Below are positions 1-64,000 of a DNA stretch of 64,000 bases, one piece after another. The position numbers and the translations under genes were made by a program. Positions within the stretch are counted from its first letter, which is position 1. Each line of letters begins with the position of its first letter. Source of the DNA: Pseudokineococcus lusitanus (GTDB lineage: Bacteria; Actinomycetota; Actinomycetes; Actinomycetales; Quadrisphaeraceae); contig NZ_RJKN01000001.1 of assembly GCF_003751265.1 (NCBI RefSeq), positions 1 to 64,000 of the forward strand, in the 5' to 3' direction. Below the pieces are notes generated by a model. It did no database searches, was not told the origin of the DNA, and saw only the letters and a program-made list of their open reading frames with translations.

Positions 1-839
1 GGGCCGGTGCGGGTGGTGGCCCAGGTGGTGAGGCGGTGGAACAGGGCGGTGATGTCGGCGACGGGGCCGGTGGCGACGAGCTCGGCCGCCCCGTCACCGA
101 GCGGCTGGACGAGAACCCGGCGGCGGCACGTCTCGTACCGGACCCGGCGGTTGGTCGCGTCGACCTCGAGCCGGGCCACGAGGGCCCGGACCTTGCGCTT
201 CACGCCGGGCGGGTCCAGGCGGGGCAGGTCGTCGGCGAGGTGGGTGTCGACCCAACGGGCCTGCTCCGGGGTGAGGCCGGCGGTGCCGGTGACGACGGCG
301 TGCGCCTGTGCGGGGCAGATCGTCCCGGCGCTCAGTGCGGCGCCGGTCTCGGGGAGCACGGTCGTGAGCGCGAGCGCGTCGGTGACCAGCCGCCGAGCAC
401 CCGCGACCCCCACGCGGAGCGCGAGGGCGATCTCGGTGACCACGGCCTCGGCGGGGTCCCCGCCGAGCCGGCCGAAGCGGGCGAGCTCGACCGGGTCCCC
501 GTCGACTGGCACACCCAGGGCCGCGGCCGTCTCGTCGACGAGGTCGGCCACCAGCCCCAGCATCGCGGCGTGCTGGGCCGCCGCCGCGGCGTGGGCGTCG
601 CGGAGCTGGTCGAGGACTGCTCGACCTGCCCGCCGGGAAAGGGGAAGGTGGTCCACCGGCACGTCCGTCAGGCCGGCCGACGCCGAGGCGTCGGGGGCGG
701 CACCGGCAGGAGCACCGGAAGGAGCACCGGACGGAGCACCCGACGGAGCACCGGACGCGTCGAGGTTGTCGGCCGCCCGCGGGGCGTGATCGCGCGGGCG
801 GTCCTCCTCGTGCTCGTGCTGCTGCGCCACCTCGACCAC
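1..839 (-). CDS. DUF222 domain protein (13E12 repeat family), 3' end beyond the window
   Basis: No stop is reached before the left edge, so about 280 N-terminal residues are visible. Reading the minus strand gives a helical, Ala-rich protein with the DUF222 pattern: a segment 'GRLGGDPAEAVVTEIALALR', then 'RRLVTDALAL', then a 'RRVLVQPLGDGAAELVATGP' stretch followed by a helix near the edge. Family members usually carry a C-terminal HNH nuclease domain, which would lie outside the window. Residues about 29-44 are four SGAP units, a low-complexity linker. Start chosen as GTG at 839; GTG at 830 is also possible with GAGGGG as its ribosome site. Upstream sits a DNA-damage type promoter and a LexA-like box. 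The nuclease role is known only for the family and is not visible here. Confidence 0.8.
   Translation of the reverse strand, partial: MVEVAQQHEHEEDRPRDHAPRAADNLDASGAPSGAPSGAPSGAPAGAAPDASASAGLTDVPVDHLPLSRRAGRAVLDQLRDAHAAAAAQHAAMLGLVADLVDETAAALGVPVDGDPVELARFGRLGGDPAEAVVTEIALALRVGVAGARRLVTDALALTTVLPETGAALSAGTICPAQAHAVVTGTAGLTPEQARWVDTHLADDLPRLDPPGVKRKVRALVARLEVDATNRRVRYETCRRRVLVQPLGDGAAELVATGPVADITALFHRLTTWATTRTG
708..755 (-). repeat. Four in-frame 12-bp repeats coding SGAP
   Basis: Four units of TCCGGTGCTCCG (minus strand, with small changes) lie near the 5' end of the DUF222 gene and code for SGAP four times, then a degenerate AGA. The unit is a multiple of three, so copy-number change would keep the frame. 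Confidence 0.85.
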
Positions 840-857
840 CCCCTCGACCGTCGTCGT

Positions 858-873
858 CCGAACGTGTGTTCGA
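858..873 (-). promoter_or_regulatory. LexA (SOS) box
   Basis: The minus strand reads TCGAAC-ACAC-GTTCGG, matching the actinobacterial SOS box TCGAAC-N4-GTTCGA with one mismatch at the last base. It lies directly after the predicted -10 element and about 19 bases before the GTG start of the DUF222 gene, where repressor would cover the transcription start. Confidence 0.75.
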
Positions 874-896
874 ATGCTAGTCGAGGGGTCCGACAA
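874..896 (-). promoter_or_regulatory. PafBC-type DNA-damage promoter of the DUF222 gene
   Basis: The minus strand reads TTGTCGGAC, eight bases, then TAGCAT. The mycobacterial PafBC (RecA-independent damage response) motif is TTGTCRGTG-N8-TANNNT. Seven of nine upstream bases match, the spacer is exactly 8 and the hexamer fits. The assignment is by motif only. Confidence 0.6.
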
Positions 897-1052
897 TGGC
901 CCGGCAGACGGCGGAGACGGCCGCCTCGCGTCGTCAGCTCCGCAGGTGCGGGGGGTCGGCGCGAGAGCTGTCGGAGCCGAGGACAGCGGTCACCCGACGA
1001 GCGGCGGCGCAGAGGGGGGCGGCACGGACCGGCGGGAACCGCGGTCGACTCT

Positions 1053-1178
1053 GACGGCTCAGGCCTGACGGCTCACACCTGACGGCTCACACCCGACGGC
1101 TCACACCCGACGGCTCACACCCGACGGCTCACACCCGACGGCTCAGCCCCGACGGCTCACACCCGGCGGCTCAGCCCC
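1053..1178. repeat. Nine-unit 14-bp tandem repeat
   Basis: GACGGCTCACACCC is repeated about nine times with a 14-base period (units start at 1053, 1067, 1081, 1095, 1109, 1123, 1137, 1151, 1165). The middle units are identical; the outer ones vary. The array fills the space after the DUF222 promoter and runs into the last codons and stop of the next gene on the minus strand (stop at 1157-1159). Read on the minus strand every unit holds TGAGCC, so stops occur in all frames. The rest of 880-1052 shows nothing recognisable beyond the DUF222 promoter. Confidence 0.9.
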
Positions 1179-1873
1179 CGGTAGGCGGCGACGTCGTCGG
1201 GCGCCCCCTCCAGCTCGACGCGGGCGACGCCCTCGCGGCCGAAGGAGTGGAGGATGACCTCGCCGACGTCCCCCCGCACGCGGACGGTGCCGGTCCCCTC
1301 GCGAGCCCGGCGCACGACGGCGCTGCCCCGGTCGGTGACGAGCTCGACGCCCACGGGGCAGCGGCGGTGGATCAGCCGGGCGCGCCCGGACAGGGTGCGC
1401 CACAGGGCGTCCGCGACCTGCTCCGCGAGCACGCGCGGCTCGACGTCCGTCGCGGGCGCGCCCCCGGGTCCCGCGCGGCGGACATCCTCGGTGTGGACGA
1501 AGTGCTCGCCGGTGTTCACGGCGGCGTCGAGCGCCTTGACCGCGAAGGGGGACAGCCGCGGCGGGCCGGCCGCGAAGACGGCGACGAGCGCGGTGAACGG
1601 ACGCCGCAGCACCGCGGCGCGCACGGACTCGGCGTGGCCCGCGAGGGCGGGCACGACCATCCCGAGCGCCGCGTCGGGCCGGCGCTCCCGCATGACGAGG
1701 TGGGCCGCGAGGTCGCGGGCCGTCCAGCCGCTGCAGAGCGTCGGCGCGTCGGGACCTGCGGCCAGCAGCGCGGCGACCAGCGCCGCCCGCTCGACGTCGG
1801 ACGGGGAGGCGTCGGCGGGCGTCCCGCCGGGGCCGTCGGGGGCAGCAGTGCTGTCGGCGCTCACGGGGGACAT
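1157..1873 (-). CDS. TIGR03085 family (DinB/maleylpyruvate isomerase-like) metal-binding protein
   Basis: This 238-residue protein has the family hallmark 'LCSGWTARDLAAHLVMRERRPDAA' near residues 45-68, the helix carrying the first metal-binding His of the mycothiol-dependent isomerase/DinB-2 fold, and 'HFVHTEDVRR' in the middle, a second His-rich metal-binding helix. Members are thought to bind a divalent metal; substrates are generally unknown. ATG at 1873 is preferred; in-frame ATG at 1924 and upstream would add low-complexity sequence. The final residues GLSRRV and the stop lie within the 14-bp tandem repeat. Confidence 0.75.
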   Translation of the reverse strand: MSPVSADSTAAPDGPGGTPADASPSDVERAALVAALLAAGPDAPTLCSGWTARDLAAHLVMRERRPDAALGMVVPALAGHAESVRAAVLRRPFTALVAVFAAGPPRLSPFAVKALDAAVNTGEHFVHTEDVRRAGPGGAPATDVEPRVLAEQVADALWRTLSGRARLIHRRCPVGVELVTDRGSAVVRRAREGTGTVRVRGDVGEVILHSFGREGVARVELEGAPDDVAAYRGLSRRV

Positions 1874-2209
1874 CGTGCCCCGGACCCCCGGGGCGGCGAC
1901 CCGAGCGGGCCGGGCGGTCGACATGACGGCCACGGCCGGAGCGACGGCCACGAGACGGCCGGGCGCGTCGACCACGTGCACCGAGCCGCGCCCCGAGCCG
2001 TCCGACGACGCCCCGACGACGCCCCGACGACGTCCCGGCGGACGCTGCGGCGGACGCCCCGACGGACGCCCCGACGGATGCCCTCCCGCCCCGCCAGAGG
2101 GCTTCCGTCAGGGGGTCGTGCGAAGGTGTGAGCGCGCTCCCGCACCGCCCCGCGCCCCCGTGGCCCGGCGACGGCGGAGGGAGGCGCGCCCGCCCCCGGA
2201 AGGACCGCC
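1874..2209. other. Intergenic region with degenerate 11-12 bp repeats
   Basis: Between divergent genes. Around 2001-2090 the sequence is a degenerate run of CGACGACGCCC-like and ACGCCCCGACGG-like units. A ribosome site GGAAGGA lies just before the GTG at 2210. No convincing -10/-35 pair is visible. Confidence 0.5.
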
Positions 2210-4300
2210 GTGCCCCGCCGCGCCCCCGCGCCGTCTCCCGACCAGCCCGACCAGCAGCCCACCGCCCCTCCCGCCGACCCGGGCGTCGCCCCCGCCGGTG
2301 CCCTCGGCGACCCCGGGGACACCGCGGTCGACCCGGTGGACGGCCGCACCGACGGCGCGGCCCCCGGCCCCCGCGGTCGTCGCGCGCGTCGCGGGCGCGG
2401 GCGTCGTGGCGGCACCGGCACCGGCCGCCCCCGCAGCGCGACCGCGCAGGGCCTCCGCGTCGTCGGCCGCGGCGCGAAGGACGAGCCGTGGCTGCTGGGC
2501 CTGGCCGTCCTGGTCTCCGGCATCTACGGCGCGGGCACCGCCGCCACCGGCTGGCTGCTGGGCCGCTCCACCGACCGCGTCCTCGTCCCGCTCTTCCGCG
2601 GCGAGCCGGGCGTCGACCTCGGCGACGTCGTCGTCGCGGGCCTGCAGATCGCCGGCGTCGTGCTCGTCACCGCGGTGGCGGTCGCGCTGCGCCGCATCGT
2701 CGCCGGCCGCGTCTACGCCAACCTCGTCGCCCGCTACCGCCGCCGCCTGTCCCACCAGTACCTCCGGCTGCCGCTCGCGTGGCACCACCGCCACCCGGCG
2801 GGCCAGCTCCTCGCCAACGCGGCCTCCGACGTCGAGGCGGCCTTCCAGGTCTTCCAGCCGCTGCCGATGGCGCTCGGCGTCGTCGTCATGGCCGTCGTGG
2901 CGGCCGTCGCGATGATCGCGGCCGACCCGGTCCTCGCGGCGGTCGGCCTGCTGGCCATCCCGGCCATGGCGGTCGCCAACATCGCCTACCAGCGCGCCAT
3001 GTCGCCCAAGGTCGTCCGGGCCCAGGCGCTGCGCGGCGAGGTCTCCTCGCTCGCCCACGAGTCCTTCGACGGCGCCGTCGTCGTCAAGACGCTGGGCCGC
3101 GAGGCCCTCGAGACGGAGCGCTTCGGCGCGGCCGCCGACCGCCTCCGCGGCGCGAACGTCGCCGTGGGCCGCACCCGCGGCGCCTTCGACCCCGTCGTCG
3201 AGGCGCTGCCGTCGCTCGCGAGCCTCGCCGTCCTCGTCACCGGCGCCGTGCGTGCCGCGCAGGGCGAGGTCGGCGTGGGCGAGGTCGTCCAGGTCGTCTA
3301 CCTCCTCTCCGTCCTCTCCGCCCCCGTCCGCGCGTTCGGCTGGGTGCTCGCCGAGCTCCCGCGCGCCGCCGTCGGCTTCGGGCGCGTCGAGGCGGTCCTC
3401 GCGGCCACCGGCCGGATGCGCTGGGGCACCGAGCCCCTGCCCGCGGGCGGCCTCTCCCTGCAGATGCGCGGCGTCACGCTCGCCCACGCGCCGCAGGTCG
3501 ACGAGGACCTCGGCGCCCTCGTCGCGGCGGCCCACGACGACGACGCCGGCCGCGTCCCCGCCCTCCGCGGGGTCGACCTCGACGTCCCGGCCGGCTCGAC
3601 GACGGCGCTCGTCGGCCCCACCGGCTCCGGCAAGTCCACGCTGGCCTCGCTGGCCGTCCGGCTCGTCGACCCGGACGCGGGCACCGTCCGGCTCGGTGGC
3701 ACGGACGTGCGGGCGCTGGCCGAGGGGTCGCTGCCCGAGGACGTCGCCCTCGTGCCGCAGCAGACCTTCGTCTTCGACGACACGGTGCGCGAGAACGTCA
3801 CGCTCGGCGCGGACGTCGACGACGCGACCGTCCGTCGGGCGCTCGTCACCGCCCAGGCCGCCGAGTTCGTCGACGCCCTGCCCGACGGCGACGCGACGCG
3901 CGTGGGGGAGCGCGGCACCTCCTTGTCCGGCGGCCAGCGGCAGCGCCTGGCGCTGGCCCGCGCCCTCGTCCGTGCGCCCCGCCTGCTCGTCCTCGACGAC
4001 GCGACGTCCGCCGTCGACCCGGCCGTGGAGGCGCAGATCCTCGAGGCGCTGCGTCGGCCCGCCGCGCCCGGCGCGCCCCGCCCGACCGTCCTGCTCGTCG
4101 CCTACCGCCGCGCCACCATCGCGCTGGCCGACCGGGTGGCGTGGATGGAGCACGGCCGGGTCGTCGACGAGGGCACCCACGACGAGCTCATGGCGCGCCG
4201 CCCGGCCTACCGGCAGCTCGTCACCGCCTACGAGGAGGCCGCCGTCGCGGCCCGGGTCGTCGCGCCCCGCCGCGCGCCCGCGGACCAGGAGGTCCGATGA
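2210..4300 (+). CDS. ABC exporter half-transporter, degenerate ATPase site
   Basis: A 696-residue transmembrane-plus-ATPase subunit. A basic/Pro-rich N-terminal tail of about 85 residues precedes a six-helix exporter membrane domain (about 95-370) and a nucleotide-binding domain. Walker A GPTGSGKS is at 469-476 (Lys475), signature LSGGQ at 572-576 and Walker B LLVLDD at about 592-597. The catalytic Glu is Asp597 and the H-loop His is Tyr632 (VAYRRAT). These changes mark the degenerate subunit of a heterodimeric exporter. GTG start has AAGGA at a good distance. It overlaps the partner gene by ATGA, so the two are probably translated together. The substrate cannot be told; multidrug or lipid export is usual in this family. 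Confidence 0.9.
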
Positions 4301-6213
4301 CGTCCACGACCACGGGGCCGCCGACCGGCCCCGCCACCGCCCCGGCGCCCGGGGCCGCGCCGGCCGGCACGCGGATCGCCCGCGAGGCCGACGACGGCGT
4401 CGTCGCCACCGTCCGCCGGGGGCTCGCGCTATCGCCGCTCATGCGCCGCGGCCTCACCGGGACGCTCGTCCTCGGCGTCGTGGCGACGGCCGGCCGCGTC
4501 GTCGTCCCGCTCGTCGCCTCGCGCGCCGTCGACGAGGGCATCGGCGGCCCCGGCGGGCCCGACCCGTCCGCGGTCCTCACGGTGGCCCTCCTCGGCGCGG
4601 GCGTCGTCCTCCTCACGGCCGTGCTGTCCTACGCCGTCAACCGACGGCTCTTCACGGCCACCGAGGCGGGCCTCGCCGAGCTGAGGACGACCGCGTTCCG
4701 CCGCGTGCACGACCTCTCCGCCCTCACGCAGGGCTCGGAGCAGCGCGGGGCGCTCGTCTCCCGCGTGACGAGCGACGTCGACACCATCTCGACGTTCCTC
4801 CAGTTCGGCGGGCTGCTGCTCGTGCTCTCGCTCGGCCAGCTCGTCGTCGTGACGATCATCATCGGCGTCATCTCGTGGCAGCTGCTGCTCGTCGTCGTCG
4901 CGTGCCTGCTGCCGGCCGTGCTCCTCGGCCGGGCCCTCCAGCCGCGGCTCTCGCGGGCCTTCGCCGAGGTCCGCGCCCGCGTGGGCCGCGTGCTCGGCGG
5001 CATCTCCGAGACCGTCGTCGGCGCCGACACGATCCGCGCCTACGGCGCCGAGCGCCGCACGCAGGGGCGCGTCGACACCGCGGTGGAGGACCAGCGGCAG
5101 GCCCAGGTGCGCGCCCAGACGCTCGTGGCGACGAGCTTCTCCGCCGGCGTCCTCGCCGCCGGCCTCGTCGTCGCGGCGGTCGTCGTCGTCGGCGCGTGGC
5201 TCGGCGTCTCCGGGGGCCTGACGCTCGGCCAGCTGACCGCCGTCCTCCTCCTCGTCCAGCTCCTCACCGGGCCCGTCCAGCAGCTGACGGAGGTCCTCAA
5301 CGAGCTCCAGAACGCCGTCGCCGGCTGGCGCCGCGTGCTCGCGCTGCTCGACACCCCCGTCGACCTCGCCGACCCAGGCCCCGCCGGGCGCGACCTGCCG
5401 CCCGGTCCTCTCGACGTCCGGGTCGAGGGCCTCGGCTACGCCTACCCCGGCGGCCCCCCGGCCCTCTCCGACGTCGACCTCGACCTGCCCGCGGGCACGC
5501 GCGTCGCCGTCGTGGGCCGCACGGGCTCGGGCAAGACGACGCTCGCCCGCCTGCTCGTCCGGCTCCAGGACCCGTCCGCGGGACGCGTGCTCGTCGGCGG
5601 CGAGGACCTCCGGGAGGTCCGGTCGGCCAGCCTCCGCGGCCGGGTCGCGATGGTCCCGCAGGAGGGCTTCCTCTTCGACGGCACCGTCGCGGAGAACGTG
5701 GCGCTGGGCCGCGAGGGCGCCGGGCGCGCCGCCGTCGAGGAGGCCGTCGCCGACCTCGGGCTGCGGCCCTGGGCCGCCGGCCTGGCGGACGGCCTCGACA
5801 CCCGCGTCGGCCAGCGCGGCGAGGCCCTGTCGGCGGGGGAGCGGCAGCTCGTCGCCCTGGCGCGGGCTCGCCTCGCGGACCCCGACCTCCTCGTCCTCGA
5901 CGAGGCGACCTCGGCCGTCGACCCGGCGCTCGACGTCGCCATCGGCGCCGCGCTCGAGCGCCTCATGGCCGGCCGCACCTCGGTGACCGTGGCGCACCGG
6001 CTCTCGACGGCCGAGCGCGCCGACCTCGTCGTCGTCGTGGCGGACGGGCGCGTCGCCCAGACGGGCCGGCACGCCGAGCTCGTCGACGCGCCCGGCCCCT
6101 ACGCCGGGCTGCACCGCGCGTGGGCCTCGCAGCTCGACCCCGCGGCGGCGTCGCCGGGGGCCGCGGGCGGCACCGCGGGCACCGCCGCGCCGGTGGGAGG
6201 ATCCGGGGCGTGA
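4297..6213 (+). CDS. ABC exporter half-transporter, canonical ATPase site
   Basis: The 638-residue partner of the preceding subunit. A short Pro/Ala tail is followed by six membrane helices (about 45-325) and an ATPase domain with Walker A GRTGSGKT (Lys413), Walker [10 protein letters not shown] (Asp535, catalytic Glu536) and H-loop His567 (VAHRLST). Its signature is LSAGE (511-515) rather than LSGGQ. In the heterodimer the active composite site would therefore pair this Walker A/B/His with the LSGGQ of the upstream subunit. Start ATG sits in ATGA with the upstream stop and has AGGAGG before it; the end overlaps hisI by GTGA. Being joined to hisI-trpE is unexpected and probably reflects position rather than function. 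Confidence 0.92.
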
Positions 6214-6620
6214 GCCCGACCCCCGCCGGCCCCGACGCCGCCCCCGCCGCCGCGCCGGCCCCGCCGCGCCTGGACCCGGCGGTGGCCGCCCGGCTGAAGC
6301 AGGACCCGTCCGGCCTCGTCGCCGCCGTCGTCCAGCAGCACGGGACCGGTGAGGTCCTCATGCTGGCGTGGATGGACGAGCAGGCCCTCGCCCTCACGCT
6401 GACGACCGGCCGGGCCACCTACTGGAGCCGCAGCCGCGGCGAGCTGTGGCGCAAGGGCGACACGTCGGGCCACGTCCAGCACGTGCGCTCGGTGGCGCTC
6501 GACTGCGACGGGGACGCGCTGCTCGTCGTCGTCGACCAGGTCGGCGCCGCGTGCCACACGGGCACCGCGACGTGCTTCGACGGCCGCGACCTCGGCGCCG
6601 TCGTGGGCGGGACGCCGTGA
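6210..6620 (+). CDS. hisI: Phosphoribosyl-AMP cyclohydrolase
   Basis: 136 residues. HisI opens the adenine ring of phosphoribosyl-AMP in histidine biosynthesis (cytosolic, Mg/Zn-dependent). Diagnostic motifs are '[11 protein letters not shown]', '[18 protein letters not shown]' and '[21 protein letters not shown]', containing the conserved zinc-binding cysteines and metal-binding aspartates. About 20 Pro/Ala residues precede the conserved core. The GTG start overlaps the ABC gene stop (GTGA), and its own stop overlaps the trpE start in the same way, so translation is likely coupled. A hisI-trpE link is common in actinobacteria. Confidence 0.95.
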
Positions 6621-8209
6621 GCGCCGGGCCCGACGGGCGGCTCGGCGTCACCTGGCCGTCCCCGGACGTCTTCCGCGAGCTGGCCGCCGACCGCCGCGTC
6701 ATCCCGGTCACGCGGCGCGTGCTCGCCGACGGCGAGACCCCGGTCGGGCTGTACCGCAAGCTCGCCCGGGACGCCCCCGGCTCGTTCCTCCTCGAGTCCG
6801 CCGAGCACGGCGGCCGCTGGGCGCGCTGGTCGATCGTCGGCGCCCGGTCCGGCGCGATGCTCCTCGGCGTCGACGGCGAGGCCTCCTGGGTGGGGGAGCC
6901 GCCCGCCGGCGTCCCCACCTCGGGCGAGCCGACGGCGGTCCTCGCCGAGGTCATGCGGACGCTCCACACCCCGCGGCTGCCCGGCCTCCCGCCGCTCACC
7001 GGCGGCATGGTCGGGGTCCTCGGGTACGACGTCGTCCGCGCCTGGGAGCGGCTGCCCGTGCCCGCCGACCGGCCGGACGAGCTCGGCGCGCCCGCCGTGA
7101 TGATGGCGCTGGCCACCGACGTGGCGGTGCTCGACCACAGCGACGGGACGCTCCTGCTCGTCGCCAACGCGGTCAACCACGACGGCACGGACGAGCGCGT
7201 CGACGAGGCGTACGCCGACGCCGTCGCCCGCCTCGACCGGATGGTCGGCGAGCTCGCCGCGCCCGCGCCCTCGACCGTCGCCGTCCACGACGGCGGCGCG
7301 CCCGACGCCCCGGCCCCGGACGTGCGCGAGCGCACCCGGCGCGAGGACTACCTCGAGGCCGTCCGGGCGGGGCAGCGCGCCATCGTCGACGGCGAGGTCT
7401 TCCAGGTCGTCCTGTCCCAGCGCTTCGAGCTGGACTGCGCCGCCGACGCCCTCGAGGTCTACCGCTGCCTGCGGGCGACGAACCCCAGCCCGTACATGTA
7501 CCTCTTCCGCGGGCAGCGGCCCGACGGCAGCCGGGTCGACGTCGTCGGCTCCAGCCCGGAGGCCCTCGTCAAGGTCGAGGGGGGCCGCGTCATGGCGCAC
7601 CCCATCGCCGGCACCCGGCCGCGCGGCGCCAAGCCCGAGGACGACGTCCGCCTGGCCGACGAGCTGCTGGCCGACGCGAAGGAGCGCAGCGAGCACCTCA
7701 TGCTCGTCGACCTCGCGCGCAACGACCTCGCCCGCGTCTGCGCGCCGGGGACCGTCGACGTCGTCGAGTTCATGGCCGTGGAGCGCTACAGCCACGTCAT
7801 GCACCTCGTCTCGACGGTGGTCGGCGACGCCCGCCCCGGGGAGGCCGCCCTGGCGGTCCTGCGGGCGGCCTTCCCCGCCGGGACGCTCTCCGGGGCGCCC
7901 AAGCCGCGCGCCATGGAGCTCATCGACGCGCTGGAGCCCGTCCGCCGCGGCGTCTACGGCGGCGTCGTCGGCTACCTCGACTTCGCCGGGGACCTCGACA
8001 TGGCCATCGCCATCCGCACCGCCGTCCTCACCGGCGGCGTCGCGCACGTGCAGGCCGGCGCGGGCGTCGTCGCGGCGTCGGTGCCGGAGAGCGAGGACGC
8101 CGAGTGCCGGGCGAAGGCGGCCGCCGTCCTGCGCGCCGTCGCGGCGGCGACGACGCTGAGGGCGCCCGGCACCGCCCGACCCGCTGCCGCCGCGGGCGGC
8201 GCCGCGTGA
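6617..8209 (+). CDS. trpE: Anthranilate synthase component I
   Basis: 530 residues; chorismate to anthranilate, using ammonia from the TrpG subunit (not in this window). The Trp feedback site motif 'SFLLES' is near residue 57-62. The chorismate-binding domain shows 'NPSPYMYLF', 'GTRPRG', 'MLVDLARND' and '[16 protein letters not shown]'. Length fits the family. GTG start overlaps the hisI stop; the end overlaps the next membrane gene. No attenuator is present because there is no leader between hisI and trpE. Confidence 0.96.
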
Positions 8210-8862
8210 GCCGCGCGACCAGGGCCCGCACCGTCCTCCTGCTCGTCGCGCTGGCCGCGCTCGTCGTCGTCGCGGGCGCGCTGCCCTGGACGCGGGCCGA
8301 GGTCGCCGGGGCGCTCGCCGGCGGCGGCGAGGTCGTGGCGAACGGCGGTGCCGCCGCCCCGCTCGTCCCCGCGCTCGGCCTCGTCGCCCTCGCCGGCGCG
8401 GCCGCGGCCTCGACGACCCGGCGGGCCGGGACGGTCGTGGCGCTCGTCGCGGCCGCGCTGGCCGGGGCCGGCGTCGTCGCCGGGTCCGCCCTCGTGCTCG
8501 CCGACCCGCTCGCGGCCACGACGGCGGAGGTCGGCGCCGTCCTCGGCGTGACGGCCGGCTCGGTCCGGGCCGGGGACGCGGACGTGGCCGCCACGGCCTG
8601 GCCGGTCGTCACGCTCGTGCTGGGGCTCCTCCTGACCGCCGCCGCGGCGGCTGGCGCCGTCGTCTCGCCGCGCTGGGCCCGGGACCGGCGGCACGAGGTG
8701 GTGACGGCCGGCGCGGGCAGCGACGGCGACGACGACGCCCCCGCGGCACCGGCGGACCCGGCGGCCGAGCGCGTCCGCCGTCGCGGCGAGGCCTTCGACG
8801 CGTGGGACGCCCTCTCCCGCGGGGAGGACCCCACCGGCGGGGGAGCCGGCCCGCGCCCCTGA
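8206..8862 (+). CDS. Trp biosynthesis-associated membrane protein (TIGR02234)
   Basis: 218 residues with four predicted membrane helices (about 9-28, 50-68, 75-97, 128-152), a conserved loop 'GVTAGSVRAGDADVAATAWP' and a charged cytoplasmic tail ending in 'WDALSRGEDPT', typical of the family found next to trpE in actinobacteria. Function unknown; a link to Trp metabolism is inferred only from position. GTG start overlaps the trpE stop (GTGA). Confidence 0.88.
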   Translation: MSRATRARTVLLLVALAALVVVAGALPWTRAEVAGALAGGGEVVANGGAAAPLVPALGLVALAGAAAASTTRRAGTVVALVAAALAGAGVVAGSALVLADPLAATTAEVGAVLGVTAGSVRAGDADVAATAWPVVTLVLGLLLTAAAAAGAVVSPRWARDRRHEVVTAGAGSDGDDDAPAAPADPAAERVRRRGEAFDAWDALSRGEDPTGGGAGPRP

Positions 8863-9037
8863 CCCGGCACGCCCGCACCGGGCGGCGGGAGGGCCGCGCC
8901 CGGGGGCGGCTGGCATGATGGCCGCGCTGCCGTCGCGGCGCCCGACCCGGCGCCGCAGGCAGGACCAGCACCGAGCACGACGAGCACGACGCACCACCGC
9001 ACCGGCCCCGCGCGGGCCCCCCACGAGGAGGACCGGC

Positions 9038-9337
9038 ATGGCCGACCAGCAGCAGCAGCAGACCGACCGCGGCCCGGTGCTGCCCCCGCACACCGAGGAC
9101 CACGGCCACAGCCTCGCGGCCTGGGTGGGCGTCTCGATCGTCGCCCTCGGCGCTCTCATCTCCTGCCTCGCGACGGTCTTCACCATCTGGCCGGCGTTCT
9201 GGGCCGGTTTCGTCGTCATGGCGATCGGGCCGGCGGTCGGCAAGTTCCTGGCCTCGAAGGGCCACGGCGCGTCGAAGCCCGAGCAGTCCTCGGACGCCCC
9301 CCACGACACCCCGCACGACCTCCACGGCCCGCGCTGA
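9038..9337 (+). CDS. HGxxPAAW family small membrane protein
   Basis: 99 residues. The motif 'HGHSLAAWVGV' (residues about 24-34) is the family hallmark, followed by two membrane helices (about 28-50 and 53-74) and a His/Asp-rich tail. ATG start with GAGGAGG before it. A CATGAT hexamer at 8914-8919 may be a -10, so this gene could have its own promoter. It sits in the trp cluster as in many actinobacteria; function unknown. Confidence 0.85.
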   Translation: MADQQQQQTDRGPVLPPHTEDHGHSLAAWVGVSIVALGALISCLATVFTIWPAFWAGFVVMAIGPAVGKFLASKGHGASKPEQSSDAPHDTPHDLHGPR

Positions 9338-9386
9338 CGCCGAGCGCCCTGCGCCGGGTGACGACCCGACCGGGACGGGGGCACCC

Positions 9387-9815
9387 GTGACACCCGTGGG
9401 TCCGAGGGCGGCGCGCACGACGGCGGCCCTGGCCACGGGCCTCGTGGGCGCGGCCGGCCTCGCCGCCGTCGCCCTCCGTGACCCCCACGTCCCCGGGAGC
9501 TGGGGCACGTGCCCGGTCCTGGCCCTCACCGGCCTGCCCTGCCCGGGCTGCGGCGGCCTCCGCGCGACGGCGGACCTCCTCGCCGGTCGTCCCCTCGAGG
9601 CCCTCGGCAGCAACGCACTGGCCGTCGTCCTCGTCGTCGGCGCCGTCGCCGTCTGGACGGTGTGGGCCCTCGCCGCCGTCCGCGGCCGGCCGTCCCCCGT
9701 GCCGCGGCTCGTCGCGGCGGTGACGGACCGCCGCGTCGCCGTCGGCGCGGTGCTGCTCGTCGCCTTCACGGTGCTCCGGTGGCTGCCCGCCACCGCCCCG
9801 CTCCTCGGCCCCTGA
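9387..9815 (+). CDS. DUF2752 membrane protein
   Basis: 142 residues with three to four predicted membrane helices. The family motif 'CPVLALTGLPCPGCGGLRA' (residues about 42-60) has four cysteines in a CxxC-like layout, and 'RPLEALGSNALAVV' follows. Function unknown; the cysteines could bind metal or form disulfides. GTG start chosen as first in frame. Ends before a strong bidirectional hairpin shared with the convergent DUF4190 gene. Confidence 0.85.
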   Translation: MTPVGPRAARTTAALATGLVGAAGLAAVALRDPHVPGSWGTCPVLALTGLPCPGCGGLRATADLLAGRPLEALGSNALAVVLVVGAVAVWTVWALAAVRGRPSPVPRLVAAVTDRRVAVGAVLLVAFTVLRWLPATAPLLGP

Positions 9816-9884
9816 CCCGCCCGACCCGAGGCGCCCGACCGGAGCCGCCCGACCGGCTGAGGGTCGTTCGATCAGAGCCCTGAC

Positions 9885-9926
9885 GCACGGAGGCCCCCCA
9901 CCCGGTCGGGTGGGGGGCCTCCGTGC
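9885..9926. terminator. Bidirectional hairpin terminator
   Basis: Perfect 19-bp stem, GCACGGAGGCCCCCCACCC, with a GGTC loop, between the convergent DUF2752 and DUF4190 genes. No T-tract on either side. Confidence 0.88.
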
Positions 9927-9937
9927 TGCGCGGGACG

Positions 9938-10549
9938 TCAGCCGCCCAGCGCGTCCTCCAGCGACTGCTCGATGCAGGCCTGCTGCTCCGCCTGCGTCGG
10001 GAGGTTCACGCACTCCTCCGCGTTCTGGCCGAGGAAGGCGGCGCCGAAGGACCAGGCGACGACACCGGCGATGCCGAGCAGGAGGGCGATGATCGAGAGC
10101 ACGAGGCCCGCCAGGGCGGCGCCGCCGTTCGTGGCCTCGCCCCGCTTGGCGCGCTTGCGGCCGAGGACGCCGAGCACGATGCCGGCGATGGCGATGACCG
10201 CCGTCAGCACCCCGAGGAAGGGGACGATGCCGAGGCAGACGGACAGCAGCGCGACGATGCCGACGACGAGCGCCGCGACGCCGAGGCCGTTGCGGGGGGC
10301 GGCACCGCCCCGGTGGTCGCCGCCGTAGGCGGGCCGGTCGTCGCCGAAGCCGGGCTGGTCGCCGCCGTAGCGGGCGGGCTCCGAGCCGCCGGCCCCGTAG
10401 CCGGGGGCCGAGCCGTGGCCGGGCGTGCCGCCCTGGCCGGGGGTCGAGCCGTAGCCGGGCGTCGAGCCGTAGCCGGGGGCGCCGTCGCGGCCGGGCTCCG
10501 AGCCGCCGTAGCGCGGCTGGTCGTTCGGGTCCTGCGGGGGAGTGCTCAC
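9938..10549 (-). CDS. DUF4190 domain membrane protein
   Basis: 203 residues. The first 85 are Gly/Pro/Ser/Tyr-rich with '[14 protein letters not shown]' style repeats, probably a disordered cytoplasmic tail. Two long hydrophobic stretches follow (about 90-127 and 140-165), the first ending in '[15 protein letters not shown]', a DUF4190 hallmark. A short C-terminal region has two cysteines ([17 protein letters not shown]) that could pair outside the cell. GTG start with AGGAGA upstream. Function unknown. Confidence 0.82.
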
Positions 10550-10882
10550 GTCGTCTCCTGGCGGGTCGGGCCGTGGACGGCGCCGTGCGCCGCGCCCACC
10601 GGTCGGCGGGTCCCCGGGACGCTATCGGCGGGAGGCCCGGCCCGCCCCCGGGCGCGCCGGACGGGCCCCGCCCCGTCGGGCCGACCGGGGCGCCCCGCCC
10701 GACGCGGCCCGTCGCCGTCCGCCGTGGCCCGCCGTGGCACGCCGTGGCACGCCGCGGCGCGGACCGGGGCTGTCCGGGGCTGCGACTAGAGTCGGCGGCG
10801 CACGACCCCCCGGCCGTCCCTGCCCCCGGCGGACCGGTGCGGGGCGGGCACGACCGCACCGGCCGGCAGCAGGGAGATCTCC
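10550..10882. other. Intergenic region between DUF4190 and trpC
   Basis: Divergent promoter region. An 11-bp CGCCGTGGCAC-like unit repeats about four times around 10706-10757. The probable trpC promoter follows near 10770-10792. No leader peptide or T-box is recognisable before trpC. Confidence 0.5.
10770..10792 (+). promoter_or_regulatory. Probable trpC promoter
   Basis: TAGAGT at 10787-10792 fits an actinobacterial -10 and would give a leader of about 85 bases. CTGTCCGGG lies 8 bases upstream, a 6 of 9 match to the PafBC motif; I regard that part as chance. Confidence 0.4.
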
Positions 10883-11710
10883 GTGACCGTCCTCGACGAC
10901 ATCCTCGCGGGCGTCCACGCGGACCTCGCCGACCGCCAGGGGCGGACGACCCTCGACGAGCTCAAGGAGCGGGCCGCGCGCCGGCCCGACGCCGTGGACG
11001 CCGTCGAGAGGCTCCGCCGCGTGCCGGGCGACGAGCACCGCGGCGGCGTCAAGGTCATCGGCGAGGTCAAGCGGTCGAGCCCGAGCAAGGGCGCGCTGGC
11101 CGCCATCGGGGACCCGGCCGGCCTGGCGCGCGACTACGAGGCCGGGGGCGCCGCCGTCATCAGCGTCCTCACCGAGCGCCGCCGCTTCGGGGGCAGCCTC
11201 GAGGACCTCGACGCCGTCCGCGCCGTCGTCGACGTCCCCGTGCTCCGCAAGGACTTCGTCACCACCGCCTACCAGGTGTGGGAGGCGCGGGCGCACGGCG
11301 CCGACGTCGTCCTCCTCATCGTCGCCGCGCTGGAGCAGCCCGCCCTCGTCTCGCTCGTCGAGCGCGTGCACTCCCTCGGCATGACGGCCCTCGTCGAGGT
11401 GCACGACGCCGAGGAGACCGCCCGCGCGCTCGACGCGGGGGCGAAGGTCGTCGGCGTCAACGCGCGCGACCTCAAGACCCTCCACGTCGACCGCGGCGTC
11501 TTCGCCACGCTCCGCCCGCTCGTGCCCGAGGGGGTCGTCGTCGTCGCCGAGTCCGGCGTGCGCGGCCCCCACGACGTCTTCGACTACGCCCGTGCGGGCG
11601 CCGACGCCGTGCTCGTCGGCGAGGCGCTCGTCACCGGCGGCGACCCCCGGGCGGCCGTGGCCGACCTCGTCGCCGCCGGCAGCCACCCCTCGACCAGGGC
11701 AGGACGCTGA
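10883..11710 (+). CDS. trpC: Indole-3-glycerol phosphate synthase
   Basis: 275 residues; converts CdRP to indole-3-glycerol phosphate in tryptophan synthesis. TIM-barrel motifs: '[13 protein letters not shown]' (catalytic Lys and phosphate loop), 'VPVLRKDFV', 'LVEVHDAEE', '[10 protein letters not shown]' and 'VAESGV'. GTG start at 10883 has AGGGAGA upstream. The stop overlaps the trpB start by one base (TGATG). trpF is absent here; in actinobacteria PriA usually supplies that step. Confidence 0.96.
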
Positions 11711-13122
11711 TGAGCACCTCCACCCCCTCCCGCGGGCGGCTGGCCGACGGCCTCCCGCTCTCGTCCGCCGCCGGGCCGTACTTCGGCGAGTTCGGCGGCC
11801 GCTTCGTCCCGGAGGCGCTCGTCGCCGCCCTCGACGAGCTCGACGCCGCCTTCACGACGGCGTGGGCCGACCCGGCGTACCGGGCCGAGCTCGCGGAGCT
11901 CGAGCGCACGTACACCGGCCGGCCGAGCATCCTCACCGAGGTGCCCCGCTTCGCCGCGCACGCGGGCGGCGCGCGGGTGCTCCTCAAGCGCGAGGACCTC
12001 AACCACACAGGCTCGCACAAGATCAACAACGTGCTGGGCCAGGCGCTGCTCACCAAGCGCATGGGCAAGACCCGCGTCATCGCGGAGACGGGCGCCGGCC
12101 AGCACGGCGTCGCCACGGCCACGGCCGCCGCCCTCATGGACCTCGAGTGCGTCGTGTACATGGGCGAGGAGGACACGCGCCGCCAGGCGCTCAACGTCGC
12201 CCGGATGCGGCTGCTCGGCGCCGAGGTCGTGCCCGTCACCACCGGCTCGCGCACCCTCAAGGACGCCATCAACGAGGCGATGCGCGACTGGGTGGCGAAC
12301 GTCGAGAGCACGCACTACCTGCTCGGCACGGTGGCCGGCCCGCACCCCTTCCCCACGATGGTCCGCGAGCTGCACCGCGTCATCGGCGTGGAGGCGCGCG
12401 CCCAGGTGCTCGACCTCGTCGGCCGCCTGCCCGACGTCGTCGCGGCGTGCGTCGGCGGCGGCTCGAACGCCATGGGCATCTTCCACGCCTTCCTCGACGA
12501 CGAGGGCGTGCGCCTGCTCGGCCTCGAGGCCGGCGGCGACGGCGTCGAGACGGGCCGCCACGCGGCCTCCATCACCGGCGGTGCGCCGGGCGTCCTCCAC
12601 GGCACCCGCTCGTACCTCCTGCAGGACGAGGACGGCCAGACCGTCGAGTCGCACTCGATCTCCGCGGGCCTCGACTACCCGTCGGTCGGCCCCGAGCACG
12701 CGTGGCTCGCCGCCACCGGCCGCGCCGAGTACCGCCCGGTGACCGACGACCAGGCCATGCAGGCCATGCGCCTGCTCAGCCGCACCGAGGGCATCATCCC
12801 GGCCATCGAGTCCGCCCACGCCCTCGCCGGGGCCCTCGAGGAGGGCCGCCGGCTCGGGCCGGACGGCGTCGTCCTCGTCAACCTCTCCGGCCGCGGGGAC
12901 AAGGACGTCGACACGGCCGCGCGCTGGTTCGAGCTCGTCGACGCCGGGGACATGGTGGAGGCCGAGGACGTCCGCACCGCGCGCGCCGACGAGGGCGTCC
13001 ACGACGGACCGGACCTCCCGGGCTCCGCGGCCCCGGCCGGCCCCGGCCGCCGCGACGAGGGCGTGCCCGCGTCGGGCCCCGGCTCGCGCGCCGACCGCGG
13101 CGACGCGCAGGGCCCGGCGTGA
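11710..13122 (+). CDS. trpB: Tryptophan synthase beta subunit
   Basis: 470 residues; joins indole and serine using PLP. The PLP lysine is Lys104 in 'HTGSHKINN'. '[12 protein letters not shown]', '[10 protein letters not shown]' (phosphate loop) and 'LSGRGDKD' are all intact. After about residue 410 there is a 60-residue acidic/Pro/Gly-rich tail not needed in other TrpB proteins and probably disordered. ATG start overlaps the trpC stop; its stop overlaps trpA (GTGA), consistent with 1:1 production of the alpha2beta2 complex. Confidence 0.97.
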
Positions 13123-13943
13123 GCGCGCCGACCGTGCCCCCCGCCGTGCCCGCCGCCGCGGGCACCAGCCGCACCGCGGCGGCGCTCGACGCCGCCCGCG
13201 CCCGGGGCGGCGCCGCCCTCGTGGGGTACCTCCCGGTGGGCTTCCCCGACGTGGCGACGTCCGTCGAGGCCGCCCGCGCGATGGTCGGCGAGGGCGTCGA
13301 CGTCGTCGAGCTCGGGCTGCCGTACTCGGACCCCGTCATGGACGGCCCGACCATCCAGGCGGCCGCCCAGACGGCGCTCGACCGGGGCACCCGCCCCCGC
13401 GACGTCCTCGCCGCCGTCGAGCAGGTGGCGGCCACGGGGGCCGCCGTCCTCGTCATGACGTACTGGAACCCCGTCGTCCGGTACGGGGTCGACGCCTGGT
13501 CGCGCGACCTCGCGGCCGCCGGGGGAGCGGGCCTCATCACCCCGGACCTCGTCCCCGACGAGGGCGCGGACTGGCTCGAGGCCTCGGCGGCGCACGACCT
13601 CGACCGGGTCTTCCTCGTGGCGCCGTCGTCCTCGCCGGCGCGGCTCGCCAGCACGGCCGCGGCCTGCCGCGGCTTCGTCTACGCGGCGTCGACCATGGGC
13701 GTCACCGGGGCCCGGGCCTCGGTCGGCCCGGCCGCCGAGCAGCTCGTCGCCGACACGCGCGGCGCGGGCGCGGAGCGCGTGTGCGTCGGCCTCGGCGTGT
13801 CGACGCCGGCGCAGGCCGCCGAGGTCGGCGCCTACGCGGACGGCGTCATCGTCGGCTCGGCCCTCGTCCGGGCCCTCGGCGACGGCGGCGTGCCCGCGGT
13901 CGCCCGTCTCGCCGCCGACCTCGTGCAGGGTGTGCGTCCGTGA
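13119..13943 (+). CDS. trpA: Tryptophan synthase alpha subunit
   Basis: 274 residues; cleaves indole-3-glycerol phosphate to indole, which passes to TrpB. Motifs: 'GYLPVGFPD', '[17 protein letters not shown]' (catalytic Asp region; the Glu of ELG is the second catalytic acid), '[11 protein letters not shown]', 'STMGVTG' and '[10 protein letters not shown]'. GTG start overlaps the trpB stop; stop overlaps the lgt start by GTGA. Confidence 0.96.
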
Positions 13944-15037
13944 CCACGTTCCTGCCGCCGGGGCTGCTCTCCGCCGCCGCGCCCGTCCTCGCGACGATCC
14001 CCAGCCCGTCGACGGGCGTCTGGCACCTCGGGCCCGTCCCGGTCCGGGCCTACGCCCTCTGCATCCTCGTGGGCGTCCTCGTCGGCGTCGTCGTGGGCGA
14101 GCGCCGGCTGCGCGCCCGCGGCGGCCCGCCCGGGGCCGTCGTCGACATCGCCGTGTGGGCCGTGCCCTTCGGCATCGTCGGCGCGCGGATCTACCACGTG
14201 CTGTCCTCGCCGGACGCCTACTTCGGCGAGGGCGGGGAGCTCGTCCGCGCCCTGTACGTGTGGGAGGGCGGCCTCGGCATCTGGGGCGCCATCGCCGGCG
14301 GCTTCGTCGGCGCGCTCGTCGCGATCCGCCAGCTCGGGCTGCGCGTCGCCGTCGTCGCGGACGCCCTCGCGCCCGCGCTCCTGCTCTCGCAGGCCATCGG
14401 GCGCCTCGGCAACTGGTTCAACCAGGAGCTCTTCGGCCGGCCGACGGACCTGCCGTGGGGCCTGGCCATCGACCCGCAGAACCGCCCGGCCGAGTACGCC
14501 GACGCCACGGCGTTCCACCCGACCTTCCTCTACGAGGCGCTCTGGTGCCTCGTGGCCTTCGGCCTCCTCCTGCTGCTCGAGAAGCGCTTCAGGCTGGGTC
14601 ACGGCCGGGTCTTCCTCACGTACGTCCTGCTGTACGTGATCGGTCGCGGCGTCATCGAGACCTTCCGCGTGGACCCGGCCGAGATCGTCGGCGGCCTGCG
14701 CCTCAACGTGTGGACGTGCGTCGTCCTCGGGCTCGCGGCGGTCCTCGGCCTGCTCGTCAGCGCGATGCGCCACCCCGGCCGGGAGGCGTCCGCCCTCAAG
14801 GAGACGACGCCGGGGGAGGCCGCCGCGGCCGCCGAGGTCGAGGCCCTCGACGCGGGCGCCGACCCGGAGGAGGCGGCCGACGCCGGCGAGCGCGCGGCGC
14901 TCGAGGCCGAGGACGCCGAGGTCACGACGACCGGCGGGACCGGCTCCACCGGCACCCCGACGTCCGGCGCGACCGCGCCCGGCGGCACCACCACCGGCCG
15001 GCCCCCGGCCGGCGGGAGCCACGACCCCGCTCCCTGA
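13940..15037 (+). CDS. lgt: Prolipoprotein diacylglyceryl transferase
   Basis: 365 residues; membrane enzyme that adds diacylglycerol to the lipobox cysteine of prelipoproteins, such as the LivJ-like lipoprotein encoded later in the window. Seven predicted membrane helices; the Lgt signature 'GRLGNWFNQELFGRPTDLPW' is near residues 153-173. After residue 275 there is a 90-residue acidic then Thr/Gly/Pro-rich tail, probably cytoplasmic and disordered. GTG start overlaps trpA. trpA-lgt linkage is typical for actinobacteria. Confidence 0.96.
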   Translation: MTTFLPPGLLSAAAPVLATIPSPSTGVWHLGPVPVRAYALCILVGVLVGVVVGERRLRARGGPPGAVVDIAVWAVPFGIVGARIYHVLSSPDAYFGEGGELVRALYVWEGGLGIWGAIAGGFVGALVAIRQLGLRVAVVADALAPALLLSQAIGRLGNWFNQELFGRPTDLPWGLAIDPQNRPAEYADATAFHPTFLYEALWCLVAFGLLLLLEKRFRLGHGRVFLTYVLLYVIGRGVIETFRVDPAEIVGGLRLNVWTCVVLGLAAVLGLLVSAMRHPGREASALKETTPGEAAAAAEVEALDAGADPEEAADAGERAALEAEDAEVTTTGGTGSTGTPTSGATAPGGTTTGRPPAGGSHDPAP

Positions 15038-15040
15038 CCC

Positions 15041-15062
15041 GCCGGCCCCGCGAGGGGCCGGC
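15041..15062 (+). terminator. Hairpin after lgt
   Basis: 9-bp stem GCCGGCCCC with a GCGA tetraloop, starting a few bases after the lgt stop. No T-tract. Confidence 0.6.
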
Positions 15063-15127
15063 CGCCCGGACCACGGCGGCGTCGTCCGCCCCCTGGTCGC
15101 ACGGGCCGGACGCGCCCGTCCCCGGTG

Positions 15128-15133
15128 TACCTT
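15128..15133 (+). promoter_or_regulatory. Probable gltB promoter -10
   Basis: TACCTT in the lgt-gltB gap. It would give a leader of about 100 bases that contains a CCCCACCG/CGGTGGGG hairpin before the start codon. Confidence 0.4.
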
Positions 15134-15238
15134 CACGCGACCCGGGGCCGACGACGTCCCCTCCCGTCCCCCCGCCCCACCGCCCGGTGGGGCACGTCGA
15201 CCGCCCCCGGGCGGTCCCCGTGAGGATGGTGCGACGCC

Positions 15239-18200
15239 ATGACCACCCCCCGCCCCAGCACGCCCGACGCGACGACCGGCACCCCGGCCACGGCTCCTGA
15301 CGCCGCCGCGCCCGCCGGCGCCCGTCCCGCCCACGCCCCCGGCGCGCAGACGCCGCCCGCCCAGGGCCTCTACGACGGCGCCCACGAGCACGACGCCTGC
15401 GGCGTCGCCTTCGTGGCGACGCTGCGCGGCGAGCCCGGCCACGACGTCGTCGACCACGCGCTCACCGCGCTGCGCAACCTCGACCACCGCGGCGCCGTCG
15501 GCGCCGAGGTCGACACGGGCGACGGCGCCGGGATCCTCACGCAGGTCCCCGACGAGCTCTTCCGCGCCGTCCTGGCCGAGGAGCACGGCGTCGACCTGCC
15601 GCCGCGCGGCGCCTACGCCGTCGGCACGGTGCACCTGCCGACGGACCCGGCCGAGCGCGCGGAGGCCGTCCGCCACCTCGGCACGATCGCCGAGGAGGAG
15701 GACCTCGCCGTCCTCGCGTGGCGCGACGTGCCCGTCGCCGCCGACCTCGTCGGCGCCACGGCGCGCGCGACGATGCCGCACCTGGCCCAGGTCTTCGTCG
15801 CCGGCCGGTCCGCCCGGATCACGGGCACCGCCCTCGAGCGCCGCGCCTTCTGCCTGCGCAAGCGCGCCGAGCGCGAGGTCGGCACCTACGTCGCGTCGCT
15901 GTCCTGCCGCACCATCACCTACAAGGGGATGCTGACGACGGGCCAGCTCGAGCCCTTCTTCCCCGACCTGTCGGACCGGCGCTACACGACCGTCCTCGCC
16001 GTCGTGCACTCGCGCTTCTCGACGAACACCTTCCCGTCGTGGCCGCTGGCGCACCCGTTCCGCCTCATCGCCCACAACGGCGAGATCAACACGGTCCAGG
16101 GCAACCGGAACTGGATGCGGGCCCGCGAGAGCATGCTCGCGTCGTCGGTCATCCCCGGTGACCTCGAGCGGCTCTTCCCCATCTGCACGCCGGGCGCCAG
16201 CGACTCGGCCTCGTTCGACGAGGTCCTCGAGCTGCTCCACCTGTCCGGCCGCTCGCTGCCGCACGCGATGCTCATGATGATCCCGGAGGCCTGGGAGAAC
16301 GACGAGCAGATGGACCCGTCGCTGCGGGCCTTCTACGAGTACCACTCGATGTTCAGCGAGGCGTGGGACGGCCCGGCCGACGTCGTCTTCACCGACGGCA
16401 CGCTCGTCGGCGCGGTCCTCGACCGCAACGGCCTGCGCCCCTCCCGCTACAGCGTCACCGACGACGGCCTCGTCGTCCTCGCCAGCGAGACCGGCGTCCT
16501 CGAGCTCGACCCGGCCACGGTCGTGCAGCGCGGCCGCCTGCAGCCCGGGCGCATGCTCCTCGTCGACACGGCCGCCGGCCGGATCGTCGACGACCGCGAG
16601 GTCAAGGCCGAGCTCGCCGCGGCCCGGCCCTACGACGAGTGGCTGCACGCCGGCCTCGTCACGCTGGGGGACCTGCCCGAGCGGGAGCACGTGGCGCACA
16701 CCCACGCGTCCGTCACCCGCCGCCAGCAGACCTTCGGCTACACGGAGGAGGAGCTGCGCCTCCTCGTCGCGCCGATGGCGCGGGCCGGCGCAGAGCCCAT
16801 CGGCTCCATGGGCACGGACACGCCCATCGCCGTGCTCTCCACCCGGCCGCGGCTGATCTTCGACTACTTCACGCAGAACTTCGCGCAGGTCACCAACCCG
16901 CCGCTGGACGCCATCCGCGAGGAGCTCGTCACCTCGCTCGTCACGGGCATCGGCCCCGAGCTCAACATGCTCGACAGCACGCCGGCCCACTGCCGCCAGC
17001 TGCTGATCCCGTTCCCCGTCGTCGACAACGACGAGCTGGCGAAGATCGTCCACGTCAACGCGGACGGCAACCTGCCCGGCTTCCGCACGGTCCGCGTCAG
17101 CGGCCTCTACCGGGTGGACGGGGGCGGGCGGGCCCTGTCCGAGCGCCTCGACGAGATCTGCGCCGAGGTCAGCGCGGCCATCGCCGACGGGGCGCGCTTC
17201 GTCGTCCTGTCCGACCGCGACTCCGACAGCGTCATGGCGCCCATCCCGTCGCTGCTGCTCACCGGCGCGGTGCACCACCACCTGCTGCGCGAGAAGACGC
17301 GCACGCAGGTCGGGCTCGTCGTCGAGGCCGGGGACGTCCGCGAGGTCCACCACGTCGCGCTGCTCATCGGCTACGGCGCCGCGTGCGTCAACCCGTACCT
17401 CGCCATGGAGTCCGTCGAGGACCAGGTGCGCTCCGGCGTCGTCACCGGCCTCGAGCCGGCGGACGCCGTCCGCCGCCTCATCTACGCGCTCGGCAAGGGC
17501 GTGCTCAAGGTCATGAGCAAGATGGGCATCTCCACGGTGGCGTCCTACCGCGGCGCCCAGACCTTCGAGGCCGTCGGCCTCGCCCGCGACCTCGTCGACC
17601 GCTGCTTCACCGGCACGACGACGCAGCTCGGCGGCATCGGCCTCGACGTCGTCGCCGAGGAGGTCGCCCGGCGCCACGCCACGGCCTACCCGGTCGGCGG
17701 CGTGCAGCCGGCGCACCGCCGCCTCGAGGTGGGCGGCGAGTACCAGTGGCGCCGCGAGGGCGAGCACCACCTTTTCGACCCCGAGACGGTCTTCCGCCTC
17801 CAGCACGCCACCCGCTCCGGGCGGATGGACGTCTTCCGCCAGTACACGCAGCGCGTCGACGACGCCTCCGAGCGGCTCATGACGCTGCGCGGGCTCTTCC
17901 GCCTCCGGGACGACCTGCGCCCGCCGGTGCCGCTCGACGAGGTGGAGCCGGTCAGCGAGATCGTCAAGCGCTTCTCCACAGGAGCGATGAGCTACGGCTC
18001 GATCTCCGAGGAGGCGCACGCCACCCTCGCCGTCGCGATGAACCGCCTCGGCGGCCGCAGCAACACGGGGGAGGGCGGCGAGGACGTCGCCCGCCTGCTC
18101 GACCCCGAGCGCCGCAGCGCCGTCAAGCAGGTCGCCTCGGGCCGCTTCGGCGTGACGAGCATGTACCTCACCCACGCCGACGACCTGCAGATCAAGATCG

Positions 18201-19897
18201 CGCAGGGCGCCAAGCCGGGCGAGGGCGGCCAGCTGCCGGGCCACAAGGTCTACCCGTGGATCGCGCGCACCCGCTTCTCGACGCCGGGCGTCGGCCTCAT
18301 CTCGCCGCCGCCGCACCACGACATCTACTCGATCGAGGACATCGCCCAGCTCATCCACGACCTCAAGAACGCCAACCCCTCCGCCCGGGTGCACGTCAAG
18401 CTCGTCAGCGAGAGCGGCGTCGGCACGGTCGCGGCGGGCGTCAGCAAGGCGCACGCGGACGTCGTCCTCATCTCCGGGCACGACGGCGGCACGGGCGCCA
18501 GCCCGCTGACCTCGCTCAAGCACGCGGGCGGCCCCTGGGAGGTCGGGCTGGCCGAGGCGCAGCAGACCCTCCTGCTCAACGGGCTGCGCGACCGCATCAC
18601 CGTGCAGGTGGACGGCCAGCTGAAGACGGGCCGCGACGTCGTCGTGGCGGCGCTGCTCGGGGCCGAGGAGTACGGCTTCTCCACCGCCCCGCTCGTCGTG
18701 TCCGGCTGCATCCTCATGCGCGCCTGCCACCTCGACACCTGCCCCGTCGGCATCGCCACGCAGAACCCCGAGCTGCGGGCGCGCTACGGCGGCAAGGCGG
18801 AGTTCGTCGTCAGCTTCTTCGAGTTCGTCGCCCAGGAGGTCCGCGAGCACCTCGCCGCCCTGGGTTTCCGCTCGCTCGACGAGGCCGTGGGCCGCTCCGA
18901 GGTGCTCGACGCCCGCCGCGCCGTCGACCACTGGAAGGCGTCGGGCCTCGACCTCGCGCCGGTCCTCCACCAGGTCGAGCTGCCCGAGGGCAGCGCCCGC
19001 CGGCGCACGCAGAGCCAGGACCACGGCCTCGAGAAGGCCCTGGACCACCAGCTCATCGCGATGAGCCGGGACGCGCTGGAGCACGGGACCGCCGTCGAGG
19101 TGGCGTCGCCCGTCCGCAACGTCAACCGCACCGTCGGGACGATGCTCGGCCACGAGGTCACCAAGCGCTACGGCGAGGAGGGCCTGCCGGACGGCACCGT
19201 CGACGTCACCCTCACGGGGGCCGCGGGCCAGTCGCTCGGCGCCTTCCTCCCGCGCGGGATCACGCTGCGCCTGCTCGGCGACGCCAACGACTACGTCGGC
19301 AAGGGCCTGTCGGGCGGCCGGGTCGTCGTCCGGCCGCACCCGTCGTCGCCCGCGGTCGACCCGACCGACGTCGTCGCCGGCAACACCATCGCCTACGGCG
19401 CGACGTCGGGGGAGCTCTTCCTGCGGGGGACCGTGGGCGAGCGCTTCTGCGTCCGCAACTCCGGCGCGACCGCCGTCGTCGAGGGCGTGGGCGACCACGC
19501 CTGCGAGTACATGACCGGCGGCACGGTGCTCGTCCTCGGGCACACGGGGCGGAACGTCGCGGCGGGCATGTCGGGCGGCACGGCGTACGTCCTCGACCTC
19601 GACCGCGGGCGGGTCAACGCCGCGGCCGTGGCCTCGGGGGAGCTGGGCCTGCACCCGCTCGACGAGGCCGACCGGGTCCTCGTCGCCGACCTGCTCGTGC
19701 GCCACCGCGACGAGACGGGCTCGGAGGTGGCCGCGGCGCTCCTCGCGGAGGGCGACGCCGGCCTCGACCGGGTCACCAAGCTGCTGCCGCGCGAGTTCTC
19801 CCGCGTCCTCGCGGTCCGGGAGCAGGCGCGCACCGAAGGACTCGACCTCGACGGCGACGCCGTCTGGTCCCGCATCGTGGAGGCGACCCGTGGCTGA
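15239..19897 (+). CDS. gltB: Glutamate synthase large subunit
   Basis: 1552 residues; glutamine plus 2-oxoglutarate to two glutamates. Cys54 in 'HDACGVAF' is the amidotransferase nucleophile, exposed after removal of a Pro/Ala-rich propeptide of 53 residues, longer than usual. The FMN barrel contains '[15 protein letters not shown]' and '[14 protein letters not shown]'. The 3Fe-4S ligands are Cys1157, Cys1163 and Cys1168 (CX5CX4C). The C-terminal beta-helix (GXGXG) domain holds '[13 protein letters not shown]'. ATG start with GAGGAT upstream; the stop lies 8 bases inside gltD. Confidence 0.97.
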
Positions 19898-21383
19898 CCC
19901 GAAGGGCTTCCTGACCCAGCGCGAGCGCGAGCTCCCGCGCCGCCGTCCCGTCGACGTCCGCCTCATGGACTGGCGCGAGGTCTACGAGCAGCGGGACGAA
20001 GGGGCGCTCCTGCGCCAGGCCGGCCGCTGCATGGACTGCGGCATCCCGTTCTGCCACCAGGGCTGCCCGCTGGGCAACCTCATCCCCGAGTGGAACGACC
20101 TCACGTGGCGCGGCGACTGGTCCGAGGCCGTCGAGCGGCTGCACGCCACGAACAACTTCCCCGAGGTCACGGGCCGGCTGTGCCCCGCGCCCTGCGAGAG
20201 CGCGTGCGTGCTGGGCATCAACCAGCCCCCGGTGACGATCAAGCAGGTCGAGGTCGCCATCGCGGACCGTGCCTTCGACGAGCGGTGGGTCGTGCCGCAG
20301 CCGCCGGACCGCCTCACGGGGCGCACGGTGGCGGTCGTCGGGTCCGGGCCGGCCGGCCTCGCCGCGGCCCAGCAGCTGACGCGCGCCGGGCACACGGTCG
20401 CCGTCTACGAGCGGGACGACGCCATCGGCGGCCTCCTGCGCTACGGCATCCCCGAGTTCAAGATGGAGAAGGACCTCCTCGACGCCCGGCTCGCGCAGAT
20501 GGCCGCCGAGGGCACGCGCTTCCGCCCCGGCACGCCGGTGGGCGGGACGGCGCGCGGCGCGGTCTCCGGGCTCGCGCTCACCGCGCGGTACGACGCCGTC
20601 CTCCTCGCCGTCGGGGCCACGGTCCCGCGTGACCTGCCCCTGCCCGGTCGCCACCTCGCCGGCGTCATGCCGGCCATGGACTACCTCGTGCCCGCCAACC
20701 GTGCCGCCCGCGGCGCGGGGGAGGGCGAGGACGGCACCGCCGTGCCCGCGCACCTCGACGCCCGCGGCAAGGACGTCGTCATCATCGGCGGCGGCGACAC
20801 CGGGGCGGACTGCCTCGGCACCGCGCTGCGCCAGGGGGCCCGGTCGGTCACCCAGCTCGCCCACGGCGAGCAGCCGCCCGCCGAGCGGGCGGCGTCGGAG
20901 CCGTGGCCGGTCGACCCGCGCCTCTTCGAGGTCACCTCGGCGCACGAGGAGGGCGGCGACCGCCGCTTCACCGCCTCGACGACCGAGTTCGTCGAGGGCC
21001 CCGACGGCGCCCTGGCCGGCCTGCGGCTCGTCAAGGCCGAGCGGCGCGGACGGGAGGTCGTGCCGGTCGAGGGCACGGAGGAGGTGCTGCCCGCGCAGCT
21101 CGTCCTTATCGCGACCGGGTACACCGGCCCGGAGCGCGGGCCGCTCGTCGACGAGCTGGGCGTCGCGCTCGACGAGCGCGGGAACGTCGCCCGCGGCGCG
21201 TCGTACGAGACCTCGGTCCCCGGCGTCTTCGTCGCCGGCGACGCGGGCCGCGGCCAGTCGCTCATCGTGTGGGCCATCGCCGAGGGGCGGGCCGCCGCGG
21301 CCGCCGTCGACGAGCACCTCACCGGCCGGCCCAGCACGCTGCCGTCCCCGGTCCGGCCGACGGACCGTCCGCTCGTCGTCTGA
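19890..21383 (+). CDS. gltD: Glutamate synthase small subunit
   Basis: 497 residues; carries electrons from NAD(P)H through FAD and Fe-S clusters to GltB. N-terminal 4Fe-4S cysteines are in '[18 protein letters not shown]' and '[10 protein letters not shown]'. The FAD-binding '[14 protein letters not shown]' is near residue 146, the NAD(P)H-binding '[13 protein letters not shown]' near 294, and '[18 protein letters not shown]' closes the FAD site. GTG start overlaps the end of gltB by 8 bases, indicating coupled translation. Confidence 0.97.
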
Positions 21384-21401
21384 GCGCCACCCGCGCGACG
21401 T

Positions 21402-21422
21402 CGTCGGGACCCCGTCCCGACG
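21402..21422 (+). terminator. Hairpin after gltD
   Basis: 9-bp stem CGTCGGGAC with a CCC loop, about 19 bases after the gltD stop. Modest stability compared with the other terminators here. Confidence 0.5.
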
Positions 21423-21478
21423 GCGTCCCGACGATGTCCCGGGGCCGCGCGGCGGCGTGGTCGGCGAGGCCGCATCTG

Positions 21479-21484
21479 TAGTCT
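21479..21484 (+). promoter_or_regulatory. pyk -10, predicted leaderless start
   Basis: TAGTCT ends 7 bases before the pyk ATG and no Shine-Dalgarno sequence lies between, so transcription probably begins at the start codon. Confidence 0.55.
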
Positions 21485-21491
21485 GCGTCAC

Positions 21492-22982
21492 ATGCGCCGT
21501 GCCAAGATCGTCTGCACCCTGGGGCCCGCCACGTCCAGCGCCGAGCAGATCCGCGAGCTCGTGGACGCCGGCATGGACGTGGCCCGCCTGAACCTCAGCC
21601 ACGGGTCCTACGCCGACCACGAGAACTCCTACCGGAACGTCCGTCGGGCGGCCGAGGAGTGCGGCCGCGCCGTCGCGGTCCTCGTGGACCTGCAGGGCCC
21701 GAAGATCCGCCTCGGCCGCTTCGGCTCGGGCCCCCAGTCGCTCGCCGTGGGCGACGTCTTCACCATCACCACCGAGGACGTCGTCGGCGACGCGCAGATC
21801 TGCTCGACGACCTACCCCGGCCTGCCGGGCGACGTCGACCCGGGCGACCTCGTCCTCGTCGACGACGGCAAGGTCACCCTGCGGGTCACCGCCGTCGAGG
21901 GCCCCCGCGTGACGACCGAGGTCGTCGTCGCGGGCGTCGTCTCCGACAACAAGGGCCTCAACCTGCCGGGCGTGGCCGTCAGCGTCCCCGCCATGTCCGA
22001 GAAGGACGTCGCGGACCTGCGCTGGGGCCTGCGCCAGGGCGCCGACCTCATCGCCCTCTCCTTCGTCCGCGACGCGTCCGACGCCGCGGACGTCCGGCGC
22101 ATCATGGACGAGGAGGGCGTCCACGTCCCCGTCATCGCCAAGGTGGAGAAGCCGCAGGCCGTGGCCAACCTCGAGGCCGTCGTCGACGCCTTCGACGGCG
22201 TCATGGTCGCCCGCGGCGACCTCGGCGTCGAGCTCCCGCTCGAGCAGGTCCCGCTCGTCCAGAAGCAGGCCGTGGACCTGTGCCGGCGCCAGGCCAAGCC
22301 GGTCATCGTCGCCACCCAGGTGCTCGAGTCGATGATCGCCGCCCCGCGCCCGACGCGCGCCGAGGCCTCCGACTGCGCGAACGCCGTCCTCGACGGCGCC
22401 GACGCGATCATGCTGTCGGGGGAGACGAGCGTCGGGCAGTACCCCTTCGAGGCCGTCCGCACGATGGCCCGGATCATCGAGAGCACCGAGCAGCACGGCC
22501 TCGACCGCATCCGCCCGCTGGGCACCAACCCGCACACCAAGGGCGGGGCCATCACGCGCGCCGCGCTCGACGTCGCGGTGAACCTCAGCTGCCAGTACCT
22601 CGCGGTCTTCACGACGACGGGCGACTCGGCCCGCCGCATGGCGCGCCTGCGCAGCAAGATCCCGCTCATCGTCTTCACGCCCGAGCCGTCCGTGCGCACA
22701 CAGCTCGCGCTCACGTGGGGCGTGCAGACGTTCTTCATGGACTACGTCACGCACACCGACGAGATGGTGCTCCGCCTCGACGAGATGCTCCTCGCCGACG
22801 GGGTGGCGCAGGAGGGCGACCTCGTCGTCGTCGTCGCGGGGGCGCCCCCGGGCATCCCCGGCTCCACCAACGCCCTGCGCGTGCACAAGATGGGCGACGC
22901 CGTCGGCGGCCGCGCCCAGGCGTACCGCGAGGTGGCGGCCGAGCCGGCCTCCCGGCCGGCCGGGGCGCCGCCCGCCGGCTGA
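21492..22982 (+). CDS. pyk: Pyruvate kinase
   Basis: 496 residues; phosphoenolpyruvate plus ADP to pyruvate plus ATP. 'AKIVCTLGPATSS' opens the barrel; 'ARLNLSHG', 'DLQGPKIRLG', 'AKVEKPQAV' (catalytic Lys-Glu), 'MVARGDLGVELP' (metal site) and 'ATQVLESM' are intact. The C-terminal allosteric domain is present, with a short Ala/Pro tail. The ATG has no ribosome site and follows a -10-like TAGTCT, suggesting a leaderless mRNA. Pyk ends the glt-pyk block at a very strong hairpin. Confidence 0.97.
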   Translation: MRRAKIVCTLGPATSSAEQIRELVDAGMDVARLNLSHGSYADHENSYRNVRRAAEECGRAVAVLVDLQGPKIRLGRFGSGPQSLAVGDVFTITTEDVVGDAQICSTTYPGLPGDVDPGDLVLVDDGKVTLRVTAVEGPRVTTEVVVAGVVSDNKGLNLPGVAVSVPAMSEKDVADLRWGLRQGADLIALSFVRDASDAADVRRIMDEEGVHVPVIAKVEKPQAVANLEAVVDAFDGVMVARGDLGVELPLEQVPLVQKQAVDLCRRQAKPVIVATQVLESMIAAPRPTRAEASDCANAVLDGADAIMLSGETSVGQYPFEAVRTMARIIESTEQHGLDRIRPLGTNPHTKGGAITRAALDVAVNLSCQYLAVFTTTGDSARRMARLRSKIPLIVFTPEPSVRTQLALTWGVQTFFMDYVTHTDEMVLRLDEMLLADGVAQEGDLVVVVAGAPPGIPGSTNALRVHKMGDAVGGRAQAYREVAAEPASRPAGAPPAG

Positions 22983-22991
22983 CCCGTCGTC

Positions 22992-23041
22992 ACGACGACG
23001 CAGGGCCCGTCCCCCTCGGGGGACGGGCCCTGCGTCGTCGT
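22992..23041. terminator. Very strong bidirectional terminator
   Basis: Perfect 23-bp stem (22992-23014 with 23019-23041) and a CTCG loop, between pyk and the convergent tRNA gene. The most stable hairpin in the window; no T-tract follows. Confidence 0.9.
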
Positions 23042-23045
23042 ACGG

Positions 23046-23119
23046 TGCCCCGGGTGGGACTCGAACCCACACTGGGTGGATTTTGAGGCCACTTCCTCTG
23101 CCGATTGGGATACCGGGGC
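23046..23119 (-). tRNA. tRNA-Leu (anticodon CAA), class I-like, short variable loop
   Basis: The minus strand folds as a tRNA: acceptor GCCCCGG/CCGGGGC with discriminator A, T-arm GTGGG-TTCGAGT-CCCAC, and a D-loop with GG. The anticodon loop CTCAAAA has U33 and anticodon CAA (reads UUG, Leu). The anticodon stem GTGGC/TCCAC has four pairs and a C-T mismatch next to the loop, and the D-stem has a mismatch. At 74 bases there is no room for the long variable arm of a normal bacterial tRNA-Leu. CCA is not encoded. It could be a specialised or decayed tRNA. Confidence 0.8.
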
Positions 23120-23181
23120 CGGCGGCGCCCCGGCCGGGCGCCGTCCCGCGGGCGCGGCGGCGCCGTCCCACGAGGCGCCAG

Positions 23182-23187
23182 TAGGCT
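23182..23187 (+). promoter_or_regulatory. pdtaR -10, predicted leaderless start
   Basis: TAGGCT ends 7 bases before the GTG start and no ribosome site intervenes. Confidence 0.55.
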
Positions 23188-23194
23188 AGCCGAC

Positions 23195-23863
23195 GTGACC
23201 ACGCAGCCCCCCAGCCCCGACGGCGACGACGCCGCCACCGCCGCCCAGACCACTGCGGCCCCCGTCGACGACGCCCCCTCGGGCCCCCGCCGCCGTGTCG
23301 TGGTCGCCGAGGACGAGGCGATCATCCGCCTCGACGTCGTCGAGACGCTGACGGAGGCCGGCTTCGACGTCGTCGGCGAGGCCGGCGACGGCGAGAGCGC
23401 CGTCCGGCTCGTCGAGGAGCAGACCCCCGACCTCGTCGTCATGGACGTGAAGATGCCCGTCCTCGACGGCATCTCCGCGGCGGAGCGGATCGGCCGTGCG
23501 GGTCGCACCGCGGTCGTCCTCCTCACCGCCTTCTCGCAGAAGGAGCTCGTGGACCGGGCCCGCGACGCCGGGGCCATGGCCTACGTCGTCAAGCCCTTCA
23601 CGGCCGCCGACCTGCTGCCCGCCGTGGAGATCGCCCTCAGCCGCCACACCGAGCTGCGGGCGCTCGAGGACGAGGTGGCCGACCTCTCCGAGCGCTTCGA
23701 GACGCGCAAGCGGGTCGAGCGGGCCAAGGGCCTGCTCATGCAGCAGATGGGCCTGTCCGAGCCCGAGGCCTTCCGCTGGATCCAGAAGACGTCCATGGAC
23801 CGTCGACTGACGATGCGCGAGGTCGCCGACGTCGTCCTCGAGCAGGTCGGCGGCAAGGGCTGA
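23195..23863 (+). CDS. pdtaR: ANTAR-domain response regulator (PdtaR-like)
   Basis: 222 residues. An acidic N-terminal tail of about 33 residues precedes a receiver domain with acidic pocket 'VAEDEAIIR', phospho-acceptor Asp84 in 'VVMDVKMP', Thr in 'LLTAF' and Lys133 in 'VVKPF'. The C-terminal ANTAR domain (about 150-222: 'RKRVERAKGLLMQQMGLSEPEAFRWIQ') binds RNA hairpins and acts as an antiterminator in this family. Its position after pyk is the usual actinobacterial context. The sensor kinase PdtaS is not in the window. It probably has a leaderless mRNA. Confidence 0.92.
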   Translation: MTTQPPSPDGDDAATAAQTTAAPVDDAPSGPRRRVVVAEDEAIIRLDVVETLTEAGFDVVGEAGDGESAVRLVEEQTPDLVVMDVKMPVLDGISAAERIGRAGRTAVVLLTAFSQKELVDRARDAGAMAYVVKPFTAADLLPAVEIALSRHTELRALEDEVADLSERFETRKRVERAKGLLMQQMGLSEPEAFRWIQKTSMDRRLTMREVADVVLEQVGGKG

Positions 23864-23881
23864 CCGACGCCCCGCCCCGCC

Positions 23882-23915
23882 ACGGCGCCGTACCCCGCGA
23901 GGGGTGCGGCGCCGT
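23882..23915 (+). terminator. Hairpin after pdtaR
   Basis: 15-bp stem, ACGGCGCCGTACCCC with one G-T pair, closed by a GCGA loop, about 18 bases after the pdtaR stop. Confidence 0.75.
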
Positions 23916-24047
23916 CGTCGTCCGGGGGCGGGGACGCAGCGGGCGAGACGCGACGGACCGCCATCCGAGACGGTGGCGTCGGGTCACAAGTGGGTGACGA
24001 CATGCCCCGGTGCGCTCAGGTCCTCCCCGAGGTGGCCTGCGGTCGAC

Positions 24048-24053
24048 TACTTT
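24048..24053 (+). promoter_or_regulatory. Probable promoter -10 of the branched-chain amino-acid lipoprotein gene
   Basis: TACTTT gives a leader of about 60 bases ending in a good ribosome site (GAAGGAG). At 23983-23998, upstream, GTCAC-N6-GTGAC forms a small inverted repeat that could be an operator. Confidence 0.4.
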
Positions 24054-24117
24054 TCCGGCACCCACCGAGAACTCGTCGTCGGCCGAGCGCCGGCGGCGGG
24101 ACGAAGGAGACCCCTGC

Positions 24118-25470
24118 ATGAAGCGATCCACTCTCGCCTGGCGCACCGTGGCCGTCGCCGGTGTCGCGGCCCTGGCCCTCGCCGGCTGCGGCGGCGGCGA
24201 CGACGGCGCGGACGAGACGCCGGGCGGCTCCGGCGAGCCGACCGCCTCCTCCTCGGCCTCGCCCTCGGAGGACACCGACGCCGGCGGCGCGGACTGCGAG
24301 CCCCAGACCCCCGAGGCGGCGGAGGGCGACGGCGTCCTCACCATCGGCTCGGTCCTGCCGCAGACGGGCAACCTCGCCTTCCTCGGCCCGCCCGAGTTCG
24401 CGGGCGTCCAGCTGGCGATCAACGAGATCAACGAGGCCGGCGGCTTCAACGGCCAGGACGTCGCCTACCAGGAGGGCGACTCCGGCGACACCGCCACCGA
24501 CATCGCCTCCCAGACGGTCGGCAGCCTCCTCTCGGCGGGCACCGACGCCATCGTCGGCGCGGCCTCCTCGGGCGTCTCGTTCACCATCCTCGACCAGATC
24601 ACCGGTGCGGGCGTCGTCCAGATCTCCCCGGCCAACACGTCGCCGGACTTCACCTGCGCCGAGGACAACGGGCTGTACTTCCGCACGGCCCCCTCGGACG
24701 TCCTCCAGGGCCGCGTCATGGGCGACCTCGTCGTCAGCGACGGGTACCTCGAGGTCGGCATCATGGCCATCGACGACCCGTACGGCACGGGCCTCGCCGA
24801 CAACGTCACCTCGACGCTCGAGGCCGGCGGTGCCTCGGTGGCCGGCGGCGAGCCGATCATCTACAACCCGCAGGCGCCGAACTTCAGCGCCGAGGTCTCG
24901 CAGCTCGCGCAGACCGACCCCGAGGCCATCGTCCTCATCGGCTTCGACGAGTCGCTGCGCGTCATCCCCGAGCTGATCTCGCAGGGCATCGGCCCCAACG
25001 ACGTCCCGCTCTACCTCGTCGACGGCAACCTCGCGAACTACAGCGACGACGGCCTCGAGCCGGGCTCGCTCATCGGCACCAAGGGCACGCTGCCCGGCGC
25101 TGCGGCGGGCGACGAGTTCCAGGCCCGCCTCACCGAGGTGGACCCGTCGCTGCAGGACTTCAGCTACGCCCCGGAGTCCTACGACGCGGTCGTCCTCGTC
25201 GCCCTGGCCGCCCAGGCCGCCGGCGACGACAGCGGGGCGAGCATCGCCTCCGAGCTGCCGAACGTCAGCCGCGACGGCACGAAGTGCACGGTGTACGCCG
25301 AGTGCCTCGAGCTCCTCACGGCGGGCGAGGACATCGACTACGACGGCGTCTCCGGCCCCGTGGAGTTCTCCGACCTCGGTGACCCGACCGAGGCCACCAT
25401 CGGGATCTACGAGTACGTCGAGGACAACAGCTACGAGAACGTCGACTACGTGACGGGCTCGCTCAGCTGA
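24118..25470 (+). CDS. Branched-chain amino-acid ABC transporter substrate-binding lipoprotein
   Basis: 450 residues. The signal peptide ends in the lipobox LALAGC with lipidated Cys24, followed by an acidic/Ser-rich linker to about residue 75. The periplasmic-binding type I fold (Leu/Ile/Val-binding) begins at 'VLTIGSVLPQTGNLAFLGPP' and includes 'GVQLAINEINEAGGFNG' and 'IVGAASSGVSFTI'. ATG start chosen for GAAGGAG and the signal peptide; upstream in-frame starts lack these. It would deliver ligand to the LivHMGF complex encoded convergently just downstream. Exact ligand not determinable. Confidence 0.93.
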   Translation: MKRSTLAWRTVAVAGVAALALAGCGGGDDGADETPGGSGEPTASSSASPSEDTDAGGADCEPQTPEAAEGDGVLTIGSVLPQTGNLAFLGPPEFAGVQLAINEINEAGGFNGQDVAYQEGDSGDTATDIASQTVGSLLSAGTDAIVGAASSGVSFTILDQITGAGVVQISPANTSPDFTCAEDNGLYFRTAPSDVLQGRVMGDLVVSDGYLEVGIMAIDDPYGTGLADNVTSTLEAGGASVAGGEPIIYNPQAPNFSAEVSQLAQTDPEAIVLIGFDESLRVIPELISQGIGPNDVPLYLVDGNLANYSDDGLEPGSLIGTKGTLPGAAAGDEFQARLTEVDPSLQDFSYAPESYDAVVLVALAAQAAGDDSGASIASELPNVSRDGTKCTVYAECLELLTAGEDIDYDGVSGPVEFSDLGDPTEATIGIYEYVEDNSYENVDYVTGSLS

Positions 25471-25481
25471 CCTGAGCCGCA

Positions 25482-25529
25482 GCACGACGGAGCCCCCCGG
25501 TCCGCGAGGACCGGGGGGCTCCGTCGTGC
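25482..25529. terminator. Bidirectional terminator
   Basis: Perfect 22-bp stem (25482-25503 with 25508-25529), GCGA loop, just after the lipoprotein gene. Confidence 0.9.
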
Positions 25530-25656
25530 GTGATGGCTCGTGCCCAGGGGCACCCCGCCGGGGCGTCGGTGGTCGGCGCGGACGTCCCGGCCCCCACGGC
25601 AGCCGCCCGGCCGTCCGCCGTGGTCCGGGCACGGGGACGCCGCCGCCGGACGGCGC

Positions 25657-25701
25657 CACCGGACGGGCCGGGGACGGCACCACCGGACGGGCCGGGGACG
25701 G
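25657..25701. repeat. Short direct repeat
   Basis: CACCGGACGGGCCGGGGACGG occurs twice, 24 bases apart (25657 and 25681), between the two terminators. No gene lies in 25530-25756. Confidence 0.6.
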
Positions 25702-25703
25702 AC

Positions 25704-25736
25704 GCAGCCCCCGGACCCGACGGGTCCGGGGGCTGC
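25704..25736 (-). terminator. Terminator of the liv operon
   Basis: 15-bp stem GCAGCCCCCGGACCC with a GAC loop, 20 bases after the livF stop on the minus strand. Confidence 0.8.
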
Positions 25737-25756
25737 TCGGGGCGTCGTACGGGGCG

Positions 25757-26533
25757 TCAGGCCTTGGCCAGCGTGCCGAGGTAGAGCTCGACGACCTTGG
25801 GGTCCTGCGCCAGCTGCTTGCCCGAGCCGGAGTAGGCGTTGCGGCCCTGGTCGAGCACGTAGCCCCGGTCGCAGATCTGCAGGCAGCGGCGGGCGTTCTG
25901 CTCGACCATGACGATCGAGACGCCGGTGCGGTTGATCTGGCGGGTCCGGATGAAGACCTCGTCCTGGAGGGCGGGGGAGAGGCCGGCCGACGGCTCGTCG
26001 AGCAGCAGCACGCTCGGCTCCATCATGAGCGCGCGGCCCATGGCGACCATCTGCCGCTCGCCGCCGGACAGCGAGCCGGCGCGCTGGGCGCGCCGCTTGC
26101 CGAGGGTGGGGAAGAGGTCGACCACCGCGTCGAAGCGCTCCTGGAAGCGCTTGGGCGCCTGGAAGATGCCCATCTGCAGGTTCTCGGCGATCGACAAGGA
26201 CGGGAAGACGTTGTTCGTCTGGGGGACGAAGCCGACCCCCTTGGTGACGAGCTTGTCGGCCCCCATCCCCGTGATGTCCTCGCCGCCCAGCCGCACCGTG
26301 CCGGAGCGCACCTTGACGAGGCCGAACAGCGCCTTGAGGAGCGTCGACTTGCCGGCGCCGTTCGGCCCGATGATGGCCACGAGCTCGCCCGGCGTGACGT
26401 ACAGGTCGCAGCTGTTGAGGATGTTGACGCCCGGCAGGTACCCGGCCACGAGGCTGTCGGCGCGCAGGACGGCGCCCTCGGCCCCGGCCAGGTGCTCGGT
26501 GCGGTCCTGCGGTGCGGTCTCGCGCGCGCTCAC
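25757..26533 (-). CDS. livF: Branched-chain amino-acid ABC transporter ATPase (LivF)
   Basis: 258 residues. Walker A IGPNGAGKST near residue 55-64, Q-loop 'GVGFVPQTNNVFPSLSIAENL', signature 'LSGGERQMVAMGRAL', Walker B 'VLLLDEPSAGLSP' and H-loop replaced by 'VMVEQNARRCL', as is normal for LivF. GTG start overlaps the livG stop by four bases (GTGA). With LivG it powers the LivHM channel at the inner face of the membrane. Confidence 0.95.
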   Translation of the reverse strand: MSARETAPQDRTEHLAGAEGAVLRADSLVAGYLPGVNILNSCDLYVTPGELVAIIGPNGAGKSTLLKALFGLVKVRSGTVRLGGEDITGMGADKLVTKGVGFVPQTNNVFPSLSIAENLQMGIFQAPKRFQERFDAVVDLFPTLGKRRAQRAGSLSGGERQMVAMGRALMMEPSVLLLDEPSAGLSPALQDEVFIRTRQINRTGVSIVMVEQNARRCLQICDRGYVLDQGRNAYSGSGKQLAQDPKVVELYLGTLAKA

Positions 26534-27627
26534 CGGCCCGCCTCCCTCTCGTGCTCCAGCTCCGCCTCGGCGGCGGCCAGCTGCTCGGCCTCGTCCTCCT
26601 CGGTGAGGGGCGCGTCGTGGTGCCCCCCGAGGTAGGCGTCGATGACGGCCGGGTCGGCCATGACGGCGTCGGGCGGTCCCTCGGCGACGACGGAGCCCTG
26701 CGCCATGACGATCACCCAGTCCGAGATGTCGCGGACCATGTCCATGTCGTGCTCGACGAAGAGCACGGTCATGCCCTGCTCGCGGAGGTCCTTGACGTGC
26801 CCGAGCAGCGACTGGGTGAGCGCGGGGTTCACGCCCGCCATCGGCTCGTCGAGCATGACCATGCGCGGCTCGGTCATGAGGGCGCGGGCCATCTCGAGGA
26901 GCTTCCGCTGGCCGCCGGAGAGGCTGCCGGCGAAGTCCTCGCGCTTGGCGTCCAGCTTGAAGCGGCGCAGGAGCTCGTCGGCCCGGCGGGTGTTGGAGTC
27001 CTCCTGGCCCTTCCACAGCCGGCGGAACATCGCCGACGCGAAGCGCTCGCCCACCTGGCCGGCGGCGCCGAGCCGCATGTTCTCGATGACGGTGAGGCGG
27101 CTCAGCGCCTTCGTCAGCTGGAACGTGCGGACCATGCCGCGCCGGGCGACCCGGTGCGCCGGCACGCGGGAGAGGCTGCGGCCCTCGAAGGTCCACGAGC
27201 CCTCGTCGGGGCGGTCGAAGCCCGTCAGCAGGTTGAAGAAGGTCGTCTTCCCGGCGCCGTTGGGGCCGATGAGGGCCGTGATGGCCCCCCGCTGGATCTC
27301 CACGTGCTCGACGTCGACGGCCGTGAGGCCGCCGAACCGGCGCACGACGCCCTCCGCCACGAGGACGGGGTCGGGCTTGGGCGCACCGGGGACGCGCGGC
27401 ACGTCGCGGAGCGCCGCGCGGGCGGCCAGGGCGCGCGGCCCCGGCCCGGCGGGCGTCCCGTGGTCGACCGGGGCGCCGTCGACGCCGTCGAGGTCGTCCG
27501 GGGACGCCGGGGAGGGGGCCCCGGCGGGGTGGCTGCCCGTCGCCAGCGGCGTGGGCGGCGACGGCGGCGTGGGGTCGGGCCCCGGGCCGTCGGCGGTGGG
27601 CTCGTACGTGCGGTCGTCAGCGGGCAT
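26530..27627 (-). CDS. livG: Branched-chain amino-acid ABC transporter ATPase (LivG)
   Basis: 365 residues, against about 255-290 for most LivG: an 85-residue Pro/Ala/Asp-rich N-terminal extension precedes the ATPase domain. Walker A IGPNGAGKTT, 'GMVRTFQLTKALSRLTVIENM', signature 'LSGGQRKLLEMARAL', Walker B 'MVMLDEPMAGVNP' and H-loop 'VLFVEHDMDMV' are intact, as is the BCA ATPase C-terminal tail. ATG at 27627 overlaps livM by 11 bases; an inner start near the conserved core cannot be excluded but none has a better context. Confidence 0.94.
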   Translation of the reverse strand: MPADDRTYEPTADGPGPDPTPPSPPTPLATGSHPAGAPSPASPDDLDGVDGAPVDHGTPAGPGPRALAARAALRDVPRVPGAPKPDPVLVAEGVVRRFGGLTAVDVEHVEIQRGAITALIGPNGAGKTTFFNLLTGFDRPDEGSWTFEGRSLSRVPAHRVARRGMVRTFQLTKALSRLTVIENMRLGAAGQVGERFASAMFRRLWKGQEDSNTRRADELLRRFKLDAKREDFAGSLSGGQRKLLEMARALMTEPRMVMLDEPMAGVNPALTQSLLGHVKDLREQGMTVLFVEHDMDMVRDISDWVIVMAQGSVVAEGPPDAVMADPAVIDAYLGGHHDAPLTEEDEAEQLAAAEAELEHEREAGR

Positions 27628-28609
27628 CGATCGCCAGCTCCCTCCGGTCGCCGAAGATGCCTTGCGGCCTGTAGATCATCAAGAGCATGAGCGCCAGGCC
27701 CACGAGCATGAAGCGGAACTGGCCGACCTGGGTCGAGGTCATGAGCCACGACGGCATGTAGCCGGCGTTGACCATGTTCACGAGGACCCCCTGGGTGAGG
27801 GACAGGACGACCCAGAAGATGGCCGCGCCGACGACCGGGCCGAAGACGCGGGCGGCCCCGCCGAGCAGCAGCACGGTGTAGACGAAGAAGGTCAGCTCGG
27901 TGCCGTAGAGGTCCGGCTGCACCGAGGCGCGGCCCACCGCGAAGACGAAGCCGGCGAGGGCTCCGATGACGCCGCCCAGGACGAGCGCCTGCATCTTGTA
28001 GGCGTAGACGTTCTTGCCGAGGCTGCGCACGGCGTCCTCGTCCTCGCGGATGCCCTTGAGCACGCGCCCCCAGGGGCTGCGCATGAGGAGGAACACGACG
28101 AGGCAGGACAGGGCCACGAGGACCCAGCCCACGAGGAGGATCCACGTGAGCCGCTCGCTGAACTGCCACGGGCCGAAGCCGTACGTGTCCCGGGGGAGCG
28201 GGTTGAGGGCGTAGAAGCCCTCCGCGAAGCCGGTGAGGCCGCTGGAGCCACCGGTCTGCTCCCGGAGCGTCGAGCTCCGGACGACGAGCCGCACGATCTC
28301 CGCGGCCGCGATCGTCGCGATGGCGAGGTAGTCCGCGCGCAGCCGCAGGGTCGGGATGCCGAGGAGGACGGCGAGGAGCACCGCCCCCACGAGCCCGACG
28401 GCGAGGCCGACGAAGAAGGGGAAGCCGGCGACGGTCACCGTGATGGCGAGGCCGTAGGCGCCGATGGCGACGAAGGCCGCCTGGCCGAAGTTGAGCAGGC
28501 CGGCGTAGCCGAACTGCACGTTGAGGCCGATGGCCGCGAGGCCGTAGATGACCGTCTCCAGCCCGATGGCGGAGCGCGCGGCGTCGCTGAGGATCGAGGA
28601 CCAGTCCAC
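27617..28609 (-). CDS. livM: Branched-chain amino-acid ABC transporter permease (LivM)
   Basis: 330 residues with about eight to nine membrane helices. 'GYAGLLNFGQAAFVAIGAY' and 'LRADYLAIATIAAAEIVRLVV' are LivM hallmarks; 'RSPWGRVLKGIREDEDAVRSLGKN' is the coupling loop contacting the ATPases. GTG start lies 13 bases after the livH stop; the end overlaps livG by 11 bases. Confidence 0.95.
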   Translation of the reverse strand: MDWSSILSDAARSAIGLETVIYGLAAIGLNVQFGYAGLLNFGQAAFVAIGAYGLAITVTVAGFPFFVGLAVGLVGAVLLAVLLGIPTLRLRADYLAIATIAAAEIVRLVVRSSTLREQTGGSSGLTGFAEGFYALNPLPRDTYGFGPWQFSERLTWILLVGWVLVALSCLVVFLLMRSPWGRVLKGIREDEDAVRSLGKNVYAYKMQALVLGGVIGALAGFVFAVGRASVQPDLYGTELTFFVYTVLLLGGAARVFGPVVGAAIFWVVLSLTQGVLVNMVNAGYMPSWLMTSTQVGQFRFMLVGLALMLLMIYRPQGIFGDRRELAIDAR

Positions 28610-28622
28610 GGGTGTGCTCCGC

Positions 28623-29957
28623 TCAGCCGATGCGCGACGCCCGGCCCAGGATGCCCTGCGGCCGGACGAGGAGGATGAGGATGAGGACGAGGAGCGCGCC
28701 GACGTTGCGCAGCTCCGTCGGCACGACGAGCGTGCTGACCTCGAGGAAGATGCCGACGACGATCGCGCCGAACATGGCGCCGAACGCCGTGCCGAGGCCG
28801 CCGAGCGTCACTGCGGCGAAGACGAGCAGCAGGACCTGGAAGCCCATCTGGTACTGCACCTGCTGGGCGAGGCCGAGGAGCACCCCGGCCAGGCCGGCGA
28901 GCGCCGCGCCGACGACCCACACCGTCCGGATGACCTTGTCGACGTCGATGCCGGAGGCCGACGCGAGCGCGGGGTTGTCCGAGACGGCCCGGGTGGCCTT
29001 GCCGAGCCGCGTCCGCACGAGCGCCAGGCCGACGGCCACGAGGACGACGACCGCGAGGCCCATGCTGAAGAGGTCGATGGGCCGCAGCGTGAAGAGGCCC
29101 AGGTCGAGGCCGCGCTGCCCCTGGTAGTCGGCGTAGGTCTGCGTCGACCCGCCGAAGACGTAGAGGTAGAGGTAGCGCAGGAAGAGCGCGAGGCCGATCG
29201 ACACGATCATCATCGCGACGAGCCCCGTGCCGCGGCGCCGCAGCGGGCGCCAGACGACGCGGTCGTTGAGGAAGCCGAAGAGGCCGGAGAGCACGACGGC
29301 GAGCGGCGCGGCCACGAGGAAGGGCAGGCCGGCGACGGCGTTGAGGAAGTACGTCGAGATGGCGCCGAAGGTGATGAGCTCGCCGTGGGCGAAGTTCGTC
29401 AGCCCGGTGGTGCCGAAGATCATCGACAGGCCGATCGCGGCCAGCGCGATGATGAGGCCGAAGCGGAGGCCGCTCGCCAGGAGCTGGGCGACGCGCTCGG
29501 CCGTGATGCCGCCGCCCGACGCCTCCTGGGCGCCCTCCTCCGTGAGCTGGAAGACGACCGGGTTGGCGCTGCCCGAGGTGACGGACCGCTCGACGGGGTT
29601 GGCCTGCGGCAGCAGCCCCTCGGCCGGGCCCGTGAGGCTCTCGGGGTCGATCCCGACGCTGTAGGTGCCGGGCGCCGGGACGACCAGGCGGACGGCACCG
29701 CCGTCGTCGGTCGTCCCGGTCACCTCGGTGCCGTCGGGGCCGGTCGCGGTGACCTCGGCCCCCTCGACGTCCTCGCGGTCACCGGTGCGGACGCGGACCG
29801 TGATGGTCTCGCCCTCCTCGGCGCCGGCGGTGGCGGTGGGCGCCGGGGTGGCGGCCGCCGCGGGCGTCGCACCCCCGGCGAGCGCCGGGGCGAGGCCCAG
29901 CAGCAGCGTGAGCGCCACGAGGGCGAGCAGCCCTCTCACGGCGGCGAGCGACGGCAA
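28623..29957 (-). CDS. livH: LivH permease fused to an N-terminal extracytoplasmic domain
   Basis: 444 residues, about 150 longer than a standard LivH. TTG at 29957 is chosen for AGGGGAG six bases upstream; GTG at 29939 is the alternative. Residues about 1-30 form a signal-like helix. Residues about 40-95 look like a small beta-sandwich of the carboxypeptidase-regulatory/Ig type ('ITVRVRTGDREDVEGAEVTA', 'TDDGGAVRLVVPAPGTYSVG'). The LivH permease begins near residue 150 ('LASGLRFGLIIALAAIGLSMIFG') with 'TNFAHGELITFGA' and coupling loop 'RAVSDNPALASASGIDVDKV'. The extra domain should face outside and may touch the binding protein. Confidence 0.92.
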   Translation of the reverse strand: MPSLAAVRGLLALVALTLLLGLAPALAGGATPAAAATPAPTATAGAEEGETITVRVRTGDREDVEGAEVTATGPDGTEVTGTTDDGGAVRLVVPAPGTYSVGIDPESLTGPAEGLLPQANPVERSVTSGSANPVVFQLTEEGAQEASGGGITAERVAQLLASGLRFGLIIALAAIGLSMIFGTTGLTNFAHGELITFGAISTYFLNAVAGLPFLVAAPLAVVLSGLFGFLNDRVVWRPLRRRGTGLVAMMIVSIGLALFLRYLYLYVFGGSTQTYADYQGQRGLDLGLFTLRPIDLFSMGLAVVVLVAVGLALVRTRLGKATRAVSDNPALASASGIDVDKVIRTVWVVGAALAGLAGVLLGLAQQVQYQMGFQVLLLVFAAVTLGGLGTAFGAMFGAIVVGIFLEVSTLVVPTELRNVGALLVLILILLVRPQGILGRASRIG

Positions 29958-30248
29958 CCTGGTCTCCCCTCGGCAGGGCGGCACGCAGGGGCGCCGCTCG
30001 GCACGTCCCGGCGGACGGCGAGCGGTACTCAACCACGCGGCACCCGCCGTCGGGGCGCACCTCGCCCAGGTCGTCGGTCGCGGTGCGCGCCGCGGACCCC
30101 CCTCCGGCGCACCGGGAGCCGGGCACCGGTGACGGACGGTGGTGATGCGTGACCCGACCGTGACCCGGCCGGGTGGCAGCGCTCCCACCGCCCTGGGCGG
30201 GAGGCCGGCCGCGGTCTACGCTCCCCCCGCCGGGGGGCCGACGACGAG
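29958..30248. other. Divergent livH/GNAT control region
   Basis: 291 bases without a gene. It must hold the liv operon promoter on the minus strand, but no clear -10/-35 pair stands out. On the plus strand TACGCT at 30217 precedes the GNAT gene. Confidence 0.4.
30217..30222 (+). promoter_or_regulatory. Possible -10 of the GNAT gene
   Basis: TACGCT, followed by a CCCCCCGCCGGGGGG hairpin and the GTG start 26 bases on. Confidence 0.35.
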
Positions 30249-30818
30249 GTGGTGGCGGTGGGCTGGTCGAGGACGACCGTGCGCGTGGCACGCGCCGAGG
30301 ACGCAGGGGCCGTGGCCGCCGCGCTCGGGACGGCCGGCGACCGCCGGGACGGCGGCGCCGTCGCGCCGTCGGCGGTCGAGGCGACCCTGGCCCGGGCGGA
30401 CGTCACCGTCCTCCTGGCCGAGGTCGGCACCACGACCGTGGGGGTCCTCGTCTTGCGGCACGGCGAGACGCTGCCGCTCGGGGCCGCCGCCGCCTCCGTG
30501 CACCAGATGGCGGTCACGCCGTCCCACCGGCGCCGCGGCGTGGGGCGGGCCCTGCTCGCGGCGGCCGTGCAGCTGGCGGAGGCCGACGGCGCGCAGCACC
30601 TCGTCGTCTCGGCGCCGCCCGGCGGCCGCGAGGCGCACCGCTTCCTGGCCCGGCTGGGCTTCTCGCCCCTCGTCGTGCAGCGCAGCGCGCCCGTGGCGAC
30701 CCTGCGCCGCAGCCTCGGTGCGCCGGCCGTCGGCGGCGAGGTGGCCCTGCGCCGCGCCGCCGTCGAGCGGGTGCTCCTGCGGCGCCGGCGCGAGCGCGGT
30801 CTCGCCGGGACCGCCTGA
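30249..30818 (+). CDS. GNAT-family N-acetyltransferase
   Basis: 189 residues. The GNAT core is clear: motif A 'VHQMAVTPSHRRRGVGRALLAAAVQLAEADG' (about residues 84-114) with the R/Q-x-x-G-x-G/A acetyl-CoA loop, and motif B 'AHRFLARLGFSPLVV'. Transfers acetyl from acetyl-CoA; acceptor unknown. First GTG in frame is used, but GTG at 30258 is equally possible. Single gene, divergent from livH and convergent with the thioesterase. Confidence 0.85.
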   Translation: MVAVGWSRTTVRVARAEDAGAVAAALGTAGDRRDGGAVAPSAVEATLARADVTVLLAEVGTTTVGVLVLRHGETLPLGAAAASVHQMAVTPSHRRRGVGRALLAAAVQLAEADGAQHLVVSAPPGGREAHRFLARLGFSPLVVQRSAPVATLRRSLGAPAVGGEVALRRAAVERVLLRRRRERGLAGTA

Positions 30819-30842
30819 CGGCGCGGCAGGACCCCGGCGCCC

Positions 30843-31376
30843 TCAGGCGTCGGGCAGCGGCACCAGCTGGCAGGTGAGGCGCGCGGTGCACACGCGGCGC
30901 CCCCCGTCGTCGACGAGGACGACCTCGTAGCTGACGACGCGGCGGCCCACGTGGAGCGGCCGTCCCGTCGCCGTCACCCACGTCGAGCGCGCCGGCGTGA
31001 CGGCCCGGTGGTGCGTGGCGTTGAGGTCGACGCCCACCGCGGCCGTGCCGGGCCCGCCCGCGAGGGAGGCGCCCATGCTGCCGACCGTCTCGGCGAGGGC
31101 CGCCGACGCGCCGCCGTGGAGGAGGCCCGCGGGCTGGGTGTTGCCCGCGACGGGCATCCGCGCGACGACCTCCTCGGCGCCGAGGACGAGGAACTCCGTG
31201 CCCGTCCGCCCCGCGAGGGTGCCGGCGCCCATCTCCGTGGCGAGGGCCGCGGCCGCCCGCGGGTCCTCGGCCGCGACGTCGTGCAGGCGCCGCCACCGGG
31301 CCGCCGCGCCCTCGGGCGCCGCGGCGCGGGGGGAGCGGTCGGGGGCGGTGCTGCTGCCGGGCTCGCTGTCGGTCAC
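30843..31376 (-). CDS. Hotdog-fold thioesterase (PaaI-like)
   Basis: 177 residues. The hotdog helix 'GNTQPAGLLHGGASAALAETVGS' with its HGG motif and 'GVDLNATHHRAV' identify a PaaI/YdiI-type acyl-CoA thioesterase. About 40 N-terminal residues are low complexity. GTG start is mirror-symmetric to the polA start 19 bases away: both proteins begin MTDS. A CAGACT hexamer 7 bases before the start could be its -10, overlapping that of polA, so it is probably leaderless. Acyl-CoA substrate unknown; this gene beside polA is common in actinobacteria. Confidence 0.88.
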   Translation of the reverse strand: MTDSEPGSSTAPDRSPRAAAPEGAAARWRRLHDVAAEDPRAAAALATEMGAGTLAGRTGTEFLVLGAEEVVARMPVAGNTQPAGLLHGGASAALAETVGSMGASLAGGPGTAAVGVDLNATHHRAVTPARSTWVTATGRPLHVGRRVVSYEVVLVDDGGRRVCTARLTCQLVPLPDA

Positions 31377-31388
31377 GCCGCCTAGTCT
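31366..31388 (+). promoter_or_regulatory. PafBC-type promoter of polA
   Basis: CTGTCGGTC, eight bases, then TAGTCT, a 7 of 9 match to TTGTCRGTG-N8-TANNNT. TAGTCT ends 6 bases before the polA GTG, so the transcript should be leaderless. The upstream box lies inside the first codons of the thioesterase gene. Confidence 0.6.
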
Positions 31389-31394
31389 GCCGCC

Positions 31395-34259
31395 GTGACC
31401 GACAGCGACCTCCTCCGCCCCGACGCCGCGGCCGACACGTCGCTGACCGGCCCGGCCGCCGACGCCCTCGTCGACCCCCCGGCCGACCCCCTGGCGGACC
31501 CGCGGCTCGACGCCGTCGGGGACGGCCCGCGGCCGCGCCTGCTCCTCGTCGACGGCCACTCCATGGCCTACCGCGCCTTCTTCGCCCTGCCGGCGGACAA
31601 CTTCTCCACGAGCACCGGCCAGGTCACCAACGCCGTCTACGGCTTCACGTCGATGCTCATCAACGTCCTGCGCGACGAGGCGCCCACGCACGTCGCCGTG
31701 GCCTTCGACGTCTCGCGCCAGACCTTCCGGGCGGCGGAGTACGCCGAGTACAAGGCCGGCCGCGCCAAGACGCCCACGGAGTTCGCGGGGCAGGTGCCGC
31801 TCGTCAAGGAGGTCCTCGCCGCGCTGCGCATCACCGTGGTGGAGAAGGAGGGCTACGAGGCGGACGACGTCATCGCGACCCTCGCCACCCAGGCCCGGGC
31901 GCGGGGCTTCGAGACGCTCGTCTCGACGGGGGACCGGGACGCGCTCCAGCTCGTCGACGAGGCCACCACCGTCCTCTACCCCCGCAAGGGCGTCTCCGAC
32001 CTCGTCCGCATGACGCCGGACGCCGTCGAGGAGAAGTACGGGGTGCGGCCGGCGCGCTACCCCGACCTCGCCGCGCTCGTCGGCGAGACGAGCGACAACC
32101 TGCCGGGCGTGCCCGGCGTGGGGCCCAAGACGGCCGCCAAGTGGCTGGCGACCCACGACGGCCTCGAGGGCGTCGTCGCCGCCGTCGACACCATCTCCGG
32201 CAAGGCGGGCGCCTCGCTGCGCGAGCACCTCGACCAGGTGCTGCGCAACCGGCGGCTCAACCGCCTCGTCGCCGACCTCGACCTCCCGGTGGGCGTCGAC
32301 GACCTCGCGCTCGTCGCCTGGGACCGGGAGGAGGTCCACCGCGTCTTCGACTCCCTCGAGTTCCGGGTGCTGCGCGACCGTCTCTTCGCCACCCTCCAGG
32401 CCGCCGAGCCGGAGGCGGAGGGCGGCTTCGCCGTCGAGGTCGCCCGGCCGCGCGGCGCGGACGTCGCGGCGTGGCTCGACGCGCGGGCGGCGGGGCGGGC
32501 CGCGCTGCACGTCACGGGCCGCTGGGGCGGCGGCACCGGCGAGGTCACGGGTCTCGCCGTGGCGGGCGAGGGCGGGGCCGCCTGGTTCCCCCTCGGCGGC
32601 GACGACGAGCCGGACCCCCTCGACGACGAGGGGCGCGCGGCGGTGGCGGCCTGGCTCGCCGACGCCGACCGGCCGAAGGTGCTCCACGACGCCAAGGGCC
32701 CCCTCCTCGCGCTGGCGGGCAGCGGCCTGCCCGTCGCCGGCCTCGTCGACGACACGGCGCTCGCGGCGTACCTGTGCCGGCCGGACCAGCGCTCCTTCGA
32801 CCTCGCCGACCTCGTGCTGCGGCACCTGCACCGCGAGCTGCGGCTCGAGGAGCCGGCCGGCGAGGCCGCCGCCCCCGCGGACGCGGACGACCAGCTGGCG
32901 CTCGACGTCGACGGCACGGGCGCGGCGACGACGCCCGACCCGGCGCCCGCCGCGGCCGTCCGGGCCGCCGCCGTCCTCGAGCTGTCCGGCGTGCTCGCCG
33001 GCGAGCTGGCCGAGCGGGGCGGTTCGGCGCTGCTCGCCGAGCTCGAGCTGCCGCTCGTCGGCGTGCTGGCGCGGATGGAGCGCCGCGGCGTGGCCGCCGA
33101 CCGGGCCCACCTCGAGGCGCTGGAGGAGCAGTTCGCCGCCACCGTCTCCGAGCAGGCCGAGGCGGCGTACGCCGTCATCGACCGGCGCGTGAACCTCGGC
33201 TCGCCCAAGCAGCTGCAGGAGGTGCTCTTCGAGCAGCTCGGCATGCCGAAGACGAAGCGCAACAAGACGGGGTACACGACCGACGCCGAGGCGCTGGCCG
33301 ACCTGCTCGTCAAGACCGAGGACACGGAGGGCAGCGAGTTCCTCGTGCGCCTGCTCGCCCACCGCGACGCGAGCCGGCTGCGCCAGACGGTCGAGGGCCT
33401 GCTCAAGACGGTGGCGCCCGACGGGCGGATCCACACCACGTACCAGCAGACCATCGCGGCCACCGGGCGGCTGTCGTCGACCGACCCCAACCTGCAGAAC
33501 ATCCCCATCCGCACGGAGGAGGGCCGCCGCATCCGCCAGGCCTTCGTCGTCGGGGAGGGCTACGAGAGCCTGCTCACCGCCGACTACAGCCAGATCGAGA
33601 TGCGGATCATGGCGCACCTGTCCGGCGACGAGGGGCTCGTCGAGGCGTTCCGCTCGGGGGAGGACCTCCACAGCTTCGTCGGCAGCCGTGTCTTCGAGGT
33701 CGAGCCGGCCGAGGTGACGCCGGCCATGCGCAGCAAGATCAAGGCCATGTCGTACGGGCTGGCCTACGGCCTGTCCGCCTTCGGGCTCTCCCGCCAGCTG
33801 CGCATCGCCGTCGACGAGGCCCGCGGCCTCATGGACGACTACTTCGAGCGCTTCGGCGGGGTCCGCGACTACCTGCGCGGGGTGGTCGACGCGGCCCGGA
33901 CGACGGGGTACACCGAGACCATCCTCGGGCGGCGCCGCTACCTGCCGGACCTCACGAGCGACAACCGGCAGCGGCGCGAGATGGCCGAGCGGATGGCGCT
34001 CAACGCGCCCATCCAGGGCTCGGCCGCCGACGTCATCAAGGTGGCCATGCTGGGCGTCGAGCGCGCCCTGGCCGAGGAGGGCCTCCGCTCGCGGATGCTG
34101 CTCCAGGTCCACGACGAGCTGGTGCTCGAGGTCGCCCCGGGGGAGCGCGAGGTGCTCGAGGCGCTCGTGCGCCGCGAGATGGGCGGCGCGGCGGAGCTCT
34201 CCGTGCCCCTCGACGTGTCCGTCGGCGTCGGCACGTCCTGGCACGAGGCCGGCCACTGA
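31395..34259 (+). CDS. polA: DNA polymerase I
   Basis: 954 residues; fills gaps in excision repair and removes RNA primers. The 5' nuclease domain (about 38-320) holds 'LLVDGHSMAYRAFFALP', 'YEADDVIATLA' and 'VSTGDRDALQLV'. The proofreading domain (about 340-530) lacks the usual DxE start (it reads 'RAALHVTGRWGG'), so 3'-5' exonuclease activity is probably absent, as in other actinobacteria. The polymerase domain has metal-binding Asp730 (DYSQIEMRI) and Asp907 (VHDEL), and 'AMSYGLAYGLSAFGLS'. GTG start, leaderless, with a DNA-damage type promoter. Confidence 0.97.
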   Translation: MTDSDLLRPDAAADTSLTGPAADALVDPPADPLADPRLDAVGDGPRPRLLLVDGHSMAYRAFFALPADNFSTSTGQVTNAVYGFTSMLINVLRDEAPTHVAVAFDVSRQTFRAAEYAEYKAGRAKTPTEFAGQVPLVKEVLAALRITVVEKEGYEADDVIATLATQARARGFETLVSTGDRDALQLVDEATTVLYPRKGVSDLVRMTPDAVEEKYGVRPARYPDLAALVGETSDNLPGVPGVGPKTAAKWLATHDGLEGVVAAVDTISGKAGASLREHLDQVLRNRRLNRLVADLDLPVGVDDLALVAWDREEVHRVFDSLEFRVLRDRLFATLQAAEPEAEGGFAVEVARPRGADVAAWLDARAAGRAALHVTGRWGGGTGEVTGLAVAGEGGAAWFPLGGDDEPDPLDDEGRAAVAAWLADADRPKVLHDAKGPLLALAGSGLPVAGLVDDTALAAYLCRPDQRSFDLADLVLRHLHRELRLEEPAGEAAAPADADDQLALDVDGTGAATTPDPAPAAAVRAAAVLELSGVLAGELAERGGSALLAELELPLVGVLARMERRGVAADRAHLEALEEQFAATVSEQAEAAYAVIDRRVNLGSPKQLQEVLFEQLGMPKTKRNKTGYTTDAEALADLLVKTEDTEGSEFLVRLLAHRDASRLRQTVEGLLKTVAPDGRIHTTYQQTIAATGRLSSTDPNLQNIPIRTEEGRRIRQAFVVGEGYESLLTADYSQIEMRIMAHLSGDEGLVEAFRSGEDLHSFVGSRVFEVEPAEVTPAMRSKIKAMSYGLAYGLSAFGLSRQLRIAVDEARGLMDDYFERFGGVRDYLRGVVDAARTTGYTETILGRRRYLPDLTSDNRQRREMAERMALNAPIQGSAADVIKVAMLGVERALAEEGLRSRMLLQVHDELVLEVAPGEREVLEALVRREMGGAAELSVPLDVSVGVGTSWHEAGH

Positions 34260-34265
34260 CGCGTC

Positions 34266-34295
34266 GGCCCGCGGCGGGCGCCCCCGCCGCGGGCC
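34266..34295. terminator. Terminator between polA and the methyltransferase
   Basis: 13-bp stem GGCCCGCGGCGGG with a CGCC loop, 6 bases after the polA stop; serves both convergent genes. Confidence 0.8.
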
Positions 34296-34326
34296 GGGCC
34301 ACGGCACCCGTGCGCCGCGGCCGCGG

Positions 34327-35169
34327 TCAGCCCGGCAGGTCGCAGACGAGGACCGCCGTCCCGGGGAGGTGGCGTCCCCGCAGGGGGCTCCAGCCGCCCC
34401 ACACGACGTCGCGGCCGGCGGGCCAGCGCGGCTCGACGAGGTCGACGAGCCGGAAGCCGGCGGCGACGACCTCGCGGACCCGGTCGCCGAGCGTCCGGTG
34501 GTGCTCGGCGTAGAGCACGGCGCCGTCCTCGCCCGTCTCCGCGTACGGCGTCGTGTCGAAGTAGCTCGACGTCGCCGTGAGCCCCGCCTCGCCCGGGTCG
34601 TCGGGGAAGGCCCAGCGGACGGGGTGGGTGAGGCTGAAGACCCAGCGGCCGCCCGGGCGCAGCACCCGCGCGACCTCGGCGTGGACGCGCTCCGGCTCGG
34701 CCGTGAAGGGCAGCGCGCCGTAGGCGGAGGCGGCGACGTCGACGCACGCGTCGGCCAGCGGCAGGCGGGCGGCGTCCGCCTGGAGGAGCGGCAGGCGCGC
34801 GTCGGCGGCCCGTCCCTCCCGCAGCATCCCCCCGGACAGGTCGAGGCCGACCACCTCGGCGCCGGCGTCGGCGAGCCAGCGGCTGCCGTGCGCCGCGCCG
34901 CAGCCCACCTCGAGCACCCGTCGTCCGCGGACGTCGCCGAGCAGCCGCGCGTCCGCCTCGCGCAGCCCCTCCGGCCCCCACACGAGGTCGCGCCCGCCGA
35001 GGTGCCCGTCGTGCTCGGCGACGTACCCGGCGGCGGCCTCGTCCCACCACCCGCGGTTGGCCCGCACGCTCTCCGCGGCGTCCACCGCCCGGTGACCGGC
35101 CGCCGCGAGGGGCGACCGGCCCCCGGGGGCGTCGGCGCGGTCGGGGGTCCCGGTGACGTCGGTGCTCAC
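34327..35169 (-). CDS. Class I SAM-dependent methyltransferase
   Basis: 280 residues. 'VLEVGCGAAHGSRWLADAGAEVVGLDLS' is the SAM-binding motif I/II (about residues 85-112), 'LLQADAARLPLADACVDVAASAYGALPF' holds motif III/IV, and 'VARVLRPGGRWVFSLTHPV' is motif VI. 'RWWDEAAAGYVAEHDGHLGG'-like N-terminus suggests a UbiE/small-molecule type. I chose GTG at 35169 because GACGAT lies 6 bases upstream, the leaderless layout seen elsewhere here; GTG at 35190 would add 7 residues. Substrate unknown. Confidence 0.87.
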   Translation of the reverse strand: MSTDVTGTPDRADAPGGRSPLAAAGHRAVDAAESVRANRGWWDEAAAGYVAEHDGHLGGRDLVWGPEGLREADARLLGDVRGRRVLEVGCGAAHGSRWLADAGAEVVGLDLSGGMLREGRAADARLPLLQADAARLPLADACVDVAASAYGALPFTAEPERVHAEVARVLRPGGRWVFSLTHPVRWAFPDDPGEAGLTATSSYFDTTPYAETGEDGAVLYAEHHRTLGDRVREVVAAGFRLVDLVEPRWPAGRDVVWGGWSPLRGRHLPGTAVLVCDLPG

Positions 35170-35175
35170 CGGCGC

Positions 35176-35181
35176 ATCGTC
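35176..35181 (-). promoter_or_regulatory. Possible -10 of the methyltransferase gene
   Basis: GACGAT on the minus strand, 6 bases before GTG 35169. Confidence 0.4.
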
Positions 35182-35276
35182 GCGCGCCACGGCCCCCCGG
35201 GTGCCGGGCGGGGTGCGGGACCCGCGTCGGCGCCGACCGCCTGGCGTTACCGGCGGACACGCGGGCGCCTCCTGCT

Positions 35277-35306
35277 TTGACCCCCCGTGACGGCCGCGCG
35301 TACTCT
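35277..35306 (+). promoter_or_regulatory. rpsA promoter
   Basis: TTGACC at 35277-35282 and TACTCT at 35301-35306 with an 18-base spacer: the best -35/-10 pair in the window, fitting a housekeeping sigma factor. Transcription should start near 35313, leaving a GC-rich leader of about 180 bases before rpsA; no known leader element is recognised in it, and nothing else is seen in 35170-35491. Confidence 0.75.
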
Positions 35307-35491
35307 TGGCAGGCGCGCGTCCAGCGCGCGGCGAACGTCATCCTCGCCCCCCGCCGCCGGCCCTGCCGCGGCGCCGGGCGCCGATCTCGCGGTCCGCGCC
35401 CGTGCGCGCACGTCCACCGACCGCAGAGGCGGTGCCGCGAGCCACGCGGCCCCGCCGCGACGCCCAGCCCGTAACGGAGCCCGACGACTTC

Positions 35492-37033
35492 ATGACCACC
35501 ACCACCGAGCGCACCGCGCCCCAGGTCGCGATCAACGACATCGGCACGGCCGAGGACTTCCTCGCCGCGATCGACGCGACCATCAAGTACTTCAACGACG
35601 GGGACATCGTCTCCGGGACGATCGTCAAGGTCGACCGGGACGAGGTGCTCCTCGACATCGGGTACAAGACCGAGGGCGTCATCCCCTCGCGCGAGCTGTC
35701 GATCAAGCACGACGTCGACCCCAACGAGGTCGTCGGCGTCGGCGACGAGGTCGAGGCCCTGGTCCTCCAGAAGGAGGACAAGGAGGGCCGGCTCATCCTG
35801 TCCAAGAAGCGCGCCCAGTACGAGCGCGCCTGGGGCACGATCGAGCGCATCAAGGAGGAGGAGGGTGTCGTCACCGGCACCGTCATCGAGGTCGTCAAGG
35901 GCGGCCTCATCCTCGACATCGGCCTCCGCGGCTTCCTCCCCGCCTCGCTCGTCGAGATGCGTCGGGTCCGCGACCTGCAGCCGTACGTCGGCCAGGAGCT
36001 CGAGGCGAAGATCATCGAGCTCGACAAGAACCGCAACAACGTCGTCCTCTCGCGCCGTGCCTGGCTCGAGGAGACGCAGTCGGCGGTGCGCCACAACTTC
36101 CTGCAGACCCTGCAGAAGGGCCAGGTCCGGTCGGGCGTCGTCTCGTCGATCGTCAACTTCGGCGCCTTCGTCGACCTCGGCGGCGTGGACGGGCTCGTCC
36201 ACGTGTCCGAGCTCTCCTGGAAGCACATCGACCACCCCTCCGAGGTGGTCGAGGTCGGCCAGCAGGTCACCGTCGAGGTCCTCGACGTCGACATGGACCG
36301 CGAGCGGGTCTCCCTGTCGCTGAAGGCGACGCAGGAGGACCCGTGGCAGCAGTTCGCCCGGACCCACGCCATCGGCCAGGTCGTCCCGGGCAAGGTCACG
36401 AAGCTCGTCCCCTTCGGCGCGTTCGTGCGCGTCGAGGAGGGCATCGAGGGCCTCGTCCACATCTCGGAGCTGGCCGTGCGCCACGTCGAGGTGCCGGAGC
36501 AGATCGTCGGCGTCGGCAACGACATCTTCGTCAAGGTCATCGACATCGACCTCGAGCGTCGTCGCATCTCGCTCTCCCTCAAGCAGGCCAACGAGGGCGT
36601 CGACCCCACGAGCGACGAGTTCGACCCGTCGCTCTACGGCATGGCGCAGGAGTACGACGAGGCCGGCAACTACAAGTACCCCGAGGGCTTCGACCCCGAG
36701 ACCAACGAGTGGCTCGAGGGCTTCGAGACCCAGCGCGAGGAGTGGGAGCGGCAGTACGCCGAGGCCCAGGCGCGCTGGGAGGCCCACAAGGCGCAGGTCG
36801 CGGCAGCCAGCCAGGCCGAGGCCGAGGCCGTCACGGCGGGCGACGCCACGCCGACGACCTACTCCTCGGGCGGCCCCGCCGACCGCGGCACCTCCTCGGG
36901 CTCCGGCTCGTCGAGCAGCTCCTCCTCGAGCTCCTCGTCGTCGTCCTCCTCGGCCCCCGCGTCGGAGGGCACCCTCGCCTCCGACGAGGCCCTGGCGGCG
37001 CTGCGCGAGAAGCTCACCGGCGCCGGCAGCTGA
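35492..37033 (+). CDS. rpsA: 30S ribosomal protein S1
   Basis: 513 residues; brings mRNA to the 30S subunit. Four S1 domains are visible, starting about residues 35, 122, 207 and 294: 'GDIVSGTIVKVDRDEVLLDIG', 'GVVTGTVIEVVKGGLILDIG', 'GQVRSGVVSSIVNFGAFVDLG' and 'GQVVPGKVTKLVPFGAFVRV', the number usual in actinobacteria. A Glu/Trp-rich helix then leads to a nearly pure Ser tract (about 473-488) and a conserved C-terminal helix 'SDEALAALREKLTG'. ATG chosen because the conserved sequence begins here; CGGAG lies upstream. Confidence 0.96.
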   Translation: MTTTTERTAPQVAINDIGTAEDFLAAIDATIKYFNDGDIVSGTIVKVDRDEVLLDIGYKTEGVIPSRELSIKHDVDPNEVVGVGDEVEALVLQKEDKEGRLILSKKRAQYERAWGTIERIKEEEGVVTGTVIEVVKGGLILDIGLRGFLPASLVEMRRVRDLQPYVGQELEAKIIELDKNRNNVVLSRRAWLEETQSAVRHNFLQTLQKGQVRSGVVSSIVNFGAFVDLGGVDGLVHVSELSWKHIDHPSEVVEVGQQVTVEVLDVDMDRERVSLSLKATQEDPWQQFARTHAIGQVVPGKVTKLVPFGAFVRVEEGIEGLVHISELAVRHVEVPEQIVGVGNDIFVKVIDIDLERRRISLSLKQANEGVDPTSDEFDPSLYGMAQEYDEAGNYKYPEGFDPETNEWLEGFETQREEWERQYAEAQARWEAHKAQVAAASQAEAEAVTAGDATPTTYSSGGPADRGTSSGSGSSSSSSSSSSSSSSSAPASEGTLASDEALAALREKLTGAGS

Positions 37034-37082
37034 CACCAGCCGCACGCCCCGCACGACCGCACGACCGCACCACCAGCACGGC

Positions 37083-37120
37083 CCGCAGGGGCCCGGCGCC
37101 ACGGCGCCGGGCCCCTGCGG
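37083..37120 (+). terminator. Terminator after rpsA
   Basis: 17-bp stem beginning CCGCAGGGGCCCGGCGC with a 4-base loop, about 50 bases after the rpsA stop. Confidence 0.85.
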
Positions 37121-37186
37121 CGTCCTCCGGCCCGGCGGGGCCGGGGGCACCGGCCCCGCTCCGACGCGCCCGTGGCCGGCGGCTCG

Positions 37187-37192
37187 TAGGGT
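37187..37192 (+). promoter_or_regulatory. coaE -10, predicted leaderless start
   Basis: TAGGGT ends 6 bases before the coaE GTG; no ribosome site. Confidence 0.5.
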
Positions 37193-37198
37193 CGGCCC

Positions 37199-38344
37199 GT
37201 GCTGCGGGTGGGGCTGACGGGCGGGACGGGCGCGGGGAAGACGACGGCCGCGCGGCGGCTGGCGGCGCGGGGGGCGGTCGTCGTCGACGCCGACGCGCTC
37301 GCCCGCGAGGTGGTGGCGCCCGGCACGCCGGGCCTGGCCGCCGTCGTGGCCGCCTTCGGCGAGGGCGTCCTCGGGCCCGACGGCGCGCTCGACCGGCCCG
37401 CGCTGGGCCGCGTCGTCTTCGCCGACGCGGACCGCCGCCGCGAGCTCGAGGCGATCACGCACCCCCTCGTCCGCCGTCGGCGCGACGAGCTCGTCGCCGC
37501 GGCGCCGGACGACGCCGTCGTCGTCGACGACATCCCCCTGCTCGTCGAGACCGGCCGCGCCGCGGAGTGGCCGCTCGTCGCCGTCGTCGACGCCCCGGCC
37601 GAGGTCCGGGTGGCACGCCTCGTGGCCTCGCGCGGCCTGCCCGCCGAGGACGCGTGGGCGCGGGTCCGGGCGCAGGCCGACGACGACGGGCGCCGTGCCG
37701 CCGCCGACGTCGTCCTCGACGGCGCGGGGGACGTGGCCGCGCTCGAGCGGCAGGTGGACGCCCTGTGGGAGGAGCGGCTCCTGCCCTTCGAGGAGCACCT
37801 GCGGCACGGCCGCCGCGCGCCCCGGCCGGACCACGCCGTCCTCGTCGCCCCGGACCCCACGTGGCCGGCCCAGGCCGCCCGTGTCCTCGCGCGGGTCCGG
37901 CGCGCGGCCGGGGACCGGGCCCGGTCGGTCGACCACGTCGGCTCGACCTCGGTCCCGGGGCTGCCGGCCAAGGACGTCCTCGACGTCCAGGTCGTCGTGG
38001 ACGACCTCGCGACCGCCGGCGCGGTGGCGGACGACCTGCGTGCCGCGGGCCTCGTGCGGCCGCCGGGGGAGTGGTGGGACGAGCTGCCGGAGGGCCCGCG
38101 GCCCAAGGCCTTCGCCACCGAGGCGGACCGCGCGCGGCCGGTCAACTGCCACGTCCGGGTGGCGGGCGGCCAGGAGCGCGACGTGCTGGCGCTGCGCGAC
38201 CTCCTGCGCCGCGACCCGGCGGAGCGCGACGCCTACGCCGCCCTGAAGGCCCGGCTGGCCGCGGAGCCGCACGACTCGGTCGACCACTACGCCGAGCGCA
38301 AGGGGCCGTGGATCCGCGCGGCCCTGGCCCGGGCGCGCGGCTGA
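37199..38344 (+). CDS. coaE: Dephospho-CoA kinase fused to a GrpB (UPF0157) domain
   Basis: 381 residues. Residues 1-200 are CoaE, the last step of CoA synthesis: P-loop '[14 protein letters not shown]', '[12 protein letters not shown]', 'THPLVR' and 'DDIPLLVET'. Residues about 210-378 are a GrpB/UPF0157 nucleotidyltransferase-fold domain: '[21 protein letters not shown]' and '[10 protein letters not shown]', ending '[10 protein letters not shown]'. This fusion is known in actinobacteria, where the second domain has been linked to CoaE folding. Leaderless GTG start. Confidence 0.94.
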
Positions 38345-38372
38345 GGGACGTCGACGGGCTCCGCCGGGGCCG

Positions 38373-38395
38373 CTGTCGGTGGGGGCGCCTACCGT
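38373..38395 (+). promoter_or_regulatory. PafBC-type promoter of uvrB
   Basis: CTGTCGGTG, eight bases, then TACCGT: 8 of 9 to TTGTCRGTG with exact N8 spacing and a fitting hexamer. TACCGT ends 7 bases before the uvrB ATG, predicting a leaderless mRNA. The best example of this motif in the window. Confidence 0.72.
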
Positions 38396-38402
38396 TGTCG
38401 GC

Positions 38403-40514
38403 ATGAGACCGGTCACCGACCTCCAGCGTCGCGTCGCCCCCTTCGAGGTGGTGTCGGAGTTCTCGCCGAGCGGTGACCAGCCCACGGCCATCGCCGACCT
38501 GGAGCGGCGCGTGCGGGCGGGGGAGAAGGACGTCGTCCTGCTGGGGGCCACCGGCACCGGCAAGTCGGCCACGACGGCGTGGATGATCGAGAAGCTCCAG
38601 CGCCCCACGCTCGTCATGGCGCCCAACAAGACCCTCGCGGCGCAGCTCGCCAACGAGTTCCGCGAGCTGCTCCCGCACAACGCCGTCGAGTACTTCGTCT
38701 CGTACTACGACTACTACCAGCCCGAGGCGTACGTCCCGCAGACGGACACGTACATCGAGAAGGACAGCTCCATCAACGACGAGGTGGAGCGGCTGCGGCA
38801 CTCCGCCACCAACTCGCTGCTCACCCGGCGGGACGTCGTCGTCGTCGCCTCGGTGTCGTGCATCTACGGCCTCGGCACGCCGCAGGAGTACGTCGACCGC
38901 ATGGCACGGCTGCACGTCGGCCAGCAGGTCGAGCGCGACGAGCTGCTCCGGAAGTTCGTCGGCATGCAGTACACGCGCAACGACCTGGCCTTCACGCGCG
39001 GCACCTTCCGTGCCCGGGGCGACACGGTCGAGATCATCCCCGTCTACGAGGAGCTCGCCCTCCGCATCGAGTTCTTCGGCGACGAGATCGAGTCGCTGTA
39101 CACGCTCAATCCGCTCACCGGCGAGGTCGTCGCCGAGGAGCAGGAGATGTACGTCTTCCCGGCCACCCACTACGTCGCCGGCCCCGAGCGCATGGAGCGG
39201 GCCATCGGCTCCATCGAGGCCGAGCTGCAGGGCCGCCTGGCCGAGATGGAGCAGCAGGGCAAGCTGCTCGAGGCGCAGCGGCTCCGCATGAGGACGACCT
39301 ACGACATCGAGATGATGCGGCAGGTCGGCTCCTGCTCGGGCATCGAGAACTACTCCCGGCACATCGACGGCCGCGAGGCCGGCACCGCGCCGCACACGCT
39401 GCTCGACTACTTCCCCGAGGACTTCCTCCTCGTGCTCGACGAGTCCCACGTCACCGTCCCGCAGATCGGGGCGATGTACGAGGGCGACATGTCGCGCAAG
39501 CGGACCCTCGTCGACCACGGCTTCCGGCTGCCGAGCGCCATGGACAACCGGCCGCTCAAGTGGGAGGAGTTCCTCACCCGCATCGGGCAGACCGTCTACC
39601 TGTCGGCCACCCCGGGCTCCTACGAGCTGGGCCGCGGCGACGGGTACGTCGAGCAGATCATCCGCCCGACGGGGCTCGTCGACCCGGAGGTCGTCGTCAA
39701 GCCGACGAAGGGCCAGATCGACGACCTGCTCGAGGAGATCCGCCGTCGTGCCGAGCGCGACGAGCGCGTCCTCGTCACCACGCTGACGAAGAAGATGGCC
39801 GAGGACCTCACCGACTACCTGCTCGAGCACGGCGTGCAGGTGCGGTACCTGCACTCGGAGGTCGACACGCTGCGGCGTGTCGAGCTGCTCCGCGAGCTGC
39901 GGCAGGGCGACTTCGACGTCCTCGTCGGCATCAACCTGCTCCGCGAGGGCCTGGACCTGCCCGAGGTCTCTCTCGTCAGCATCCTCGACGCGGACAAGGA
40001 GGGCTTCCTCCGGAGCAGCACGTCGCTCATCCAGACCATCGGGCGCGCGGCCCGCAACGTGTCGGGCCAGGTGCACATGTACGCGGACCGCATCACGCCG
40101 TCGATGGCCCAGGCCATCGACGAGACCAACCGTCGTCGTGACGTGCAGCTCGCCTACAACCGCGAGAACGGCGTCACGCCGACCGCCCTGCGCAAGAAGA
40201 TCCGCGACATCACCGACATGCTCGCCCGGGAGGACGCGGACACCGCGGCGCTGCTCGGCGGGGCGGGGCGGCAGCAGTCGCGCGGCAAGACCCCGGTGCC
40301 CGGCATGGCCTCCCGGCCCGGTGAGGACGACGCGACGCGACGGGCCCGGGTGGCCGCCATGCCGGCGGCCGACCTGTCCCAGCTCATCCAGGACCTCACC
40401 GACCAGATGCACGCCGCCGCGGCCGAGCTGCAGTTCGAGCTCGCGGGGCGGCTGCGCGACGAGCTCGGGGACCTCAAGAAGGAGCTGCGCGGCATGCAGG
40501 CCGCCACCGGCTGA
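38403..40514 (+). CDS. uvrB: UvrABC system protein B
   Basis: 703 residues; the damage-verifying helicase-like subunit of nucleotide excision repair. '[13 protein letters not shown]' is Walker A, '[17 protein letters not shown]' the beta-hairpin that probes the lesion, 'LVLDESHVT' the DExH-like motif, and 'QTIGRAARN' motif VI. The C-terminal UVR helix pair ('[31 protein letters not shown]') contacts UvrC. The start is ATG 38403; an upstream GTG at 38379 lies within the predicted promoter. Confidence 0.98.
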
Positions 40515-40583
40515 CCCCCGCGGGGAGCGGCGGGGACGTCGGGGCGCGGCCCGTCGTGGCGGGCCGGGTGGTCGGGGGACCGG

Positions 40584-40589
40584 TACTCT
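40584..40589 (+). promoter_or_regulatory. -10 of the terC leader
   Basis: TACTCT, predicting transcription from about 40595, exactly where the riboswitch P1 stem begins. No clear -35. Confidence 0.6.
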
Positions 40590-40594
40590 CCGCG

Positions 40595-40752
40595 CGGAGG
40601 GGAGTATCCCTGCGCGTCGGTCTCGTCAACACGGGGCAGCCGTCGGTCACGCCGACGCTGTGCCTCCGGGGCCGGCGGTCCGTGCCCACCCGGCCTGCCG
40701 GTCGGGTGGTGGGCGGGAGAGACCTCCGGTCGTGAACACCACCCACCGGAGG
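40595..40752 (+). ncRNA. Probable yybP-ykoY type Mn2+ riboswitch controlling terC
   Basis: The leader carries the conserved 5' element GGAGG-GGAGTA (40596-40606) and 3' element GAGAGACCTCCG (40717-40728) of the yybP-ykoY class. CGGAGG (40595-40600) pairs with CCTCCG (40723-40728) as stem P1. The same 3' bases, CCTCCGGT (40723-40730), are perfectly complementary over 8 bases to ACCGGAGG (40745-40752), which holds the ribosome site of the terC gene. So P1 and ribosome-site sequestration exclude each other: metal binding should free the site. Helices P2 and P3 were not modelled in detail. Confidence 0.75.
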
Positions 40753-40760
40753 ACAACCCC

Positions 40761-41906
40761 ATGGACGTGCCCATCTGGGTCTGGGCGATCACCGTGGCCG
40801 GCATCGTCGGCATGATCGCGTACGACTTCGTGGTCCACGTGCGGACCCCGCACAGCCCGAGCATCCGCGAGGCGGCCATCTGGTCGGCCGCCTACATCGG
40901 CATCGCCGTGCTCTTCGGCGTCGGCGTGCTCGTCTTCGCCGGCCCGACGTTCGGCGGCGAGTACTTCGCCGGCTACATCACCGAGAAGAGCCTGTCGGTC
41001 GACAACCTCTTCGTCTTCGTGCTCATCATGAGCAGCTTCGCCGTGCCGCGCGAGTACCAGCAGAAGGTGCTGCTCATCGGCATCGCGCTGGCCCTCGTCT
41101 TCCGCACGATCTTCATCGCGCTGGGCTCGGCCGTCATCGAGAACTTCGCCTGGGTGTTCTACATCTTCGGCGCGTTCCTCATCTACACCGCGTGGGCGCA
41201 GGCGCGGGCGGGCCGGACGGACTCCCACGAGGACGAGGAGTTCAAGGAGAACGGCGTCCTGCGGCTGGCCAAGAAGGTCCTGCCCACGACGGACGAGTAC
41301 CACGGCGACAAGTTCACCGTGAAGATCGACGGCAAGCGCCTCGTCACGCCGATGCTCGTCGTGATGATCGCCATCGGCAGCGCGGACCTGCTCTTCGCGG
41401 TCGACTCGATCCCGGCCATCTTCGGCCTCACGCAGGAGCCGTACCTCGTCTTCACGGCCAACGCGTTCTCGCTGCTCGGCCTCCGCCAGCTCTACTTCCT
41501 CATCGACGGCCTGCTCGACCGCCTCGTCTACCTGCACTACGGCCTCGCGGCGATCCTCGGCTTCATCGGCATCAAGCTCCTCATCCACGCCCTCCACGAG
41601 AACGAGCTGCCGTTCATCAACGGCGGCGAGCACGTGACGGCGATCCCGGAGATCCCGACCTGGCTGTCGCTGCTCTTCATCCTCCTCGCGCTGGGCGTGA
41701 CGACCGTGCTGTCCCTGCGCGAGAACAAGCGCATGGCGTCGGCCGCGGCCGTCGACCAGCGCGGCGCGGGCCGTCCCGACGAGGCGCCCACGCCCAGCCG
41801 CACGCCGGTCGGCGAGGGGCAGCGCGACGGCGGCGCCCTCGAGGACGTCCCGGACGACACGCCGCGCGGCCCGCGTGACGCCGGCCGCGGGGGCGCGTCG
41901 CGGTGA
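40761..41906 (+). CDS. TerC family membrane protein (probable Mn2+ exporter) 1
   Basis: 381 residues with about nine membrane helices. Conserved membrane acids are in 'KSLSVDNLFVFVLIM' (about residues 75-89) and 'LLFAVDSIPAIFG' (about 211-223), the TerC/Alx hallmarks. A Pro/Asp-rich cytoplasmic tail follows residue 325. Family members export manganese and respond to it; the Mn-type riboswitch in the leader fits that role. ATG start with GGAGG at 40748-40752. The end overlaps a second terC gene by GTGA. Confidence 0.92.
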   Translation: MDVPIWVWAITVAGIVGMIAYDFVVHVRTPHSPSIREAAIWSAAYIGIAVLFGVGVLVFAGPTFGGEYFAGYITEKSLSVDNLFVFVLIMSSFAVPREYQQKVLLIGIALALVFRTIFIALGSAVIENFAWVFYIFGAFLIYTAWAQARAGRTDSHEDEEFKENGVLRLAKKVLPTTDEYHGDKFTVKIDGKRLVTPMLVVMIAIGSADLLFAVDSIPAIFGLTQEPYLVFTANAFSLLGLRQLYFLIDGLLDRLVYLHYGLAAILGFIGIKLLIHALHENELPFINGGEHVTAIPEIPTWLSLLFILLALGVTTVLSLRENKRMASAAAVDQRGAGRPDEAPTPSRTPVGEGQRDGGALEDVPDDTPRGPRDAGRGGASR

Positions 41907-42895
41907 CCGTCCCGGGGTGGCTGTGGGCCGCCACGATCGTCGCCGCGGTGGTGTTCCTCACCGCGGACGTGGTCCTCAGCCGGCGCAACCCGCACGTGCC
42001 GAGCACGGCGGAGAGCGCCCGTCACCTGGCCGGCTTCGTCGCCGCCGCCGTGGTGTTCGGCCTCGGGCTCTGGTACTTCGCGGGGGGTCAGGCGGCGGGC
42101 GAGTTCTACGCGGGCTGGCTCACCGAGTACTCGCTCTCGGTGGACAACCTCTTCGTCTTCCTCCTGATCTTCCGGCGGTTCGCCGTCCCGCAGCACCTCC
42201 AGCAGAACGCGCTGCTCATCGGCATCGTGCTGGCCCTGGTGCTGCGGGCGGCGGTCATCGCCGTCGGTGCGAGCCTCATCGAGGCCTTCAGCTGGGTGTT
42301 CTTCCTCTTCGGCGCCTTCCTCCTCCTCACCGCGGTCAACCTCGTCCGCGGCGCGGGCGGTGACGACGAGGAGGAGTTCCACGAGAACCGGCTCGTCGGG
42401 CTCGTGCGGCGGGTCGTCCCCGTGACGCCCGACTACCGCGGGCCGACGCTCGTCGTGCGCGAGGCCGGTCGCCGCGCCGTCACGCCGATGCTGCTCGTGC
42501 TCGTGGCGCTCGGGACGACGGACCTGCTCTTCGCGCTCGACTCGATCCCGGCGATCTTCGGCCTCACGAGCGAGCCGTACATCGTCCTCACGGCCAATCT
42601 CTTCGCCCTCATGGGGCTCCGGCAGCTGTTCTTCCTCGTGGGGGACCTGCTGAAGAAGCTCATCTACCTCGACATCGGCCTGGCGGTCCTGCTGGCCTTC
42701 GTCGGCGTGAAGCTCGTCCTCGAGGCGCTGCACGAGAACTCGCTGCCGTTCCTCAACGGCGGCGAGCCCGTCGAGTGGGCGCCGGTCGTGCCCATCTGGC
42801 TGTCGCTGTCCGCCATCGTCGTCATCCTCGGCGTGACGGCGGCGGTGTCGCTGGCCGTCAGCCGGCGGCGCGAGCGCGCCGGCCGGACGACCTGA
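41903..42895 (+). CDS. TerC family membrane protein 2
   Basis: 330 residues, a paralogue of the preceding gene with the same motifs: 'YSLSVDNLFVFLLIF' and 'LLFALDSIPAIFG'. Loop 'DDEEEFHENRLVGLVRRVVPVTPDYRG' replaces the longer loop of the first copy. GTG start overlaps the upstream stop, so the pair is co-translated and both fall under the riboswitch. The two may form a heteromer; this is inference. Confidence 0.92.
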   Translation: MTVPGWLWAATIVAAVVFLTADVVLSRRNPHVPSTAESARHLAGFVAAAVVFGLGLWYFAGGQAAGEFYAGWLTEYSLSVDNLFVFLLIFRRFAVPQHLQQNALLIGIVLALVLRAAVIAVGASLIEAFSWVFFLFGAFLLLTAVNLVRGAGGDDEEEFHENRLVGLVRRVVPVTPDYRGPTLVVREAGRRAVTPMLLVLVALGTTDLLFALDSIPAIFGLTSEPYIVLTANLFALMGLRQLFFLVGDLLKKLIYLDIGLAVLLAFVGVKLVLEALHENSLPFLNGGEPVEWAPVVPIWLSLSAIVVILGVTAAVSLAVSRRRERAGRTT

Positions 42896-42898
42896 GCC

Positions 42899-42930
42899 GC
42901 GCGCGCGGGGCTCACCAGCCCCGCGCGCGC
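42899..42930. terminator. Terminator between terC2 and the MBL hydrolase
   Basis: 14-bp stem GCGCGCGCGGGGCT with a CACC loop. It covers the last codons and stop of the MBL gene on the minus strand, so it is shared by convergent units. Confidence 0.8.
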
Positions 42931-43568
42931 CACGCGGCGAGGGACGGCCGCTCGGCGCCGAGCGTGGTCGGCGCCCCGTGGCCGGGCAGCACCTCCGTGC
43001 GGTCCGGCAGCACCTCGAAGAGCCGGGCCTCGACGTCGTCGAGCAGGGTCGTGAAGGCCGCGGGGTCGCCGAAGGTGTTCCCCACCCCGCCGGGGAAGAG
43101 GCTGTCGCCGGTGAGGGCGAGCACGCGGCCGCCGCGGTCGCGGTGCACGAGGGCCACCGAGCCCGGCGTGTGGCCGCGGAGGTGGACCACCTCGAGCGCC
43201 AGGTCGCCGGCGCGCACGACGTCGCCGTGGTGCAGCCCCTCGTCGACGGGCACGGGCAGGGCGTCGGCGTCGTCCGCGCCCGCGAGCGTCCGGGCGCCCG
43301 TGGCGGCGACGACGTCGGCCAGGGCCGCGTGGTGGTCGTCGTGGCGGTGCGTCGTCACGACGACGTCGAGGCGGTCCCCGACGAGGGCCAGCAGGCGCGG
43401 CGCCTCGGCGGCGGCGTCGACGAGCAGCCCGGCGCCGGTGGCGCGGCAGCGCAGGAGGTACGCGACGTTGTCCATGGGTCCCACGTGGACGACGTGCAGC
43501 TGCGCGTCCTCGAGGCCGTCGTCCACGACGGCCCCGCCCGCGGCGTCGTCGCCGGTCGCCGGGCTCAC
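42912..43568 (-). CDS. MBL-fold metallo-hydrolase
   Basis: 218 residues. The binuclear metal site is complete: HxHxDH in '[13 protein letters not shown]', His in 'LRGHTPGS', Asp in 'LTGDSLFPG' and His in '[11 protein letters not shown]'. The layout is that of glyoxalase II-like or hydroxyacylglutathione-type hydrolases; with mycothiol rather than glutathione in actinobacteria, the substrate may be an S-acyl mycothiol (inference). GTG start overlaps the GH15 stop by GTGA, so the pair is co-translated. Confidence 0.9.
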
Positions 43569-45403
43569 CGGGACGCCTCGGGGGTGCAGTCGGCCAGGGC
43601 GTCGGCCGCGCGGACGAGGGCGAGGTGGCTCAGCGCCTGCGGGACGTTGCCCGCCTGCCGCCCGGCCCGGGTGTCGTACTCCTCCGACAGCAGGCCGAGG
43701 TCGCTGCTGCAGGCCAGCGCCCGCTCCATGAGCGCGTGGGCGTCGCCCAGCCGCCCGCTCCGGGCGTGCTGCTCGACGAGCCAGAAGGTGCAGGCGAGGA
43801 ACGGGTGCTCGTCGCCGGCGAGGCCGTCGAGGCCCGGCCCGGTGTCGTAGCGGAGCACGAGGCCGTCCCGCAGGAGGTCGGCCTCGATGGCGGCCACGGT
43901 GCCGAGCATCCGGGGGTCGTCGGCCGCGAGGAAGCCGACCTGGGGGAGCATGAGGAGGGACGCGTCGACGTGGGTCGACCCGTACACCTGCGTGTACGTG
44001 CCCCGCTCCGCGTCCCAGCCGTGCTCCTCGACCTCGGCGCGGACCCGGTCCCGCAGCGCGGCCCACCGCTCGACGGGGCCGTCCATGCCCCCCTCCTGCA
44101 CGGCGCGGACCCCGCGGTCCAGGGCGGCCCACACCATGACGCGCGAGTGCGTGAAGTGCTGCAGGTCCCCCCGCATCTCCCAGATGCCGTGGTCGCGGCG
44201 GTCCCAGTGCTCCTCGACGTACCCGAGGAGCGCGCGCTGCAGCGGCCAGGAGAACTCGTCCTCGGCCACGCCCTCGCGGCGCGCGCGGTCGAGCGCGACG
44301 AGCACCTCGCCGAGGACGTCCGCCTGGTACTGGTCGACGGCCCCGTTGCCGACGCGGACGGGCAGCGACCCCGCGTAGCCGGGCAGGTGCGGGAGCTCGC
44401 GCTCGGGCAGCTCCCGCTCGCCGGCGAGGCCGTACATGATCTGGACGTCCGCCGGGTCGCCGGCGACGGCGCGCAGCAGCCAGCGGCGCCAGCCCTCGGC
44501 CTCCTCCCGGTAGCCGTGCGTCAGGAGTGCCTCGAGCGTCAGCGCGGCGTCGCGCAGCCACACGTAGCGGTAGTCCCAGTTGCGCTCGCCGCCGAAGTCC
44601 TCGGGCAGCGACGTCGTCGCCGCCGCGACGATGCCGCCGGTGTCGGCGTGGGTGAGGGCGCGGAGCACGAGCAGCGACCGCTGGACGGCCGCGGGGTGGT
44701 GGTGGCCGGGGTCGGCCCGGTCCGCCCAGTCCTGCCACCACGCCAGCGTCGCCGTGAGGCGCTCCTGCACGTCGAGGCGCCGGGGCATGTCCCGGTACGA
44801 CCGGTACCAGGTGAGGCTCACGTCGTGGCGCTCGCCCGCCGCCAGGTCCCACTCGCCGACGTGGCGGTGGTCGACGGGCGTCGGCATCGGCCCGCCGCGC
44901 AACAGGTAGGCGTCCGGGCCCGCGACGGCGAGCAGCCCGTCGAGCCCGTCCGGGTCGGTGACGCGGCGGACCCAGGGGACGACCGTGCCGTACTGCGGGC
45001 GGACGACGAGCTCCTGGCGGACACGGACGACGCCCTCGAGCGTCTCGACACGACGCACGACGTCGGCGCGGTCGTCGTTGGTCGGCATGAGGTCGGTGAC
45101 CCGCAGGACCCCTGTCTCGGTGGTCCACGTCGTCTCGAGGACGAAGGAGTCGCCGACGTAGCGCCGCTGCGAGGTGGCGGCGTCGTCCGCCGGGCGCAGC
45201 TGCCAGCGCCCGTGGGACGGGTCGCCGAGCAGGGCCGCGAAGACGGCGGCGGAGTCGTAGCGGGGGAGGCAGAGCCAGTCGACGCTGCCGTCGCGGCTCA
45301 CGAGCGCGGCGCTGTGGCAGTCGCTGAGGAGGGCGTGGTCCTCGATCCGGGACTGGCCGCCCGGGAGGTCGGGGGCGGCGGTCGGACGGTCCTCCGGGGG
45401 CAT
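43565..45403 (-). CDS. Glycoside hydrolase family 15 protein (glucoamylase/trehalase-like)
   Basis: 612 residues with an N-terminal beta-sandwich domain ('[41 protein letters not shown]') and an (alpha/alpha)6 catalytic barrel ('[24 protein letters not shown]', '[20 protein letters not shown]', 'GIWEMRG'). Actinobacterial members include trehalases and glucoamylases; substrate not determinable here. No signal peptide, so cytoplasmic. ATG at 45403 is chosen where conservation starts; upstream frame is Pro/Arg-rich and unlikely to be coding. Confidence 0.9.
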
Positions 45404-45440
45404 GGGGGCGAGGCTCCCACGGCCGGGGCGCGGCGGCACG

Positions 45441-45539
45441 GGCGCCCGCCCGGCTGGGCGCCCGCCCGGCGGGGCGGCGACCGCGCGCGGCCGCCGGGGC
45501 GGACGCCCCGCGGTTGCGGGGGCCGGGGCCCCGCGGTTG
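45441..45539. repeat. Two pairs of direct repeats in the GH15/zwf divergent region
   Basis: GGCGCCCGCCCGGC occurs at 45441 and 45457 (16 apart) and GCCCCGCGGTTG at 45505 and 45528 (23 apart). The 193-base divergent region holds the promoters of both genes; these could be operators. Confidence 0.55.
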
Positions 45540-45596
45540 TGTCCGGGGCGCGACGGCCGGACGGCCGGCGCACCGCCCGCAGCGAGGAGATCTCCC

Positions 45597-47060
45597 GTGA
45601 CCACGCTCGTCGTCCTCGGCGCCGGCGGCGACCTCGCCTCCCGCCTCCTCCTGCCCGGTCTCGCCGACCTGCTGTCCTCGGGCGACGTCCCCGGCGCGCC
45701 CGTCCGGCTCGTCGGCGCCGACCGCGCCGAGCACGACGACGCCTGGTGGCACGAGCGCGTGCGCGCGGCCGTCGACGCCGCCGGCGCGACGGGGGCCGCC
45801 GTCGACGAGCTGCTGGCGACGACCCGCTACGAGCCGGTCGACGTCACCGCCGAGGGCGGTCTGGCCGGGCTGCTGGCCCGGGCCGCGCGCCCCGACGGCG
45901 ACGGGGCGGGCGGGGACGACGGCGACGACGAGCAGGTCGTCTGCTACTTCGCGCTGCCGCCGGAGGTCACCGGGGCCGCCTGCCGCGCGCTCGACCCGTC
46001 GGAGGTGCCCGACGGCCTCCGGCTCGTGCTCGAGAAGCCCTTCGGGCACGACCACCCGTCGTCCGTCGAGCTCGACGCGGTGCTGCGCCGCCTCGTCCCC
46101 GAGGAGCGCGTCCACCGGGTCGACCACTTCCTCGGCAAGTCGACCGTCCTCAACGTCCTCGGGCTGCGCTTCGCCAACCGGCTGCTGGAGAACTCCTGGA
46201 CCGCGCGCGACGTCGAGCGCGTCGACGTCGTCTTCGACGAGGACCTCGCGCTCGAGGGGCGGGCCGGCTACTACGACCACGCGGGCGCCCTCGTCGACAT
46301 GGTGCAGAGCCACCTCCTCCAGCTGCTGGCCCTGCTCGCCATGGACCCGCCGGCGACCGTCTCCGAGCGCGACCTGCGCGACCGCAAGGCCGAGGTGCTG
46401 CGCGCGACGCGGCTGTGGGACCCCGAGGACCCGGCCGCCTGCACCCGGCGGGCGCGGTGGACCGCCGGCCGGCTCGGCGACCGCGAGGTGGGCGCCTACG
46501 CCGACTCCGACGGCGTCGACCCGGACCGGGGCACCGAGACGCTCGCCGAGGTGGTGCTGGCCGTCGACACGTGGCGGTGGGCGGGCGTGCCGTTCCGGCT
46601 GCGCTCCGGCAAGGCCCTCGGCACGCGCCGCAAGGAGGCCGTCGTCACCTTCCGGCACGTCCCGCACCTGCCGACGGGGCTGCTGGGGACGCCGTCGCCG
46701 ACGCGGCTGCGGATCGGCTTCGGCCCCGACGACCTCACCCTCGAGCTCGACGTCAACGGCGAGGACGACGCCTTCACCCTCGAGCGGACGTCGTTGACCA
46801 CCCAGCTCTCGCCGGGGAGCCTCTCGGCGTACGCGCAGGTGCTGCACGGCGTCCTCGCCGGCGACCCGACGCTGTCGGTCCGCGGGGACATCGCCGAGGA
46901 GTGCTGGCGGGTCGTCGACCCGGTGCTCGCGGCCTGGCGGGGCGGGCGCGTGCCGCTGGAGGAGTACCCGGCCGGCTCGGGCGGCCCCCGCGGCACCGGG
47001 CTCCTCGAGGACGTCGACGTGCTCGAGGCCGTCGAGGACGCCGCCGCGCCCCGACCCTGA
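45597..47060 (+). CDS. zwf: Glucose-6-phosphate dehydrogenase-like protein (divergent Zwf)
   Basis: 487 residues. '[18 protein letters not shown]' is the NADP site, '[10 protein letters not shown]' holds the conserved Lys, and '[15 protein letters not shown]' is the substrate motif, normally DHYLGKE: Tyr to Phe and Glu to Ser. The C-terminal part ('[20 protein letters not shown]') is complete. Because pgl and opcA at the right end normally follow the main zwf, this is probably a second isoform. GTG start with GAGGAGA. Divergent from the GH15 gene. Confidence 0.88.
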
Positions 47061-47073
47061 CGCGGGGCCACGG

Positions 47074-47100
47074 GCGGCGGGGGCGGACGGCCCCCGCCGC
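47074..47100 (+). terminator. Terminator after zwf-like gene
   Basis: 11-bp stem GCGGCGGGGGC with a GGACG loop, 13 bases after the stop. Confidence 0.75.
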
Positions 47101-47108
47101 GGTCGGCG

Positions 47109-47131
47109 CCGTCGGTCCCCGGACATACGAT
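47109..47131 (+). promoter_or_regulatory. Possible PafBC-type promoter of uvrA
   Basis: CCGTCGGTC, eight bases, then TACGAT: 6 of 9 to TTGTCRGTG with exact spacing. TACGAT ends 6 bases before the uvrA GTG (leaderless). Confidence 0.5.
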
Positions 47132-47137
47132 CGAGCC

Positions 47138-50041
<2,904 letters not shown>

Positions 50042-50153
50042 CCCGACCGGGCCGCCCCGGACGGGGCCGTCCGGGGGACACCGGGCCCCCGCCGGGCCCG
50101 GGCCCCCGCCGGCCCGCCTCAAGCGGGGGAGGGGCCCGGCCGATCGGGGGAGG

Positions 50154-52622
50154 GTGACCACCGCCCCCGCCCCGAGCGCCTCCGGGCGCCCCGCGGCGTC
50201 GGCGTCGCCGCCGCGCCCCCGCACGCCCGCCGACGACGTCGGCGCGGCGCCCGCCGGACCGCCGTCCCCGACCGGCACGCCGTCCGGCCGCCGGCATCCC
50301 GGCGCCGCCGCCCGGCGCCCGCGCCGTCACGACGGCCGGGGCGCCCTGCTGCCCGTGGTCACCGGGTCCCTCGTGGGGCTCCTCTGCGCCGTCGCGGTCG
50401 TCGCCGTCGGCATGGCCGCCCCGGCGGCCGCACCCCTCACGGCCTCCTTCGTCGTCGCCGTCACCGGCCTCGTCGGCGCCGCCGTCGTCCTCGCCCGCCG
50501 CGGCCCCGTCCGCGGCCGCTCGGCCCGGCGCTGGTTCGCCGCCTCGGCCGCCGCCTGGTGCGGCGGCGAGCTCGTCAGCGCGTTCGTCGTCGTGCTCGCC
50601 ACCGGGCCGCCGCCTCGGCCCAACCTCGGCGACGCCATCAGCATCTGCGCGGGGCCCCTCGCCCTCGTGGGCGTGCTCCGCCTGCCCCGTCCGGCGGGCC
50701 GGGTCGGCGCGCTCCGCACGCTCGGCGTCGACGCCGTCGTCCTCGCCCTCGGCGCCGCCGTGGCCGTCTGGATGGGCTTCTTCCCCTCCGGCGCCGGCGA
50801 GGCCCCCGGGCTCGTCGTCTTCTGCGTCCTCGTCGTCGTCCTCTACCTCGTCATCGGCTCCCTCATCGCGCAGGTCGCGATGGTCGGCCGCGACCTCGGC
50901 GTCGCCGTCCTCCTCGTCGGCCTCGCCGCCCTCGCGGTCGGCGACCTCGCCGTCACCCGCGAGCTGCTCGCCGGCGCGGCGCTGTGGTCCTGGCCGCTCG
51001 CCGCCACCCAGTGCCTCGCGTGGCCGGTGATCCTCGGCGGCGTCGACGCCATCGCCCGACGGCGTCCCCTCACCGCCCGCTCGGGGCGCACCGACGAGGG
51101 CGAGTCCTCCGCCACCGTCATGACGACGGCGGCCGTCTACGTCGCCTGGCTGGGCGCGCTCGCCGCGCTGCCCCGCAACGGCGGCGGGACCGTCGCCGTG
51201 GTCCTGGGCCTGCTCGCCGTCGGCTCCGCCGGCCTGCGCGAGGTGCTCCGGCTGCGCGCCCGGCTGCGGGCGGTGCGCCGCCTCGCCGAGGAGGCGCGCC
51301 ACGACGCGCTCACCGGGCTCGGCAACGCCCGCGCGCTCACCGGCCGCCTCGCGGGCCTCCTCGACGATGGGTCGCCCGCCTCCGTGGTCCTCCTCGACGT
51401 CGACGACTTCGCCGCCCTCGACGAGCGCCTGGGGCGCACGGCGTCCGACGAGCTCCTCGTCCGCCTCGCCGCCACCCTGGCCGCCCGCTTCGGCGACGAC
51501 CGGACGCACCGCCTCGGGGCGGACGACCTCGCCCTCCTCTGCCCGACCGGCCCCACCGAGGCCGAGGCGGTCGCGGAGGAGGCCCGTGCCCTCCTCGTCG
51601 CCGCGGCCGGGCCGGCGCTGCGGCTCACCGCCCGGGCCGGCGTCGCCGGCGTGGACGCCCTGCCCGCCGCCACCGCGGCCGTCGCGCCGACGACGGCCGC
51701 CCAGCTCCTCGCCGAGGCGACGACGGCCGTCACCGCGGCCGGCCGCGCCGGCGGCGACCGCACGGCCCTCTTCCGCGGCGAGGTCGCGGAGCGCGTGCGA
51801 CGCCGCGCGCTCGTCGAGCACCGGCTGCGCCAGGCCGTCACCGCCGACGCGCTCTCCGTCGAGCTCCAGCCGCTCGTGCACCTCGCGGACGGCCGGCTCA
51901 AGGGCTTCGAGGTGCTCTCGCGCTGGACCGACGAGGTCCTCGGCCGCGTGGGCCCCGACGAGTTCGTGCCCGTCGCCGAGGCCGCCGGCCTCGTGCCCGC
52001 GGTCGGCCGGGCGGCGCTGCGCCGGGGGCTCGCGGCGCTCGTCGCGGCCGGCGGGCCCGCCCGCGGCCTGACGCTGTCGGTCAACGCCTCGCCGCTCGAG
52101 CTGCGCGACCCCGGCTACCCGGACGTCGTCCTCGCCGAGCTGGCGGCGGCCGGCGTGGCACCGGGCCTGCTCGTCGTCGAGGTCACCGAGGGCCTGCTCG
52201 TCACCGAGGACGACCCGGCGCTCGACGTGCTGCGCGCGCTGCGCGACGGCGGCTGCCGCGTGGCGCTCGACGACGTCGGCGCCGGCTACGCCTCGATGAC
52301 CTACCTCGCCCGTCTCCCCGTCGACGTCGTCAAGGTCGACCGCTCCCTCGTCGCCGGCGTCGGGACGCCCCGCACCGGCCGCGTCCTCGAGGCCCTCGTC
52401 CAGCTCTCCTGCTCGCTCGGCCTCGTGGTCCTCGTCGAGGGCGTCGAGGAGGAGCACCAGGTGGCCCCGCTGCTCGCCACCGGCGCGACGCTGGGCCAGG
52501 GGTGGCTCTGGTCGCGCGCCCTGCCCGTGGACGAGCTGCCCGCGCTCGTCGCCGCGGACGCCGCGGCCCACCCCGGGCCCGCCCGCGCCGTCGGGGCCGT
52601 CGGGGCCGTCGGGGCCGTCTGA
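50154..52622 (+). CDS. Membrane GGDEF/EAL protein, likely c-di-GMP phosphodiesterase
   Basis: 822 residues. A basic Pro/Ala tail (1-60) is followed by eight to ten membrane helices (about 65-360), a GGDEF domain and an EAL domain. The GGDEF motif is degenerate (RLGADDL), so cyclase activity is unlikely. The EAL domain keeps its active residues: 'FEVLSRW', 'SVNASP', 'VEVTEGLL', 'LDDVGAGY', 'VKVDRS', 'VEGVEEE' and 'LGQGWLWS'. It should break down c-di-GMP, possibly gated by the GGDEF remnant binding GTP. It ends in AVGAVGAVGAV from a 9-base repeat. GTG start is first in frame. Located between uvrA and uvrC. Confidence 0.9.
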   Translation: MTTAPAPSASGRPAASASPPRPRTPADDVGAAPAGPPSPTGTPSGRRHPGAAARRPRRHDGRGALLPVVTGSLVGLLCAVAVVAVGMAAPAAAPLTASFVVAVTGLVGAAVVLARRGPVRGRSARRWFAASAAAWCGGELVSAFVVVLATGPPPRPNLGDAISICAGPLALVGVLRLPRPAGRVGALRTLGVDAVVLALGAAVAVWMGFFPSGAGEAPGLVVFCVLVVVLYLVIGSLIAQVAMVGRDLGVAVLLVGLAALAVGDLAVTRELLAGAALWSWPLAATQCLAWPVILGGVDAIARRRPLTARSGRTDEGESSATVMTTAAVYVAWLGALAALPRNGGGTVAVVLGLLAVGSAGLREVLRLRARLRAVRRLAEEARHDALTGLGNARALTGRLAGLLDDGSPASVVLLDVDDFAALDERLGRTASDELLVRLAATLAARFGDDRTHRLGADDLALLCPTGPTEAEAVAEEARALLVAAAGPALRLTARAGVAGVDALPAATAAVAPTTAAQLLAEATTAVTAAGRAGGDRTALFRGEVAERVRRRALVEHRLRQAVTADALSVELQPLVHLADGRLKGFEVLSRWTDEVLGRVGPDEFVPVAEAAGLVPAVGRAALRRGLAALVAAGGPARGLTLSVNASPLELRDPGYPDVVLAELAAAGVAPGLLVVEVTEGLLVTEDDPALDVLRALRDGGCRVALDDVGAGYASMTYLARLPVDVVKVDRSLVAGVGTPRTGRVLEALVQLSCSLGLVVLVEGVEEEHQVAPLLATGATLGQGWLWSRALPVDELPALVAADAAAHPGPARAVGAVGAVGAV
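52586..52620 (+). repeat. Four 9-base repeats at the end of the GGDEF/EAL gene
   Basis: GCCGTCGGG is repeated about four times, coding AVG units and ending at the stop codon. Confidence 0.8.
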
Positions 52623-52640
52623 GCCGTCGCAGGGCCCGCC

Positions 52641-52646
52641 TAGGCT
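52641..52646 (+). promoter_or_regulatory. uvrC -10, predicted leaderless start
   Basis: TAGGCT ends 6 bases before the uvrC GTG. Upstream CCGTCGCAG at the N8 distance matches the PafBC box in only 5 of 9. Confidence 0.5.
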
Positions 52647-52652
52647 GAGGCG

Positions 52653-54836
52653 GTGGCAGACCCGTCGACCTACCGCCCCCGGCCGGGGGAGGTGCCCGAC
52701 TCCCCGGGCGTCTACCGGTTCCGCGACGCCGCCGGCCGGGTCGTCTACGTCGGCAAGGCGCGCAGCCTGCGGCAGCGGCTCGCCTCCTACTTCCAGGACG
52801 TCGCCGGGCTCCACCCGCGGACGCAGACGATGGTCACGACCGCGGCCTCCGTCGAGTGGACGACCGTGGCCACCGAGGTCGAGGCGCTGCAGCTCGAGTA
52901 CGCCTGGATCAAGGAGTTCGACCCGCGGTTCAACGTCAAGTACCGCGACGACAAGTCCTACCCCTACCTCGCCGTGACGATGGGGGAGAAGTACCCCCGC
53001 GTCCAGGTCCTGCGCGGCGCCAAGCGCCCCGGCACCCGCTACTTCGGGCCGTACACGCACGCGTGGGCCATCCGCGAGACCGTCGACCTCCTCCTGCGGG
53101 TCTTCCCCATCCGGAGCTGCTCGGCCGGCGTCCTCAAGCGCGCCGCGCAGGTCGGGCGGCCGTGCCTGCTGGGCTACATCGGCAAGTGCTCGGCCCCCTG
53201 CGTCGGCAAGATCAGCGAGGAGGACCACCGCGCGCTCGCCGAGGACCTCGCCGACTTCATGGCGGGAAGCACCCAGAAGTTCGTCCGTCGCCTCGAGGAC
53301 GAGATGAGGGCGGCGTCGGCCGACCTCGACTTCGAGCGGGCGGCCCGCCGCCGCGACGACCTCGGCGCGCTGCGCCGGGCGCTCGAGAAGAGCGCCGTCG
53401 TCCTCCCCGACGCCACCGACGCCGACGTCTTCGCCCTCGCCGAGGACGAGCTGCAGGCCGCGGTGCAGGTCTTCCACGTCCGCGGCGGGCGCGTGCGCGG
53501 CCAGCGGGGCTGGGTCGTCGAGAAGGTCGAGGACGTCACGACGGCGGACCTCGTCGAGCACCTCCTGCAGCAGGTGTACGGCGAGCAGGGCGGCGAGGGC
53601 GGGGCGCCCGCCCCCGCCGAGGCGGTCGGCGGCGGCGGCGTGCGCGGCGACCGGGCCGAGCTCGCCGAGCGGGCCGCCCGGGCCCGGCGCTCGGCGCCCG
53701 GGGCGGTGCCGCGTGAGGTGCTCGTCCCCGTGCAGCCCACCGACGCCGAGGGCGTGACGACCTGGCTGTCCGGCCTGCGCGGCGCGGCCGTCGACGTCCG
53801 CGTGCCCCAGCGGGGCGACAAGCGCGCCCTCATGGAGACGGTGGCCAAGAACGCCTCGCAGGCGCTCGCGCTGCACAAGACGCGCCGGGGCGGCGACCTC
53901 ACGACCCGCAGCCTCGCGCTCGCCGAGCTGCAGGACGCCCTCGGCCTCGACGAGGCCCCGCTGAGGATCGAGTGCTACGACGTCTCCAACCTCCAGGGCA
54001 CGGAGGTCGTCGCGTCGATGGTCGTCTTCGAGGACGGCCTGCCGCGCAAGGGCGAGTACCGGCGCTTCGCCGTGCGCGGCGAGTCGGTGCGGGCCGGCGA
54101 CGCGCAGGACGACACCGCCGCGATGCACGAGGTGATGGTGCGGCGGTTCCGTCGGCACCTGGAGGCGGCGCGGGGAGCGGCGGACGACGGCGTCGCCGTC
54201 ACCGGCCGTTCCGGCGCCGACGTGCCCGCGGACCCCGACGACCCCGCGGGCGAGGACGACGCCGTCGGGCAGCCCGTCGACCCCCGCACCGGCCGGCCGC
54301 GCCGCTTCGCCTACCCGCCCCAGCTCGTCGTCGTCGACGGCGGTCCGCCGCAGGTCGCCGCGGCCGCGCGGGCGCTGGAGGAGCTGGGCGTCTCGGACGT
54401 CGCGCTGTGCGGCCTCGCCAAGCGCCTCGAGGAGGTGTGGTTGCCGGGGGAGGAGTTCCCCGTCGTCCTGCCGCGGCAGAGCGAGGGGCTCTACCTCCTC
54501 CAGCGCGTCCGCGACGAGGCCCACCGCTTCGCCATCACCTACCACCGGCAGCGCCGGAGCTCGTCGATGACCCGGAGCGCGCTCGACGACGTCCCCGGGC
54601 TCGGCCCGGCCCGCCGGCAGGCCCTGCTCAAGCGCTTCGGCTCGCTCAAGCGGCTGCGGGCGGCGACCGTCGACGAGGTGTGCGAGGTCCCGGGCGTCGG
54701 CCCGGCGACGGCGCGGGCCGTGCTCGACGCCCTCGCCCCGGCCGCGGCCACCGCCGGGCGGACGGGCGAGGCGTCGACGACCGACGAGGGCCTGCGGGTC
54801 AACACCGCGACGGGCGAGCTGCTCGACGACGAGTGA
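52653..54836 (+). CDS. uvrC: UvrABC system protein C
   Basis: 727 residues; makes both incisions in excision repair. GIY-YIG nuclease '[24 protein letters not shown]' (about 19-43), UVR domain ('[27 protein letters not shown]', about 222-248), RNase H-like nuclease '[25 protein letters not shown]' (about 438-462) and two C-terminal helix-hairpin-helix motifs ('[18 protein letters not shown]', '[16 protein letters not shown]'). A short Asp/Pro-rich insert lies near 510-545. GTG leaderless start. Confidence 0.97.
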
Positions 54837-54912
54837 GCCGCGCGGGCTGCGCCGGACGACGGACGGGCGCCCCGGCGGCGCGGGCGCCGTCGACGGGCGG
54901 GCCCGGCGCTGC

Positions 54913-54918
54913 GAGGAT
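54913..54918 (+). promoter_or_regulatory. rapZ -10-like hexamer
   Basis: GAGGAT ends 6 bases before the rapZ GTG. It could also be read as a ribosome site, so leaderless status is less sure. Confidence 0.35.
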
Positions 54919-54924
54919 CAGCCC

Positions 54925-56109
54925 GTGGCGCACCCGGACGGACCCGACACCACCGACGGGCGGTCGCGGCGCGACCGCGGCAACCTCGAGGAGACCGGCG
55001 AGATCCCCGTGCTCGTGCCCGGCCGGGCCGGCGAGCCGGGCCGGTCCACGGCGCCGCCGGACGACGACGAGCCCCCCGGCTGGTCGACCGGCCCGGCGGG
55101 CCCCGCGGCCGCCCTCCCCGACCAGGTGCCCGTGCCGGCGGGCGGCGACGCCCCCGAGGGCATCTCCGTGACCGGGCCCCTGCCCTCCCGCCCGCCCGCC
55201 GCCGAGGACGGCGGCCCCGCCGACGCCCCCGAGGACGGGGCCACCGGCCGCGGCACCGAGGTGCTCGTCATCACCGGCATGTCCGGCGCCGGCCGGTCCA
55301 CCGTGGCGGACCGGCTCGAGGACGTCGGCTGGTACGTCGTCGACAACCTCCCGCCGCAGATGCTCTCCGCGCTGGCCGGGGTCGCCTCGCGGGCGCGGCG
55401 GGCGCTCCCGCGCGTCGCCGTCGTCCTCGACGTGCGCGGCCAGGAGTTCTTCCCCGAGGTCCAGACCGCCCTCGGCGAGCTGCGCGAGCAGGGCGTCGTC
55501 GTCCGGGTGCTCTTCCTCGACGCGAGCGACGAGGCCCTCGTCCGCCGTTTCGAGTCGGTCCGCCGCCCCCACCCGCTGCAGGCGGACGGCCGCATCCTCG
55601 ACGGCATCCGGCGGGAGCGGGAGCTCGTCGCGGCGCTGCGCGGCGGCGCCGACCTCCTCGTCGACACGAGCGACCTCAACGTCCACCAGCTCGGCGCCCG
55701 CGTCACCGACTCCTTCGGCGAGGAGGGCCGGCCGCGGCTGCGCCTCACGGTCATGTCCTTCGGCTTCAAGTACGGCATCCCCGTCGACGCCGACCACGTC
55801 GTCGACGTCCGCTTCCTGCCCAACCCGTACTGGGACCCGGCGCTGCGGGGGCACACCGGCCAGGAGCCGGTCGTCCGCGACTTCGTCCTCCAGCAGGACG
55901 GCGCGCTCGAGTGGCTCGACCGTTACGCCGCCGCCCTCGAGCCGGTCGTCGCCGGGTACCGCCGCGAGCACCGCGGCTTCGCCACCGTCGCCGTCGGGTG
56001 CACCGGCGGCAAGCACCGCTCCGTCGCGCTGAGCGAGCAGCTGGCGCGCCGGCTGCGGGGCGACGACGTGGCCGCCCGCGTCGTCCACCGCGACCTGGGG
56101 CGCGAGTGA
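54925..56109 (+). CDS. rapZ: RNase adapter RapZ (P-loop nucleotide-binding, YvcJ family)
   Basis: 394 residues. An acidic/Pro-rich N-terminal extension of about 110 residues precedes the family core: Walker A '[19 protein letters not shown]' (about 113-131), '[12 protein letters not shown]', and the C-terminal RNA-binding-like part '[25 protein letters not shown]' and '[17 protein letters not shown]'. In enterobacteria RapZ presents GlmZ RNA to RNase E; in actinobacteria the role is not settled. The stop overlaps yvcK by GTGA. rapZ-yvcK-whiA is a conserved actinobacterial cluster. Confidence 0.94.
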
Positions 56110-57155
56110 CCGCGGGCCCCCCGACCGGCGCCCTCCACCTGCCGTCCCTCGGCGCCCTGCCCGTCCCCACGGGCGCGGCCGCCGTGCCCCCGCCCCCGTC
56201 GGTCGTGGCGCTCGGCGGCGGCCACGGCCTGTCGGCGTCCCTGCAGGCGCTGCGGCACCTCACCGACCGCCTCACCGCCGTCGTCACCGTCGCCGACGAC
56301 GGCGGCTCGAGCGGGCGCCTGCGCGAGGAGCTCGGCGTGCTGCCGCCCGGCGACCTGCGGATGGCCCTCGCCGCGCTCTGCGACGACGCCGACTGGGGCC
56401 GCACGTGGCGCGACGTCGTCCAGCACCGCTTCGGCAGCGACGGCGACCTGCGCGGCCACGCCGTCGGCAACCTCCTCATCGTCGCGCTGTGGGAGCTGCT
56501 CGACGACGTCGTCGGCGGCCTCGACTGGGTGGCGCACCTGCTGGGGGCGCGCGGCCGCGTGCTGCCCATGTCCCTCGTGCCCCTCGTCGTCGAGGGCGAC
56601 GTCACCCCGCCCGGCGGGGGACCCGCGCACGTGGTCCGCGGGCAGGTCGCGCTGGCGACGGCGGACGGCCGGATCGACGAGGTCCGCCTCGACCCGGCGG
56701 AGCCCCCGGCGTGCCCGGAGGCGGTGGAGGCCGTGCTCGAGGCCGACTGGGTCGTCATGGGGCCGGGCTCGTGGTTCACGAGCGTCATGCCGCACCTGCG
56801 GGTGCCGGCGCTGGCCCGCGCCCTCGTCGAGACCCGGGCCCGGCGCTGCGTCGTCCTCAACCTGACGTCCTCGCAGGCGGAGACGGCCGGGCTGTCGGCC
56901 GCCGAGCACCTCCACGCCCTCGCCCGGCACGCCCCGGACCTCCGCGTCGACGCCGTCGTGGCCGACCCCCGCGTCATGGGGGACGGGTCGGCGCTGACGA
57001 CCACCTGCGACGACCTGGGCGCCCAGCTCGTCCTGCGGCGGGTGGCGCGCTCGCGACGCTCGGCCGAGCACGACCCCCTGCGCCTGGCGGCCGCCTTCCG
57101 CGACGCGTTCGAGGGGCGCGACGAGGGGGCGGCGGTCGCCACCCCGCGGGCCTGA
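56106..57155 (+). CDS. yvcK: Gluconeogenesis factor YvcK/CuvA family protein
   Basis: 349 residues. '[45 protein letters not shown]' is the UDP-sugar/nucleotide-binding start of the family; '[12 protein letters not shown]' and '[16 protein letters not shown]' follow. YvcK proteins bind UDP-GlcNAc and influence cell-wall synthesis and growth on gluconeogenic carbon sources in mycobacteria and Bacillus. GTG start overlaps rapZ. The catalytic activity, if any, is unknown. Confidence 0.94.
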
Positions 57156-57238
57156 CCCGCGCCCGCCGGACGGCGTGCGCCGCCCGGCGGGCCCCGGCGA
57201 CCTCGCCCCGGCGGCACCGGGCACGGGCGCGCCGGTGC

Positions 57239-57244
57239 GAGGAT
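57239..57244 (+). promoter_or_regulatory. whiA -10-like hexamer
   Basis: GAGGAT ends 6 bases before the whiA ATG; could equally be a ribosome site. Confidence 0.35.
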
Positions 57245-57250
57245 GGGGGC

Positions 57251-58231
57251 ATGGCCCTGACGGCGCAGGTGAAGGACGAGCTCAGCCGCCTCCCGGTCAC
57301 GAGGACGTGCGACCGCCGCGCCGAGACGTCCGCCGTGCTCCGGTTCGCGGGCGGGCTCCACATCGTCTCGGGGCACGTCGTCGTCGAGGCGGAGCTGGAC
57401 ACCGGCGCCGCCGCCCGGCGGCTGCGCAAGGACGTCACCGAGGTCTTCGGCGCGGCCTGCGACGTCGTGGTCCTCCAGCCGAGCGGCCTGCGCCGCGGCA
57501 CCCGCTACGTGGTCCGCGTCGTCAAGGACGGCGAGTCGCTCGCCCGCCAGACCGGCCTCCTCGACGGCCGCGGCCGCCCCGTGCGCGGGCTGCCGCCGCA
57601 GGTCGTCGGGGGCGGCGCGTGCTGCGCCGAGGCAGCCTGGCGCGGGGCCTTCCTCGCCCACGGCTCGCTCACCGAGCCCGGCCGCAGCTCCGCCATGGAG
57701 ATCACCTGCCCGGGCCCGGAGGCCGCGCTCGCCCTCGTCGGCAGCGCCCGCCGCCTCGGCGTCGCCGCCAAGGCGCGCGAGGTCCGCGGGGTGGACCGGG
57801 TCGTCGTCCGCGACGGCGACGCCATCGGCGCCCTCCTCACCCGGCTCGGCGCGCACGACGCCGTCATGGTCTGGGAGGAGCGCCGCATGCGGCGCGAGGT
57901 GCGGGCCACGGCCAACCGCCTCGCCAACTTCGACGACGCCAACCTGCGCCGCTCCGCCCGCGCGGCCGTGGCGGCCGGCGCGCGCGTCGAGCGGGCGCTG
58001 GAGATCCTCGGCGACGACGTCCCGGACCACCTCCTCGTCGCCGGGCGGCTGCGGGTCGAGCACCGCCAGGCCTCGCTCGAGGAGCTGGGCGCCATGGCCG
58101 AGCCGGTCATGACGAAGGACGCGGTCGCCGGCCGGATCCGTCGGCTGCTCGCCATGGCCGACCGCCGCGCGGTCGAGCTCGGCGTCCCCGGCACGGAGGC
58201 CAACCTCACGCCGGACATGCTCGACGCCTGA
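57251..58231 (+). CDS. whiA: Sporulation/cell-division regulator WhiA
   Basis: 326 residues. N-terminal homing-endonuclease-like fold ('[32 protein letters not shown]', '[21 protein letters not shown]') and C-terminal helix-turn-helix ('[32 protein letters not shown]'). WhiA binds DNA and, with WhiB in Streptomyces, switches on division genes; it is present in non-sporulating actinobacteria too. ATG chosen at the conserved '[11 protein letters not shown]'. Last gene of the rapZ-yvcK-whiA group. Confidence 0.96.
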
Positions 58232-58252
58232 CGGCACCGCACCGACAGAGCC

Positions 58253-58268
58253 TGTGGCCCAGATCACA
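58253..58268. promoter_or_regulatory. Crp/GlxR-type binding site upstream of gap
   Basis: TGTGGCCCAGATCACA matches TGTGA-N6-TCACA with one change. Its centre lies about 61.5 bases before the transcription start predicted from the gap -10, the classic class I activator position. Confidence 0.6.
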
Positions 58269-58309
58269 AACGGCGGCGGGTCGGCCAGCGGACGACGGGG
58301 CCGATGTCC

Positions 58310-60633
<2,324 letters not shown>

Positions 60634-60636
60634 CGC

Positions 60637-61440
60637 GTGGCCACCACCACGAGCAGGACCCCGCTCATGGCGGGCAACTGGAAGATGAACCTCGACCACC
60701 TGCAGGCGGCCTCGACGCTGCAGAAGCTGGCGTGGACGCTCCAGGACGCGAAGCACGACGCCGCGGCCGTCGAGGTCGTCGTCCTGCCGCCGTTCACCGA
60801 CCTGCGGACGGTGCAGACGCTCGTCGACGGCGACCGCCTCGAGCTGCGGTACGGCGCCCAGGACCTCTCCCCGCACGACAGCGGCGCCTACACGGGCGAC
60901 GTGTCCGGGGCGATGCTCGCGCGGCTCGGGTGCTCCTACGTGGTCGTCGGCCACAGCGAGCGGCGCGACGGCCACGGGGAGACCGACGAGGTCGTGGCGG
61001 CGAAGGCCGCGGCGGCGCTGCGGCACGGCATCACGCCCGTCGTCTGCGTCGGCGAGGGCCTCGACGTCCGCCAGGCCGGCCGTCAGGTCGAGCACGTGCT
61101 CGCGCAGGTGGACGGGTCGCTCGCCGGCCTCGACGCCGACGCGGTCGCGGGCCTCGTCGTCGCCTACGAGCCCGTCTGGGCCATCGGCACGGGCGAGGTG
61201 GCGACCCCGGCGGACGCGCAGGAGGTGTGCGGCGCGATCCGTGCCCGCCTGCGCGAGACGCACGGCGACGCCGCGGCGGACGGCGTCCGCGTCCTCTACG
61301 GCGGCTCGGTGAAGCCGTCCAACGTCGCGGCCGTCATGGCCGAGGAGGACGTCGACGGCGCCCTCGTCGGCGGCGCGAGCCTCGACCCGGCGGACTTCGC
61401 CGCCATCGCGCGCTACCAGCACCACCACGGCGGCAGCTGA
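60637..61440 (+). CDS. tpiA: Triose-phosphate isomerase
   Basis: 267 residues; interconverts dihydroxyacetone phosphate and glyceraldehyde-3-phosphate. '[11 protein letters not shown]' (catalytic Lys), 'VVVGHSERR' (catalytic His) and '[15 protein letters not shown]' (catalytic Glu and lid), then '[10 protein letters not shown]' and '[10 protein letters not shown]'. GTG start directly after pgk. End of the glycolytic operon. Confidence 0.98.
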
Positions 61441-61446
61441 CCGCCC

Positions 61447-61497
61447 GACGGACGGCCCTCCCGGGCGGCGCAGCGCCGTCGGGGAGGGCCGTCCGTC
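61447..61497 (+). terminator. Terminator after tpiA
   Basis: 16-bp stem, GACGGACGGCCCTCCC (61447-61462) with 61482-61497, enclosing a small GGCGCAGCGCC hairpin. Confidence 0.8.
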
Positions 61498-61571
61498 TGC
61501 CGGGACCCCCTCCGGGTGGCACCGGCCGGCCTCCGTCGGCCCGGTCTGCCCCCCGTGGGTGGCTCGTCCCT

Positions 61572-61577
61572 TACCCT
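61572..61577 (+). promoter_or_regulatory. Probable secG -10
   Basis: TACCCT, leaving about 105 bases of leader before the GAGGAG ribosome site and GTG. Confidence 0.4.
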
Positions 61578-61686
61578 GTGCAGGCGTCGTCCGCCACGCG
61601 GACCCCCGGCCGTCCCGGCACCCCGCCGACCGGCCCGACGCCCAGGTCGTCCGAACGTCCCCGAGATCCACCGAGGAGCCCGTCCC

Positions 61687-61941
61687 GTGATCGACGTCCT
61701 GAGGATCCTGCTCCTGGTCCTCCTCGGCATCACCGGCCTGTTCCAGGTGCTCCTGGTCCTGCTCCACAAGGGCAAGGGCGGTGGCCTCTCGGACATGTTC
61801 GGCGGCGGCATGTCCGCCAGCGTGGGCAGCTCCGGCGTGGCCGAGCGGAACCTCAACCGCCTCACGGTGGCCATGGCCCTCCTGTGGGCCGCCGTCGTGG
61901 TGCTGCTCGGCCTCGTCGAGCGCTTCGACCCGAGCATCTGA
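61687..61941 (+). CDS. secG: Preprotein translocase subunit SecG
   Basis: 84 residues. Two membrane helices (about 5-25 and 57-77) flank the conserved cytoplasmic loop 'LLHKGKGGGLSDMFGGGMSASVGSSGVAERNLNRLT', the SecG hallmark. It assists the SecYE channel. GTG start with GAGGAGC. Conserved position between tpiA and rbpA. Confidence 0.95.
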   Translation: MIDVLRILLLVLLGITGLFQVLLVLLHKGKGGGLSDMFGGGMSASVGSSGVAERNLNRLTVAMALLWAAVVVLLGLVERFDPSI

Positions 61942-62023
61942 TCCCCGCCGGCCCCGCGCCGGCACCCACCCGCACGCAGATCGAGCGGCGGCCGCCCCGG
62001 CGGCGCGTCGAGGAGGAGGACCC

Positions 62024-62374
62024 GTGGCAGGAGGCAACGCCATCCGCGGCAGCCGTGTCGGCGCCGGCCCGATGGGCGAGGCGGAGCGGGGCGACAGCGC
62101 CCCCCGTGTCGTCGTGCAGTACTGGTGCGCCAACGGCCACGAGACCCGCCCGAGCTTCGCGCAGGACTCCGGCAGCCCCGTCCCCGAGACCTGGGACTGC
62201 CCGCGCTGCGGCTTCCCGGCCGGCCAGGACCAGGCGAACCCGCCGCAGCCGCTGCGCAACGAGCCCTACAAGACGCACCTCGCGTACGTGAAGGAGCGTC
62301 GCAACGACGCCGACGGCGCCGTCATCCTCGAGGAGGCGCTCGCCTCCCTGCGCGCCCGGCGGCTCGTGCCCTGA
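62024..62374 (+). CDS. rbpA: RNA polymerase-binding protein RbpA
   Basis: 116 residues. The actinobacterial RbpA binds sigma factor and RNA polymerase core and stabilises open promoter complexes. 'MAGGNAIRGSRVGAGPMGE' is the conserved N-terminal tail; Cys35, His39, Cys59 and Cys62 can bind zinc ('YWCANGHE', 'WDCPRCGFPA'); the C-terminal sigma-interacting helix is 'DADGAVILEEALASLRARR'. GTG start with GAGGAGGAGG. Confidence 0.96.
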   Translation: MAGGNAIRGSRVGAGPMGEAERGDSAPRVVVQYWCANGHETRPSFAQDSGSPVPETWDCPRCGFPAGQDQANPPQPLRNEPYKTHLAYVKERRNDADGAVILEEALASLRARRLVP

Positions 62375-62402
62375 GGCCCCGCCGGGAGCCCCGGCAGACG
62401 CC

Positions 62403-62437
62403 ACGGGCCGGCAGCGACGTCGTCGCTGCCGGCCCGT
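62403..62437. terminator. Bidirectional terminator between rbpA and pgl
   Basis: 16-bp stem starting ACGGGCCGGCAGCGAC with a 3-base loop, between convergent genes. Confidence 0.82.
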
Positions 62438-62452
62438 CGTCGTCCGTGGTGG

Positions 62453-63304
62453 TCAGCCCTCGGCGGAGGCCCCCGTGAGCCGTGACGCCGCGGCCCGGTC
62501 GACCAGCCACGTCGTCGCCAGGCGACCGCGCGCCAGCACCGCCGGGGTCCGGGCGGCGTCCTCGGCGGGGTCGAGACCGCGGGCCACGGCCTGCGCCTTG
62601 TCGTCGCCGGCCACGACGAGCCAGACCCGGGCCGCGGCGCGGACGGCGTCCACGCCGAGGCTCAGCCGCAGCGGCGGCGGCTTGGGCGCGTCCGTCTCGA
62701 CGACGACCGGCACGCCCCGCTCGCCGAGCGTGCTGCTGCCGGGGAAGAGCGACGCGACGTGGCCGTCGGGGCCCACGCCGAGCATCAGGACGTCGAAGGC
62801 GGGCACGCCCGCCGTGCCGGTCGTCCCGCCCTCGCCCAGGTCGTCCGCCGCCGCGGAGAGGTCGGCGGCGTAGCGGGCGGCGGCCTGCCCGGCCTGGTCG
62901 GCCGGGCTCCCCGCCCCGTCCACGGGCGCCGGGAAGCGGTGCCACCGGGCGCCGTGCAGCGCCGGCGCCGTGAGGAGTGCGCCCTCGGCGAGGACGTCGT
63001 TGCGCTCGTCGTCGCCGCTCGGGAGGAAGCGCTCGTCGCCGAACCAGAGGTGCACGCGCCCCCAGTCGAGGCCCGCCGCCTCGCCGTCGGCGGCGGCGGC
63101 CGCGACGGCCTCGAGCGTCTTCCCGCCGACGCGGCCGCCCGTCAGCACGACGTGCACCGGCGCCGGGGCCGGCCGCTCGTCGAGCGACGCGGCCACCTGC
63201 GCCAGGAGGAGCCCGGCGACGTGCCCGGCCAGGGCGTCGGCGTCGTCGAGGACGACGACCTCCGGCTCCGGCCGGCCCGTCGCGTCGTCCGCGGCCGTGC
63301 TCAC
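62453..63304 (-). CDS. pgl: 6-phosphogluconolactonase
   Basis: 283 residues; hydrolyses 6-phosphoglucono-lactone in the pentose-phosphate pathway. 'VHVVLTGGRVGGKTLEAV', 'WGRVHLWFGDERFLPSGDDERND' and 'DVLMLGVGPDGHVASLFPGS' are the family motifs; the usual SGGSTP-like phosphate loop is TGGRVGG here. GTG start overlaps the opcA stop (GTGA), so both are co-translated, probably from the zwf-opcA-pgl operon beyond the right edge. Confidence 0.94.
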   Translation of the reverse strand: MSTAADDATGRPEPEVVVLDDADALAGHVAGLLLAQVAASLDERPAPAPVHVVLTGGRVGGKTLEAVAAAAADGEAAGLDWGRVHLWFGDERFLPSGDDERNDVLAEGALLTAPALHGARWHRFPAPVDGAGSPADQAGQAAARYAADLSAAADDLGEGGTTGTAGVPAFDVLMLGVGPDGHVASLFPGSSTLGERGVPVVVETDAPKPPPLRLSLGVDAVRAAARVWLVVAGDDKAQAVARGLDPAEDAARTPAVLARGRLATTWLVDRAAASRLTGASAEG

Positions 63305-64000
63305 GGCGTCACCCCGCCCTCGGTGGTACCGGTCGGGGTGCCGGCGGCGGGCAGCCGCGGCCCGTCGGTGACGACCTCGGAGTCGTCGGTCGGCTCGTGG
63401 ACCGGGGGCGCGTCGGCCGGGGCGGCGCCCCGGTCGGGGGCGGGCGCCGTCGGGGACGGTGCCGCGTCGGCCGCGGCGGCGCGCGCGGCCGTCGCCCCGA
63501 CACCGCCGGCGTCGGCCCGCGCCTCGGAGACCCGGCGGGAGCGGCCGAGCCGGGGGAGGCCCTGCGTCAGCACCTCCCCGTAGACCTCGTCGGGGTCGAG
63601 CCGGCGCATCTCCTCGGCCAGGCACTCCCGCACGCTGCGGCGGGGGAGGGCCACGCGGCGCTCCGGCTGCCCCGGGGCGGTGAGGACCGCCGTCGAGGCG
63701 CCGTCGGGCCGCACGAGCTCGACGTCGCCGCCGGGGCGGACGAGCCGCACCCCGACGACGCCCGTGCCGTCGTCCGTGCGGACGCGGGTGACGGGGCAGT
63801 CGAGCGCGGTGCCGAGCCACGCCGCGAGGAGGTCGGTGCTGGGGGAGTCCCCCGCCCCGGTGACGACCGCCTCGGTGACGCTCTCGAAGGGCGGCTGGTC
63901 GAGCGCCGCGGCGAGCAGCCCCCGCCACAGCGTGAGACGGCTCCACGAGAGGTCGGTGTCACCGCCGGCGTGGCCGGCGGCGAGGGCCTGCAGCGTCCGC
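63301..64000 (-). CDS. opcA: Glucose-6-phosphate dehydrogenase assembly protein OpcA, 5' part beyond the window
   Basis: Only the last 232 or so residues are in the window. The OpcA sequence 'GDTDLSWSRLTLWRGLLAAALDQPPFE' and 'STDLLAAWLGTALDCPVTRVRTD' are clear, then 'VRLVRPGGDVELVRPDG' and 'ECLAEEMRRLDPDEVYGEVLTQGLPRL'. A Pro/Ala-rich tail of about 75 residues follows. OpcA is a redox-sensitive partner that helps G6PDH assemble or be active. Confidence 0.93.
   Translation of the reverse strand, partial: RTLQALAAGHAGGDTDLSWSRLTLWRGLLAAALDQPPFESVTEAVVTGAGDSPSTDLLAAWLGTALDCPVTRVRTDDGTGVVGVRLVRPGGDVELVRPDGASTAVLTAPGQPERRVALPRRSVRECLAEEMRRLDPDEVYGEVLTQGLPRLGRSRRVSEARADAGGVGATAARAAAADAAPSPTAPAPDRGAAPADAPPVHEPTDDSEVVTDGPRLPAAGTPTGTTEGGVTP

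Follow-up and report, generated by a model that had tools for sequence, protein, structure and literature searches.

The Escherichia coli leaders of alx and mntP are described as Mn-regulated members of the yybP-ykoY riboswitch family (PMC9603457). The alx riboswitch responds to manganese and also to alkaline pH; for mntP, translation initiation is the step at which the gene is turned on (PMC9603457). The alx gene is annotated as encoding the Mn2+ exporter Alx, which a reference title in PMC13274385 calls a TerC-family transporter. The genes mneA and terC, behind a riboswitch of the yybP-ykoY class, are also Mn-induced; RNA coverage at that riboswitch shows no drop, and the authors leave the mechanism open (PMC13274385). 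Crystallised members of the class contain a four-way junction (PMC6754395). In the switches of Lactococcus lactis and Xanthomonas oryzae, loops L1 and L3 dock and the 3' strand of helix P1.1 is common to a competing hairpin, the expression platform being a transcription terminator (PMC11087558; PMC6754395). A three-way junction is described for a Mn-sensing riboswitch of the same class in Streptococcus, located in front of the Mn2+/Ca2+ ATPase gene mgtA (PMC9495176). An actinobacterial case is the leader of the terC gene cg2157 of Corynebacterium glutamicum, which was seen as a 5' UTR and which the then-current Rfam model detected (RF00080, 49.13 bits; PMC3890552). The riboswitch passage of the K. 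radiotolerans genome paper names cyclic di-GMP only (PMC2587704), and no description of the element treated below was found for relatives of our organism in the literature searched, outside which most subscription papers lie.

Here, we analyse the leader of a terC gene pair in the first 64,000 nucleotides of contig NZ_RJKN01000001.1 of Pseudokineococcus lusitanus, hereafter the window. This leader is very probably a yybP-ykoY-class, Mn2+-sensing translational ON riboswitch, in a short form without helix P2 that is alx-like rather than mntP-like. The aptamer spans positions 40594-40729 and is followed on its 3' side by a hairpin masking the Shine-Dalgarno (SD) sequence and then by the overlapping terC pair (Table 1). 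A first-pass annotation had singled out CGGAGG, CCTCCGGT, ACCGGAGG and TACTCT as the key strands, and their letters and coordinates are correct.

Table 1. Features of the terC leader and of the terC genes, in window coordinates (A1, alignment of 62 related leaders described in the text)
Feature	Position	Strand	Remarks
-10-like hexamer TACTCT	40584..40589	+	predicted transcription start ~40595-40597
P1.1 5' strand CGGAGG	40595..40600	+	6 standard pairs with 40723-40728
L1 5' side GGAGTA, within class-typical GGGGAGTA (40599-40606)	40601..40606	+	invariant columns in A1
P1.2 5' strand TCCC	40607..40610	+	partner 40715-40718
P3.1 5' strand	40616..40623	+	partner 40669-40676
L3 5' side CGTCAACACG, putative metal-site loop	40624..40633	+	relaxed motif in leaders
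P3.2 hairpin and L3 3' side (CTCCG)	40634..40668	+	A1 and fold
P3.1 3' strand	40669..40676	+	covariation in A1
P4 hairpin	40678..40714	+	base 40678-40682 with 40710-40714; covariation in A1
P1.2 3' strand GGGA	40715..40718	+	covariation and fold
L1 3' side GAGA, within class-typical GAGACC (40719-40724)	40719..40722	+	motif counts, A1
Shared strand CCTCCGGT	40723..40730	+	P1.1 3' strand (40723-40728) or anti-SD (40723-40730)
SD-bearing strand ACCGGAGG	40745..40752	+	8 nt before terC start; 8/8 pairs with 40723-40730
terC gene 1	40761..41906	+	Pfam PF03741, E 1.5e-53; ATG at 40761
terC gene 2	41903..42895	+	Pfam PF03741, E 2.3e-47

Both L1 motifs of the class are present in the window, GGGGAGUA on the 5' side and GAGACC on the 3' side, and the class-conserved CGUCA..A of loop L3, flanked by P3.1 and P3.2, is found as CGTCAACACG. 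The class helices P1.1, P1.2, P3 and P4 could all be located around the junction. The L3 motif, helices P1.2, P3 and P4 and a second copy of the element in the genome had been absent from the first-pass annotation. Helix P2 is lacking: only 4-7 nt separate P1.2 from P3.1 in the 62 aligned leaders, 5 nt in the window. P2 is not taken here as class-defining, since alx, as read here, and the Streptococcus mgtA switch in its described three-way form (PMC9495176) do without it. The E. coli alx leader resembles that of the window in GGGGAGTA, in CGTCATTACG with CCGG and in GAGACC as well as in the missing P2. It differs in the distance from the aptamer end to the start codon (~80 nt in alx, ~30 nt in the window) and in the GC content of the matching stretch (47% and 76%, respectively); furthermore, the window, unlike alx, has a pair of terC genes, and its short anti-SD hairpin is formed with the P1.1 strand. 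Use of the P1.1 3' strand and the predicted L1-L3 docking relate the leader to the L. lactis and X. oryzae switches, and the latter has L1 GAGACC as in the window, GAGACCAGGGAU comprising the 3' half of L1 plus P1.1 (PMC6754395). In contrast to the four-way junction and terminator described for these two, the window shows the three-way form and an SD-masking hairpin. The comparison with Streptococcus mgtA concerns the described form only, and that switch precedes an ATPase gene where the window has terC (PMC9495176). The cg2157 leader, likened to ours by its description, was visible to Rfam, unlike the window leader (PMC3890552).

Conservation of these parts was examined in related terC loci. 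All 80 loci taken from the best 80 of 258 relatives have GGGGAGT in the 260 nt that precede the TerC match, and 76 have GAGACC; the remaining four (L046, L055, L066 and L069) carry GAAGACC instead. These loci belong to Pseudokineococcus, Quadrisphaera, Geodermatophilus, Blastococcus, Modestobacter, Trujillonella, Cellulosimicrobium, Oerskovia, Isoptericola, Cellulomonas and a few other genera. Across the 30 best loci kept from the own and related genomes, seven lack GGGGAGT near the match; one of the seven (L102) is matched by the covariance model R1 introduced below and six are not. After removal of duplicates, 95 distinct leaders were available, including the window's own and L104, whose GGGGAGT is not that of the riboswitch. 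Of these, 93 carry a relaxed L3 motif (CG[TA]CA, two letters, [AC]C). An invariant discriminator adenosine, A41 in L. lactis and A48 in X. oryzae, contacts Mn2+ in this class. Among the L3 adenosines of our alignment that of GUCA never varies and that of NYA hardly ever does; both are candidates for the counterpart of A41/A48.

Alignment A1 comprises 62 of the 95 distinct leaders, picked by hand for lower redundancy. When the structure P1.1/P1.2/P3.1/P4 is imposed on it, 93.6% of cells are paired and double changes occur in 16/23 pairs; sliding the 3' partners by 1-3 columns reduces pairing to 38-58%. RNAalifold, unaided, recovers P1.1, P1.2, P3.1 and P4 from A1, with double changes in 14 of 21 predicted pairs. 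All four helices covary. P1.1 is paired in 93.8% of cells over the 62 leaders and includes a pair that is GC in 49, AU in 12 and CG in one; P1.2 is paired in 99.6% of cells, with both-sided changes in three of its four pairs; double changes affect 6/8 pairs of P3.1 and 5/5 pairs of P4. The predicted fold of the window leader (40591-40763) is also more stable than those of dinucleotide-shuffled versions (z -2.69), of which 3 in 200 are as good.

Rfam provided no such support. With 4227 families at gathering thresholds, cmscan found a tRNA as the sole match in the window. RF00080, the model of the class, gave no match in the leader up to E 10, and all of Rfam gave just two weak matches there up to E 10, far under the family cut-offs. 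Twenty homologous loci had no Rfam match at gathering level, nor did RF00080 exceed its cut-off anywhere in the own genome and those of relatives, 59 in all. The covariance-model check that had been proposed with the original annotation thus failed when made with RF00080. The E. coli K-12 leaders of alx and mntP served as positive controls: RF00080 has no match at alx up to E 1, and at mntP its score is 44.9 bits, the cut-off being 45. Because the model misses alx and leaves mntP just under the cut-off, its silence in the window is uninformative, and Rfam was dropped as arbiter of class membership. In the printed RF00080 structure GGGGAGUAGC is unpaired and an enclosing P1 is absent, which may be why the model is weak. 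Below threshold, it scored a homologous terC leader (L098) at 19.8 bits in the 59-genome search and at 22.8 bits (E 8.7e-5) in a separate run. Its best match among the relatives (G028:C4, 22.9 bits) covers model positions 48-84 only; it lies in a stretch (L113) which is upstream of a GDT1 gene and scores 61.2 bits with R1. Three other RF00080 matches (L115-L117) have no R1 match. Two sub-threshold RF00080 matches in the own genome, at 11.8 and 8.4 bits, were given no weight; the weaker sits inside a stretch where R1 gives 44 bits.

R1 is a covariance model built from actinobacterial terC leaders only, namely 50 of the 62 in A1 (alignment A2). It scores 66.9 bits at 40594-40729 of the window. 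In E. coli it picks out the leader of alx with 42.2 bits (E 4e-7, 150 kb searched) and has no match on mntP. Motifs, covarying helices and the alx match together give comparative support to the yybP-ykoY assignment of the first-pass annotation. That a GC-rich leader should display such motifs by chance, without being a riboswitch, might be suggested by the absent Rfam match, but is refuted by the 80/80 conservation, the covariation, the homology with alx and the gene context, and we regard it as negligibly probable. A second R1 match in the window (23309-23407; 16 bits, E 0.3) was judged to be due to chance. Elsewhere in the own genome, the sole match with E<1 is C2:421964-422093 (44 bits, E 4.1e-6), upstream of a GDT1/UPF0016 gene (PF01169, E 7.3e-41); in this second copy the best partner of the shared strand is a GGAGG other than the start-proximal one.

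The distribution of R1 matches shows how common this lineage is. Searches of 296 genomes of the phylum, own genome included, were run with Infernal's stricter filters for both models. R1 has 84 matches at E<=0.01 in 64 genomes; RF00080 matched 13 genomes, one of them over the cut-off, and none of these is among the R1 genomes. The genes behind the 84 matches are TerC-like in 46 cases, GDT1-like in 14 and cation ATPases in 12, leaving 12 others, so that TerC, GDT1 or cation-ATPase genes follow 72/84 matches. A wider set of 93 sources was scored for downstream genes, the 84 matches plus nine others, alx included. By tblastn with three query proteins, 53 have a TerC-like and 14 a GDT1-like gene downstream. 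Pfam was applied to the other 26 (for 23 of these genes with at most the first 137-150 residues of a frame chosen by script) and identified 12 Cation_ATPase_N genes, two further GDT1 genes, three genes resembling Na/Ca exchangers (one over the Pfam cut-off, two below), two M50 peptidases, one PGPGW, one gene without a family and one AAA_16, the latter behind the weakest R1 match (31 bits). One more gene without a Pfam match looks like a Na/Ca exchanger by eye, and three sources are too close to the end of the record for a call.

This context also bears on the ligand. Mn efflux families are listed in PMC13274385 as including UPF0016 and P-type ATPases, with TerC taking part in Mn detoxification. 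A main signal other than Mn2+, such as alkaline pH or another divalent metal, would fit the pH response of the alx riboswitch (PMC9603457) and the R1 matches that precede cation ATPases and Na/Ca exchanger-like genes. The L1 and L3 motifs typical of the class are nevertheless retained, and the genes concerned are mostly TerC and GDT1/UPF0016, families of Mn detoxification and efflux (PMC13274385), for which reasons another signal appears quite unlikely and Mn2+ is the ligand that we infer.

In the window itself, the two terC genes overlap by 4 nt (41903-41906). The first protein shares 86% identity with P. marinus TerC over the best segment, and, within the same family, 12 of 13 genomes (own genome counted) have a second TerC match next to the first. 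The pair of terC genes announced in the first-pass annotation is present, both members matching PF03741. Its label of a metal-exporter family is too narrow, TerC being more than an exporter family: TerC proteins of Bacillus subtilis are implicated in the metalation of exported enzymes (PMC10550928).

The proposed switch depends on one strand having two partners. P1 with six pairs and the anti-SD helix with eight, all standard, compete for the same bases of CCTCCGGT and are mutually exclusive, as the original annotation had it. The local anti-SD hairpin has a computed energy of -16.1 kcal/mol. Folded from 40595, the leader reaches its minimum energy (-95.4 kcal/mol) with the anti-SD hairpin present and P3 and P4 formed, against -85.2 kcal/mol when P1.1 and P1.2 are forced. 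The lower energy of the anti-SD fold is what would be expected of an OFF state without ligand; such energies exclude tertiary contacts and metal, and say just that OFF would be favoured in the ligand-free RNA. When folding starts at 40591, the SD is paired in the minimum-energy fold with a stretch of loop L3 instead, a discrepancy which means that the energies should not be over-read.

This alternative partner, CCTCCGG of L3 (40663-40669), could mask the SD in place of the P1.1 strand through seven perfect pairs. Yet the fold from 40595 prefers the P1.1 strand, and CCTCCGG lies inside the aptamer in only 13/62 leaders, whereas an anti-SD helix of at least 6 bp with the P1.1 strand is possible in 132 of 160 distinct leaders (28 have less than 6 bp). 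Masking by L3 is accordingly considered very improbable, and the alternation of P1.1 with the anti-SD helix is kept in most related leaders, which thus pass the second check proposed with the original annotation. The 160 leaders derive from 167 rows minus duplicates and consist of 88 terC leaders and a wide set of 72 covariance-model hits. The alx hit and leaders L104, L097 and L100 had been excluded at the outset. Hits were dropped where GACC/GACT (L206, L210, L214) or an exact L1 word (L166, L172, L196) was missing, and in 11 further ones no SD-like word was followed by a suitable start codon. For the hits, a script took the start codon of the longest frame that has an SD-like word, so that some anti-SD lengths among them may refer to a wrong start.

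Column-wise covariation of the anti-SD helix is not seen in the 62 close leaders of A1. As proof of this helix the approach was dropped, because the SD side hardly varies, and was replaced by helix lengths per leader compared with permuted strands; the permutations ignore relatedness, so that the resulting figures are not probabilities. The longest helix between shared strand and SD averages 7.51 bp in the 160 leaders and 6.52 bp after permutation, and that between shared strand and P1.1 averages 6.07 bp and 5.32 bp, the observed means being reached in 0/2000 permutations in both cases. The same holds (0/2000 each) for the 72 leaders of the wide set, with 7.26 vs 5.82 bp for anti-SD and 6.06 vs 5.23 bp for P1.1. 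In the 88 terC leaders no permutation out of 2000 reaches the observed P1.1 matching, and the anti-SD mean is 7.72 bp vs 7.53 bp permuted, with 56/2000 as high. P1.1 matching thus exceeds permutation in every set, and anti-SD matching does so in the wide set and is unclear among close terC relatives. Joint counts of the three strands, made only for leaders with an anti-SD helix of at least 6 bp, show P1.1 GAAGG and shared-strand CCTTC together with SD GGAGG, hence a wobble pair, in 22 leaders and with SD GAAGG in five. These counts suggest a reason for the absent anti-SD covariation. In L154 all three strands have changed (CCGAAGG, CCTTCGGC and GCCGAAGG). The ON direction has comparative support from the leaders as a whole, and ON behaviour would be the expectation for P. 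lusitanus from its sequence.

The same aptamer might, in place of ribosome-site masking, act on transcription, by attenuation or through Rho. L. lactis and X. oryzae use the P1.1 strand for antitermination (PMC11087558; PMC6754395), and the E. coli mntP riboswitch acts together with Rho (PMC11647493). In the window, however, no U run is present in ACAACCCCATG, the stretch that follows the competing hairpin, and the 3' arm of this hairpin is formed by the SD, 8 nt upstream of the start codon; GGAGG occupies these columns in 60/62 aligned leaders, 4-13 nt before the start codon. Transcriptional control is consequently regarded as unlikely, although it is the strongest of the competing explanations.

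A -10 hexamer TACTCT had been proposed to place the transcription start exactly at P1. The hexamer is indeed found, at 40584-40589, and it is plausible that transcription starts at P1.1 or shortly upstream of it. TANNNT is found 9-15 nt before GGGGAGTA 44 times in the 95 distinct leaders, compared with six times elsewhere in the 70 nt upstream. The spacing in the window is 9, which is short compared with the 12-15 seen in 40 of the 44. No exact TANNNT occurs at 9-15 nt in three Pseudokineococcus loci (L003-L005), and it is missing at this spacing in 51/95 leaders, including nearly all those of Geodermatophilus, Blastococcus and Modestobacter, for which reason the promoter is no general part of the argument.

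On the preferred reading, a translational ON switch, transcription would probably start at the 5' strand of P1.1. Without ligand, P3 and P4 would fold and CCUCCGGU would pair with ACCGGAGG, hiding the terC ribosome site (OFF). Mn2+ would dock L1 and L3 and thereby stabilise P1.1, which would withdraw CCUCCG from the anti-SD hairpin and permit translation of terC and of the overlapping second terC gene (ON). The switch direction, the start site and the coupling to the second gene are, like the ligand, inferred.

A P1.1 3' strand common to aptamer and expression platform is already an established mechanism, as L. lactis and X. oryzae show in the sources cited above. The novelty lies mainly in a lineage that is common in the phylum yet missed by the standard Rfam model. 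A broader proposal, on which we are equally divided between belief and doubt, is that this alx-like, Rfam-invisible lineage is a common Mn2+ riboswitch of Actinomycetota; that its exchange of strands between P1.1 and SD leaves a three-strand coevolution, in which P1.1 and the shared strand drift jointly and the SD rarely changes and tolerates wobble; and that it also governs genes outside the usual Mn regulon, e.g. M50 peptidases. Annotation based on RF00080 overlooks the lineage, as the 64 R1 genomes against 13 RF00080 genomes out of 296 indicate. A better model would widen the Mn2+ regulon in Actinomycetota and tie uncharacterised transporters to manganese, and the compact leader, whose two folds, OFF and ON, are set apart by the partner of a single strand, would be a clean object for the study of translational Mn2+ switching.

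Searching with R1, the covariance model built from 50 actinobacterial terC leaders, recovered from the organism's own genome a more diverged second copy of the riboswitch (44 bits), which lies upstream of a GDT1/UPF0016 gene. In this copy the shared strand, CCTTCGACC, the counterpart of the strand that in the terC leader forms either the 3' side of P1.1 or the anti-SD helix, is able to pair with the downstream GGTCGGAGG, which is not the start-proximal SD. Within the terC-associated aptamer, L3, the putative metal-site loop, holds a second perfect anti-SD heptamer, CCTCCGG; the same heptamer occurs inside the aptamer in 13 of the 62 aligned leaders (chosen by hand from 95 distinct), and several of these 13 belong to Blastococcus or Modestobacter. 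In other genomes, three R1 matches (47-61 bits) precede genes for M50 peptidases (two) and a PGPGW membrane protein (one), for which the portions of the literature consulted showed no mention of a place in the Mn2+ regulon.

Coordinates of the riboswitch features and leaders
Feature	Position
Anti-SD heptamer in L3	40663-40669
Second copy, own genome	C2:421964-422093 (= L128:1501-1630)
R1 matches upstream of M50 peptidase genes	L169:151-239; L199:151-243
R1 match upstream of PGPGW membrane protein gene	L204:151-258
E. coli alx and mntP leaders	L126:8340-8600; L125:6400-6700

When RF00080 (Rfam 15), Rfam's Mn2+ riboswitch model, was run on its E. coli positive controls, the alx leader gave no match and the mntP leader reached 44.9 bits against a cut-off of 45. 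Two published members of the class are thus lost at the curated threshold. Both models were applied to a phylum sample of 296 genomes; R1 matched 64 and RF00080 matched 13, with none in common, as if two separate Mn2+ riboswitch sublineages shared the phylum.
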